A DNA stretch of 64,000 nucleotides, from the NCBI GenBank assembly GCA_921293015.1, contig OV121087.1, positions 3,794,501-3,858,500 on the forward strand. Direction: 5' to 3'. Position numbers and translations under genes: made by a program. The stretch comes from Phorcus lineatus. Lineage: Eukaryota > Mollusca > Gastropoda > Trochida > Trochidae. This document shows, in pieces, positions 1 through 64,000 of the stretch (the first letter of the stretch is position 1; every line of letters begins with the position of its first letter). A model generated the notes under the pieces. That model was not told the DNA's origin, searched no databases, and saw only the letters and a program-made list of their open reading frames with translations.

Positions 1-799
1 AACTGAAGAGCACATTTTGGCTTTGCAACCTGTGTCTAAGAGTGAAACAGTGGTTAGTTACCATGTTACGGATAGGTGAATGAGTTAAATGGTGTTTAAC
101 GTATTTTAAAAAATACAGTGACACGCATCCAAAAGAGAGTGAACAAATCAGGGACAAAGGGAAAAGACGGAAAGAAAGGCAAAGTAAGGGATAGACAGCA
201 GGTTTTAGAACGACTCAAATTTAGTCTTGATTCTACCCATGTGGACCTACAAGGAGCATCTAAGCGACGACTTGCATAGCTCTCGAGGTCACTGAACAAC
301 CACCACAACATACGGTATTGAGTGAAGTACTGGACCATGCATATGCTACGTTACCAATAGATTTTCTGTTCTTGGTGTTTTCTAAAATTGAAAGAGTCCT
401 ATCCAGGCATTTTCACGAAACCTAACTCAAAAGGGACATTCCCCTTTATGTCTACCTTTTTTATATTACACGAATCTGTTCCAATACAGTTGAATATCTT
501 ACCGATATTAATACATTGTCTTTTAGCTTTGAATAGCTGAAAAAGAATATAAAGCCTTCAAAGAAATGAAGACGTCTATCTATACGATTTTAGAAACCCA
601 ACCTCAGATGGCATTTGTGGTCGGTCATTAATCTGCGTACATTTGGGAAAAAACCTTTGCGATCAATTGTTATTCAGTGACCAGGAAGTACAGAAACAAA
701 TCAAATATGATAAAAGGCAACGTTTCGCCTGGATGAAAGTTAGTGGAGAAACCTTCCCGTCTTTTCTATGTCAACGTCTGAAACGGAACCTGCTAAACC
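1..799. other. Intron-like stretch, no feature recognised
   Basis: This lies downstream of the Ig exon on its strand and is presumably intron. Open frames at 96-338 (minus) and 643-864 (plus) show no domain and no convincing splice sites. A short sequence, GATGAAAGTTAGTGGAGA at about 732-749, recurs nearly unchanged at 860-876 beside the Ig exon donor, suggesting a small local duplication. Confidence 0.4.
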
Positions 800-805
800 T
801 TTATT
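800..805 (-). promoter_or_regulatory. Possible polyadenylation signal AATAAA
   Basis: An AATAAA hexamer on the minus strand lies about 80 bases beyond the Ig exon's donor, downstream of an in-frame stop reached by read-through. It could end an intron-retained transcript. AT-rich DNA gives such hexamers by chance, so this is weak. Confidence 0.25.
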
Positions 806-882
806 CAACAACCAACACACAAACTGTTAACATATATTTGAAAGCCAATCCTGATTCCAGATGAAGGTTAGTGGAGACTCAC

Positions 883-1230
883 CTAATATGTATGCAGTTG
901 CCGTGTCCTGCACACTACCAAACAAAGTGCTCAGTTTACATGTGTAGTTGCCTGCAGCTGATTGGTTGACGCTCATAGTAGGAAGCTGGATTGCGAGAGA
1001 AGACACAAAGTCACCCAAGAAGACGCCTGTAGCCCACGGGGAACCGGATTGGAAAATCACATTCTTAGGGGAAAGAGTTCCTGATGCTATTAAAGCGTCG
1101 TTTTGGATCCAGTTGAATCCGACGATAAAGTCCCTAGGTTCCTTTGTGTAATTGCATGTAATAGTCAGCGGTTCTTGCCCAGATATTGCTGTTCCGTCAT
1201 ATGCTGTGATTGTTACTGCCATATTAGCGT
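883..1230 (-). CDS. Immunoglobulin-like domain exon (secreted/cell-surface protein)
   Basis: This 348-base exon is bounded by a TTTCAG acceptor (ending at 1231) and an AG|GTGAGT donor (after 883). It enters and leaves in phase 1, as is usual for exons carrying one extracellular Ig domain. The translation has the Ig signature in order: TITCNY with the first Cys, GFNWIQ with the core Trp, then SAAGNYTCKL with the YxC second Cys. The domain fills the exon, about 110 residues. The N-terminal partner is the signal peptide at 1656-1614. Later exons would lie left of base 1, so domain number and any membrane anchor are unknown. If the donor is ignored, the frame runs into TFIWNQDWLSNIC and stops; an AATAAA on the same strand at 805-800 could then give a short secreted isoform (inference). 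Ligand and function cannot be read from the sequence. Confidence 0.75.
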
Positions 1231-1613
1231 CTGAAAGTATGAAATTTGAAACGATAATACATTTGGCATTTAAGATTATTGAAACATATGGAGAAAAAGA
1301 ATGTCAGTCTAAGAGAAACAACCGACAGAGATTAAATCTTGGACCTATATGTCTAATTCAATGCTCAAGCACGGTGCCTCAAAACTAAAGCATCATTACA
1401 TGACCTTTGAAAAAAACAAAGATAAAAAAATGATACCCATAAAAGGAAAGAGAAAACTTCTTCATTAATACTATTCTAAAGAATTAATTCAAGGTGCACT
1501 CCGATTTTCATAATTGAGTTATCTTAAAGACAATATCCTACATAGTCATGTGCATTGAAGGGAAACATTTCGTAAGTCAAAAGCATCCGTAATAAAAGTA
1601 GAAACAAACTCAC

Positions 1614-1675
1614 CTTCAACGAGAAATAAGAGGAAGCATACTGCAATCGACCACATAACGAATAAAACTGGTAAT
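1614..1675 (-). CDS. Signal-peptide exon of an Ig-domain gene
   Basis: On the minus strand this block is preceded by a T-rich acceptor ending in CAG and followed by a consensus donor (AAG|GTGAGT at 1616-1608). The ATG is at 1656-1654, so the exon carries a short 5' UTR and 43 coding bases. They encode MWSIAVCFLLFLVE, a typical cleavable signal peptide core: one Trp, then an uninterrupted hydrophobic run. The exon ends in phase 1, which is the phase the next exon at 1230-883 needs, and the joined reading is ...LVEDANMAVTIT... This makes the product secreted or membrane-anchored. Because the block starts at an acceptor, a further 5' UTR exon should lie to its right. The splice sites are seen directly; the join is inferred. 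Confidence 0.72.
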
Positions 1676-2140
1676 CTGAAAAAAAAAGATTTAACATGCG
1701 ACAATATTTTTAAATGAATACATGACTGAGATGGACCAAGGGTTATACATGACCTTCAATGAATCCAAACCATTTTCAATTTGTAAGGATAAATGCGAAA
1801 TCGGAAAGATATATAGAGATTATTTACCTCGTGTGTTTCCGTATTATTAATAACATTTATTAGAAATAGGAATCATCAAAGGCAAGCGTAATACATATAT
1901 CGCAATCATGATATACAATATTGATGAGTAGGGAAACCTTGAGGTGAATAATCTCTGTTATACAATTATTTCTATTTTGCTTAATGTGGAGAGTTACTAA
2001 GTAGATAATGATATTCCTCAATATTTAAAAATCATATTTAATGTTAATATTATGAAGGATGTTCGTCTATACCTATACTTTGTTGACACAAAACACAAAT
2101 CTAAATGAAAATAGATAATTATGCTATAATTATGTTATAA

Positions 2141-2210
2141 CAAAAAGTGTTAATGTACAATGTGTATTATGGGCCGGAGGCCTGTTACTGACTAAAATGT
2201 CTGTCTGTCA
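2141..2210 (+). repeat. LINE 3' tail fragment with GGCC hairpin and (GTCT)n end
   Basis: The sequence carries GGGCCGGAGGCC, a short GGCC stem, then TTACTGACTAAAAT and a CTGTCTGTC run. The same layout (GGCC stem, AATAAA-like motif, short tandem repeat) ends the nearly full-length LINE at 9190-9237. It reads as the 3' end of a heavily 5'-truncated copy of a related LINE. Confidence 0.5.
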
Positions 2211-2531
2211 GATGACGACATTTTGATAAAATAAAGCTTTGAAAAGTGAATTTGAACTATATATTTAAAATCGCGATCTAGATTTGTTGAGGTAATTTCC
2301 TTTACAGCACACCAATGTGAAGGCAATATTGTCGACCACATATAGTTGTGAACTCCTGTGGCCGTATGCACATCTCAGGCGTAAGTCTTAGTCCGGGCGT
2401 AAGTATAAATTGCGCCCGAACGCAAATCTACGCCCTAATGCACATCCATGACGTTAAATAAGTTACGTCATACTTTACGTCCCAGATTTACGCCACCTAC
2501 CTAGCAGGCGTAAGCCAGGCGTAGCTTAGCA

Positions 2532-2780
2532 ATGGCGGCTGTAGTTTATCGACACCGCAGACGACACTTAAAAAGAAATCGGATATTTAGAGATCGAGCA
2601 AACCCGTTAGAAGTGTTTGACGATCTAGAACTCTATAGACGATTCAGGTTTCGAAGAATCGACATGTCCATGCAGTTAGGGACGATATAAACTACGGTGT
2701 TTACCGTAGATCCACTCTGTCACCCGAGTTGCAAGTGCTCGTCGCATTGCGATTCTATGCTACTGGTTCATTTCAGAACG
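2532..2780 (+). pseudogene. Harbinger transposase N-terminal remnant
   Basis: From ATG 2532 the frame reads MAAVVYRHRRRHLKRNRIF, then RANPLEVFDDLELYRRFRF, which resembles the basic leader and RxNPL...F..RFR motif of Harbinger nucleases. The frame stops at about 2690, but the next bases encode, in another frame, STLSPELQVLVALRFYATGS, the conserved (L)xPExQ(V)xxALRFxATGSFQ segment. One frameshift therefore lies between them. The DDE domain is absent, lost between this point and the Myb-like gene. It is not expected to be functional. Confidence 0.75.
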
Positions 2781-3249
2781 TTGTAGCGAGTGTAGCCACT
2801 GAGGTGGATGGAACCGGAGAACCAGCTGACGTCTGCGAGAGATCAAGTGCGGTGTCAGGTTGACCGGACTCGATCCCCTCCTTTATCCCAACAAGCGAAG
2901 ACGAGTCAGTTCCAATGATGTCTAGAACCCAAGACGTGTAGGTGGACTCTTTCGTTTGAGGTCCACCTCCAGTGGCCGGGTTCTTCATTGCACTTAGGTC
3001 ATGTTTTGCCCTTCTTAGAAAATCTTTCCATTTCTTTTTGAATTCGTCCACATCACGATTGACCCCGGCCGATCGAGAATTGATCACAGCTGCGATTCGT
3101 CTCCATTCTTCCTGTTTCTGCTTGTTGGTGACGGAGTTTGTCAATCGTGATTGCAGGATGTTCTTCTTTTCGCCATACATTTCCAAAAGGCACATTATTT
3201 CACCATCTGTGAAGTTTGGTTTTCTCTGCTTTCTTGAGTCCGCCATCAT
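2773..3249 (-). CDS. Harbinger-associated Myb/SANT-like DNA-binding protein
   Basis: Starting at MMADSRKQ (3249) the frame gives about 158 residues. The first 90 form a Myb/SANT-like trihelix: NFTDGEIMCLLEMY, then WRRIAAVIN, then KKWKDFLRRAKHDL, with aromatic residues spaced as in that fold. A polar S/T-rich tail ends in stop. PIF/Harbinger elements encode such a partner protein, which helps the transposase bind the termini and enter the nucleus. It faces the transposase remnant, as in the family. The open frame continues upstream to 3327, but that part lies towards the terminal repeat and looks non-coding. Intact length suggests recent decay of the parent element. Confidence 0.7.
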   Translation of the reverse strand: MMADSRKQRKPNFTDGEIMCLLEMYGEKKNILQSRLTNSVTNKQKQEEWRRIAAVINSRSAGVNRDVDEFKKKWKDFLRRAKHDLSAMKNPATGGGPQTKESTYTSWVLDIIGTDSSSLVGIKEGIESGQPDTALDLSQTSAGSPVPSTSVATLATTF

Positions 3250-3627
3250 GGATAGGTCAAGAAATACCGCGAAGTTCTTTGGCGCGTTTTCCCGGGAGTT
3301 TAAACGCACGGAATCTAATTTTAGCACGCTAACGCCTAGGCATAAAGCTTTTACGTCGGACTTAGCTGCACCGTGACTAAGACTCGGTTGTGCATGCCGC
3401 GTAAAACGAAGGCGCTGCTAAGTCTGGCGTAGCGCTTTACGCCAGGCTTAAGCTATGCCTGAGATATGCATACGGCCACTGGGACGTACATTCATTCTTT
3501 CAAAAATTCTTTCATTTTTTTCTGAATGGCACACGCGCCTCCTGAAAATCCCTTTGTTGTATCTGTCTTGTTTGATAGGCATTGTAGAAGTTGATGATAT
3601 GAACGAAAAGTATATATATTCTAATGT

Positions 3628-3702
3628 CGTTGTCAAGCCACTTGCTTGACAACAACATAAGAATCTATTTCGAAACGTCGATGTCGCTTCCACAGAATAA
3701 AG
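3628..3702 (+). repeat. Retroelement-tail motif (CGAAACGTC ... AATAAAGAAGTT)
   Basis: A perfect hairpin, GTTGTCAAGC/GCTTGACAAC with a 5-base loop, is followed by CGAAACGTCG and then AATAAAGAAGTT. The same order of motifs occurs at 4468-4542 (copy B), 44558-44744 and 61405-61505. Similar tails (TTGA..., short stem, CGAAACGTC) are known from Penelope-like elements, whose terminal repeats carry hammerhead ribozymes. The catalytic-core bases here are degenerate and the family assignment is tentative. Confidence 0.45.
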
Positions 3703-4055
3703 AAGTTACTTATGCATAAAAATTGTCCTTATCGTTTGTTTTAACTGATTTCCAGTTCATGAGCATTTATTTAATTTAAAAAATGGTTCCCTCAAAATTC
3801 CAAATGTTTAGGAATAACTTGCCAAAGTCAATTCAACACAGGAAGTATATAACTACTGGAGAGCGCCACCTAGCGGTTACACGGGTCGGACGCGTATCTG
3901 ATGTGCTCCGAGAATAGTTTTGATAAAATAAAGCTTTGAAAAGTGAATTTGAACTATATATTTAAAATCGCGATCTAGATTTGTTGAGGTAATTTCCTTT
4001 ACAGCACACCAATGTGAAGGCAATATTGTCGACCACATATAGTTGTGAACTCCTG

Positions 4056-4371
4056 TGGCCGTATGCACATCTCAGGCGTAAGTCTTAGTCCGGGCGTAAG
4101 TATAAATTGCGCCCGAGCGCAAATCTACGCCCTAATGCGCATCCATGACGTTAAATAAGTTACGTCATACTTTACGTCCCAGATTTACGCCACCTACCTA
4201 GCAGGCGTAAGCCAGGCGTAGCTTAGCAATGGCGGCTGTAGTTTATCGACACCGCAGACGACACTTAAAAAGAAATCGGATATTTAGAGATCGAGCAAAC
4301 CCGTTAGAAGTGTTTGACGATCTAGAACTCTATAGACGATTCAGGTTTCGAAGAATCGACATGTCCATGCA
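4056..4371 (+). mobile_element. Truncated Harbinger left end in duplication copy B
   Basis: This keeps the CTG flank (4053-4055), the left inverted terminal repeat and the first part of the transposase remnant, then stops at the deletion breakpoint. The right terminal repeat and the Myb-like gene are gone, so it is immobile. Confidence 0.85.
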
Positions 4372-4467
4372 CACGCGCCTCCTGAAAATCCCTTTGTTGT
4401 ATCTGTCTTGTTTGATAGGCATTGTAGAAGTTGATGATATGAACGAAAAGTATATATATTCTAATGT

Positions 4468-4542
4468 CGTTGTCAAGCCACTTGCTTGACAACAACATAA
4501 GAATCTATTTCGAAACGTCGATGTCGCTTCCACAGAATAAAG
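4468..4542 (+). repeat. Retroelement-tail motif, copy within duplication B
   Basis: This is identical to the motif at 3628-3702 because it lies in the duplicated unit. Confidence 0.45.
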
Positions 4543-4865
4543 AAGTTACTTATGCATAAAAATTGTCCTTATCGTTTGTTTTAACTGATTTCCAGTTCAT
4601 GAGCATTTATTTAATTTAAAAAATGGTTCCCTCAAAATTCCAAATGTTTAGGAATAACTTGCCAAAGTCAATTCAACACAGGAAGTATATAACTACTGGA
4701 GAGCGCCACCTAGCGGTTACACGGGTCGGACGCGTATCTGATGTGCTCCGAGAATAGTTACAAAAAGTCACAAAAACGTAAGTCTCGCCTCGGAATTTCA
4801 ACTTCAACACATATAAAAGTGTATATCTCTACTATGGGATGTGATACCGAGACATTTCGAGCTTT

Positions 4866-5561
4866 ATGTCTGTAAGAGCGAGACGAGCAACCATCAGTGT
4901 ACTCGGACTGCACGTGCCCACGGGACTCAGACTCTGTCTTCACCTGGCTCTGGTCTGTTCACTGCTCCTCGTACTCTCCAACGATGTCGAGTCGAACCCG
5001 GTACCACGAAGACAAACTACACTTGAAGGTGATGTTTGTGAATCCGAAATGTTAAAAGAAATTAGAGATATGAGAAGAGAAACAAAATCTAATTTTGAGA
5101 AAATTTTCGGCCAAATAACTCAACTTGAACATGACGTTGATAAACTCACAGAAGAAAATAAAGAACTGAAAACTACTGTGAAACGCTTAACAAACAAAAT
5201 TGAATATCTAGACAATACCTCAAGACAAAACAACATCATAATGTACAACATCGATGAGACACCAGGCGAGAAGAACGATGACTTCACAGAGAAAGTACTA
5301 CACGTAATCAAGAATAATATGAATATCACGGATATAGAAGAGTTTGACCGCGTTGTTTGCCTTCCGTCGAAAACACGTGGTGCGAGACCAGTGTTAGTCA
5401 GCTGTCTCAACTACAGACGCAGGACCAGGATCTTACAGTCGGCCAAACTCCTTAAAGGACAAGGTATTTCTATTTCACAGGATTTCTCAGAAAAAGTGCG
5501 ATCTGTTAGACAGAAACTAAAGGGATTCATGACAAAGGCCAGGAGTGAAGGTAAATTATAA
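4866..5561 (+). CDS. LINE ORF1 protein with signal/2A leader and coiled coil
   Basis: 231 residues. Residues 21-38 (LRLCLHLALVCSLLLVLS) form a hydrophobic signal-like segment running straight into NDVESNPVPRR. DVESNPVP (residues 40-47, bases 4983-5006) is the 2A consensus DxExNPGP with Val for Gly (GTA at 5001-5003). 2A peptides make the ribosome skip the final Gly-Pro bond; the change should abolish that here. Residues about 59-125 are a heptad-rich coiled coil. From NIIMYNI (about 130) to RPVLVSC and ILQSAKLLKGQGISISQDFS lies a part resembling the RRM and C-terminal domains of L1 ORF1p, an RNA-binding chaperone. The usual tail seems to continue in another frame after the stop (LQIENKLFRLND..., about 5567-5659), so a single-base frameshift has probably removed about 35 codons. 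Confidence 0.78.
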   Translation: MSVRARRATISVLGLHVPTGLRLCLHLALVCSLLLVLSNDVESNPVPRRQTTLEGDVCESEMLKEIRDMRRETKSNFEKIFGQITQLEHDVDKLTEENKELKTTVKRLTNKIEYLDNTSRQNNIIMYNIDETPGEKNDDFTEKVLHVIKNNMNITDIEEFDRVVCLPSKTRGARPVLVSCLNYRRRTRILQSAKLLKGQGISISQDFSEKVRSVRQKLKGFMTKARSEGKL

Positions 5562-5688
5562 ACTCCAAATCGAAAACAAACTGTTTAGGCTTAACGATAC
5601 TGAGAATAATTTAGTTTTGTTAAAAACATTTCCTGCGCGATCTTCAGGAACTGTCTCCAACAGATAGGGGCGTGGCCAAGGCCCGCAT

Positions 5689-8600
5689 GTGATGGATACA
5701 CCATTGACTGCTGTTCTGTGGAATGTAGAAGGTCTAAAGAATAAAATTTGTAAGGAACATATCGCTAACGTTTTGAAGAAATTCACCTTTATATCTCTTG
5801 TTGAAACATGGTCGGATGAAGATGAGGAGCTTACCTTTCATGGATATACTGTGTTTAGAAAATGTAGACAAAAACATGTTAATGCCCTTAGGAATTCCGG
5901 CGGAATAATTGTGTTAATCTCTGACAATATATCCAAATATGTGTCATCAATACCAACTGTTAGTAACAACATATTATGGTTACGTGCGCGTACCTCATCA
6001 TTATTAAACACTTTTCATCGGTGTTGTTTACTATTCTCCTGCAAGTTCAAGCGCTCATGCTGATGAACCTATTTTAACTATTTTGGAAAATGATGTTACA
6101 AAATTTAGATCAGATGATCCAGACTGTCGAATAATACTTCAAGGTGACTTTAATGCACGTACCGGGGACGGGCGTTTTACTGATTATATTGTAAATGATG
6201 ACCCAAAGTATCTTCCGATTGATGATGACCTACATTATGTTACTGACGACGACATCGAACCACGTGCGTCACGTGACCCTATCATCAACAAACGAGGTTA
6301 CGCTTTATTGAACTTTTGCAAGACATTAGACCTGAGAATATGTAACGGCCGTTTATTTCAAGACAAAGGAAACGGAAACATAACATGTTTTGCTAATAAT
6401 GGTCAAAGTATTGTCGACTATGTAATTTGTTCAGACAATTCTTATGAATTGTTTGACGACTTCAAGGTGTCAACGACAGTAGAGTCGACACATCTTCCAA
6501 TAACTTATTCTTTGTCATTGTCGACAGGATATTTAGAACATTTCCATAATATTCTTACACCTAAAATTAAATACCATTGGAACAAGGACTGTTTAGTAGA
6601 ATATCTTCATAACTGGGGTGTTTTACCAGCAGAGGTTGTGAATAATTTTAACTCCTCTATTGATAAAGGTGATATTCAAGAAGCTTCGTCAACATTCGAT
6701 ACCATTATACATTCCTGTGCTAGCTTTTGTAAATCTAACATACTGCTATCAAGTCATGTTCCAAAGGGAGACAACTGGTATGATAAAGAATGTAAAAGTG
6801 CACGTGATACCGCCAGACGCCGTCTGCGTGCATTCCAAGCAAGTAACAGCAAATGTGATAGACAACAGTACGTGGAGTCTCTGTCTCTATATAAACACTT
6901 GTGTGCAGCAAAACTTGCCTCGTCATTTACAGATTTCACTAATAAACTGACAAATGCACTTTCTTCTAAAGACAGTAGGATGTTCTGGAAAACGGTGAAA
7001 CCAAAATCATCGTCTGATTGGATGAATCACTTTAAGAATGTATTTCAAACTTCTTGTTTTTCAGATCATGATGAACGCTTTTATACATATGTCAGAAACT
7101 TTGTTGACTCGATCAGCGATAAACTTATTGATTCATCTGTGGATAATGACTATCTTGACAAAGAAATATCCTACCAAGAAATAGTTAACGCCATCCATGA
7201 AATGCATAATGGTAAGGCACCAGGACTCAGTGGCATCCCAATTGAAGTTTTTAAAAATGCCCCTCATCATTGTATTGTTTTACTAAAATCCTTATTCAAT
7301 GGCATCTACGGGTATCTATCCATCTGAGTGGACTTATGGAGTTATAATTCCTTTGTATAAGAAAGGTAAAACTGATTGCCCTGGGAATTATAGACCTATA
7401 ACACTGCTTGAGGTAACTGGAAAAATATTTTGTAAAATTATGAACAACAGGCTAAACATTTGGGCAGAAAGAGAAGACTTTTTTGTCGATGAACTAGCTG
7501 GGTTCAGACATGGATTCCAAACTCATGATAATATCTTCGTTCTTGATACTATTATCTGTAAATATCTTTCACTTTACAAGGGTCGTCTCTATTGTGCATT
7601 TATTGATTTGAAAGCTGCTTTTGACTCGGTCGACAGGTATAGTCTCTTTTATAAACTTTGGCTTGGCAATGTGAAGGGAAATACCTACAGACTATTGAAA
7701 AACATGTATCAGAATGTTAAAGCCTGTGTATCTATGAGAGAAGGTTACACGCCATTTTTCGATTGTTTATCTGGGGTTCGCCAGGGTTGCCAGTTGTCTC
7801 CCTTTCTCTTTTCCTTCTTTGTAAATGATATTGTGGAAAGTTTGTCAGCTGATGGCCAAAGAGGTATCAATCTAGACTTAATGGAGCTTTTCATCTTATT
7901 ATTTGCTGATGATATTGCAATTTTTGATTTTACAGTTAGAGGTCTACAAAAGAGGCTTGATAAGTTAGTTTCTTATTGTGACAAATGGAGACTGAATATT
8001 AATATTGAGAAAAGTAAAGTTATCGTCTTTAGAAAGGCTGGTCGACTTAGACATTATAAAACTTTCCGTTTGAATGGTGAAGTGATTGAAATTGTTCCAT
8101 CTTATAAATACTTGGGTGTCCATTTTTCTTCCTCTGGATCATGGTATATAACACAGAAAACTTTGGCTGAACAGGCAATGAAAGTATTAAATATCCTTAA
8201 ATCATCGGTAAGGAATTTTTATAGTCTTCCGATAAAGGTTCTGCTCCATATATTTGACGTCAAAGTTCTGCCATTGCTACTTTATGGAAGTGAGATCTGG
8301 GGCTTTCATCAATCGCCATCTGTGTTGAATGTGCATGAAAGGTTCTGTAAACAGATTTTAGGTCTTTCTAGAAATACGCCGAACATCGCGGCGCTTGCTG
8401 AACTTGGTCGCTATTCATTAAAGGTAAATCAGTATGTCAAAATCATTAAATATTGGGTTCGACTTTTGTCTCAAACTGAAAACACAATATTAAAAAAGGT
8501 GTATAATTATCAGTATGGTCTGGCTGAAAAGGGTTTAGATTGTTGGGCTTTTAAAGTGAAATCACTTTTGTCTACTTACGGGTTTGGTAATGTGTGGCAA

Positions 8601-9116
8601 AATCAACGTATCGGAAACATTTCGACGTTTGTAGAATTGTTCAAGCAACGATGTATAGACATAGACAATCAGTTATTCTCATCGGACATTAATTTGGTCT
8701 CAAAACTGGATTTTTATCGTAGGGTAAAAACATTTATAGAGTTTGAGTTTTATATTAGTAGTGTCAGTGTGAGACAGTTTCGTATTTTTCTTAGTAGGTT
8801 TCGCTGCTCTAATCACAATTTGATGATAGAATACGGAAGATATATAGGTCTTAAAAGGGACGATCGCCTTTGCCCGCTCTGTATTATACCTTATATTGAA
8901 AACGAATACCATTTTTGTTTAGTATGCCCTTTTTATAAGAAATTAAGAAATGATATTCTTCCAGAATATTTCAATACATATCCTTCAGAATTAAAGCTAG
9001 CCCAAATATTTACATCAAAGAATATTCTTGTTATCAACTGCCTCGCAAAATACTTATTTCTTGCTATGAAAAAAAGAAATAGATTTCTGTCAATTGTTAC
9101 AACAAAAACTATCTAA
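5689..9116 (+). pseudogene. LINE ORF2: APE endonuclease + reverse transcriptase
   Basis: Reading from MDTPLTAVLWNVEGLKNK, the N-terminal third is an apurinic-type endonuclease: WNVEGL at the start, VETWSD, then FIGVVYYSPA and LQGDFNARTGD (6139-6171). The reverse transcriptase follows: NYRPITLLEV, FIDLKAAFDSV (motif A), GVRQGCQLSPFLFSFF (motif B), FADDIAIF (motif C), KYLGVHF and LLYGSEIWGF. The C-terminus carries LCPLC...EYHFCLVC, a CCHC-like knuckle. Two frameshifts, one near 5995-6015 and one near 7300-7325, split it into three frames; otherwise the length (about 1140 codons) is normal. It would nick target DNA and prime cDNA synthesis. The second LINE at 21.7-23.4 kb is clearly related. Confidence 0.88.
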
Positions 9117-9237
9117 CTAGTTGACATCGATGTGTTGATAATGCTCCACGGTGCTCTCATGTATACCAAAATGCTGTATGACCTCATGTATAATGGGCCT
9201 GTGGCCCCTTTACTGAATAAAATCTCTCTCTCACTAT

Positions 9238-12200
9238 AGCTTCGTTGTCATTGTCGTCCGCCAGTTTGGCTCGCCTATTATCGTTATCCTCTGACCATGC
9301 AGACTTAACGGCCATTAGGTGCGAAAGTGTGCTTGATAACACATGCCACCGCTCGATAACATGCTTAATGATATGTTTAATAAATTAAGGCCTCTCTGAG
9401 CGATTCATTCATGTACGATTTCCGATATTAACTGCATGTAATTGGTTCAAAACGCTTTTATAACCAGTGCATTGGTTGAATTCATGGTAGATAACCTTGA
9501 TTACGATTTCAACCGCTCTTAAAACGTCCTGTACACTCTCGAAGATGTAGCAAGTGAACGGTAATTGTTTTAGGATTCGAATGAAACGTATGGAGTTTTG
9601 GAATAAATCGTCTGTTAACCTACATGTAATTTTCATGTTTATCAGATTTAGAAATTAAGTTTTATCCGATAGCACTTTTACACCGATGCCGCCCTTTATT
9701 TCCTGATGACAACCATCATTCCATCTTTATGGGCCTCTATCCCCCTCCTCGAACAATAGGAACAAACCAGGGCACTATTATGTTGTCCTCTTGGTTTCTC
9801 TTCAATCAACTTTGAATTACATTATAAAGGCAACTCACATCGCCATTTCTTCAGACCGGCCACGAGATTCCGTACAGCTCTACATCCATACAGCCAGCTG
9901 TAACAAGCTGTGTAAGGTGAAAACAGGTAGTCTTCGTTTGATTTTTCGCCTTCATGTCGAGATGACACACACGTTTACACAAGCCGTATCATTACGATTG
10001 CATTGTTGTGATTTAATTGTAAGAGCAAGCTTCCTGTATAGCTATTTGTGCACATCAATCGTCGTAAGATCTATGTTACATGTACGTAATCATGATTTGG
10101 GCTGGTATTCAAATCAAATCAATCTTTTGTACTCACGATAGATGTTTTACTTTACACTTAAACAATTCTTCGTCTTACTTATCCGAGTCTACACAAGTTT
10201 AAGACTGCTAGCTTACCTTGTGCAGTGTAATTCAAGCAGCATATAACGTATCAGGAGCTATCGTGGTGGTGCATTGTGTACAAATGTACTCTTTACGCAT
10301 GGTTGCACGGTAGCTATTTTTAACCCCATGTAATTTTACATTTTGGGGTAGAGCAACCGCCGTTTGGTATTCATGGGTAATTCATCATGAATAAAAAGTC
10401 ATTTTCATGAGCAACCTATTAGCGTTTAAAATAGTTTTGATTTTAGGGTAAATGTTCACAATTTTAATGATGATATTATGTCGTGCCATTTAATTTGATG
10501 TAGAGGTCACTGAAACACGCTCTTCTTGTGGAAATGATAATCTTGTAAGGATTGAAATTCATTCTCAAAAAGGAACATACATCATCTGATTTAGCCTGTG
10601 AATCAATTTCCCTTACTAGATTTGTTAACTTTAAACGTAACAATTTAATTTTCGAGTACGGATAATTTGAATGACTTGTTGTACCCTCTTGGGAAAATAT
10701 GTTCTGCATATCATCTTGATAAGAGGGGTATTTTAAATCAAGTTTAGTTTTTTTGGCAATGTAATTTGTATAATTATATATAGTCGATTATATCATTTAC
10801 CATACATAAGCAATGAAAAATCGGTGAAATAATCTGTCTGCAAAGCGCATCTGCCTGCTAATAGACGAGTGTTTTTTTGCATCTATGAAAGTATTTAATA
10901 GAAATACCATCTTTTGGTAGAATTATTTATGGAATACTTTAGAAGTTTTCCAGGCACGAGTTTTTTTTTATTACGGAATAGATAACTTAAACTTAGCTTG
11001 AGCAATTTAAACTTTACCCATTTACTTCATGAAATGGACATGTATCCTTTGTGTATACTTGAAACTTGAATAAATAATACGGTTGTCGGTAAAAGGACAC
11101 AAAACTGATTTTACTATAATGAAAGAAGCATTCATAAAATCTGTTGAAATCCACGGTTGCGAATTCATATGAGTATATTGTCTTTGTTGACATCTTTTGA
11201 TTAAACAACTTATAACATAAACCTGAGTTATATTAATATGAGTAATCTTCAATGATGCAGTAAATACAAGATGCATTTTTCAGTTTATGCGAATGTTAAT
11301 CAAGCCATCTATCTTATATCAATTCATTAAAACCAATGCCCGTACTACCAGTACTTATGGACAAGAAAAATGTTTTTCTTAAGGCGGCAGGTGTTAATTT
11401 TTTTACGATTTTGTCTACAGAGTTACACGGAGTTTCTTTTATTTTGACCCATACTTATTCCGAAATAAATTACATAGGGATTGAAAATAACAGAACTGTC
11501 CAAGTCAAACCTCTTACATGGACAAATCGTTCACTCCTTAAGCGCGGCTGGTTATATATATATTTTACGAGTGCTTCTACTAGGTGACAGACACGAGGTT
11601 TTCCTTTAATCTTAACGTACACCTAATTCAGATATAAATTATAGTGTCTAATATAAAGCTTCAACAAAATGGTTGATTGGTCGAAAGATATGTTTTTTTT
11701 AAATATGGGAAATGTTTCGGAGTATTATAAAAATTCTGTTTCGCAACCAATTCTATACAAGCTGCGTTAAAATGGTATTAACGTCCTACTATCGAACTCA
11801 TAATGTTCGAGGTTATGTATTTATAGGGCTCGGTAAAGAAACGGAAAACCAAAAATGCAATACAATAAATGTATAAAAATTATTTTAAAAAATGTATGTG
11901 TAACATGTTGTCGAGATATTGATCTGTGCTTGTGTTTATCTTAAACATACAAAACATTGAAATAATTTTTTTACATTTACTAATCCTTCCCTTTTGTTGC
12001 TTAATTATCTAAAATGTGATTTGATTTTACCATAGCATAGGAAACACATTACCATAATGATTTTCGTAATTTGAGAATTCTTTTCCTGAAAATAATCAGT
12101 CACTCTTCCCACGCCCCTTCACCAAACATAAGAAAACCTACACCATAAATGTAATATTTAAAGATTTAGCAAGAACATAATCTTTAATTATTTCTCTCGA

Positions 12201-14541
12201 TGATGGATCTACATGGGGTAAAAATAGCAAAATTGTTTTAAGTTACGTTTTGCCTGAAACTGATACCGAAGGAAATGGTTTATATATACAGTTGCCTAGC
12301 AAAGGTTTGTTTCAATACTTTCAAACTCAAATATCATGCAACATGGTGTTCACTAAGTTCATCTTATGCCCCCATCATTTATCGAAAAGTTATGAATACC
12401 TTAGAAGAGTACGAAAAATATATTTCTAACACATAGTAAAAGCAAAAGTCAAGTCTTCATTTGGAGAAAAAGGTATTTAATTACTGGAAAACATAATTCA
12501 CATTATGAAGAAGTTAAATGAAAAATGAAGACCAAGTAACATCATTGTTACGAAGAAAGAGACAAATTTAAGAGCACGTATTCTTTTTATTGCATTACAC
12601 AAGTCCTTAAGTTGTTTTCAGAAAAACAGAAGCAGAAATTGTTTCCCGAAAATAACTTTACATGAAGTAAGATACATACGGAAACCATCGAAAATAATTG
12701 CTATACTCTTAATCTTGCCCTTGGGTCATCTTTACAAGGAGAATAACTTTGACAAAACGATTTGCAATTGTTAGGTAAATCGTGGGGTATCATTCACAAA
12801 GCACGGACACATTTAAAAAATCAAAGCATTCTAGTTTCTAAACTTATTCATAAGTTCAGAAAACTTTCGGTGTGATATAATCAAGAAATCCGACTCTCGG
12901 TTCGGACTGACCAAAAAGATGTTGCCTTTCTTCGGCACTGTACTTACTAAAGCTTATTAGTATATCTTTTTTATAACGAATTTGAAATTGTAGTTATTAT
13001 TTTAATTTTAAAATGGTAATGTCAACAGTTGTGATAAGACGTGTAATATATTTCTAAGTTGATGACACTGTTTTGATATCAAAACTTTTCTACTGGTTTG
13101 TGTCTTTGAGTATAGGAACGCTAACACTCTCAATAACCAATGTCATTTTCCATTACTCTTGTCATTTCACAGAAACAATATCATCATGACGTAAGCGTGA
13201 TATATTTGGATTTTTACTTTTACTTTTTGCTTTTTTATTGTTTAGTTAGTAAGCAATGCAGAGGAAATGAAGCGCTAAACAAAAGCTTATCATATGTTTT
13301 ACTTATTTGAAACACAGAGGAAGAATCACAGTTGATAGTGTTTTTTTTGCTTATATTACTAATATCTCCCTTGATTGGACGTGTTATTTCGGCGTTTTCA
13401 AGGTCATTGTGTCTCGACTTCATTGAAAACAATCATCATTTACACAAGAAAAGAATCGATATGTGAAATGGTACGTGGATCAATTATCTATGCTAAATAC
13501 ACTACGTCTTAAATCGCATTTCAAACACCTACGTACATCTTTCTTTAATTACATATCAGACACATTCGGTCTAAAATAAATGGAAACAATGAAAGATATG
13601 GGACGAATCATTCCGAAAAGTGAAATAGTGGTTCTATTGCGCATTTTCAAAATTGCGAAACAGCTTAAAATCAAATTCCATAACAAATACCTTGAGTTTC
13701 TTATCCCCGCTAATGAAGCTTATCTTATCTGACAGTTTAAATTTTATTTTCATCGATCCGACCCCGCACAATCCTTGAAGATAAAATTACATCATGAATA
13801 TTACCTCTTCTATTGAAAACTTAATGTGATTTGTCGTAATTCAGTCAGTTAAACTAAATGTTAATGTTTCTTTTCAATAGAATGGAAATGCCATCTTCTA
13901 TCATATCAACATATTAAACGTTTTTTAATTTATTTAATGCCCCGTTGACATTTCTGTAGAAGTATATAAATGCGAGAATATGAAAGCTAGTAAGAATAAG
14001 AAAGCTTTAGAACGTATAGCAAATCAAGTATCTGAAAAAAGGAATCAATATCAATACGGTCGGGTGAGTGCCAGAAATAATCCCCATATAAAAAAAATAA
14101 AATGATTCCGAAAGCTTGAACTGAAGCGAAAAGAATTTTGCGCGTAAGTAACTTTTTTTATATACATGTACAATGTATACACCTACATACCGGTGTTTGG
14201 TTTTTCTTTGAGGCATCATGTCATGAATATATTAAAATGACACTGTCGTATTTTGTGGTAAGAGCACCGAGTTAAGACTCCATAACATAATCTAATTTTT
14301 AAGATTATATGATTTGTTGCTTGATCGTTGCATCATTTGGAAAGAAAAACAAAATATATTTCTGTTTTTCGGGATTCAAATCATTAGACATTTACATGCT
14401 GTAATAACATAAAGTTCTGGTAGGCGCTTATTGAATTGTTATCTACAATGTTACCTACAACTTTCTTATTGTTACTTTGAGCAGCTACAGAATGTACCCC
14501 CTTAACCTACGCCATCTTTAACCTTGACAATGAAGTATAGT
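9238..14541. other. AT-rich stretch without recognised genes
   Basis: All open frames are short, with no domain, repeat signature or credible exon. A slightly GC-richer patch near 9840-9960 and a block near 10240-10400 (GGTAGCTATTTTTAACCCC and nearby) are unassigned. Poly-T runs and AT-rich simple sequence are common. Confidence 0.5.
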
Positions 14542-14549
14542 GTAAATTA

Positions 14550-15116
14550 TAGTGGTGTAACGATTCATCGATAGTATCGATGTTTGCATCGTCTACTACG
14601 CGATACGAGTGCATCGATACAAAACATGTTTAGACAATACATCAGGATATTTATATCGTGAGGGTCCACAATACATCGATGTATCACCATAAGAGACTAT
14701 ATATCACGATACTGTTGCGAATTGCATAATTTGTTTCAAACAAATAACTATAAAAGCTAAAAAGGTTTTTCTTCTATTTCAGAGATAACAGTGATTAGAA
14801 CAGAAACAGAAAGAGAAATCATATATTTCTAATATTGTATATGTAATTTCACAGTCACTCTGATTTTGTGATTTCCCTTCATGTGATATCTATGACACTT
14901 TGGTATCTAAGAAATAACGTTACTGTTCTATGTCCTATCTATAGTTTTTTCATAAAGTGTAGTGAATCGGGATACGTATTGTACCGCAACCACTGTATCG
15001 TGATGATAATCGTCTCGCAGGTTCCTTTGCAATAATTCCATGATATATTGTCTCGCCTAATGGAACTAGAATCGGGATATATCGTCTCGCCACAAAGGCC
15101 AGGATACACAGGTCTA
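14550..15116. mobile_element. hAT-type non-autonomous transposon (MITE)
   Basis: The 567-base element is flanked by identical 8-base repeats GTAAATTA (14542-14549 and 15117-15124), the target-duplication length of hAT. The ends read TAGTGGTGTAACGATT and, reversed, TAGACCTGTGTATC, a short imperfect inverted repeat. The first 160 bases are dense in ATCGAT/CATCGATAC motifs and the right half has repeats of ATCGGGATAYATCGTCTCG, a style familiar from non-autonomous hAT families in animals. It has no coding capacity. It sits immediately left of a long diverged duplication. Confidence 0.72.
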
Positions 15117-15124
15117 GTAAATTA

Positions 15125-17650
15125 TGAATGCATATGATGTAAAACTACAGTTGGAAAGAAACAAAAGTTAATATTTGTTTGATATTTCGACTACTTCATA
15201 CATACTGCATATAACATTTAGCTGACGTCACAAATGTGTTCAAACCTTTTTCATAAATTGTTTACAATACCCATCGAATTAGTACCAGAGGAACAATATA
15301 TAACAGAAAAAATATAAACATTATTCAAATAATGAGAAAACATTATTGTTTGAAATGCCAAATTCAGGTTCTTCTACCTACTTAATTTCAGGCTGTTTTA
15401 TGTTCTCATTGTAACTATTTGACATGTCAAAATAATTTGATACAGTATAGTACTGTTAAAAGTAATAGAACTTAGAATTTGCAATAAAATTTGAAAATTT
15501 GGTGACATATTTGATTTTAATTCAGAATTCAGCCCTTTGGTAAAAATAAAAAATATGTACATCTGATTAAAAACGGTTATCAAATCTAGAAAGTCACCCA
15601 CCCATTCATTTCGGTACAGGCGCAGTTAATCAGACAATCAGGTAAAAGCTCACCGAAAACTTTGAATCGCGATTGGTTCGCCGTTCTTGTGCATCTTGAT
15701 TCCAAAGCCAATTTGAACAGATATTCCATGGTGAAAATACAGGCAACAACTCATCTTAAATATTGTTGACGGAATATTTGCAAAAGGAAAATAACAAAAA
15801 AAGTATAGTCGTTCACAAGAGAAATTGGTACGGATACATAAGTATAAATGTAGAGCAAACGACGAAATACGATAGCAGCCAAGATGCCAAAGCAACCCGA
15901 TTGATTGCTTCAAAATCAACTTCCTGTTCTCATTTAATAGGTTGGTCCAAAGTTTGTTTAAGGTCAGCTGAACATGACCTCAGTGAGTAAGTTCCTACTT
16001 ATAGATGAAATGATATCACACCTAGGTATCACTAAATTGCAGAAAAGCTGCTAAAAGTGAGAATTTTAACGCATATGAAACAATCTTAGCATAAACAAAT
16101 TCTCATCAAAAGCCATGATAGATGTTAGATGTGATAGATGTTAATTAAAATGAGTTAAGTTTGAGGTTTGTAACTGTCACAAATGAATTCCATGTTCAAC
16201 AAAGACCAGTGCAACTGCTGATTCTCAATTTCAGAGCATGTTGAAAATAGGTTATTATGAAATAATTATTAATTCAAACTCTGTGTGAGAGCAAAATAGT
16301 TTCCAATTTCGAAAAAAATTGAGCTTTAAGTAAATTAGTTCCAGCATGCAGTGTAATCAACACTAGTAAGTAGTAATTAGAACCTTATTTGTTCACACGA
16401 AACGATTAAATGCAAATTGTTTCTGAGCAAGTTGACGTCGTTATATATAATGAAAGGCTTCTGAAGTTACCAGACATGTAAACTATTCATTAAAATCAAT
16501 TTCTTTGAAGGGCATACGTAAATTGTATCTCTATATGGCTCTGAAATTAATGAATATTACATTTAGCTTAAATATCGGAAATAGAATTCCACATCAGATA
16601 TTGTTATTGCAGAATGCAACTATATCTCTTAGGACGTATGTTTTGTTCTGAATCAGAATGTGCCAAATATCCAAACTTGTCTGGATAACGAATCTACTAA
16701 CATTTATTTAATATCTTAAATCTAAGCCCTTTTCCAGAATCTTGCTTTGTTTATTCGATTAAATATCGGCCACAGTGAATATATAAAAGAAATCGTGAAG
16801 CAAACATGTATAAATATTCAAGTCATTTGATTATATTGCACTTACATTCATTGAAAATACAAAACCACATTTACAGCTGGCAACACGATAAACCCTACTC
16901 AATCCTTATGCAAAGGGTCATTTATCGTTTTTGAAAGCAAAATATACGATTATCATCAACTGTGAGTAGAAGGTCAAGTTCACCTTAGAGGTACAGAAAA
17001 TTTTACTTATACTGTCGAATCAATTCGACGTTAGTCTTACTTTAACTTGAAATATTTGGAGAGGTAAACGACAGAAACCTCCATGTACCAAATTACATAA
17101 CGATGAAATCCATAAACGTCATACACTTTTTGTAAATGGTCAACTTATGTATTTTGCAGTTAAACACTTTCGGCTAAATAATTTTATCTAATAGCATGGA
17201 CTTTTTGTTATGTTGTTCTTGATAAATTTAGATGCAATGGTGAGTAAAATTAAGATACCAGTCAGTGTTGACATTACGTTCACCTCTTCGTTATATGTAG
17301 GCTATCAGTTCAGTGGAAGAGACTCATACAACTTTTATAAACTTGTTTGTAACCAAAAATACACAAAAGCGCAATATGGTTTTACATGGTAGTTTTTTTC
17401 TCGTAATTGGTGAATTGTGCATGCTTCACAATTATAAACTCGAAAACATTGCCTTCTATGGAAACCGTTAGTGTCTTTGAGAGGCAATGACATTTCCTTT
17501 ACGACAGTTTAAGACAGACTTGGCACCCGGCTACGCTGAAAATATTTAAAATTTCTATTTTCGCAAGTCATGTTTACATTGCTATCTGTATTCGACATTA
17601 AGAGTTTATGTTTCACAAGTAGAAACTCTTTGTTTGTATATATGATTCGA
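15125..17650. repeat. Diverged long duplication, copy 1 (partner 33750-35795)
   Basis: Collinear similarity with 33750-35795 is visible throughout. AGCTGACGTCACAAA is at 15221 and 33809; AATGAGAAAAC is at about 15330 and 33911. The block around 16480-16560 (CATTAAAAT, GGGCATAC) matches 34670-34740, and 17410-17500 (CATGCTTCA, GTCTTTGA) matches 35540-35610. The similarity is full of small gaps, so the duplication is old. No shared open frame is kept. A decayed MITE (15652-16000) is present only in this copy. Confidence 0.55.
15652..16000 (-). mobile_element. Decayed copy of the 10-bp-TSD MITE family
   Basis: Matches the element at 49124-49680 in opposite orientation. The shared blocks are GAATCGCG...GCCGTTCTT (15664-15691 vs 49553-49516), TTGACGGAATATTT (15766-15779) and AAGGTCAGCTGAACATGACC (15959-15978). 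The terminal repeats are not recognisable, so it is older than the 49-kb copy. The overlapping open frames are noise from the element. Confidence 0.6.
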
Positions 17651-18365
17651 AAGGTTTCTGATTTTTATCTTGCTTGACGCAAATAGTATATTTGAGCTGG
17701 AAATTATCCTTTATTCAACTCATATTTCTTCCTCTAGAAAGCAATGTCACATTAAGCAGAAAATATCTTCTTTTCTAAAGGTTAATTTGTTTGGAAATTA
17801 CTCTTAACAAACGACATGGTTAATTTAGAATGAATAATATTTCAAAGATCAATCACATGCAATGTGGTCATGTAAAGTATCATGAGTTACATATGAAAAC
17901 GAAAATGTCAACTGGTCTTTAATTGGGTACAAATACAGATTACCGTCATGTAGCTAAATTCTAAAGACTTCTTCAATTACAAATAAATAAAATATAATGC
18001 TTTCTCGACCTCACCAAAAATAAAAATCAAGATAAATAACTTCCCTGTGTCGATTTGTTTATATGTGTCCTTCATAAACCATTCGTCATTAATAATGCAT
18101 TTTTATGGCACTATTAACATGTTTTGGTACTAAGAAAATGAACATTATATACGTTTTTGTCTGAACAAGCTAAAACCTTCTATGTTTATATGACTCAGAC
18201 CGCACATTTGGCATGTGGATCAAACATTGCCTTGACATTTACATATTGTTAAGAAATGGGAAGGTTGTGATTTAAAAAGTACTTAATTATATATACACAC
18301 ATGCTCTACCAATGCTTTTACCATATATGTACCTGTTAGATGGCGGTTTGATCTGCTCATCTTAA

Positions 18366-18836
18366 AGAGCCACTCCGTGAGGTGTTGGAGTCATATATGC
18401 CAAACTTAATCAATGGTGTCATTTGATCGCGGAGTATCAACTGTTACCAAAAGGACACATCTTAAAGTAATTGGATTATTTTTATAGTGACAATATGAAG
18501 GTAGAACGTCGCAATTATGATCGAAAACCGGACAGTGGCGCGCGTCAAATATTCAAACGCAATTTTGGAGACTTATTTAAAGCAGCCAGGAGGGCAGTTA
18601 GGAGTTGATAGTGTTTGTTAGGTTATATAACTAGTATACATGTATAATGGACGTGATATCTACACCTCTGTGCATTTATAAGGATGTTTTTATATTTTCA
18701 TTGAAAACCAGTATTTGTCATATATATGTCTTTTGGACATGAAAAGTTAAGATGTTTTGATTTTATATCACCACAAATGACATTTAGGTTCGTATAAAAG
18801 GTAAATAGTATGTTATGAAAATCACTGAGTGCCTCT
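18366..18836. mobile_element. TTAA-flanked MITE (piggyBac/Kolobok-like)
   Basis: Both ends abut TTAA (18362-18365 and 18837-18840). The left terminus AGAGCCACTCCGTGA and the reversed right terminus AGAGGCACTCAGTGA match at 13 of 15 bases. TTAA duplications are used by piggyBac and Kolobok elements; I cannot separate the two. The interior has no gene but includes a GC-rich core, ACCGGACAGTGGCGCGCG (18527-18544), that recurs inverted at 28828-28855. Confidence 0.75.
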
Positions 18837-19255
18837 TTAAAATATGCAATTCGGATACGCTTATGGCGAAGTACTTGACAAGTCTAATAAACCAGTAGAC
18901 ACAATGCAGACTTAATGTTGATTTCAAACAAATCCATTATTAGAGATATCTGTTGGAGAATTCTGATAACGTCCACTACGTTAGCTAGCGTTAAGTGAGC
19001 GATAGGAATTAACAGTTTGCTTAAGTTAAATGTTATTAAAATATTCAGTTACATTTGTAGATAAATGTATGTTGGCATCAGTTTATACTCGGGAACCAAA
19101 ATTTATGTAATAACAAGATACATTCGTATCAATTATAAAAAATATCAAAAATACATTTATTATTCATAAACCATGAACAGATGAGAACATAAAATTCACA
19201 GAATCTAATGACACGGATCATATCCTTTTTTCGTGAGAATTTTTTCCATTACTTT

Positions 19256-20012
19256 GTGAAGTACACGTCCATGTTGGGGCAGAAAAGTTAGAACATGGAC
19301 CCTAGTGCACTGGAGAAGAATATGGTTTAGTGATGAGTTAAGGTTCATGCTTTATCACCATGATGGAAGGATGCGTGTCTATCAACGGGGAATTGAACGC
19401 TACACTCAACGTTGCCTTGTTCCACTCGACAGATTCTGTGTCATGATGTTGGCAGGCATCTCTATGAATGGCAGAACACATCTGGTGCAAGTATAAGGAA
19501 TCTTGGCGACTGTGATGAAATCCTCCAAAGTCACCTGCTTCGAGCCATTAACGTCAGAAGAGAGACTTTCAGCAGGATCACGCCAGACCACATACTGCAC
19601 GTGTCACCATGGACTATCTTGCCAACAACAACGTCAACGTGCTTCCATGGACATTAAAATCGCCGGATCGAGCAATTGTGGGATCTCCGTGACAGACGTC
19701 TACGCCATCGACAGCCTCAACCACAAACGCCGTAACAGCTGAGTCTCGCATTGCCAGATTCGACGTTAAATCCAGTCCGTGCTAAGGCGATGCAGAACAG
19801 TGATTGATGCTGAAGGTGGCAACAAAGTGTACTGACTTTAAGGAGGTGACGTCACATCTGTAAGTGACTGAATGCGGTGGGAGAAATATCTGTCTTTTCT
19901 TGTGCTAACTTTGGCAGTTGTACATTCATTATTTCTTGTATCAACTCATTTCATAATACATGTAAATAATTATTAATTTTTCTTATATGCGTTTCATTTT
20001 TGGGCCAGTGTA
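19256..20012 (+). mobile_element. Tc1-like DNA transposon, 5'-truncated
   Basis: The right terminus is TGCGTTTCATTTTTGGGCCAGTGTA (19988-20012) followed by TA, i.e. an inverted repeat starting TACACTGGCCC, typical of Tc1 elements that insert at TA. No matching left terminus was found. The transposase remnant is at 19270-19830. Confidence 0.72.
19270..19830 (+). pseudogene. Tc1-family transposase fragment
   Basis: Frames give RTWTLVHWRRIWFSDELRF (the W..V.FSDESRF block around the second catalytic Asp), DGRMRVYQRGIERYTQRC, then MLAGISMNGRTHLVQV (the V.VWAGIS..GRT.LV block). Further on, in other frames, come YLANNNVNVLPW and WTLKSPDR (the final LPWPxxSPDLNPIE block). The Asp-Glu-bearing end is garbled and several frameshifts and stops are present. 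The N-terminal paired-like DNA-binding half is missing. It is a dead cut-and-paste transposase. Confidence 0.75.
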
Positions 20013-21369
20013 TATTATTATTTCACCCAAGTACTGAACTATCATTTCCTTTGCAATTTGAATATTGACATATAACTTATGTTTGGTATTTACAAATGAG
20101 TAGTCTTAGGTAAACGAAATTCATGATTATGATAACACAACAACAACGTACGCAATGCCGGGAAGTGGACACAATATTACAGTAGCAATGAACTAATTTG
20201 GGTCTGCCTCCAATATCATCAACAGGCATTATTGAACATGAGAAAACTTGTTACTCTCACAGTACTATGATAGCGAATTTTACAGATTCAAAGACGCAAG
20301 TCATGCCTGCAAATATGGTAAGAGCAGCAGTAAAATAAATTTTCATGACACTTTTCATCAGTTTTGAAGAAATGTTAAGTAAAGTTTGTCAACCTAATAT
20401 ATTTGAGAACTGATTATTAACTAAATAAAGTTAATAATTGTCATCAACAGTGATTCAAATGGTTCAATCGTGATGAAAAGATATCAGTATTTGAAATGAA
20501 ATTTTACATTACACCATTAGTTATTTCCATCCATCGGACTGGCTCTTATGTGATAAGCTCATGTGATACAGAAGACAGACATGACAAACATAATGATCGT
20601 TTGTAATTATAATGGATAATTTGTGACACAATATACTTAAAGAGAAATGCCTCATTTAGATAGATCCCCAAAATATGAAAAGTTTGCTTCGAGAACTTAA
20701 TGTTGATTGGTGATAAAATCTCAAATTGGACATACGAAAAAAATGGAATTTCTTATTGTCATGCGATCAGATCAGAGTTTGTTGACCATTTCTGTTTGGG
20801 GAATCGTACTTTACCTGTAAGCATCATCAATGCCAGTTCAAATCAGCAAGTAAGACAATTCCGGCTTGTTAAAACTCACTCTATTTTTATTCTGTTTTGC
20901 AAGGAAAGTTAATTTACATACAAGTCCAGAGTTAGTAATCTTACACGATCGTGATATTATACTTAGTAAAAGACATTTGTACACCATAAAGTGATCGAAA
21001 TATATATGAACAGCAGACGGAAAACAAGGGAAGACAAACATGAACTCTTAAATCTATCTCATGAAAAAAAGGTCTAAGATATTTAATACAATTGCAGTTT
21101 TCCAAGCTGATAAATACGAAAACAAATTGAAATACCATATATACCCTGCCCTTTCTTAAAATGGGTCTTAGTTTGAAGGCTTCATGTTTTTTTTTACTTA
21201 GTTAAGAAAGTTAGGAATGATAGTTTTCAAAGGCTGTCTTTGAAAATGATGCCATAAATGTTAATGTAATTAAATGTTGCGATAGTTCTTAAACGTAACC
21301 TGCCTGTGTAAAAACAGCTTTTATAATCATTTATTAACCTGTCCATCCGCAAACTATATTTATTATTTC
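20013..21369. other. AT-rich stretch, nothing recognised
   Basis: No domain, repeat family or splice-supported exon was recognised. Open frames of 60-70 codons at 20700-21138 overlap on both strands and look like chance. Confidence 0.45.
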
Positions 21370-21433
21370 AAATGATTGTACTCTTGGCCATGAGGCCTCA
21401 AATACTTAATAAACTTCTTCTTCTTCTTCTTCA
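21370..21433 (+). repeat. LINE 3' tail fragment with (TTC)n end
   Basis: TTGGCCATGAGGCCTC forms a GGCC hairpin, followed by TTAATAAAC and a (TTC)n run. This is the same architecture as the LINE tail at 9190-9237, so it is the 3' end of an extremely 5'-truncated insertion. Confidence 0.55.
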
Positions 21434-21671
21434 AAGGTACAAGGACATTTAAGTGCGTTACAATTTGCTTTTAATGATCACCAGCGACGGCAGATGAAAC
21501 TATGGAAAAAAGAAAGCAGTTTTCGTCCGAATTTTTAAACACAAACCTGGAAGTCTTATTGTTCCCTGACTCATTACTAGATTCAAAAGAAAAGTAGATA
21601 AAAAACGGTTTACAAAGCAGAGATACACTAAAACTTTTGTTGTAGAATAAAAGTCAGAAACAGCAGAAATG

Positions 21672-23440
21672 ATGTAATAATAACTTTATTTCCATACTGA
21701 GAGGCCACAGGCCTGTAGTACATAGTACATAGTTATACATTTACAGGTAGTAACACATTCTTTCTAAACATAAACGCTTTGTGTATATAAATGGACAAAT
21801 TTTCTAAATGTGATTTACTTTGGTTATTCATAAGAGATATAAACTTATTAATATCAGGGTGCTTATAAAAATATTTCTTTATGTACATAATTCTTAAAGA
21901 ATTGTATGCTGGGCAAACACATAAAAAATGATATTCATCCTCGACTTTATTTAGATCACACATTTGGCATATTCTGTTTTCTCTTAAGATTCCTTGGTAT
22001 CTCCCAGTTTCAATATATAAATCATGAGAAGAGCAGCGTAATCTTGCTAGTGAAGATTTGTATTTTCTTATCGTTAAGACCGAAAGGTAATGTTCTGAAT
22101 AGATAGAATCTTTAATCATTTTGTAGTAGAAACATTTGTTAGATAGTGACAGACTAGCTGACCAGTTTTGTAGGAATATATCTTTAAGTCTTTGTTTAAC
22201 TAGGCAAATAAAACGGGAGTGCGATTCTACGAATTGTTTATGCCAAGCATTACCGAAGCCGATAGAAAATAATAATTGTTTAGTGTGTGTTACCCAGTTA
22301 TGTTTACTGTGGCTATCATATAGTAACATCATGTTGTAACATTTTCTTGGTAATCTGTATGACGGCATTGTTAACAGTCTTAATCAGTACCTTATGATTT
22401 TAATGTTTGATTCGATATATAATGGGTATCTCCCACATTCTCCATAAACCATACAATTAGATGTGGCGGTTTTTACACCTAGAAATCTCTTACAAGCATA
22501 CAAATGAACTTTTTCTAAAACATCAAATGATTTAAAGCCCCAGACTTCTGCACCATATAACAATATTGGGGTTATTTTTGTGTCAAAAATTTTGAAAAAC
22601 GAATTGTAAGACAAGATACCCAAAATATTTATGTATTTAATGATACCTATCAATATTTTCTTTGCTTGCATAGATGCCTGTGATATGTGTATTGACCAAG
22701 AAAGATGATTCGTAAAATGTACACCTAAGTATTTATATGAGGTTGTTGTCTCAAATCTATTTCCTTTATAGAACCATTTTTCGTTACTAGCTAACTTCCC
22801 TCCATTTTTGAAAACAATTATTTTCGTTTTAGTCTGGTTAACACTCAGTTTCCAATTATCACAGTACCTCTCTAATTCATCTATCTCTTTTTGTAACCCT
22901 TTAATTGTACTTGAAAACAAAATAATATCATCAGCAAATAATAGCAAAAATATTTGTATTATATCAGGATGTAGTTGTATACCGTTTGAACAGTTTTCTT
23001 GGATTTGGGTTGCTAATTCATTTATGAAGAATGTAAATAGGAAAGGGCTTAATATGCAACCTTGTCTCACTCCTAACTGACTCAAGAAGGGGTCTGATAA
23101 TTCGTGGTTACTTCTTATACAGATTTTAACATTTTCGTAAATACTTCGCAGTAATTTTCCCATCTTACAACTGACGCCTTGTTCATCCAGGAGATTCCAT
23201 AATTTGCTTCTATTAACTGAATCAAACGCCTTGGAAAAATCTACAAATAAAACATATAACTTCTGTCCCTTATGATTTAAGTATTTTTGGATTATAGAAT
23301 GTAAAACAAATATGTTATCAATAGTGCTATATCCTTTCCTAAAACCAGCCTGCGATTCTGTTATTTTGTCTAGGGAATCTGCCCATTCGACTAATCTCTT
23401 ATTTATAATGAAATGATGTAACAAGAGATGCATATGGCAA
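21672..23440 (-). mobile_element. 5'-truncated LINE, CR1/L2 group (second family)
   Basis: The copy runs leftward and keeps the reverse transcriptase, the C-terminal domain and a 3' tail. On the minus strand it ends GGCCTGTGGCC, AATAAAG, then a TTATTA repeat (21672-21710). About 1.77 kb remains; the endonuclease and ORF1 are absent, as expected from aborted reverse transcription. Confidence 0.82.
21733..23433 (-). pseudogene. LINE reverse transcriptase, C-terminal half
   Basis: The minus-strand frame 23433-22384 contains ITESQAGFRKGYSTIDNIFV, FVDFSKAFDSV (motif A), GVRQGCILSPFLFTFFIN (motif B), FADDIILF (motif C), KYLGVHF and LLYGAEVWGF. Frame 22368-21733 continues with SIGFGNAW, CQMC...DEYHFLCVC (zinc-knuckle-like) and the C-terminus. 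One frame change near 22370-22384 separates them; otherwise it is remarkably open. It is about 40 percent alike by eye to the ORF2 at 5689-9116, so a different family of the same clade. Confidence 0.85.
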
Positions 23441-26400
23441 TTCTAATTGCAGTATTCATTTCTTTACTTAAAGTTTCAGTTTGTGGATTTAACATACTAG
23501 TTTACCTCTCGTATTCTAGCATAAAAGTGAAAAAGATCACATTGGTTGTCAAAAATACTTGTTATTTCAAATAAACGTGCTGTACTGTATTAGATGAAAT
23601 TGTTCGCAATATGTGTAACTCATGGGACTTTCTATCTAACATTACATTGAAATCTTAAAGAAATAATCCGCCATATAAATAGCATTTCATTTTCCCTTCA
23701 TACCTGTCAAAACACCAATGACGATGAAATTCATAAAAAAACATCTAATATATTCATTCATAAATGCAATGTCATATTTATATGCAATAACAACCTTACG
23801 TGTGTGCCGAATCATAAACAATTGTGTAAAATCTTCATGAATACTAGTTTTATAAAGTTAAAACCCTATCAAATCAGATTTTGCTATATATATACTTGAG
23901 ATTAGTTTGGAAATTGACGTTACGATTGTGCTGTTTTCTATCAGAATCGGGACATTGCACATTTATATTGGAACCAAAGTCATCCAATTAACATTAGTGT
24001 GATTATTTCAGCAACAGTCAGTTTTCCGCGATAAAATTACACAATTCATAAAGTTTGATGTATGTGACTTCGCTAGCGACTACTCATGGAGTTTCTTACA
24101 AAGATAGAAGCCTTTGCATGAACAAGCTTGAGGTAAATATGTACACTGTGTTTGTTTACTTATGTTTATTCTTTTTTTCACAATGATTTTATAAAACTTT
24201 TCTATATAAGTGAAGAAACTGCAATTCAATTATGCTGGTTATAGTTAATCACATGACAATATTAGATGTATAATTTTCTATTTTCAATCTTTTTTTATCA
24301 AAACAAACTATCGACACTTGTTGCAGTTGATAAAAGCAAGGTTGACAAGATCGAGTTTGAAAGAGTTTGAATGTTTTACAAGTACATTTGTTTGCGTTGT
24401 GATATGAGTGTGTGATTGTTTATGAGTTTAACATTGTATAACATTGTTGTATTGTTTAGTGGTCACATTTACACTTGTTTTGATAGTCTTAGCTGGCTGT
24501 GTCTAGAATCATCTATTCTAAAATGTTCTATCTATTTCTTGATTGCTTGAGTTGGACACTTCTGATTGGAGTTTGTCGTGGAACTTTAAAGAATATTCTG
24601 GAAGGTATCTAACCTATATATATATATATAGGCTGGCATTAGAACTCTTACTCATCTTGCTTCTTACAATCAACTTTGCGATCATCTGCCGTGCCACTGT
24701 TTTTGGATACCTTTACAAGGCGGATTCATCTATCTCCTATCAAGAACCACTGACTGTTTTCTACATTCATCAACTGTATGATTCTTAAGGACTGGTGAAT
24801 ATATTTATTTAGCTAATTATTGTAACTCATTTGATATTGTATTATGACTTGTATTAGCTTGATATTGTAACCTTAAACACTTTGTTTATTTTTTGATTGA
24901 TTAAATTGAAATTAATATACAATTGTTTTGTTATATTTTGCTGGTTTGACTGGGGACATTTTACTATTCTAAATTCAATGGTAACAGTTGGGTTGATATG
25001 AAATGCAAATATTGAATATTGCCTGTAACCATCAACATCACGAAAACTCTTATAAAGACAAATATCTGTACTTGTGAAACATTCCTGGATTGACTGTTTT
25101 TTATACTAGAAATCACGTCTGGAGTGCTGCAAATATAACATACAATGTTCAGTTTTTCATCAAAGACCAATTCGGCTAAATTAATCACATGATGATGATA
25201 GACCAGCTACATGTTCCTTTAATCGGGTGCGTTTACACGTTTAAGAAATATCTTAACAAAGTGACTGTTAGTTTAGATGTGATATAAATGATAAATTAAC
25301 ATTATTATTTTTCAACATAAGGAAAGTTAAACCTCGGTTTTTATTTCTGTTTTTGGAGTGAACTCTTTATACACGACGAAATTACATATATTAATAAGTG
25401 TAGAAATAGTTAAGATTTTGTTCCCATACGATAACTCCTATTAAAGAGCTAGACGTCTTAATAGTAATATCCTTTTGGCAATGTTTTGAATTATCTGAAA
25501 AAAGTTTATTGAATTAATTTGCATTTGAACATAACCACAATTTTTCATTGTTAAAATGTAGTAGTCTAAAACCTTCCTGAAATTAGAACTAACAAACAAC
25601 ATATGATGTTACATGCGTTACACGTTATTGAATAAGTGATTACTTTCCCAAAATATTTATTATGATTAACAAAAAGACAAAGATTATAATATCCTATTTT
25701 TTGTGTTGTGAGCCGAAAGTGTTGATAGCAACATAAAACTTAGGAAATAATCATTTGTTTTGAACTACTGCATGTCCTGAGATCCATGTAGATTCACATC
25801 TTGTCCGACCTGAAGAACCAAGTTTTTTTTTATAAAGTTCGATTCAGACACAAAATGAATTTCCATATCAAATTAGATTCTCTTCTCACAGAGACACCTC
25901 AAGTACTACAACACTGCTATTAGAAGTCGCGTACTTTCTATCGTTTCATCAGGTTCCCGAGCGACAAAAACATTAATTAAATTGTAAATTTGATCTTATA
26001 TAACATGTTGTGAATGGAACACTTGCTAGTTGTTGCCATGTCGATCCCATGATGCTATGATTTGCCACCTAATTACCTGCCAGTAATGTCAAGACGTCTC
26101 TTGTGTGCAGTAAACAGTCAACAATCTAGAATGCTACCGTAACATTCAGCAATGAGTTTGGCTTTTATGAATTATTGGTATTGAAAAGGCTTAGTTTATT
26201 GCACAAATAACTGTAATTGTATCCAGTCGAACTTAGCCCTTTTTTTAGCGTAGAATGTGTACAGCAAAGGCTAACATAGAAATATATGAGAGCTGATTAA
26301 ACCCCAGCTGCATGAAAACGAAGCGCGCACAGGTGGTGGTAAAATATTAAAGCAACACAAAATTGTTCGTTCTATTTTCTTTCGTATAGTTTCAACTGTA

Positions 26401-27731
26401 CATTATTGGATATTCGTTCGTAGATTCCTTTTTTAATTATGCAAGCATTTATATATATTTATATATGTACACGTAAAAGCATCAGTAGTTTCAAATGTAT
26501 AAGATTTGGGTTTGACTCTGCTTAATATAATGTAATTATCTAAATGGACAAAGCAATTTGAAATTGCGTAATATTCTCTCTTCAACTCTCGAGTTTAAAA
26601 CTATAATACAAGTAAAATCTATTATTCTTTTAGAGTTTGAAATGTCAGTGGTTTGATAAAAATTAATTATTTATCCTTATTGTGAAATCACTTTGATGAT
26701 TTAGGCTTTCATTGCAAATTCTGATAAAGAATTATAAAGCATTTTCACATGGAACCTTTTCTTTGTCAGATTATTATTTTACTCTGTCTTTGTTCAAAAT
26801 GAAATCAAAGGTGCATTAGAAATTGAATAATCATCAGAGAATTTTTGCTCATATATTTCTTCCATACAAATAGCTGGAATATTGAAACAGATATGCAGAT
26901 TTATATCAATAAATATTCAAAGAGGCTTTCAAATATATGTTTTGAATAATGCTAGAGAGAATGAAATCAAATTTTCCCATAAAAAATTTAAATAATTCAT
27001 ACAATTTGTTCAAAAGGATTTTTAAAAATATATGAATGTGAGCAAATGTTTAATTTCAAAATCAATAAGACGTTCCCTGTCAGCTTTTTGTGAAGGGCAC
27101 AAGTCGATTGAATGCAACTTTGAAAATTACAAGGTAATTATATCTTTATCTTATAAGCAATTGATGTAGTTTGATTCTAAGACATAGGGACGGAATACAG
27201 CTGGAATGTAAATCTTACATCGCAATTCTTAGTTCTGCCATTATTATGTAAACTTCACTGACAAGTGTGAGGCTCAAACAGAGCAGTGAAACAAGTTGCT
27301 AAAAGTAACAAATGAAACGTTTCCTTTCTTGCGTATGTCACTTCTTGATTTAAATAAAATGTTAAAATTCATTCATTGACATTTTGGAAAAAAATTTCTT
27401 CAATGATTATTATTCAATTACTACATTAGCGCCAAATCGAGGCAAGATCTGACCAAGTGTGTGTTAATGGTGTTTGAACAGATCGGCAGAACGCATCCGA
27501 CCCTTTGCAGAGCGCATGGTTTTGTATAGCGTGGAACTGAAGGCGACAGTTGGGTGAGAGGGCAGTTAGCTAGGGATTTTCGTAAGCTGCAGACGCGTAT
27601 ATATTGAGTGTAGATTGTGTAGATAATTGTTTTTATTGAATCAAGGTTGTGTTAGATAACGTGAATGTATATAATGTTTTCAAAGTGTGATTGTTTTTCA
27701 ATATTTTGATAAGCAATGTACAACTGGTGAA
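23441..27731. other. AT-rich stretch without recognised genes
   Basis: No coding or repeat signature was found. A short (TA)n lies near 24619-24632. A GC-richer block at about 27430-27600 stands out from the background (GCGCCAAATCGAGGCAAG..., AGAGCGCATGG...) but matches nothing I know; it lies just upstream of the SINE. Confidence 0.45.
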
Positions 27732-27747
27732 TTATTTACTGAAGGTG

Positions 27748-28042
27748 AGGTGAGTTGATATGGGGTTTCACGAGTATTTTACTTAAATCGCAGCTGCTAG
27801 TATTACTTCAGGGAGAAAGCCCGCAACACCTTTGTGATTATGCTTTGCGGTGAAACCTGCTAGAATGGGCTGGAATTACCGAACCTTGGATGGTACTACA
27901 CATAAATTCAGTGTAGCATTGCACCCAAACCTTGTCTGCGTCTGTTGAACAGTTCTCTACTGCAGACAAAGTTGACTAGCCCCTTGCGGGATTCGGACCA
28001 CGGACGTCATCGACGCGCTAACCACTGCGCTATCTCGCCCTT
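27748..28042 (-). mobile_element. tRNA-derived SINE, full length
   Basis: Read on the minus strand it starts GGGCGAGATAGCGCAGTGG (A box TAGCGCAGTGG) and has GTCCGAATCC (B box) about 40 bases on, i.e. a tRNA-like RNA polymerase III promoter. A body shared with the SINEs at 48354 and 50625 follows, ending in a CTCACCTCACC tail. Flanks TTATTTACTGAAGGTG (27732-27747) and TTATTTGCTGAAGATG (28043-28058) match at 14 of 16 positions: a target-site duplication from LINE-driven insertion. Confidence 0.8.
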
Positions 28043-28739
28043 TTATTTGCTGAAGATGTGGTGTACATATAATTTATTGTCATTTGAAAGGCACATATAT
28101 TGTTAGTGTGGTATAACAATTACACAATGTCATGTACTATTTTATGACTAAATGTATTATGTAGCAGTCATGACTTTATTTGAGTGTGTAGAAGAAACCC
28201 TGGAGAGGCACACGTACGTGTGGATGCAAAGTAGTTGACTGGCGTTAGTGTTTTACATAAAGTGAATGCTTGTACGATTATGTGTATGCATTGTATTTTC
28301 CAGGATGGGGATTTAATAAAGTTTTCAAACCTTTCATTTGTGCTTATTTGTGACAACTCAGAATATGATGTCTAATACTTGCATTTAAGATTTTGACGAG
28401 TTAAAAACAGATGTTAACAATGTCCTGCTATCAATTCTTAAAGGATGTATGAGTATGCAGAAGCACTTACATGGCCTTGTACAGGCTGTCATAAATAACC
28501 AATAACTCGTTTGTAATGGAACATGACTACACATGCTAGAATATTAAGTGACGCAGAGTATATTTCATGATTTTTCATGTCGCTGTAGAAAAAGCCAAAA
28601 TAACGTTAAGTTCAAATCGCTTCCCAAAACTTGCCAAAATTATGATATTTTCTTGTTTTCAGTGATAAAAGAAAAACCGCAATAAAAATATAAAAAAGAT
28701 TAAACTCTGTTTCCAATTAACTATTTACTAAATTCTATT

Positions 28740-28905
28740 CCAATTATATAGGTTAACTGACCTACTTGACACTGTTAGTCTATGTTTGTCTTTGTGTCTG
28801 CTGTTAATAAGTTTCCAAAATTATGTCATTGGCGCGCGCCACTGTCCGGTTTCCGATCATAAAATAACAACTTTAAACCGTTTTTCTCCCTATACTGAAA
28901 TGATA
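28740..28905 (-). mobile_element. TTAA-MITE fragment (relative of 18366-18836)
   Basis: CTGCTGTTAATAAGTTTCCAAAATT followed by GGCGCGCGCCACTGTCCGG and CGATCATAA matches the reverse complement of 18490-18590. No termini remain. Confidence 0.6.
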
Positions 28906-28911
28906 AGCTAT

Positions 28912-28939
28912 ATTGATTGATTGATTGATTGATTGATTA
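28912..28939 (+). repeat. (TTGA)n microsatellite
   Basis: About seven uninterrupted TTGA repeats adjoin the MITE fragment. Confidence 0.9.
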
Positions 28940-29439
28940 TTCATATTTCTGAAACAACCAATATTTCTCTATAAAATAATCAACACAACCAGAATGTGCA
29001 GCAACAGCAACAGCAATGACAACTGAAGAACAGACAGCTTGCTGTCATTTAGGACTACGTCCTCACCAGATTAGATCGACCAAAGGCTCGGATGACGTCA
29101 TTTAGAAATTAAATTTTTGTGTTTTGTGTTTCGTAGATGATTTGCCAATAAAATGACATGTCACTTTTGACTTTTTTATATCAGAACTACACGGATATAG
29201 TGTCTAATCATTTCATTAAAAGTATGTATGCTCAAATACCATTCTCAGTTTTTATGTTAGAGAGAAGTTTGCAATTGGTTACTTAAAATCAGTTAGTTTT
29301 ATCAGGACTTGTGTAGCATCCTCTTATGCTTGATGTGTTTGATGTTAATGACAATACTAGTATGCTAGTCTTAAAGTTCCGTTACTAACAATATCGATCA
29401 TATTAATAGTAGGCTTTGGTTGCAGAGGATTTTGCTATT

Positions 29440-32400
29440 GAACCACTTTTGTCACATTCAGTTGTGAAATCTATCAATCTCATTCTCTTGTTTGTGTAAT
29501 TTACCTTAACAGGTAACACGATATATATACCTACAGTATCGGAGATATATTATTGGATTGTGCCTCTGATTGATCACATGTCAATTAGAGTCACTGTTAT
29601 CTATAGCAATGTCTTACTCAGTATCGATCGCGAACTCTGTAGAGTACGATTAACCTGTCAAACCCTTTCCATCAAGCATAATCTGCATCATCTATTGCTG
29701 TGCGAAAATTGAAGATGTGATGTTTGGTATTGTATGACATATTTTGAAATATGTGTCAAAGCTAGGAAGAACGAAGCTTTTTCAAATCAACAAGTAAAAA
29801 TCCTTCTTTCTATATATGAAGATATAGTTTATATATAGAGGTGAAAACATTAGATAGGAAAACAATAACCTCCAAACATGTGGAAAAATGAAAGTCGTAG
29901 AGGTTGTTAACATTTATGAGGACTATTAATTGAAAATTGACAACCCTGAATATTCCATATTTGCAGAGATAAGTACATTCCAATTATTGCTATATTTCAT
30001 ACTAAAACATAAAGACTAAAGACAGTAAAACTGATTTGATGAAATAATATTTTCGTTAAATGAAATCTACCCACCCCGTCTCTTTGTTTATATCAAAACA
30101 ACATCGTTTACCACACAAATTAAATATGTAATTAGTTTCTAAAGTTATCAATTTTTCATTCTTTAGTTTATAATTTTTTATTTGTATAGCTGTTTGAAAC
30201 TAGAGATACCGTTATGTACCATTTATGTAAAGGCTAATATGACACATATTCTTCAAATCGGTCAATAAAAACAAACATATTTCAATGACGTTTTTTCAAC
30301 TACTTTTTTATTTACAAAATTATGATTAATGTGTTAACTTTGTTCAAAATAAGGAGTGCGAGGTTCATAATTATATACTTGTAAGCTTTCAATTAAATGA
30401 GAGATGGTATCTTCAAGTCGAAATACGATACTCTTTGTTTTCTTTGTTCACCTCATTTGTATTACAGTCGATACCAATGACACAAATAGACATTTGCTAA
30501 AGCTTATTTGTTGGTAAAACGACATCAACACCAAAAGGTGTGATCATGGAATGAGTCATAGCTATATAACAAAATGAAAATGTCAAATGGTCCTAACACG
30601 GGTACTCAATCATTGAAAAGTCGGATTGCCAAAGTTTATAGGAATCATTTATCAATTCGCCAATTACTGTTTATCGCAAAGAAAGGTTTATCAACCTCAT
30701 CCAAAATATCATTAATCAAGGTAGTGCAGTCTAGAGCTTTACCTTTTTCCCTTTTCATATTGTTGCCATTTGTACTGTTACATGTTTGTGACTTAAACTA
30801 TGTGCACAAACATGTGAAATAACTAAGAAAAACGTAAAAGTATGACGTTATAATCATGTTCTTTCTTCTTGATTACTGATCACTGATTTGAAGTGTTTGA
30901 ATAGATTACATAAATTGGACTTGACATTTGGAATATGAACTCAATAAAGGCTTGATATGTTTCTTTCATTTACCTATTGTATTCAGAAATGGATGTTCTT
31001 TTTCTAACATAATTTGAAGAGATAATCTAATGAACTAAAGAAACAAACCATAATGTTTCTGAAACAATTATTGTTAATTTGATATTTTAAGCCGTTACAG
31101 CATGTTATCAAATAAAATGCATATTTTCACCCCTTTATTTCTCTTTAATCAATCAGAATATTTTAAATTATACAATTGGTAGACAATTTATTCAAGAAGC
31201 ATTTTCTAACTATTTGTTACTTTGGAAATCCACACTGAAGTCGCACTTAAGTTGATATAAGCACTTACTTATTTTAGAAACATTGAAGGTATATGAATAT
31301 CTCGAGAAGAGATATACATTGTTTGAAGCTAGAAAGGTAAAACGTTGTATTGATATATTAGAAAAGAATATTGCAATTATAATGAACGGTACTGCCATCT
31401 ATCGCTCAGTCACTTGGTAGAAAACCATGACAATTTTCTTACTGAAAATAAATGGGGATCCATATTTAAAAAATATAGTAATAGTTAATTAAGTAAATTA
31501 TAGTTAATTAACATACATGTAGAGACTATATCAACAATATTGTTACTTCATACAATTCGTATTCTCAGTGGCGATGCTCTACATATTTAACACATGTATT
31601 TTTCAAACATCTTTTTAAATGATTGGAACATATCGAATTCGTCTGTGAAATGCTCATTTTGAGTTTCCAAACCTGATTCATGTATCTGTTTCAACATTGC
31701 TAAAATATATTCTTTTTTTCATATATTATCATATAAATCTTATCGCGGTATTTGTACTGTTTCAACCACTATGTGATATTTGAATACTTCAAAGAGATAG
31801 CATAGCCTCCACTTCAGTTTACTGAATCAAATATTTATGCAGTATAATATTTCTGACTGTTTATATTTAATGAAATGTTTATTTTAAATTTTATTTGACT
31901 ATAAAGACGGTGGAATTAATATCTGAATATTATGATAAAAACAAAGTACAATGATCATCTGATAAAGAAAAGAATATCATTTCTAAGAGATGACAAATAC
32001 AATTGTAATCCTTATAAGACGGGATTTCACAATGACGGATTTATTTTCATTTTTTAAAAATTAATGGTATTGCCTTATAACCTCAAAGAACAGAAAATAC
32101 TGATATTTTGTAATTTTTATAAAAGGCTACAGGTTTAATCAACACAATCTTCACTTCAAAACTTTTCTTCTCTTTTGAAGATACACATTTGATGTTTAAA
32201 GCATTTAACCCCAACCTTTGACTAGTTTCTCTTTTTAACTTTTATTATTCGATTGCATCACTGTTGTATTGCATACGTTGTTTATATGATTAAGGTTTTG
32301 AATTTGATTTCAATCGTATTGATTGCAGTATACCTTAAATCATACAAAGCAGAAACATTTTTATATAGTTTTATAAGGATTAGAGTTTTATATCATTTAC

Positions 32401-33100
32401 CTTTAAAAATGTTATATTGATCACTTCTTTGCTCATCGTTTTGTGTCATGCAAGCAGATATTATGTTCTGTCGTATAGGAATATAAATCCCGAAAAACAT
32501 TCTATATTGATGTTCAACTCAGACACAATACAAATCTACATAAATCTCAGGACACATGCTGATTTATAGTGTGATGTTAGTTTTCAATTTACTTTGTAAT
32601 TGCCAAATCTAAATATATTGCTTTTTTTCTACTTCAAACTGACGAATATCAGCATGTATACATTTGGACCAGAAGCAGTTATTAGTTTCAATGGGCGTCA
32701 TTAAACGCTTTCGCCAGATTGAGTTGAAAAAGTCATCAATCCTGTCTTCTCCTTTAACAGGTTACAAGATACACATACATTTGGGCTCTATCATTGGATT
32801 GTGCCTGTGACAGATCACAAGTCAATAAGAGTTATTGTTATCTATAGCAATGCCAATGGCGATCTCAATTGATAAAGTCTGGTGCAAATGGCGATGATAA
32901 TATTAATAAAAACAGAATCCCGATTATATCTTTACATACAAGTGGGAAAATTGTAACGGTTATACTTAGTGTACATATAAAATAAAATAGATTTGAAGAT
33001 AAATGGATGAAAGCAAAAGAAAAAGCTTTACTTCATATTCACTGAACATAAAAGTTTGAATACTTTATTGAAGATATATGTCATTGAATAAATGCCAACA
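29440..33100. repeat. Diverged long duplication, copy 2a (partner 38560-43170)
   Basis: Shares a long collinear series with 38560-43170: TGTAATTAGTTTCT (30127 vs 39789), TTTATGTAAAGGCT (30222 vs 39881), GAGTCATAGCTA (30552 vs 40559), CACTTGGTAGA (31411 vs 41460), GACTAGTTTCTCTT (32220 vs 42246) and GATGTTCAACTCAGACACAAT (32510 vs 42631). Similarity is partial and gapped. No common open frame survives, so this looks like an old segmental duplication of non-coding DNA. Confidence 0.6.
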
Positions 33101-33749
33101 AGTTTATTTGGTTATCAAACAATTATTTGCTAAATGCTTCATTACTGATGCAAATCCGTTCACAGTATTCATCTATAAGTGTATTTCATTAAGATCACAG
33201 CCGTTATCAATGAACTTGCTTTATTGGTAAAAAACTAAAATTTATAGTCAATGAATGGGTTCTAATACGCTAAAATACGAAGTTTTGTCTTAGATGACGG
33301 TATTAGATGAAACAACATTTCAATTATTAAAAAGATATATGAATTTGAATACTTCCATTCATTCCTATCAAAGAGTGCGGTTTTCTTTTGCCTTTTAAGA
33401 TCAGCGTTTGCAGTATAGATATATACATATACACTTTGATATTTGTGACTTATTGTCATGCGTACTTTAAAATATCGAACTAATGACATTGCACGCTGAT
33501 AAAAACGAAAATAAATCATCTTCCGTTTTAGTTCATGCATTTCTCAATTTGAATTACACCATGTATAGCCGTGTGTAACAAACTGCAAACTAACGTAATG
33601 TTCACGACAATTATTCAAGATTTGTTTAAATTATTCAGAAAATCTGCGTTGAGTTTAGTTGATTTTGTAATTATAAGGATGTATAACAGCAACAAATTTG
33701 GTACAATATCGCTACCTTACGCTAACGACTAACGTTAAAAAGAGTCAAA

Positions 33750-35795
33750 AGATGATAAAGAATTTGATATTCCAACTCTTTTAAAGATAATGTACACAAT
33801 ACTAAGCTGACGTCACAAATTTATTCAACCCTTTTTTATTTGTTAACTTACAATACCAAATTGCTACCATAAGACCTATATATAACACAAACATATAAAA
33901 TCATACAAGTAATGAGAAAACGTTTTTATTGGAGATATCAAAGTCATAAATGTCTTAATGTCACATATAATAAAATACCTTATATGTTCTCATAATAATT
34001 ATCGTGAAATACCATCTGACATATCATAAATTTGAAATTGTATAATGTTGTAAAATATGTTATCAATAAAATCTTTAAACTTTTAAACAACACACTTTAA
34101 GGTAATTTTGAACAAGAAACTGCAGTAACGTCTTTCTAAGGTTAAAAGGTTAAATGATTTTTAGTCTAGGAGTTATGAATTTTATGCAAACAAAAGTTTT
34201 ATCATGTAGAATATCGAATGATCAATATATATGAGTATGAAATGACCTCATAGAAAAGATACGCCCAAACAAAGGGATTTTACTGGTTATTGTAACACAT
34301 GCTTCCAATAATGATTCTAAAAAGATACTCATATATTAAGTATATTTCATAAAAACATTTCTCATCGGAAGTTACATGAGATTAGTTATGAGATCTAAAT
34401 CCTTACAATTGAATTCCATGTTAGACCAGAGAAGAATTTTCCAGCATGTTAAACATAAAATATATACTAATTAACTCTGTGTCGGACAACACAAAATCGG
34501 ATTTGATAAAAGTGTACCAAAGCTTTCTTTGGAATGCTCTGTATTCAAGACTATCATTTGTAATAAAACCCTGACTAGTTCACATAAAATAATTAAATCG
34601 AGTTTATTTCGGAGCGAGCTAATGTCTTATGGCTAATGAATGCCTTCCAAAATTACAAAACAACAAAACTTTCATTAAAATTCAGATTACTTGAAGAGCA
34701 TACTTATTTGTATATTGTTCATAGACATATCTGAAATGATAAAAGAATGTAATAACAATAAAAACTATTATATTGAAATAAAAATTGATTAGATATTTCA
34801 CATATCTTGAGTAGAAATATTTCGTATAGTTTATCATACAAAATGTTCGACATCAGATATAAATTGGACGTTTTCTTTTCCTTTTCTTAATCAGAATGCT
34901 TTAAACACAAAACGAACCATTTATTCCTTTTTTCAGAACTGTCCAAGAAGGAGTTCTAGAAAAATCATTGAGGTACAGAATAGTTACTTTCTCTTATAAC
35001 ATATGCGACATTCTATCTCAAACTTAAATCTTTTGTGCTCATCAATCATTGATTCCTGAAATGTGTAAGATCAAATGGACATGTCTGGCGGACTAGTTGT
35101 TTACATTAAGTTCCATCAGTTCAAAGGGGTGAACTTATGGAGAAGTTTAAACACAGAAAACAAAGGAAATCTCCAAACGTCACAACATTTCTGTAAATGA
35201 AGCTTATAGAGCTTCAGTAGACCTCATCTAACAACATAGAGTTCCTGTCATTCAGCAAATAATGCTTCTTTGTGTTCGTATTGACATGCTTAGATGCAAC
35301 GTCACATTGTAAACATAATTAACAATATTTAACAAAGGTATTGCTTCGTTAGTAATGTCCTGGCACGTTCAAAAACTTTATAATTTACGTTGTTGAATTC
35401 TAATGAGGCGATTCATACCAGTATTGTCAAGCTTGATTACAATACGCCGTTTTGTATCAATTAACCTTAGTCTCTCATTTTGTAAACTGTTGAACACATA
35501 CAAAGCATAGTTGCGTTTCTATCTTTTTAAATAAATGGAGCATGCTTCATAACAATATACACGAAAATGTGACTCCAATGATGGAAAACAAAGTTGTCTT
35601 TGAAAAACAATGTCATTCATATGATTGTTTTATCCAATAACACGTTGCCGTATGGACCCATATAAAAGAAAACGTCGTATGAGGACACTGCCTATTGCTT
35701 TAAATCAAGTAAAATTAATCTGTGAAATTACGTTTGCGTGTCCATCTTTATTCAATTTTAATGGTTTATGTTCCAAAAGTGGAGGGTGAGTATAT
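33750..35795. repeat. Diverged long duplication, copy 2b (partner 15125-17650)
   Basis: Partner of the block at 15125-17650 (anchors listed there). It is cut on the right by the insertion of the LINE at 35796-36700, so the LINE came later. Confidence 0.55.
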
Positions 35796-36700
35796 CAGAC
35801 AGACAGACAGACAGACAGATTTTATTGGTATATATGACCCGGAGACCAATAGTACAATGTAAAGTAGTTTTAACTAAACAGTGACAGCGCTACCATGTAA
35901 TATGAAAAACATTGTATCATTCAAATACAATTACATACAGATACATATGTATGTTTTGTTGACTAGATCTGTAACGGTTTATATATAAAGTAATAGGGAT
36001 AATTTGTATAACAGCTGCAAATCGTTGGTTGTTAGAAAACAGTTAAACTTTTCTTTTGTTGGTTGTTTACATAAGTATAGTGGTAGATATTTATATCTTA
36101 AACATGAATACTGAGCGCATTCTAACAGTACATGATAATCATCCTCGACGAGATTACAATGGTTACAGGTTACAATTTCATTATGTGGTTGTTTGGAGAA
36201 TCTTGCTGCTTTTATCTTAAAACCATGACCATTACATCTAAACATAGTTACAATTCTACGTAAATGGACGGAAGTTAGAGAAGATATATACAATTCAGGT
36301 CTAATAACTGTTTTGAATTCTGCATAATAACTAATACAGCTTGACGAACGAATATCATTAAACCATTCCTGTTGATATTATTATGTCTTTACACCTTTGC
36401 TTAAACAGCTTCATAAAGGAATTGCGGTCGCCAACATCTTGTGCGATCCAAACGTAGCCAAAACCACATTGAAACAAACATTCGCGCACAGATGAAGCCC
36501 AGTTTTTATCTCCCGTATCATCTAAAGACTTTAAAAGTTCGTAACTAATTCTCGATATTCTGTTAAGGGGTTGTCTTGTCAGCCTTATCCAAAACGATAT
36601 TGCTCTACAACGAGCATTAAGAAATAAGTGAGTATATCTATGACTAATATTGTAGATTTGATTTACTTCACGAGAGGTTTCTTTTGGCTGCAAACTGTTT
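35796..36700 (-). mobile_element. 5'-truncated LINE, third copy
   Basis: The right-to-left copy ends on the minus strand with CCAATAAAATCTG and a (GTCT)n run (35797-35819). Coding remains are at 36693-36358 and 36293-35979. Only the last part of ORF2 is present. Confidence 0.78.
35979..36693 (-). pseudogene. LINE ORF2 C-terminal remnant
   Basis: Minus-strand frames read AISFWIRLTRQPLNRIS, LFQCGFGYVWIAQDVGD, FMKLFKQRCKDI, then VHLRRIVTMFRCNGHGFKIK and CNHCNLVEDDYHVLLECAQY. They align with the ORF2 at 5689-9116 (YWVRLL, YGFGNVWQNQRIGN, FVELFKQRCIDI, RFRCSNHNLM, CPLC...EYHFCLVC). A frame change between 36358 and 36293 breaks it. Confidence 0.8.
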
Positions 36701-38559
36701 TAATGTTTGCCCTGTCTACTTTATTTTTGTTCTTCTGATAGCCATTTCACATTCAGTAACAGATTCTTTTTTCAAACTTTACTCGTTGGGAAATTTTCTT
36801 AAGCAACAAGAAACAAATAAAATGAATAGTGTTTCAATGATTTGTTTCATTCAATGTGACCATAGAATGAATCGTGAGTCATATTTGAATAAATTGTCTG
36901 TTTTTATATTGTCGCGGGGGTCGAACAAAGGCTTCGGATGTCCTGATTGATTAAAATTAATTAATTGTTGAGAAAAGTGAAAAAAGTTTATTCAACATGA
37001 TGACATAATGTTTTGGGATCATTACTGACATTACAATATTTTACATATATTTGTCAATCCGAGGAAATAAATCTTTGATATTGAATTGCAAGTCAAATTC
37101 ATAAACGTTTATAAGAAACGATGAAATATTTCATATATGGTCAGTTTTTCAAGTAAACCCAGTTGGTAACTAAAACATATGTTTATCAAGCACTAAATTC
37201 CTTGGCTATTTAATAATGGTAAGATAAAACGCCTGTCTTATATTTTAAACCAATAGAGTTATTTTACACTGGACATTCAAAATCAAGTTATAACCGACAT
37301 ACATGAGGCATCTATATAATAAGCGACATCTGAATGTTTTTTTCATGCAAATTTGCATTAGATACTTACGATCTTTTACAATGAAGCTACTGGTCTTTTG
37401 GAATTACTTGAAAATAATAATTTTTCTTCACTCGCAAGGTAGATTTTTGGATATCTGATCGTTAGTACCATTTAAAGCTACGGTTGATATTTGCATTTGT
37501 TGTATTAACGAAATAGTGGTGTGTGCTAGGGACTATAATGGTGGAATCAAATATCATTTGAAATATTGATATCTTTTTGTCACGAACGAACCAGGCTTAT
37601 GACTCTTTTAATCGCCTTTGATGACAAATATCAACCGAATTAGTTCGCAAATCTTTAATGTTAATAAACCTAATTATATCTAAGATATGTTTGTTTTGTT
37701 ATCACAAAAATTAATAAATTTAGTCATGCAAAAAGATTTTATTTCTGCTCTTACGATACTTTTACAGTTCTTAGATGTTGTTAAACTGAAACAATAAGGA
37801 AACTATATTGTGCCAAAAAATGCTAATAAACATTAGATAGTGGTTCATTTGGCTATATATGAATTATGATTAAGAAGTCAATTAGGTTAATTTATACGTG
37901 TAATGAAACTGGTGAAATGCAAATCGTTTAGTTTTAGTTTTTTGGCATTTCGTGAACAGGTCACTGGACATGGTGAAGTTACAAGAGAAACTCTATAAGA
38001 TTAGTGATTCAATCAACATTTTATCTATAGTAAACATGACATCTACCAAATATTGCCTTACTTGCTTTTCAACTTCTTTATTGAATTTGCATCTTGGGAT
38101 CTTTATGAAAAATGTATGCATTTGATTGTTCAAAAGGCGTATGGCATTTTAAATAATTTAATGTTTGCCGGATGATTTGGTTAACTCCGTCATTGCTGCA
38201 TAAACTGAGAGTAAAGTCTCTAAACTGAAGGGTGATTCGCTCCCCAACACAGTGACACGATTTGGGAGCCTATGTGGTGTCAACTTGGGTAAGAGACTTT
38301 CTTCCAAATATACTTCTTTTCATCCAACAGGAAATGGGAACTTGGCAATGAAGTTTTTCTTTAGATCATCATACTAGTAATTCCAAACTTAAAAACAACC
38401 CAGTCAATATTATTTAATTTCATTGAAATTTGTTTGTCAAATTCAGTTGTTGAAAGGGTAAAAGGTGGTTGGTTTTTCTACTACACAAACAGTTGTAGGT
38501 TTTATATTTATAGTGACTTTCCTTGCTATCAATTTGCTCATGTTCGCGAGAAGATATTA
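36701..38559. other. AT-rich stretch, nothing recognised
   Basis: No gene is recognised. Sequence near 37100-37170 resembles 17100-17170, so it may continue the long duplication beyond the LINE insertion. Confidence 0.4.
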
Positions 38560-41500
38560 GTAACAGTGGATAATGTTTTAAAACGGTTTTGTCCGATTTA
38601 ATTGTGAAAACGATCAATCCCCGTCCTTGGTGTGTGTAGTACCCCTTAACCCTTAACACCATACAGGGGTTCTATTGCCGGCTCGTGGCCGTGATCAATC
38701 ACATGTCAATTAGAGTAAGTGTTATCTATAGCATGTCTTAGTCAGAAGCGACCTCCATACATAAAGTTTGATGATTTAGCTATCAAATCCTTTTGATCTT
38801 AGAAAGCATACAAATCTCTATTATCTCCGACTATCTGAAAAGTGGAAGATGTTCTAATGATGTTGGTGATTCATAGGGTACATGTTTAAATATTTGTCAT
38901 GAATATAAGAAAGCTAGGGAAAAAGGAACTGACATACAAACAAGTTTTATCCTCTGCAATGTATGTCATGACAGGAAAGAATTGTGTAGTTTCGAAAAGT
39001 GTGTTATTGTTGATCAGCATTATGAACGGTATGTTTCTCTATAAAACACTAATCTGAACTTTACTTGTGAATTTTAGTCTTTTTATAAATATACATGTAT
39101 TTGAAAAACATTTTAAGTATCTTTCTTTTTCCGGAAATCGTAAAGGTGAAACATAATATGATACAAATTTATAATACATATATATGATTTATGTTTGTCA
39201 TCATCTTTAATCTTTTTCATTGATATCTTCATGGAGTCCTACCAATCTTTAAAGACCTCTTTCTAAGTTGGATTTGAAATTGAAGATATCACTTTACTTT
39301 CAATATACAGTTTATCCGAAATCCACAAACGATTTTGATTTGATATTTTGGTAAAGCTTACTTGGTTTCATTTAATCATCAAGAAAGCCAATATGAAGTA
39401 AATAGATAATTGACGATTCCTCAGCTTGTATATAGGCCAATCATTTGACAAGACATGTCGTCAAATGTTTAAATTTTTTCTTTAATTCAATTAAAAGCAT
39501 AGGATGAACCTTTGCAAAACTTGTTTTCATTAAGAACGATGGACACTTTAATATTTTGGTTTAGTTTGGAATCGACGTTATCCTCCCAAACAACTAGGAA
39601 AGGGAATTTTAAGAGTTTGTTAACATGTGAAGGAATTATTGAGTGGACTATCGAGAATTAGGTAATACAGTATTTGATGAGAATCGTATTTTCAATATTT
39701 AGCTTTAATTCTTTGAGAAACATGCAATGAGATACCGCCCACATAGTCTCTTAGTAATGACGTCTTTCAGTTTACAAATATAACATACATGTAATTAGTT
39801 TCTGAAGTAATTAGTTGTTGATTTGTTTGTTTTGAATTCTCAAAATGTCAGGTACACTTTAAAAATAGAAAAGAATGTCCTTTATGTAAAGGCTCATTTA
39901 TCAACACAAACTATTGCTGTCTGTTGATTAAAAATGCATGTATCAATTCATTCATATTATCATTTTGGAAATAAAACACAAACAGCAAATCAAGCAATCA
40001 CAAAAGGTCTAAGATTTATTGTCATTTTCTGCAGTGGGAATGCTTTGAGAATAAATGTCAAGTAATCAATACAATATAAAAACTTTCCTCATGTTCATAT
40101 GAAGTAGTCGTTTGGAAACACACTGACATAAACGTGATAATGAGAAAGAAATAAAGTTGTGGTTGCCGTATTAAAAAGTTTCATTTGGAACAATTGAGTG
40201 ATACATGACAGACATCTTCAAAATAAGAATTAATTCATCAGATTATTCATTTATTTTGCGATCATTGAAAAACATTTTATAAGGTATAATTTAATCCCAA
40301 TTGCAAATTGCATTCAGAACGCTAAACAAAACTGTTCCTGTAGTGAATATGTTGCTGCTTATCTTTTAGATACATAACAATGTCAAATGACATTATTATT
40401 ATCAGTCCCAAGATGATTTTCTAACTAATAGGGCTCACGCCCGCAGATTCCTGACTTGTTTTCCTACGGAGTGGTAAACAGTCAAATAACTTATATCATA
40501 CTTATATAACATAAACTGCTAACATTTCAATGATCAATCTAATACTATGTTACCATTGATGAGTCATAGCTACATATCAATAGGAAAATGTCAATGCTCT
40601 CAAAATGGTTATTTAATCCTGGACAATTCAGATTACCGCCAGTTAAAATAATCATATAGATGTAATTAATCACTAAATAACGCAAGATACGCTTTATGGA
40701 CCTGAAACAGACACCACCTTGTTTGAACACATAAGCTTTTCTTCTTTTGATTAACTCTTGAAGTGCATTGCCATTAAATTCTTTGCACCTTCATTCCTCA
40801 TCACTGGTCAGAAGTATATCAACCGATTTCAATAATTGAACTATATTAGAGATATAACTCTCATTCAAATATGATATTCAATAGTGAATGCTTGAATAAT
40901 TTGTATAATTTGCTAACATATGTTTAAATTATTAATGGTTTTAATAAAAAAAAAAGATCTACTCCATGAAGGCTTAAATGCATGCAAACAAAATGAAATA
41001 ACCTACTTATATGATTGTTGATATACATTGGAATTTTACTTAGTATCTTCTTTAAAAGCCAAATATAGAACAGATGATAGTTTTCAACAAAATAAAAATG
41101 GCTTTATACATGCACGAAAACGGAAATACCAGCCCACATAAAACAGTTAACTGATACAGGTATAACCCAATAATACAATATTAACGACAGTTTTAAATCT
41201 GGCCTTTTGTTCCTTTAGAGAAGTAATTATGAGTCAAAGATCTAGACACACCCCTTAAGTGTTATATTATCTACTTTTCAAACCAAATGTATACCTTTAC
41301 TGTCACTTTTCTGTAACGATCTGACATAGCACCTCGCCATGAGGTAGACATTGTATCCAACAGAATGGTCAAATGATAAATTTGTTATTTTTAAAGACAT
41401 GAGGAAAATTGTTTAAATGAAATTCGGTCTTATGATTGGAATAACAAAATCTCGCTCAATCACTTGGTAGACTAATTTACTCACTGAATGTAAATATAAG

Positions 41501-43170
41501 CGAATTTTTCAACCGATTCAAGGCATATTCCAACATAAAAAATTAGATAAATCACATACAAGTAGATGCGTTTGGGAAAATTGTTTTTCCTTCCCATGAA
41601 ACATTTCTCTATGGTTAGGGTCTGGATATTCAGTACATTATGTAAATGTCATTCTAAATTGACAAAGATGTTCATTTAACTAATTACATGTATCTAAGTA
41701 TTTTCTACTTTCACAATTCACATTATTCATATAGAGTTAGTTTTTTTATGACAAAAGATTGCACTGATTCAGAGTAAACATTCGATATCTATCAAAGTCA
41801 AAGTACGATCTCCACTGAAGTTATTAATTCAAATCCTCTGTGAATTATAGATTCAGTTCATTTATTAAATGCACTGTTTCATAAAAAAACCCATTTGACT
41901 TAAAAGCGGCTAAATCAAACACAGATGTGTATTTAAGTTCAAAGAAATATAAATTCCTTTTGATTCTGATCATCAAAGGGAAAAGTACAATGAGTAATCT
42001 GATTTAGAAAAAGTTCCTCGTGACTTTAGATATTGTAAGAAGAGACAAAGAAAATTGCCATTCTTGACAGATTAATTTATATTTATAGATAATGAGACTT
42101 GCCGACTAACCTCAAAGAGTAGAAAAATGTTTGGATTAATTTATTTTTATGAAAGGCCAAAATATTTGATAAAACATAATCATTTGCCCTATCACCTATG
42201 TTGAGGATGCTCATTTGATGATAAATGCAGCAAAATCTAACCGTAGACTAGTTTCTCTTACTATCTTTTCATATACGATTGTATCAGTGTTGCATTGCAG
42301 ATGTTGTTATTCAAATCATTTAAATAACTAATAAATAATAAATTAAGTTACTTTCAATCTTGTAACATTACTAAACATTATTATATAGTTTTATGAATAT
42401 CAAGAGTTTTTATAACTATTAATACCTTCATAACATGTTATACTGTGTTTCTTCCTGGATCAAGTTGATATCAAGAACCTAATTAAATGGTTTTTGATGG
42501 CTCGCATTATTCATTGTACGTGTCATTCGTTCAATCATTCTAAGGGTCCTTTCTATCATGGAGCTTAAGTTTGATACATATATTTTGTTGTGTCCGAATT
42601 GAATGTAAATCTCGAACTGCATTCTAAATTGATGTTCAACTCAGACACAATAAAAATCTACATAAATCTTAGGACGCCTGATTATTTATAGTACGATGTT
42701 AGTTTACAATTTTACGGTGTTATTGTCCAATCTAAATGTATTGCTCATTTTGCTACTTCAAATTGTCCAATATTAGCGTGTACATGTACATAATAGGACT
42801 GGAGGAAGAATTTGCATTATAGTAGATATTAGTTTCAATGGATGACACCATCAAAACGCCTTTGTCACATTCTGTTGTAAAAACCATCAATTTGTACCCT
42901 AGTGTGTGCAAAATGTCCCTTAAATAGGTAACAGGATACACCTACATTTGGGCTCTATTATTGGATTATTCCTGTGATGGATCACATGACAATTAAGAGT
43001 CATTGTTATCTATAGGAATGTTACGGTCAGCAGAGACCTTAATAGATAAGGTCTTGTGCAAAATAGAATAAAACTATTAAAATACGAATCTCGGTTATTT
43101 TTGACATTAAAATGCCAAGTTAAACAAATAAATACATTTACAAGAAAGTAAAGAAAGCATATTTACTTTT
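38560..43170. repeat. Diverged long duplication, copy 3 (partner 29440-33100)
   Basis: Partner of 29440-33100 (anchors given there), roughly 9-10 kb downstream in the same orientation. Similarity fades near 43.2 kb. A sub-block with CACAT...CAATTA...GTTATCTATAG occurs twice in each copy (29555-29610, 32795-32855; 38685-38745, 42965-43025), so there is an older duplication nested inside. Confidence 0.6.
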
Positions 43171-44557
43171 ACTTTGAAAATTATTTCGTGAAAATAAATA
43201 ATGTTATGCTTTCATGTATTTGTTCCTCTTCAAATTAAGCTAAATTGCAGGCTTCCGAGATAGACCCGGAAGATAAGTATCTAAATAAGCATTAACTTGT
43301 TTTTGTCTACTTGTTGTGATACGGAACATGTCACACTCGGTGAACGAGAAGGTGATGTCAAGCATAAGCACACAATTAAGACTGCTTAACTATCATATAA
43401 ATGTTTTGTTTGGCGTCAGTCTATACAGTGCCTTTTTAGACCAGCGATTTGTAAATACAATCATACAGTATGCAACATATACTCGATCTAAATCAAATTC
43501 ATACAAAACGTTAATTCTGGTAGGAGTTAAAACAAACACTATTTACTGAATGTTTCTCTTTCCTGGTTTCATCAGTAGTTTAATCATCAACGTTAATAAA
43601 AGGGTTTTCAAAAGACGTTTCTGGTCACTCATCTCACAGAAAAAATATTTGAAAACGCCTTTATTGAAGTCTTAATCGAACATTTTGTCAATTACTTATA
43701 CAAGTGCTTCTAATGTAAAGAAGCAGCTAACTTAACCGAGCTGTATCCCCCGCTACTAGGAAAATGTTTCAGGTGTTATATGATTAATCAATTTAAAATG
43801 CTTCCATGAATAGAATGGAATTAATGATCCCTAATATTATGTTGCTGAATATTTTATGCTGAATGTTTTAAATGATAAAATAAGGAAACGGAAAGCTACG
43901 TTTCGGATAAACTCACAAAATTTAAAGGAAATATGTTCAATAATATATCTGATCATAATACACATTCAAATTATAAACACATTGCAATGAGTTTAAAGAA
44001 ACCAATGTGCATGTATTCCTGGATCTTTGTGAATATGACATTTAACTAGCCAAAACGAGAAAATGCATTTTTTAGACATGATATGTTACACTTTTCTTCA
44101 AAATACACCACTTTTAAAAATATTTTCAATCCTTTATAAATGATAGCATCGTCATATAAAATGTCATCAAAATCAGATTATATATTGTGACTTATATAAA
44201 ATCGAGCAAATCACGAGTCATCGTTTAACGAAAATGGCAACATTTTACAAAGCTATAGTCAAAATTATTGATCATGACGTCTCTTCATGTAATTATTGAT
44301 GTTCACACCAACCTTGGTTAAAATCAGATAAGTAGTTTTAAAGTTTTGGGCCAGACAATATTCGAAACTGTTTACTGACATTCCAAACTTACCATAAAAC
44401 AAATTTCAACAAATTTTGAATTTTTAAAAATTAATAATATCATGCCTTCATGCAATTATGTATCTTACTACCTACAAAGAAATTAAATATTCCAATATTT
44501 TACAAACTATTTTATGAATTAGCTGTGTGAGTGGCATTCTAGAAGTTGTCAGTAAAA
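43171..44557. other. AT-rich stretch, nothing recognised
   Basis: No domain or repeat family was recognised; open frames are short and unsupported. Confidence 0.4.
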
Positions 44558-44744
44558 GGAAGACAAGGAATTTCATGGATTATCAACTTATTTACTGTAC
44601 AGATAGCGACGTTTCGGTATAGCTTCGTATAAGGTATAAGAAGCTATACCGAAACGTCGCTATATAAATGTATAAGAAGCTATACCGAAACGTCGCTCTC
44701 TGTACAATAAAGAAGTTGACAATCCATAAAATTCCTTGTCTTCC
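44558..44744. repeat. Large inverted repeat of retroelement tails
   Basis: The left arm (44558-44628) and the right arm (about 44670-44744) are near-exact reverse complements over about 72 bases: GGAAGACAAGGAATTTCATG against CATAAAATTCCTTGTCTTCC, and GCGACGTTTCGGTATAGCTTC against GAAGCTATACCGAAACGTCGC. Between them lies a partial extra copy of GAAGCTATACCGAAACGTCGC. Each arm carries AATAAAGAAGTTGA and belongs to the tail family seen at 3628 and 61405. Head-to-head insertion of two tails, or an inverted duplication, would give this. Confidence 0.8.
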
Positions 44745-45754
44745 TTATTTCAAGAATTATTGAACATGACGTATTGTAAGTTTTTTATGTATTGCCATGC
44801 CAAATTCAGATGATTCATTTTTTATTTTTCTGACGGACAGGGTTTAAAACAGTTTCCAAACAAAATCCTCACAGTCATCGCATTTTTGCCGAAATTGTCA
44901 AGATTTTACAAACATGTTTCAAAATCATGCATGTTTTCATTTTATAGAGTTATGGGATGGATATAACTTGTAACGAACGGACGGGCGGTGCTCACTTTAA
45001 TACCACTAGCAAATTAATTTGTTTGGAGGGTAACAAAAGAAGGTTGTCACAAAATATTATACTGCTCAGTTATAACGGTTTGTTCTAATTCTTTTGTAAC
45101 AGGTATTTATGTTAGAAATGGGAGAGTGACAGTCGTCTCTTACCTCATCTCTCCGTCCGCCTTGTCAAACCCACTCACTTTTGAAACATGGAGACAAACC
45201 CATTCAAATTAATGGGTACATTAATGCACCTTTGAAAGCGTACAATGAGGTAACGATGCAATGATAGTCCACCCAACAAATCTCTCCCTGTTCAAAAGAC
45301 CTCATTTACCAAACAAATTCACTTCGATAGTGATGAAAGTTTTACTATAATATTTTTATTTATATCGTTATGGCCTAAATGTCACGCATGTTCGTTTATA
45401 TATGTACGTTTATGTAATAATTCTTTACTTACCTGTCCTCTCTCTAGGATGATTTAAAGACTGCTAACAGTAAGTTAACCCATTCTCATTCAAAATGTTC
45501 AATGTAAATAAAGTTTGTGTCTGTAGAGTTGCTGAGGTGTTCCGTATTTCTTCAACAAGACCAGTTCCTACTATCAATTTCATAGAAACGTTTCTGAAGT
45601 CTTATACTCCCTTTTCCTTTTGTGTCCTTGTCAAAATGTTTTCATGTTAGACGTCCAAAGGAAAACAATTCTCCTTGTTGTCTATTGTAGAACTGACTGT
45701 CGTTTTTAGCTTTCTATCGATTACTCATGTAGTCATTTTATTTCCATTGTATCA
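44745..45754. other. Unassigned stretch, moderately GC-richer in the middle
   Basis: No gene is recognised. The block around 45110-45310 is less AT-rich than its surroundings but shows no motif I can name. Confidence 0.35.
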
Positions 45755-46080
45755 GCATCAGTGAACTTTTCCATCGAGTGAACAACTCCTGTTGTTAAAC
45801 TGGTCCCTGTGTTCTGAGATCTCTTGCGCTTTTTCATTGTTCGTTTGCTGTTTTAAGACCTTGTTCAGTTTTGCTGTTACCATTTGGATATTCTGTGCAG
45901 AATGTCTACTGAATTTGATGACAAGCTTGATTTGGTCTGCCACACGTTCGAAGGTTCTTCTCAGGATGGTCTACCTTCCCACATGAGTTGAATGAAAGTG
46001 TGATTCCATGTTTTCAGTTACCGCGATGCGTTCTCCTTTGAACACAAGCCCATAATGTACAGTGAATTAATCTCCGATCG
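45755..46080 (-). mobile_element. Fossil fragment of a Ty3/Gypsy-like integrase region
   Basis: Minus-strand reading shows short stretches that resemble the H2C2-type integrase zinc-binding region and the start of the integrase core of Ty3/Gypsy-type elements. The fragment is broken, with more than one break, and lacks any recognisable LTR, gag or reverse transcriptase nearby. It is an old relic. Similarity was judged from family knowledge by eye and could be wrong. Confidence 0.4.
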
Positions 46081-46488
46081 AGAAGTGTGGGTCACGCTTT
46101 TCAAGCTATCCTTATAAAATTATGATTAGAGTTTTCTAATTTGATAAAAAAATGGTTTATTTTCAAAACCATCGGCCGGACGTTTTTACAAAACAAAAAT
46201 ACATTTATAATGAGTATATGGTCATTAATTGTAAAGACGTAACTGTATCTTGCCACTTGGAAAATGCAAGTTTGCAATAAGCCCCTTGCCTTAATTTAAC
46301 TTACTGTCAACTATCAGTAATAATCTAATTTCACTTAGCTGCGGAGAACTCCAGTGGTCATGAACGTCCACGGAATTTCGCGCAGACACTCCTCATTTCA
46401 ATCCAGTCCAGTGCCTTCACGCTCTTTCGGAATAGCTTCAACTATTAGCAGACCTTCGGAACACAAACGGATAAATTACAAAAAAATA

Positions 46489-46578
46489 ATGGCGGGAACA
46501 AAAGCGGAGGGAAAGGGAAGACATTTGGCGACCTCTAGAAACACACACAAATGTCGGAAATCGTATGGAATAATTACG
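46489..46578 (+). CDS. Candidate first coding exon, unidentified
   Basis: ATG 46489 opens 30 codons, MAGTKAEGKGRHLATSRNTH..., ending exactly at a consensus donor, ACG|GTAAGT (46579-46584), in phase 0. The upstream 150 bases are less AT-rich than the surroundings and lack TE signatures, as expected of a 5' UTR. The peptide is basic and Gly/Lys/Arg-rich; no domain is recognised and no downstream exon was found. The element with TAATTA repeats starts 108 bases further on and would lie in the intron. Confidence 0.3.
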
Positions 46579-46691
46579 GTAAGTGGAACTAATCATTATG
46601 TCAAGGTAGAACTTCGGAAATATTCCAAATTTGTAAAACTTGCATTGTATACAGAGTAACAAGTGTTTACTATCTTATACAGTCACGTTTC

Positions 46692-47623
46692 TATGGAAGC
46701 GCATTACTGCCAGCTGTGAGAAAAATTGACAAAAGTTCTAATTAGATGATAGTTTCATCTAATTAGAAGATGATAGTTTAATCTAATTAGAAGATGATAG
46801 TATCATCTAATTAGAAGATGATAGTTTCATCTAATTAGATGATAGTTTTAACCAATAAGATGACAGTTTTATCTAATTAGATATAACTTTCATCTAATTA
46901 GACATTAGTTTCTTCATTGTATTCAAAATCTAATTTAGATGATATTTTGATCTAATTAGATGATATTTTAATCTAATTAGATGATATTTTCATCTAATTA
47001 GATGATACATTAATCTAATCAGATCATACTTTCATCTAATTAGTTAATATTTTCATCTAATTAGATGATCCTTTCATCTAATTAGATGATACATTAATCT
47101 AATTAGATGATACTTTGAAAGTATGATCTAATTAGATAATACTATGATCTAATTAGATGAAACTATGATCTAATTAGATGAAATATCATCTAATTACATC
47201 AAACAATCATCTAATTATTTGACACTATCATCTTATTAGATGAAACCATGATCTAATTAGTTGAAATATCATCTAATTACATCAAACAATCATCTAATTA
47301 GTTGAAACTATCATCTAATTAGATGAAACAATCATCTTATTAGTTGAAACTATCATCTAATTAGATGAAACAATCATCTAATTAGTTGAAATATCATCTA
47401 ATTACATCAAACAATCATCTAATTAGTTGAAACTATCATCTAATTAGATGAAACAATCATCTTATTAGTTGAAACTATCATCTAATTAGATTAAACAATG
47501 ATCTTATTAGATGAAATATCATCTAATTACATCAAACAATCATCGAATTAGTTGAAACTTTCATCTAATTAGATGAAAATATCATCTAATTTTTCTCACT
47601 GCTAGCAGCAATGCGCTTCCATA
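46692..47623. mobile_element. Inverted-repeat element filled with palindromic TAATTA satellite
   Basis: The termini match over 36 bases with three mismatches: left TATGGAAGCGCATTACTGCC..., right reversed TATGGAAGCGCATTGCTGCT..., both ending GTGAGAAAAATT. CGTTTC flanks both sides (46686-46691, 47624-47629), a 6-base target duplication. The interior (about 46738-47590) is a satellite of roughly 21-22-base units built on TCATCTAATTAGATGA. The spacer reads GATAGTTTC-like in the left half and GAAACTATC-like in the right half, so polarity flips near 47117 at TACTTTGAAAGTA. The whole 932 bases could fold into one long hairpin. No coding capacity. The superfamily is not established. Confidence 0.8.
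46738..47590. repeat. Satellite of near-palindromic CTAATTAG units
   Basis: About three dozen CTAATTA cores counted by eye, spaced about 21-22 bases. Some units vary (CTTATTAG, CTAATTACATC, CGAATTAG). CTAATTAG is a palindrome containing the TAATTA core that many homeodomain proteins bind. A higher-order unit of several monomers (ending CATCAAACAATCATC) recurs at about 47195, 47278, 47402 and 47526, showing recent unequal exchange in the right half. Confidence 0.85.
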
Positions 47624-48353
47624 CGTTTCATATCGAATCATTCAACGTTGTACCTGCAAAAATAATCGTTACAAATTAAAAGATTTCCTCTTGATTCGAC
47701 TTTTAAAATCGCTGTTTTGAAGACGGAGAGCACTTTATACCATGTCATTCGTGAAGTTTGGAATCAAATAAGAATATTTGTACTGGCGATAATAATGAAA
47801 TAATGTAAACAGTATTGATTAACAAGGTCGTAAAAAACGAGAGTTATTAGGCCGATTGAAAAAGGTTTAACGAAATAATGTAAAGCTTGGACGGTATGAA
47901 ATGTTAAACAAACAATCAACCAGGAACTAAAGCACACAGTTGATAAGTATGTCCATATGGGAGTTAATAACATCAGTTTTGTTTTAGTTCATCACAACAA
48001 TCACATTGGATCAAACAAATTAATCTCTTAAGCAATCGTGTTTGAGATTGATGCGTCTAGTATTAGATCCTGTGTTCCTACAACACTAACTTACATTGTT
48101 AATGGCTACTGCTAACAGTCTTTGATGATTATCCACATCCCATCTCATTGTTTTCAAAGTTAAGTGCTGTGTGAGATGTAAATTGTAGCTGGTTATCATC
48201 GCCTCCCTACCATACATACTGTAAAGTTCCGGCTTTTAGCTTCAGCTATTTCTATACCTTATACCAATATATTTGTTTTTAACGAAAGTGGTACTATTGA
48301 TAGTCTTGAACAACAAAGATGTTGTCGTATATATCCGATTTCCTAATTGTCAT
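47624..48353. other. Spacer, nothing recognised
   Basis: No gene, repeat or structured element is recognised apart from the target-duplication copy at its left edge. Confidence 0.4.
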
Positions 48354-48615
48354 AGGGGGCGGGATAGCGCATTGCTTAGTGTACTTCGTGGTCCGAATTT
48401 CTCCAAGGGCTCGGCAACTTTGCATTAAATAACTGTTCTTAAGGCAGTAAGGTTTGGATAAAATGCTACACTGAATATGAGCCCAGTGCCACCAATGGTT
48501 CGCTTGTTCCATTCGATGCTTGCAGGTTTGACTGTACTGTTTATCCACATTATTGCTGCGGGCGGGCCTTCTCCCTGCAATAATACTAGCATCCGTGATA
48601 TAAGTGAAATACTTT
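48354..48615 (+). mobile_element. tRNA-derived SINE
   Basis: The head GGGGCGGGATAGCGCATTG and GTGGTCCGAATTTC correspond to the A and B boxes of the SINE at 27748-28042. The body carries GTTTGGATAAAATGCTACACTG, GCCACC...TGGTTCGC and a 3' section CTGCAATAATACTAGC...GTGATATAAGTGAAATACT shared with the copies at 50625 and 60412. The CTCAC tail is missing. Confidence 0.72.
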
Positions 48616-48983
48616 CTTCCCATTGAACAACACTTGAAATGCCAAACATTTTGGTCTATCGGTTGTACGCCACCTACAACCGATGTTTCTTCTGAAGCTG
48701 ATATACCGTCGAGGGTTTGGGTCCTGGTGTGACAAGCATCGCGAGTCGTGTGGCCTTGAGGGCCGATAACTGCTAAAGACACTGGGATCAAGTTTTGATT
48801 TCGTTTGAATTTGACAGCGTGATCTTTGTTGTTGATGTGATTGCTTGTATTGGTGTCAAGTTTATCAAGGTTTAGTATCTCTGTTACGTTTTTTATTACG
48901 TCTGGGTGTGAAGCAAGAGCGGAGACAATGATCTGCCTCCAGACCACTATATGGGGACAAGGAAGGCAACGCTCTGAAACCAC
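48616..48983 (-). CDS. Possible exon fragment, unidentified, abutted by a SINE
   Basis: The minus-strand frame stays open from 48983 into the SINE. The non-SINE part reads VWRQIIVSALASHPDVIKNV, EILNLDKLDTNTSNH, then VSLAVIGPQGHTTRDACHT and WHFKCC. The residue mix looks protein-like and the region is GC-richer than neighbours, but no domain or firm splice site is seen. It may be a decayed exon or part of an unrecognised repeat; the rest of the frame (48294-48615) is SINE sequence read backwards. Confidence 0.22.
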
Positions 48984-49123
48984 TGCTTCAATACCTCTTC
49001 CTTCATTACTTTAGATTGTCTGCCAAAAGCCTCGTCTTACTCTGCTTGTATCACAAGGAAATCAGCTTCATGTTGTACAGACAATCATTTGCCCCTGTGA
49101 ACCCGACCATCATCTCTACGTGT

Positions 49124-49680
49124 CACTCTAGTTTAAACTAGATGTATTGATCCGTCAATACATCTAGAGACTTACTGATTGAGGTCATGTTCAGCTGACC
49201 TTCGACTAATTTTGAACCGACCAATCAAATGAGGGCAGGAAGACAGCTTTCAACCAATCAAAGACGGGTTTCTTTTGCACCTTGGTTAATGTCACATCCT
49301 GACGTTTACCCTACGTTTGTCTATTTGTATCCTTTAAACCTTATTTTGTCATTGGTTGACCCAATGTGTTGAATTGCTGTTGCAGAAATTACCAAATAAA
49401 CAACCCAAAAATATTCCGTCAACCTTATCAGGAAAGAATTTATACTGTCGTCATATATTTTAACATAATTCACTGCGAAACATTGGTAACATTCGGAATT
49501 TGAATCGAGGTGCAAAGAACGGCAAAACAATCGCATTGACCCGCGATTCGAAGAGCTGGGCCAGCACTTTTTTGATTGGCTGATGTTCGCGCCTGCTCGA
49601 CACGGAATAGACCTGTAATTCGCTAGATGTAATAACGGACTTCGGGACGTATCATATTACAGCTAGTTTTAACTAGATTG
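49124..49680. mobile_element. MITE with perfect 10-bp TSD (Mutator-like?)
   Basis: Flanked by identical CTCTACGTGT at 49114-49123 and 49681-49690. The termini match as CACTCTAGTTTAAACTAG and, reversed, CAATCTAGTTAAAACTAG (16 of 18). The left end also holds a second hairpin, CTAGATGTATTGA/TCAATACATCTAG (49141-49170), and the right end a related, diverged one, CTAGATGTAATA...TATTACAGCTAG (49623-49665). A 9-10-bp duplication suggests Mutator-like elements, though the short, self-complementary ends are unusual. No coding capacity. A decayed inverted copy is at 15652-16000. Confidence 0.8.
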
Positions 49681-50007
49681 CTCTACGTGTTAGATGAGTT
49701 TTCGTGACCACTTTCTGAAATGACCCGAATTTTGCAAGGAGTCATCGAATCCTGAAAACAAACCGTATATTAACAGTGCGTAATCCGTGGCTAAAGTGTA
49801 CTGACCTTAAAAAAATTTACTAACAAGGCACAAGACCCAGTCTATAATTTTCGTATTTTAACGCTGATGAACGAATTCCCAAAATCATTCTCTGTAACGT
49901 TTCATTTCGTTGTCATCCATCTTCAATTCAATATCTCCCCATCGAAGACTGTGACATTCTAGACTGGTCTTCAAACCATGTTGGTAGTGCAAATGAGCCA
50001 CATTGAA

Positions 50008-50333
50008 TTAATGAGGAAAACAGGGTTGCACATACTCCAGATTTGGACCTGTCAAGTCAGTCGCTTGTTTTGGATTATTAACTTTGCCCATGGCTCTCAG
50101 ACAGTTTTGCTTGAAGTTTAGTGTTTCTCTGGTTTTTCCAATTTTTTTTCTTCTGAGATCTGTAGCCATATTATTTTTTTTTCGAGTACCTGTCAATGGA
50201 TGAGGTTGGTTGTCAACAGGTGTAGAAATGTCCTCAAATCTTTCAGAACCATTGGTTTTATAGACTTGAGAGTCCACATTATGAAACTTACTGAGACTAT
50301 CTTCAGTTATGTTTTCCTTGCGTATTTCTTCCA
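50008..50333 (-). CDS. Possible exon, unidentified Lys/Asn-rich protein
   Basis: The minus-strand frame has 108 codons with no ATG near its start. It reads EEIRKENITEDSLSKFHNVD, VYKTNGSERFEDISTPVDNQ, TGTRKKNNMATDLRRKKIGK, CLRAMGKVNNPKQATDL and a stop near 50008. It is hydrophilic, low in hydrophobic clusters, with no domain known to me. An internal exon or disordered tail is possible, as is chance in a less AT-rich block. Confidence 0.25.
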
Positions 50334-50624
50334 ATATTGCAGAGCAGAAGACAAGTTGTAAGGACAGGTAGTTCTCATGTTGAAAAGTAGTTCCGGCTAC
50401 TGACTAGTGAAGATACCTTAACTTTTCACTGTGACCAATGAAAATTTCAGATATCTTCATAGTAGTTTGATGATTTATTTCATTGATTCATTACAGTGTT
50501 TATTGTTTGTTATATAATAATAAGATTTATGTTGTTTAGCATATAGTATATATATTCTGTTGTGTAAAAGATTCATCGGTAAGTATAGGAATCTGAAATG
50601 ATCCCAATTCCATAATAGTCCCTA

Positions 50625-50901
50625 TCGGATCAGAAGGTCCGTGTTTCGAATCCCGCCAGGAGCTCGGCATCTTTGTCTGCACTAGAGAACTGTTCTTCAC
50701 GCAGTCAGGTTTGGTTGCAATTCTACACTGAAATTAAGCGCAGTACCACCCATGGTTCGCTAGTTCCAGCCGATGCTCGCAGGTGTCACCGCAATGCATA
50801 GCCACAATGGTGTTGCGGGCTTTCTCCCTGCAATAATACTAGCAGCCGCGATATAAGTGAAATAATCTTGAAAGTGGCGATAAACACTAACTCACCTCAC
50901 T
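50625..50901 (+). mobile_element. SINE with perfect 12-bp TSD, head truncated
   Basis: TAATAGTCCCTA flanks both sides exactly (50613-50624 and 50902-50913). The tRNA-like head is reduced to the B-box part (GTGTTTCGAATCCCGCC). The body, TTTGGTTGCAATTCTACACT, GCGCAGTACCACCCATGG and AATAATACTAGCAGCCGCGA, is shared with the other copies, and the tail is AAACACTAACTCACCTCAC. The perfect target duplication marks it as the youngest SINE here. Confidence 0.82.
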
Positions 50902-50913
50902 TAATAGTCCCTA

Positions 50914-53621
50914 ATAAGCTGAACATACAATGGTTTGCCTCTAACTTTTGAAATTGCTCAAGTTATTTGAATGAACCGCCACTCCACACAACTCCAGTTA
51001 GAAAATAAATGACAATCTCCGCTCATTTTTGGATATGGCGCTCGGGGCCTTATACAGATTATTCCTATTGAAAAACGGCTTAAACAACCTCTCCTTTTTT
51101 CTTCAAATTATCTGAATCCTAGCATTTATATTTGGATTGCATGAAAAATATCCCCACTTTGACAAGAAAAATTATCTTTTGGAAAGGAAAACCATTGATC
51201 TTCCTGTTCTCCGCTTTTATTCAAAAGCTCATTGTTATTTTATCAACCAAAGTGTCAGCCAATGTGCCCTAAAGAAATTCAATTTTAAATATTTGCTCTT
51301 GGTGCAATTTAAGAATAATTTTTTCTGATATTTGACAATGACAAGTTTGAGGTGAATAAGTCTTTTCATTTTACAATCTATCTCACCGAAAACAATGGGT
51401 GATACTTGGCTGAAAGCGTTAGGGGCATGAAATAAGGGGCTAAACTGATAAAAAAAGTCATGATTCTTAGAACCCTTAGACTTTTAACACATTCATCTGT
51501 TCTTAAATATGCCACCTCTTTTGACGGCAGCTAATATTTTATCAAAACAAACTCTTGAAGCTCTCAAGCTGATAATGATTGTTCAAGATTGTAATCAACG
51601 ACTGTCATTTCAACAAAAGGAAAACGTTTCCATGGAATCAAGTTTTTATGATAGAAAATAACGAAATAGAAGCACAGCACCACTTATCAAATCTCATATT
51701 AAACATATTTAAAAGCAAGTCAGTAATTAGTCTGTAAGAGATTTATTTGTACTTTTTTCAGAACGAAGGAACACAGGTATCTATTCCCTAAATCCATTTC
51801 ACATCTGTTATTGTAATAATATATTATGAACAGTGGCTGCACAATATCATACAAAATCAAAATAACAATATTTCTGCAAACCCTGTTATGAATGAAAACA
51901 CTAATGCAGTAGATATGTACAAAGTATATTGAAACATACCTTATTGTTATAATCCAAATAATTATGAGAATTGGTCAAATCTTTTGGATTTTTGTTTTGG
52001 ATTTTGTAGGTCAGATGTTTATAGAAAGTTCCATCTGTAAAGTTCTTCCGTTTCATGTATTTCTTGTCGCCTTGATGTTTCTAGAAAGGAAAGGTCTGGA
52101 ATTGTTTCTTCTTTATCTATTGCACAATAGCTGCTGCGCTACTGTTCTCCGCACTTTTAAAAATGTTTACAACCGGATAAATCAAGGAATTTCAACTATA
52201 CTATATTACTATTAATAATTTCATACGTAACAAAATTATAAGTAGACTTGTGATGTTTATTCCAAAATACATAACTTGCTAATGTTTCACATTTTATAAT
52301 AACATTTCTGGTAATTTTACTGACGATAACGACACAGTAAAGAAATAGGTTTATACACCAGATCAAAATTGATAGGTTTATATGCACAATGTATTATATA
52401 TGAAATTTATTAGTCAGACATTTTATAAAACTGCCAAATAAAAATCATAAATCTGTTCATGGTTCTTTGTTGAACAGTGCTATGAAATGACCGTAACTCA
52501 TCAGTTCTTGTCAGATTGGATAACTGGAAAAACATGAAATAACCATTCAACAATTAAATTGCGTAAAGTTGCAAGTTGAGATGGTATTATTCCTACATAT
52601 TTCTAAGGACTCAAAAATGTTCAGCAATAGAAATTAACAGACTAATGGACCATTGAAATGAAATTTTGAATACAATTCATGTCCTATCTGACCAATAGAC
52701 TATCGGGGTGATTCTTTCATAGATACTCTCATACTGGCAAATGCATTCCGCGATTAGATATGAAAAAGTGTCATCACTACAGTCCCTGCTTCTCTGAACA
52801 CTTTCTATAATGGTATGTAATATTGGACCATGTTGTTAACCTGCAAAAAGGGTTGCATCTAATTATTTGAAAATGAACTTATTGCAATGATTTTATATAT
52901 ATTGCTTCATTCTTCAAACGTTGTGATTATCATGTTCAGCAAATGATAAGTGTAACTCTTTTCAAACTTCTGAGTTTGCAGACAACCGGAGCCTTTATTT
53001 GTATATGCACCCTTTAATAAGATTTCTTTACGTAATTATAAATGTATGTACTCACGATAGTATGTACCAAGTAAATTTGAAATTAATACTTTAATCAGAA
53101 ATAAAGTATTGTTATATCATTTCCACAAGGCAAATTTAAATTTAAGTAAGTTTTCAATTTTGATTTCGCTTTTAACATTTCTTGAAAGATAATGCATAAT
53201 AAATCGTTGCGCTGCTATGTAAAACATAGTCTTGGTTAAGTTATCATAGCTTCCAAACGTAGAGCATAAAACTTAAATAACAATGGACATTGCAATCGAA
53301 ATTGTGAGTAATCAATATGTAACGTGGTACGGAAAGCTTTCTTAATTTAAAGGGGCCACATGCGTGTTTGGCATACGAAACATATATATGTGTGATGCAA
53401 TGAAATTACTTTTATCCAATACATATTTTCAGAAGAATGACAATAACCTTTTTGAATAAATCAAGAAGAACCTGAATTTCTTTCGTGGTTTCTTTTGAAA
53501 ACACCATAAAACGATAACATTTGTAGTTGCTTCGAAATTTTTATTAGGACGTCTGCAATGAACAGTTACAGTTTTCGGAATTTTAAGGGTTGAAAAAATC
53601 TTTGCCATGCCTTAAGTTGAC
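50914..53621. other. AT-rich stretch, nothing recognised
   Basis: Short open frames only (for example 51964-52215, hydrophobic but without any family motif). No repeats were recognised. Confidence 0.4.
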
Positions 53622-53743
53622 CAGGGCCTCCTTTCACAAAGCCCTAAGGTGATCATAAGTCCTTAAGGTAACCTTAGTGCAATGTTAAAGTATGGGAGTT
53701 AAAGTTAACCTTAGTTAAGGTAGCTTTGTGAAAGCAGGCCCTG
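53622..53743. mobile_element. 122-bp hairpin MITE
   Basis: The left end CAGGGCCTCCTTTCACAAAGC and the reversed right end, CAGGGCCTGCTTTCACAAAGC (longest shared run 12 bases), match at 20 of 21 bases. Inside, CTTAAGGTAACCTTAG and GTTAACCTTAGTTAAGGTAG extend the self-complementarity. No clear target duplication was found, so the superfamily is open. Confidence 0.75.
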
Positions 53744-56439
53744 AAACTTTTCATCTGCACACTATGTATGGTCGATCAAGTACTCATTAAAGCGACTGTA
53801 AAATAAGTCGGTCAAAATATGCATATATAAAATATAAGATGTAATATAAATAATAAATATAAACCACGAACCATTTGTCACCTTCAATTATGGCTAATCG
53901 AAAGCCTAAATTAATCTAAATCGCTAAAAGATGAGGGATTCGGAAATGAAATGTGTTTACATAATTGATACCATACTACGTCTGAAGCCTTCAGCAAAGG
54001 GGGTTGAACACGTATTTTATGATCACACTCTCTCTTCGCATTCTTACACGAGGTTCTGTTTTTTGCACCTACAACTATTTCCTGTGCAAAGAGCCTATTG
54101 ATTCATCGAAGTGTACAGGTCGAAACTGACAATAGCCGTTCGGACGAGTTAATCTGTGCTGTCAGTGTATATTCTATTTGTCTCCTGAAAAGTCAGGGTA
54201 ATCTTTATAAGCTTCACCTATGTCGAAAACTTCTAAGAGTCGTCGTGACCTTAAAAATTGACTTACAATCGAATACAGCATGACTCTAGTAAACAAGGCA
54301 AGGATAGCATATCAAAATCTCTTTTTTACAAAGAACGATTTAATAATCTTAAACCTATTTTATCTGAGCCAATTGCGTGTCTTGTGAAATTATGTTTCAA
54401 AGATAAGACCATAAAAGGATTGTAAACATCTTACACAGATGTCTGTCACGAAATCCATCGGAAATTTTTGTTATTTAGAAAATGTATGAAAGATGAAATG
54501 AGATCAATGTGTTGATGTTGAAATAAGTAACTGAAAAACGTCACCCATTCAGAACAAAGAAGGAATTAGTCTTAAAGAATAAATAGTCTTCATCCCCACT
54601 CAGTGGTGAAATAGCTCAATAACATCAAATCAAACACTGATCAGTACAATTTGTGTTCTTTGTGAACAGCCCAATTTTCTCAGCTACGTTATATGAATAT
54701 AAGAAAAGAGAAACTGGGTCAACTATTTACGTCGTAGCTATCGTTGTATTTAAGTAAATCTCAGACGAATAGTCCACGGACACTTCTTTACCCTCATCTA
54801 GATTCATATTGATATACAGGCCATTTGGAAATAACGAGATTTCTTAAAATATAGTCATGTTAAGCACTGATTTCTCATACAAATATTTGAAATGGTTTAG
54901 CTTAAGTTATATATCTTCCAGAAAAAAACTTTTGTGGAAGATCGTATAACTCAAATATGATGAGCTGCTTATCATTAGATGTGTATTTGGCAGGTACAAT
55001 CGTTTTCCTTCGTCAGAAGCATATACATATACTTTTTCACTGAGGTGTATTCAGATGTAAAAACATATTATAAACAGGACCAAACACATTGTGAAATCGT
55101 CATCTAAAATTAAGAAAATGGTGTGTCATGTTTTTAAAACATACAATCATGATTATTAACCTCTTGTGGTTGTGCCATATACATTTTAAGTCAAGACCGT
55201 ACAAGAATAAAATATAACCTTTCTTATAGACTAGTCCAGCCGGTAGGATTCATCCCTTTATGCAAAGGAAAACTGTACATGAAAGTGACTTTTTGAAACG
55301 GTATTGAGGTTATATGTAAGTCATTAAGCTTTTTTGTGGAACAACTGACTCTTTTGCGTGGAAGTTGTGTGTAAGGCAAGCCTTCAAAACCATAGTCATT
55401 TTTTAATAAATGCTTTTAAGAAGAATAGCATCAGCCCTTATGCAACGATGACCACTGTTAAGCACTTTTCTGAAAAAGGTACGGTGATAAATGATTGTAT
55501 AGCCACGACCTTCGAGTAATTTTTTGGTATTTTGTGCAAATTGTTTAGTACTGTAACAACTTTGGTGATGTTCTGATGATAATGAGTCTGTTTAACTTCG
55601 GATTAAGAAGGATTAACAGATATTGTTTGACACGATGAATGTATAGTTAGTGGTGGATTTACATTACAATTACAACAAACAGATCGCGAAACATTAATAT
55701 ATGAAATCAGATTAGATGTTTAAATAAGTTGAGTTGTAACTAGAAGAACAATTATTTTTTCCTTGAGATGATTGTTCCCTGTCTTTCTTTATGTTACTAT
55801 AATCCATGTTATTGCACTTAAAGCTACGATTAAAAGGTAGTTTCGTCATTTATGAAGGGCAAGTGCATTGCATATCCGAAACCATTTGTTTCGAAGTCAT
55901 ATGTAAAGATATAATAAATGGTAATTGAATACAAATTTATTAATTAGAATTGTTTTCAAAGAGTTAATCAGATTAAATATGTATAAATTCGAAAATATTT
56001 TGGTCTATTTTCATAGAAACGGACACTTAAATCAATTAGATAAGTAAATTCACTTCTTCTGAATGTCAAATCAAACAGTACATTTAATTTCGTCAATGAA
56101 AACGCAGAAAGACATTCGAGTTCCGACAAAACAACCCTCTTGAAATTCAAACTTAGAGATGCAAGCATAAAGCTCTGATTATTTAGCGAGACGAGAGGCT
56201 GTAGGGAGTTTTAGATACGAAGATTTTCAATAATACACCACGAGGCTTAGAGCTTGGTGAGAGTTAATGCAATTTGAAATTAAGGGGCATGACTAAAACA
56301 ATTTATTTGACATGCTTTGCTCTGTCATTACTGAAGCAATAGCAAATGAGGACGAGGCGTCTTCAAAGGTTTTCAATTTCAAACGAAAAGCAATACAAGA
56401 AAAACATACAATCTCATCACTCGTTCGTGTTTTGTACAA
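53744..56439. other. AT-rich stretch, nothing recognised
   Basis: No domain, element or supported exon was seen on either strand. Confidence 0.4.
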
Positions 56440-57300
56440 TAAAAACAAAATGAAAATTGTTATATTGTGAGTTGAAATGTCAAATGTTCTACACTTTATT
56501 ATGAATGGTGAAACATAAAATATCGGATGGTGACATAAGCAGATATAGCTAATGGAAATTGGCAATATATAAATGTTTTTGCGAGATGAAGAATATTATC
56601 GTTTATGTCGGACTCCTTGGATTCATATACCAATAACATTTATGTGCATGAGATAAGACTCCTCGTTTATATAACTAAGAAGGTAATAAGCATTATACTA
56701 TCTAACCACTTGATCATAAAACTACCAAAGTCGCTGTTTAACTTGTTACAGTAAGTTTATAACATGTGCATAAAACATCAACCTAATGATCGATGATATC
56801 TGCAAAACAGTGAAAGATGTAGAAGTGATGTAGATAAATGCAGCTAATTTACAAACATATGTTCATGTGTACAGTTATTTGGTGAATTTTTAACTAAAAA
56901 ATAAATAAAGGTAATGTTTTAAGATTTTAAATATCCAGCTATGTCAAATGTGATAGTTCAGCAGGACACAAGCACAGGCGAACATTAGAAATCAGAAAAT
57001 AATTATAAGTTGAGTTATATCACTTGACTCTAGATTTGAGATGAGATGGAGAAAAGGCAAATAACAAAAAAGAGGGTTTTACATTTCCTTGAGACTATAT
57101 TTTCTTTGTTTCCAATATTACCGTGAAGTCTTTCTAGGGACATCCCCTGGTGAACGAAATTGGAAGTCCCTTTTTTCTCTTAGGAAAATAATTGGGGACA
57201 ATGTTGTGGCGTCACGTCATGTTGAGAGTAGTTTATGATGCTTACATTACAAAACACAGCCTGTATGACTTCACGTTTTGGGCACGTATCCTTTATGAAA
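56440..57300. repeat. Local tandem duplication, copy 1 (partner 58230-59180)
   Basis: Anchors in order: AATGTCAAATGTT (56476 vs 58257), GGTGAAACATAA/GATGAAACATAA with CATCGGAT-like (56508 vs 58288), GGGACATCCCCTG/GGGATGCCCCTG with ATTGGAA (57137 vs 59021), and GGCGTCACGTCATG (57208 vs 59091). The period is about 1.8-1.9 kb. Similarity is moderate with gaps, so it is old. There is no shared open frame. Confidence 0.6.
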
Positions 57301-58229
57301 CGCTTTTAAAAATGCCTCGCATGTAATTTATAGAATTGATTTATAAAACATAGTATTCCTTACAGGTCAGCAATTGCATTCTAAACAGACATGAATTATA
57401 GCACCTTATTACTTGTTTAATATCCTCGACAGCCGCTCTCTTGAAACCAACTCCAAGGCAGCTCTTTATGAATAAAGGGCTCACTGGATTTAAAGAGACA
57501 TAATTTTTCTCTCTTCGTCGTTGTTTTAAAAAGTGAACTGGCGAAAAGATCATGATGCAGTTTAGGTGTTTTAAACAAAGTGAGCATATTCATGGGATCA
57601 GTTAAGTTTTAACTATCCAGGGAAGAAAACGATGCCCAAATATATAAAGCAAATACTTTGTAAAAAACAAGAAAGAGACAAAAAATATAAACAAAGCATA
57701 TAGTTATATATCGGTACATTTATTTGCTTTTTAATATCATATACCTTCAAGTGAGTGACAGGAGCTTCACCTGACGTTGATATTGCCATCGAAAAGGGAG
57801 AAGACAGATAGGTACAGGGAGAGAAAGACAGAAGGAAAATCCTAAGTGATAGGGACAGCAGAATCTTGAATGACGGAAGTCACTACTGAACTGCACCCTT
57901 TGACTTGTTAATCCTATTTTCACCTGCTGACAAAGCTCATAGATAAATCAAAGAAAACTCAATGAAGTCGTTAGTGAAAATGAACTGCCTGTTACAAGTG
58001 TACAATCTTTTTACGTAGTATGTATGGTTATGACATATCAAGTTTCATCAGTTCTACTAAAACAACCTGAACAGTTTAATTGTTATGACAAGTCTTTATG
58101 GTTAAAAGATTTTTTTTATGAGATATTGCCAATTGTTGTAAAATAGTTTACGACAGTCTACTACCACGTCAACCGTCTTTATCAGAACTTAACGTTTTTC
58201 AAACATTAATTGCACATCATTTGGTTAAT

Positions 58230-59180
58230 AAAAACAAGTTTTAATGTTTGAGTTTAAATGTCAAATGTTTATATTTGATCATGAATGATGAAACATAAGA
58301 CATCGGATTGTGACAGCTAAAATAACATTTGAAAAAGGATATTGTTTGTCGAGAATAATTGTATTTCCTTTGGAACTTTGTCCTACACCAACAACATCAA
58401 TGTGATATATACGAATTTACTAGTTAATCGTGTATCAAATAAGAATACAAGTTTATCTAACTATAAATGTTTGAAGCATTATATCATATGAACACTTTGT
58501 CATAAGAATACTAATGGCGTTGTGTTTAGTGTTAAAGTAAGTTCATAATACGGGCATATAATAGAATCCTGATGATGACTTTTTCATTGAAACAAATCAA
58601 TGATAAAACCGATATATGAATATCATAAGAAACGTATGCGTATGGATAGAAGTGAGTACGCTTTCAGCCGAATTTTTTGGAAATGCTATAGACTCTCATA
58701 CTGAAACAAAAACATGTATGTGCATATAGAAATGGTTTGAAGTAGGTCAAAGTAAATTCAAACTTTACATTATTGGATCATTTAGTAACGGTTTAAATCC
58801 AGCGAAGTTATGTCTTCATGAATAAAAATAATTCTATCAATACAATCGGATTATCATGTTAAGTAAAGTGATATTATAGAAAGGAAAAAAATAGCAATGT
58901 GTAAACCAAGTGCCCATGATAGAAATCTTTTTTCTTTTATTCTAGAGACTGTAACCAAAGCAATCAAGAAGACCAGGAAACCATTATCTTTGCTGTCCTT
59001 TTTCTCCTTGAGTTTCTCAGGGATGCCCCTGATGCACATAATTGGAAATCCCTTTCTTATCAAAGTAAAAGATTTGGTTGCAATTTGGTAGGCGTCACGT
59101 CATGGTGAGAAAGATTATGATGTTAGTAAAACAACGCAGCAAGTCAGCTTCTACTTTTGTATCCTTTACAAATAAAGCTA
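58230..59180. repeat. Local tandem duplication, copy 2
   Basis: Partner of 56440-57300. GGCGTCACGTCATGNTGAGA is the best preserved block in both copies. Confidence 0.6.
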
Positions 59181-59756
59181 TCAGTGTGTCTCAGTGTTAC
59201 CAAACATATATATCAGATTAGATCCATATTAACGAACCATTTAGACTTGACTGAAATAGTCTACCGCCTTCAAAACAAAATAACTGAACAAGAAATTTTA
59301 ATCGGATACTTAACATCCTTTTTCGTAACAGGAGGTCAAGATAAGCATGTCATGCTCGAAATGTTAACACTATATGGAAAAAACGTAAATAGTTAATTGC
59401 ATTGGTTACAATAGTATCTTTTCCTTCGCATTCACATTCCTGTTTTACATGTGACCAATATTTCGTTGAATTTTAAGAACTCCGTGATAGAGAACGCTTA
59501 ACAAACCAAAAACCAATGTGTTTGACAAAGGTAAAAAGAGAAGAAAAAAATAAGATTTTAACATCCTTACCGTTGTTGTATATTTTATAAAAAGATCAAA
59601 ATGATAACCCAAGGAATTATAGTTTTTATACTTAGATTAATTTCTGCTTATCTCTATCATATACTTTCGTAATTACTCAAAGAATGCGATGGCAATTTGG
59701 TCCTTAGAACTTACCAACAAAAAAACCTTTACAGTACACTTTATAGTAAAAGAGAA

Positions 59757-59930
59757 CATCCATTGCCGTAGACTTTACCGTGGACCACTCCTTACCCCTC
59801 GTCATCAGCCCGAACGTTTACAGTTTTCCTTACAACACGAAAAATACAACACTGGTAGCATCCAGCTAAACGTATTGTAATCCGAAGTGCTCGTATAAAA
59901 TACCCTGATCTCTTTCGGGGCAAATGCCTC
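59757..59930 (+). pseudogene. Tc1-family transposase scrap
   Basis: The frame reads HCRRLYRGPLLTPRHQPERL followed by QFSLQHEKY. This fits the Tc1 linker block (RR..RGPLLTPRHRxxRLxFxxxH) just before the first catalytic Asp. The following bases decay in other frames. No termini are visible. The residues precede those kept in the 19.3-kb copy. Confidence 0.55.
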
Positions 59931-60411
59931 GGGTAGCTGGCGGATTGATATTCGTGGCTATGCTCACCTGTTATTTGATCAGCCAATGAAATGTCTTTAT
60001 GCAAGGAGCTTAAAGTTCTGTTCTTAATGTTCTGTTCACTAAGAAGAGTCGAATTTGCTAACATGCTAGCCTAGAGACCTGTTAATGGTGTCAGGATAAT
60101 CATTAGGACAGGTTATCACATTTTAGAAATTATTTGTGATAATGATGGTTTAAGTTTGTCATCACAACTTGTCATTAATAAGTTAATAATTATAGCATGT
60201 ACTCCTTTCAAATGTATGTCTTAGAGCTACCAAGTGAAGCACGCCCTTTCACGAAACTTACTGGTTCCCTAGATAAACAATGAGATGTCTGAACCTGCAA
60301 TTAAAATTTTCTTTTTGCAGTTTAATGAGTCCATTGAATCAGCGTGCACTTTATGGAGTACTGTGGCCATTTGTCCGGAACTTATTTCAACGCTATAAAA
60401 GATGGCTCGAA

Positions 60412-60487
60412 CTGTAATAATACTAGCAGCCGTGATAAGTGAAATACTCTTGTAAACGACGTTAAAACTCAAATCACCTCACCTCAA
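60412..60487 (+). mobile_element. SINE 3' tail, 5'-truncated
   Basis: TGTAATAATACTAGCAGCCG, GTGAAATACTCTTG and a CACCTCACCTC end match the 3' portion of the SINEs at 48354 and 50625. Head and body are absent. Confidence 0.65.
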
Positions 60488-60599
60488 GTGTGATTGTTTT
60501 TAAACGTTTTGTTACTTAGAATGAACTCTACCAGACTACTTCTAGCTGAACCTTCATTTATTCAAACATTTAATTGTCCTCTAATGTTCTTAATCATCA

Positions 60600-60860
60600 T
60601 AAACGCACTATCATGGTTGTTACATTTCCAGTTATCAGTTTTCTTTATTAATGCAGTTGGAATGTCTGCCCAACATTCACATTCCAGATATTGTTACCAA
60701 TTTAACTGTCTAAATAAAGTCAGGCAGTTCCACAGTAGGCACACAAACTACACATAACCTCAATGCCTTTTCTCCCCGCTAGACCAGCAGATAAACTTAC
60801 AGATTTCAACGGTATGCGTAGATTAGGTTATGCTACATTCCTTGTAAGTGACTAGCAAGA
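60600..60860 (+). repeat. Local tandem repeat, unit 1
   Basis: Similar to 60930-61190: AATGTCTGCCCAACA/AATGCCTGCCAAACA, ACATAACCTCAATGCC/ACATAACCTCAATACC, CTCCCCGCTAGACC/CTCCCCGCTGGACC, GTTATGCTACATTC/GTTATGCTTCATTC. The period is about 330 bases. Only two clear units were seen. Confidence 0.6.
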
Positions 60861-60929
60861 GAGCTTTCCAATTTGAAACAATGAATGGACTAGAGAGTCT
60901 TGCCTAAGGGCGGATGCTATTCTTCTTAT

Positions 60930-61190
60930 TATCAATGCTTTCAAAGGATGACAGCATTGGGAATGCCTGCCAAACACACACGTTTCATTCATGGTAGAAA
61001 CATTAACTGCATAAATCAAGTATGTTGTTCCTCAAAAGGCACATGACCCATACATAACCTCAATACCGTTTCAAGTTGCCTTTTAATGTACATCTTTCCT
61101 TCACATACTGGGAATTAATACTCCCCGCTGGACCTTTACCAGAACCCGTTTAAGGGAAAATGTATGTTATGCTTCATTCATTGTTAGACA
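60930..61190 (+). repeat. Local tandem repeat, unit 2
   Basis: Second unit of the pair described at 60600-60860, with an insertion in the middle. Confidence 0.6.
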
Positions 61191-61404
61191 TTGGTCTAAG
61201 CATTAAAAGTAAGTCAATGATTTGTTGACATATATATATCTTCAGAGACATTACAGTAACTTCTTATGATTAATATCAAACTTATCAATCGTTGTGGATA
61301 CTGTTATTATATCCTGCACATATGTTATAACATTTCAATCTCCTAGCATTGGGTATGAATGTCATTGCTTGACTAGACTTTATTTGAAACAATTTTGCCT
61401 TTTT

Positions 61405-61505
61405 AAAGTGCCATCACTTGCTTGATAACGGTAATAGAATCTACACCGAAACGTCTCAATCCTGCAATAAAGAAGTTGTAAATCCAAAGAACTTGTTCTC
61501 TTTTC
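61405..61505 (+). repeat. Retroelement-tail motif (CACTTGCTTGATAACGG ... CGAAACGTC)
   Basis: CACTTGCTTGATAA, a CGGT/ACCG stem, CGAAACGTC, then AATAAAGAAGTTG and a tail resembling the arms at 44558-44744. The arrangement TTGATAA-stem-CGAAAC recalls the hammerhead core (CUGAUGA-stem-GAAA) of Penelope-type tails, but the first core block is degenerate. Confidence 0.5.
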
Positions 61506-61979
61506 ATCTCACCAACTTCTAAGGAGGAGCAAGAACTTTGAAAGCACTATTCGGCTGATGGAAAACTTTATTAAAAATGTGCCGGTCGAGTATCTCTACA
61601 CACATATAAAAGCGTAAATAAACAACTTGGGTGGCTCCACATTACGTTATTGCGGGAAGGTGGAGATGGGGTAGTATTTCACACGGGAGTTTCACATTTT
61701 GTTGAGAACCAATGAAAATGAACGTTGGTCCGGGACTATTTCATTCATCTTTCAAACTTTTCCCGACAGGTAATTTGTTTACCCGTAGCCTGCATTTTTA
61801 CAATGTTGATTTATTCCAAGTAGTTGCCATTCGTCATTTCTTAGATTTTCTGCTGTAAAAAAAAGGAAAATAAGTCGGCCATATTGCAAAAAAGTAAAGA
61901 AATTAGCGATTATTGAATAACTGCGTCATCACGTTAAGCTTACAGTCGCGAAGAAAACGCCTTGTTTCTTTTATTGAAT

Positions 61980-62011
61980 TGACGTCATAGACACGAGCGG
62001 CTCTGACGTCA
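61980..62011. promoter_or_regulatory. Paired CRE-like sites (TGACGTCA x2)
   Basis: Two perfect TGACGTCA palindromes at 61980-61987 and 62004-62011 lie 24 bases apart in a locally GC-richer segment (61930-62080). TGACGTCA is the CREB/ATF consensus. No gene start is visible beside them, so an enhancer or promoter role is only possible. Confidence 0.3.
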
Positions 62012-62254
62012 CAGTGCCATCGATTATATCACAAGAATTCCAGTTTTAACCGTCTTGTAGTTTTACTGTAGGGCGTCGCTGACCTCTTCAAATTAATATA
62101 TAACTGTTAAATGTAATAATTTTGAAAGACGAATATGAAAAGAAAGAATAAAGTTTCCCATATTTACAGATAATGCAAATATGTTTAATTGTGCTTCCGA
62201 TGTCTCTATTAACTGTTTGCTAGATCAAACAGGTCTCCCCATGTTCAAGTAGAG

Positions 62255-62330
62255 GTGAGGTCTCCAACTGGATTCAAACCCAGGCCCTTGACATGAGTAC
62301 CAGCCACCCAGTACACCACTGTGCTCAATC
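62255..62330 (-). repeat. tRNA-like sequence (SINE head or tRNA pseudogene)
   Basis: Read on the minus strand, GAGCACAGTGGTGTACTGG resembles an A box with D-arm and GGGTTTGAATCC a B box, spaced about 50 bases. The acceptor ends do not pair well, and the body differs from the other SINEs here, so it is probably the head of a different SINE family. Confidence 0.45.
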
Positions 62331-64000
62331 AATGCTGTACATACTTATGAAATAGACTTTTTATAAGAACTGTCGGCTGGATTGTTTTACAGATGTTTAC
62401 CACGTTTGAAGAAAATGCCACGTGTAGTTTTTCTGATATAATAGAATCAGCATTGAAAGCACAGAAGAAATAGGAGTAAGGTTCTATACATGTATGTAGT
62501 TCCTAAAACATCTAAATGGATAATGACAGTTTCTATCTGTACACATTAATCGATCAATATGCTCTCTTACAGGAAATGGTTGTATGACAAAAAGTAGCAT
62601 CTTTAGTCAACATAATGCGGAAGACTTCAGACGTATTATGGTTTCAACTATGTAAACAAAGTTCATTTCATTTCTAAATCTCTCATGTATCAGGTTAAAC
62701 ATGAGGGGAAATATTGATTTTGTTCCACAATAAAACTGGACTGCTATCATGTTACTTTTACGGTGATATGATAGACGTTTGATATTTGTCTTTTTGATGT
62801 GGCTGAGATTAATCAAGGCCTCCATTTAGCTGTAATTGACGGTGACAAAAGGGTCATGGATAATTATCTATTCAAAGGTAAATATTTTGATTGAAAGTTT
62901 TTACAGTCGCTTATACGAGTACTGCAGTGGTCATATATAATGGAGATATAATTGTAATTACTTTTGTCTAGTAAGATATGTTCGGTCAAACCAAGAATGT
63001 ATTCTAAGGGTTTTTTTTAAAATGAGCACATGTCCTAAAATCCTACCCTATTTAACACTAATAGATTATCTAATGGAAGTTTTTAAGAGAAGTTATCGTA
63101 ACTTGATAACGAGAAACCAATTACGAAGGGAAATTGATTTGGTTATTTACACCCAATCAAAGATGACCATCGTCAAATATTTTTAGAAAATGATACAGCC
63201 CATTCAGTTTTTAACCTGTAGCAAATGAAATAAACGACAATGTTTAAGCATCATTGCCCCTTTCCTAAGCTATAAATTGCTTTTATTTGCTTTAAAAAAC
63301 CCACGATCATTTACCTAATTCCCTCTATGACACACAATAGTTTCATTGTTTACAATATAAATGAAAATTTTACTTCTACTTGGTCACAATCGCAAGTCTT
63401 ATTATTTGCATAGACTAATTACTAGGAACATGGTCAGCATTTACCCTCAATCTCGGACAGTTGGGTGATATTCAACTCTAAAATATTTCCCATTACAGAT
63501 ATAATGGGCCATTTTCAGATTTGCTTTCCTATTTTATGAGGATGCGACTATCTTACAATAGCTTAAATTTCGATGTTAGGATTCTCTTACTAATTGATAT
63601 GTCTGCAGTGTACATTAGGTTATCCTTGCTTCCAAAATATCATAAATGTATTCAAAGCAATGCAAGGATTCTGTTTTCAGTGCTGTTTTTACTGGTTTTT
63701 TTTATGGGTGTGTGTATAAGATTCATTTAGAATTGTTAGCGACTATCATTACAGACAACCCATTACAACAATCCGATTTTTTTCTTTGAACTAAGAACGA
63801 CAATTTTCTTACATAATTTGTGTTAAAATTGTTTTCTTGGAAATATAGTTAATGACCAGAACAGATTTAAAATATTTTATAGACTACAATCAAGGCCCTC
63901 TGTAAACATCTACACAATAACTAGTAATAAACCTTTTTCTTTTTATAATATTTTCTGCATTTTACATTTTCCTCATGAAAGGTAAGTTCACCTTTTGAAA
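62331..64000. other. AT-rich stretch, nothing recognised
   Basis: No element or supported exon was found up to the window end. Confidence 0.4.

Follow-up and report, generated by a model that had tools for sequence, protein, structure and literature searches.

A gene-less foldback transposon of the IS3EU superfamily in Phorcus lineatus, with palindrome arrays at a 21-base pitch as putative docking sites

The 932-base element at positions 46692-47623 of the window, that is, of the whole stretch of 64,000 nucleotides of Phorcus lineatus DNA analysed here, is almost certainly a gene-less, non-autonomous foldback DNA transposon of the IS3EU superfamily, belonging to a family that we call F1. In both of its arms a 12-base palindrome alternates in tandem with a 9-base spacer, and related families in the same genome carry other palindromes in the same rhythm. 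The explanation that we favour as a whole, an IS3EU foldback whose arrays would serve as docking sites and whose address would be exchanged between families, appears to us likely, and its parts are graded separately below.

The element opens with a terminal inverted repeat, TATGGAAGCGCATT... (46692-46727, forward strand), and closes with its counterpart on the reverse strand (47588-47623, ending in CCATA); alignment of the first and last 36 bases gave three mismatches. It is flanked on both sides by CGTTTC (46686-46691 and 47624-47629), read directly as identical left and right target site duplications. Both features had been claimed in a preliminary description of the window and were borne out. 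Between the termini lie long inverted arms of tandem repeats, which is the architecture of a foldback element. The element contains 26 exact copies of the palindrome CTAATTAG, or 37 when one mismatch is allowed, compared with an average of 1.06, and never more than 5, in 500 single-base shuffles of the element, so that the earlier estimate of about three dozen sites was accurate; the remaining 63,068 bases of the window hold 0 exact copies and 24 with at most one mismatch. With up to two mismatches, TCATCTAATTAGATGA was found 33 times in the element and 0 times elsewhere in the window.

Tandem Repeats Finder assigned a period of 21 to the window array, and the F1 unit consists of the 12-base palindrome ATCTAATTAGAT and a 9-base spacer. 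The sites had been described as palindromes of 14-16 bases; they can be seen as such because the spacer often starts with GA and ends with TC, and the unit is redescribed here as 12 plus 9 bases. In the left arm (46736-47109, forward strand), 11 of the 15 sites that depart from CTAATTAG at no more than one base have GATAGTTTC-like polarity, one is opposite and three are undecided, while 18 of the 22 such sites in the inverted right arm (47125-47587, reverse strand) are GAAACTATC-like and four are undecided. As had been noticed before, the spacer polarity reverses near the middle; direct reading and the list of site polarities place the turn at the odd palindrome ATACTTTGAAAGTAT (47110-47124), the centre of the large palindrome. 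Folded as a single DNA strand, the element forms one hairpin of -251.3 kcal/mol; 20 dinucleotide shuffles average -82.7 kcal/mol (sd 4.6). A fold lying 36 sd beyond the shuffles, here computed as DNA, is what would be expected if the hairpin arms acted as RNA and their long double strands fed or blunted small-RNA silencing, but a long hairpin would need neither 12+9 units nor a constant pitch nor a constraint on half of the unit, and we consider such a role very unlikely.

The terminus is not unique to the window. Across the 958 Mb and 74 contigs of the window's own genome, the sole eukaryote genome covered, the F1 terminus with at most three mismatches occurs 377 times and its reversed-pattern control twice. 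From loci L001-L058 we took 24 distinct two-ended F1 copies with no further forward terminus inside, leaving out loci with one terminus. A perfect 6-base duplication flanks 16 of the 24 and a duplication matching at 5 of 6 bases flanks five more (21/24 at 5 or better); L011 has a perfect 7-base duplication, and L004 and L029 have none. A Tc1/mariner element with a TA duplication, a reading prompted by the ends CTATGG..CCATAC, was rejected because the flanking identity covers 6 bases in most of these copies. Two copies, L003 and L007, occupy the identical position within a dispersed repeat. Joining their flanks gave a query that ran through the junction without interruption in all 40 scored paralogous places (65 candidates), so unoccupied sites exist and the insertion boundary is shown. 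The termini, duplications and uninterrupted sites uphold the earlier claim of a mobile, dispersed element.

The 24 copies hold between 1 and 59 sites, and 535 of the 672 intervals between sites are exactly 21 bases. Long arrays may be unnecessary, since there are short copies with 1-6 sites (100, 141 and 242 bases long; the longest of them lacks a duplication). Other mobile sequences were also seen. The 2,467-base F1 copy L042, whose duplication TGATAG is intact, contains reverse-transcriptase-like reading frames (L042:687-2155, judged by eye), perhaps a nested retroelement. The window itself has LINE-like frames at 4866-9116 (forward strand) and 21733-23433 (reverse strand), with endonuclease-like and reverse-transcriptase-like parts recognised by eye, and the first of these includes a DVESNPV stretch that we take to resemble a 2A peptide.

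The portions available of two descriptions of IS3EU (PMC10045372, PMC12730594) give ends of the form TAYGG..CCRTA or TA..TA, duplications usually of 6 bases, and a DDD/E transposase akin to those of prokaryotic IS481 and IS3. The window element and the F1 copies end in TATGG..CCATA, the 36-base termini of the window copy exceed the 30 bases that mark IS3EU inverted repeats, and the F1 duplications have the expected length. The enzyme was recognised in a sister copy, L057 on contig C9, in which F1 termini and arms surround two genes in opposite orientation over 9,070 bases flanked by GTTACC duplications. Its transposase has an integrase core of the DDD/E kind (Pfam rva_4, E 2.1e-12) with in-frame stops, and its second gene has a HECT domain (Pfam, E 2.3e-9). 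L057 is the sole coding F1 copy found, and its transposase is broken by the stops; open transposase frames are present in two further families, F2 and F3, and the window copy itself has no transposase. Because the termini, the duplications and the enzyme type of L057 fit IS3EU, the window copy is taken as a gene-less foldback member of this superfamily. The assignment is made by description, from the termini, the duplications, the uninterrupted sites and the coding sister copy. The preliminary description had known of no named family like this one; termini, duplication length and transposase type now match IS3EU.

Pfam reported rva_4, rve and HECT in 11 pieces of L057 and of L059, an F2 copy, together with weak sub-threshold HTH_21 and Me-amine-dh_H; a THAP domain was absent from the same 11 pieces. 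Searches with the transposase found no relatives in viral contigs and prokaryote genomes, and no credible match in the PDB (best E 0.12). The next relatives of the F1 transposase piece in the P. lineatus genome are 46-50% identical (five best after itself), F2 being at 47-48%.

In the P. lineatus genome the IS3EU transposase is regularly accompanied by the HECT gene. This gene lies on the reverse strand in both L057 (4901-6893) and L059 (7081-8001). The HECT stretch of F2 matched 16 loci, eight of which are within 15 kb of one of the 15 transposase (rva_4) loci, where about 0.0005 per locus would be expected by chance; since three of the eight are F2 copies, the independent cases are fewer than eight. 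Two gene-bearing F2 copies have identical 307-residue HECT stretches inside 633-residue open frames. The word HECT is absent from the main texts of PMC10045372 and PMC12730594. With a HECT gene next to the transposase, some of the HECT genes that lie scattered through such genomes would be explained as cargo of transposons.

The arms of F1 change faster than their surroundings, and in whole units, because blocks of 21 and 63 bases separate L003 from L007, which also differ at 24 of 974 aligned bases, despite 400-base flanks that are 99.5 and 100% identical. The earlier suggestion of a foldback is supported; between these two copies of a single insertion the array length differs in steps of the unit. 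F1 lengths range from 100 bases up to arrays of 4.3 kb, and the arrays may well grow by slippage. Whether the palindromes form an ordinary satellite with chance ends, in which case arrays should appear without termini, had been proposed as a check in the preliminary description. We examined three long F1 arrays, between 1.7 and 4.3 kb in length. A terminus can be recognised at one end of each; the opposite end has a decayed terminus in one array and no recognisable one in the other two. An ordinary satellite is nevertheless refuted for the window copy by its duplication and for the F1 family by the duplications and uninterrupted sites, and with an F1 terminus at one end of all three long arrays we give this reading practically no weight.

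Other IS3EU families in the genome follow the same plan, namely a 12-base palindrome plus a 9-base GATA-type spacer, 21 bases in all. F2 combines a 324-residue open transposase frame with a convergent HECT gene and carries, at either end, an arm of 21-base period built on the palindrome TTGAAATTTCAA. Its outer terminus, TACGGAAGCCAAATAGGGCC, occurs 26 times in the genome (control 0), and each of the three copies that bear genes and show both termini is flanked by a duplication (CATTTG, GTATAG and, at 7 bases, GGATGAT). F3 again has the palindrome TTGAAATTTCAA, with the terminus TACGGTGGCATATTAGGGCC occurring 371 times (control 0); a gene-less F3 copy of 383 bases is nested in L067 with the duplication ATAAAG, and its unoccupied counterpart is L063. 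The palindrome of F4 is TCGTGGCCACGA, read from 3.5 units, and that of F5 is ACGTACGTACGT, read from a degraded array of 6.7 units. F6, known from one end and with no transposase in view, has the palindrome TCCTAATTAGGA, which contains CTAATTAG, and an IS3EU-like terminus, TACGGAAGCACCCTAGTGCCACA, at 439 sites (control 0). TACGG..CCGTA stands at both ends of F2 and F3, and TACGG at the single end seen of F4 and of F6. The commonest spacers, on either strand, are GATAGTTTC in F1, GATAGTAAG in F2, GATAATAAG in F3, GATATTAAG in F4 and GATAATAAC in F5.

Thirteen stretches upstream of transposase hits, from 12 of the 15 grouped loci, were examined, and eight contain an array, L057 among them, which had been fetched for its F1 termini. 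The other five (L065, L066 and L069-L071, the last three being kin of the F5 stretch) showed no array in the 2.6-2.9 kb upstream of the transposase; either the arms are therefore not universal in the lineage or these copies are broken. Two of the termini also recur in regular series. F3 termini follow one another about every 1.9 kb on one strand at G000:C9:23801398-23810889, as if an F3 copy had been absorbed into a satellite. F6 termini recur every 19.6 kb on contig C17 (G000:C17:47044359, 47063991 and 47083622), which looks like a tandem segmental duplication.

A search blind to palindromes gave the same rhythm. We queried the genome for two copies of GATANTAAS with free bases between them, using the reversed pattern as a control. 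With 12 free bases, corresponding to a pitch of 21, 452 pairs were found (control 9), compared with 30 at a pitch of 20 (11 free bases; control 21) and 15 at a pitch of 22 (13 free bases; control 15). Among 100 of the 452 rows, the free bases formed a perfect palindrome in 53, paired at 5 of 6 positions in 14 and paired at 4 or fewer in 33; pairing at 5 or more positions is expected in 0.8%. The 67 good rows comprise two palindromes only, 40 being TTGAAATTTCAA-like and 27 TCCTAATTAGGA-like. Of the 33 poor rows, 20 belong to a single satellite at C2:13.84 Mb and six to another at C5:16.27 Mb. The former (G000:C2:13844976-13847812) is a 21-base satellite of the GATAGTAAG spacer and the non-palindromic 12-mer TCATACCTATAG. 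A 20-base non-palindromic array of GATATTAAG and TTTACTTTTCA was seen at G000:C11:3187991-3188119 and C15:19290278-19290386; L074 has the near-palindrome TCCYACGTAGGA with no terminus seen, and L075 has no palindrome.

To compare the two parts of the unit, arrays were divided into 21-base units under a single global phase and deviations from the consensus were counted. In F2, deviations affect 6 of 204 palindrome positions and 41 of 153 spacer positions in L059 (p 3e-11), 7 of 192 and 34 of 144 in L060, and 18 of 180 and 41 of 135 in L061. The F2 palindrome keeps its sequence, and the F2 spacer keeps its length more than its sequence, which fits sites for dimers two helical turns apart. The window array left of the centre behaves likewise (2 of 96 versus 12 of 72, p 0.001), while no difference between the two parts was seen in two further short F1 stretches from the window, with p values of 1 and 0.46, and the right arm of L057, cut blindly with its phase broken by indels, gave p 0.16. 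These counts bear on whether the arrays are a by-product of replication, in which slippage is set off by the palindromes and the long inverted arms, and the arrays are bound by nothing. The block differences between L003 and L007 within near-identical flanks and the wide spread of F1 lengths are what such a process would leave. Neutral arrays should drift evenly, however, whereas F2 palindromes vary far less than the spacers, and different families share the 12+9 partition; we regard a mere by-product as improbable.

The arrays are putative docking sites for a protein of the element itself, a reading that the sequence patterns make somewhat likely. The window copy was almost certainly pasted into its target by an integrase-core transposase of IS3EU type supplied in trans, which made the 6-base duplication. 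A dimeric, element-encoded DNA-binding protein would sit on each palindrome, most likely the transposase by way of an N-terminal helix-turn-helix. A step of 21 bases amounts to two helical turns, so that dimers would align on one face of the DNA and could load cooperatively, and the array would give a strong family-specific address and help in pairing the two ends of the element. HTH_21 was reported for the F1 transposase at E 0.004, under the cut-off, and is unlisted for F2. The N-terminal segments, SRRTLKRL in F2, SSRTLKRL in F3 (whose palindrome is that of F2), SRRTLYRV in F1 and SNRHLKRI in F5, agree with the choice of palindrome; with four sequences and a helix placed by eye, this is a lead. 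A precedent is the Galileo transposase, whose THAP domain is reported to have multiple binding sites in the tandem repeats of its long inverted repeats (PMC3688188, abstract).

The palindromes might instead serve host transcription factors as promoter or enhancer sites (homeodomain proteins in the case of CTAATTAG), near the transposase start at one end and upstream of the HECT gene at the other. Many homeodomain proteins bind a TAATTA core. In F1, F2 and F3 the left array either stops no more than about 60 bases from the transposase frame or overlaps it; the right array of F1 and F2 is situated upstream of the HECT frame, which runs on the opposite strand, at a distance of about 1.9 kb in F1; and CTAATTAG is common to F1 and F6. 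Yet one genome holds at least four different palindromes at constant pitch and spacer type, so that several unrelated host factors would need to prefer the same 21-base rhythm, and the arms are kept in gene-less copies. We consider host-factor sites unlikely. The homeodomain array that the preliminary description offered is not supported as the design principle, since the palindromes of F2 to F5 lack TAATTA and TTGAAATTTCAA, TCGTGGCCACGA and ACGTACGTACGT stand in the same rhythm. The resemblance to homeodomain sites is one of motif; in favour of that description, it extends to the F6 palindrome, where TAATTA is present. The overall interpretation in that description is partly supported.

If the arrays are docking sites for the element's own protein, a family may change its address when the palindrome is replaced in every unit while pitch and spacer type stay, a new founder unit spreading by unequal exchange or slippage. 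More tentatively, and with rather less confidence than in the docking sites, we propose that a lineage of IS3EU transposons uses an exchangeable address, in which the 12-base palindrome would name the family, the 9-base spacer would keep the two-turn spacing, and the array would be rewritten when the recognition helix of the transposase changes. Should this be true, at least four palindromes in one genome would let related elements coexist without moving each other's copies, which would bear on the open question of how transposons change specificity and escape cross-mobilisation. A constant frame with a palindrome that varies among families would make protein-DNA co-evolution readable and testable family by family, and the F1 copies provide a natural series of site number at nearly fixed pitch. 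What is new here, and the part worth following, is the exchangeable palindrome at fixed pitch within the known IS3EU superfamily. Neither the array rule nor the HECT partner is described in the literature titles and abstract openings among the matches listed. The oyster satellite CgiSat43 is tabulated with a unit of 21.

Known foldback elements offer further comparisons. The Drosophila FB and sea-urchin TU foldbacks have long inverted arms of short tandem repeats, like F1, whereas their duplication lengths and termini differ. Within IS3EU, as far as the available portions of PMC10045372 and PMC12730594 describe it, the likeness extends from the TAYGG..CCRTA ends, 6-base duplications, inverted repeats of more than 30 bases and the DDD/E integrase-like transposase to a second gene in opposite orientation, which is an alpha-kinase in the fungal TET-carrying families and HECT in F1 and F2; palindrome arms at a 21-base pitch, palindrome exchange and a HECT partner are not part of those portions. 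Tetris, a foldback of Drosophila virilis (PMC4079207, abstract), is likewise non-autonomous, and its internal tandem repeats also form kb-size satellite-like arrays, but these repeats are about 220 bases long, compared with the 12-base palindromes here, and the abstract names no autonomous partner. Galileo, of the P superfamily in Drosophila, has foldback-like long inverted repeats with internal tandem repeats that contain transposase binding sites (PMC3688188, abstract). Its P-type transposase with a THAP domain, as opposed to the integrase core of F1, sets the two in different families, but on this reading their arrays would work alike.
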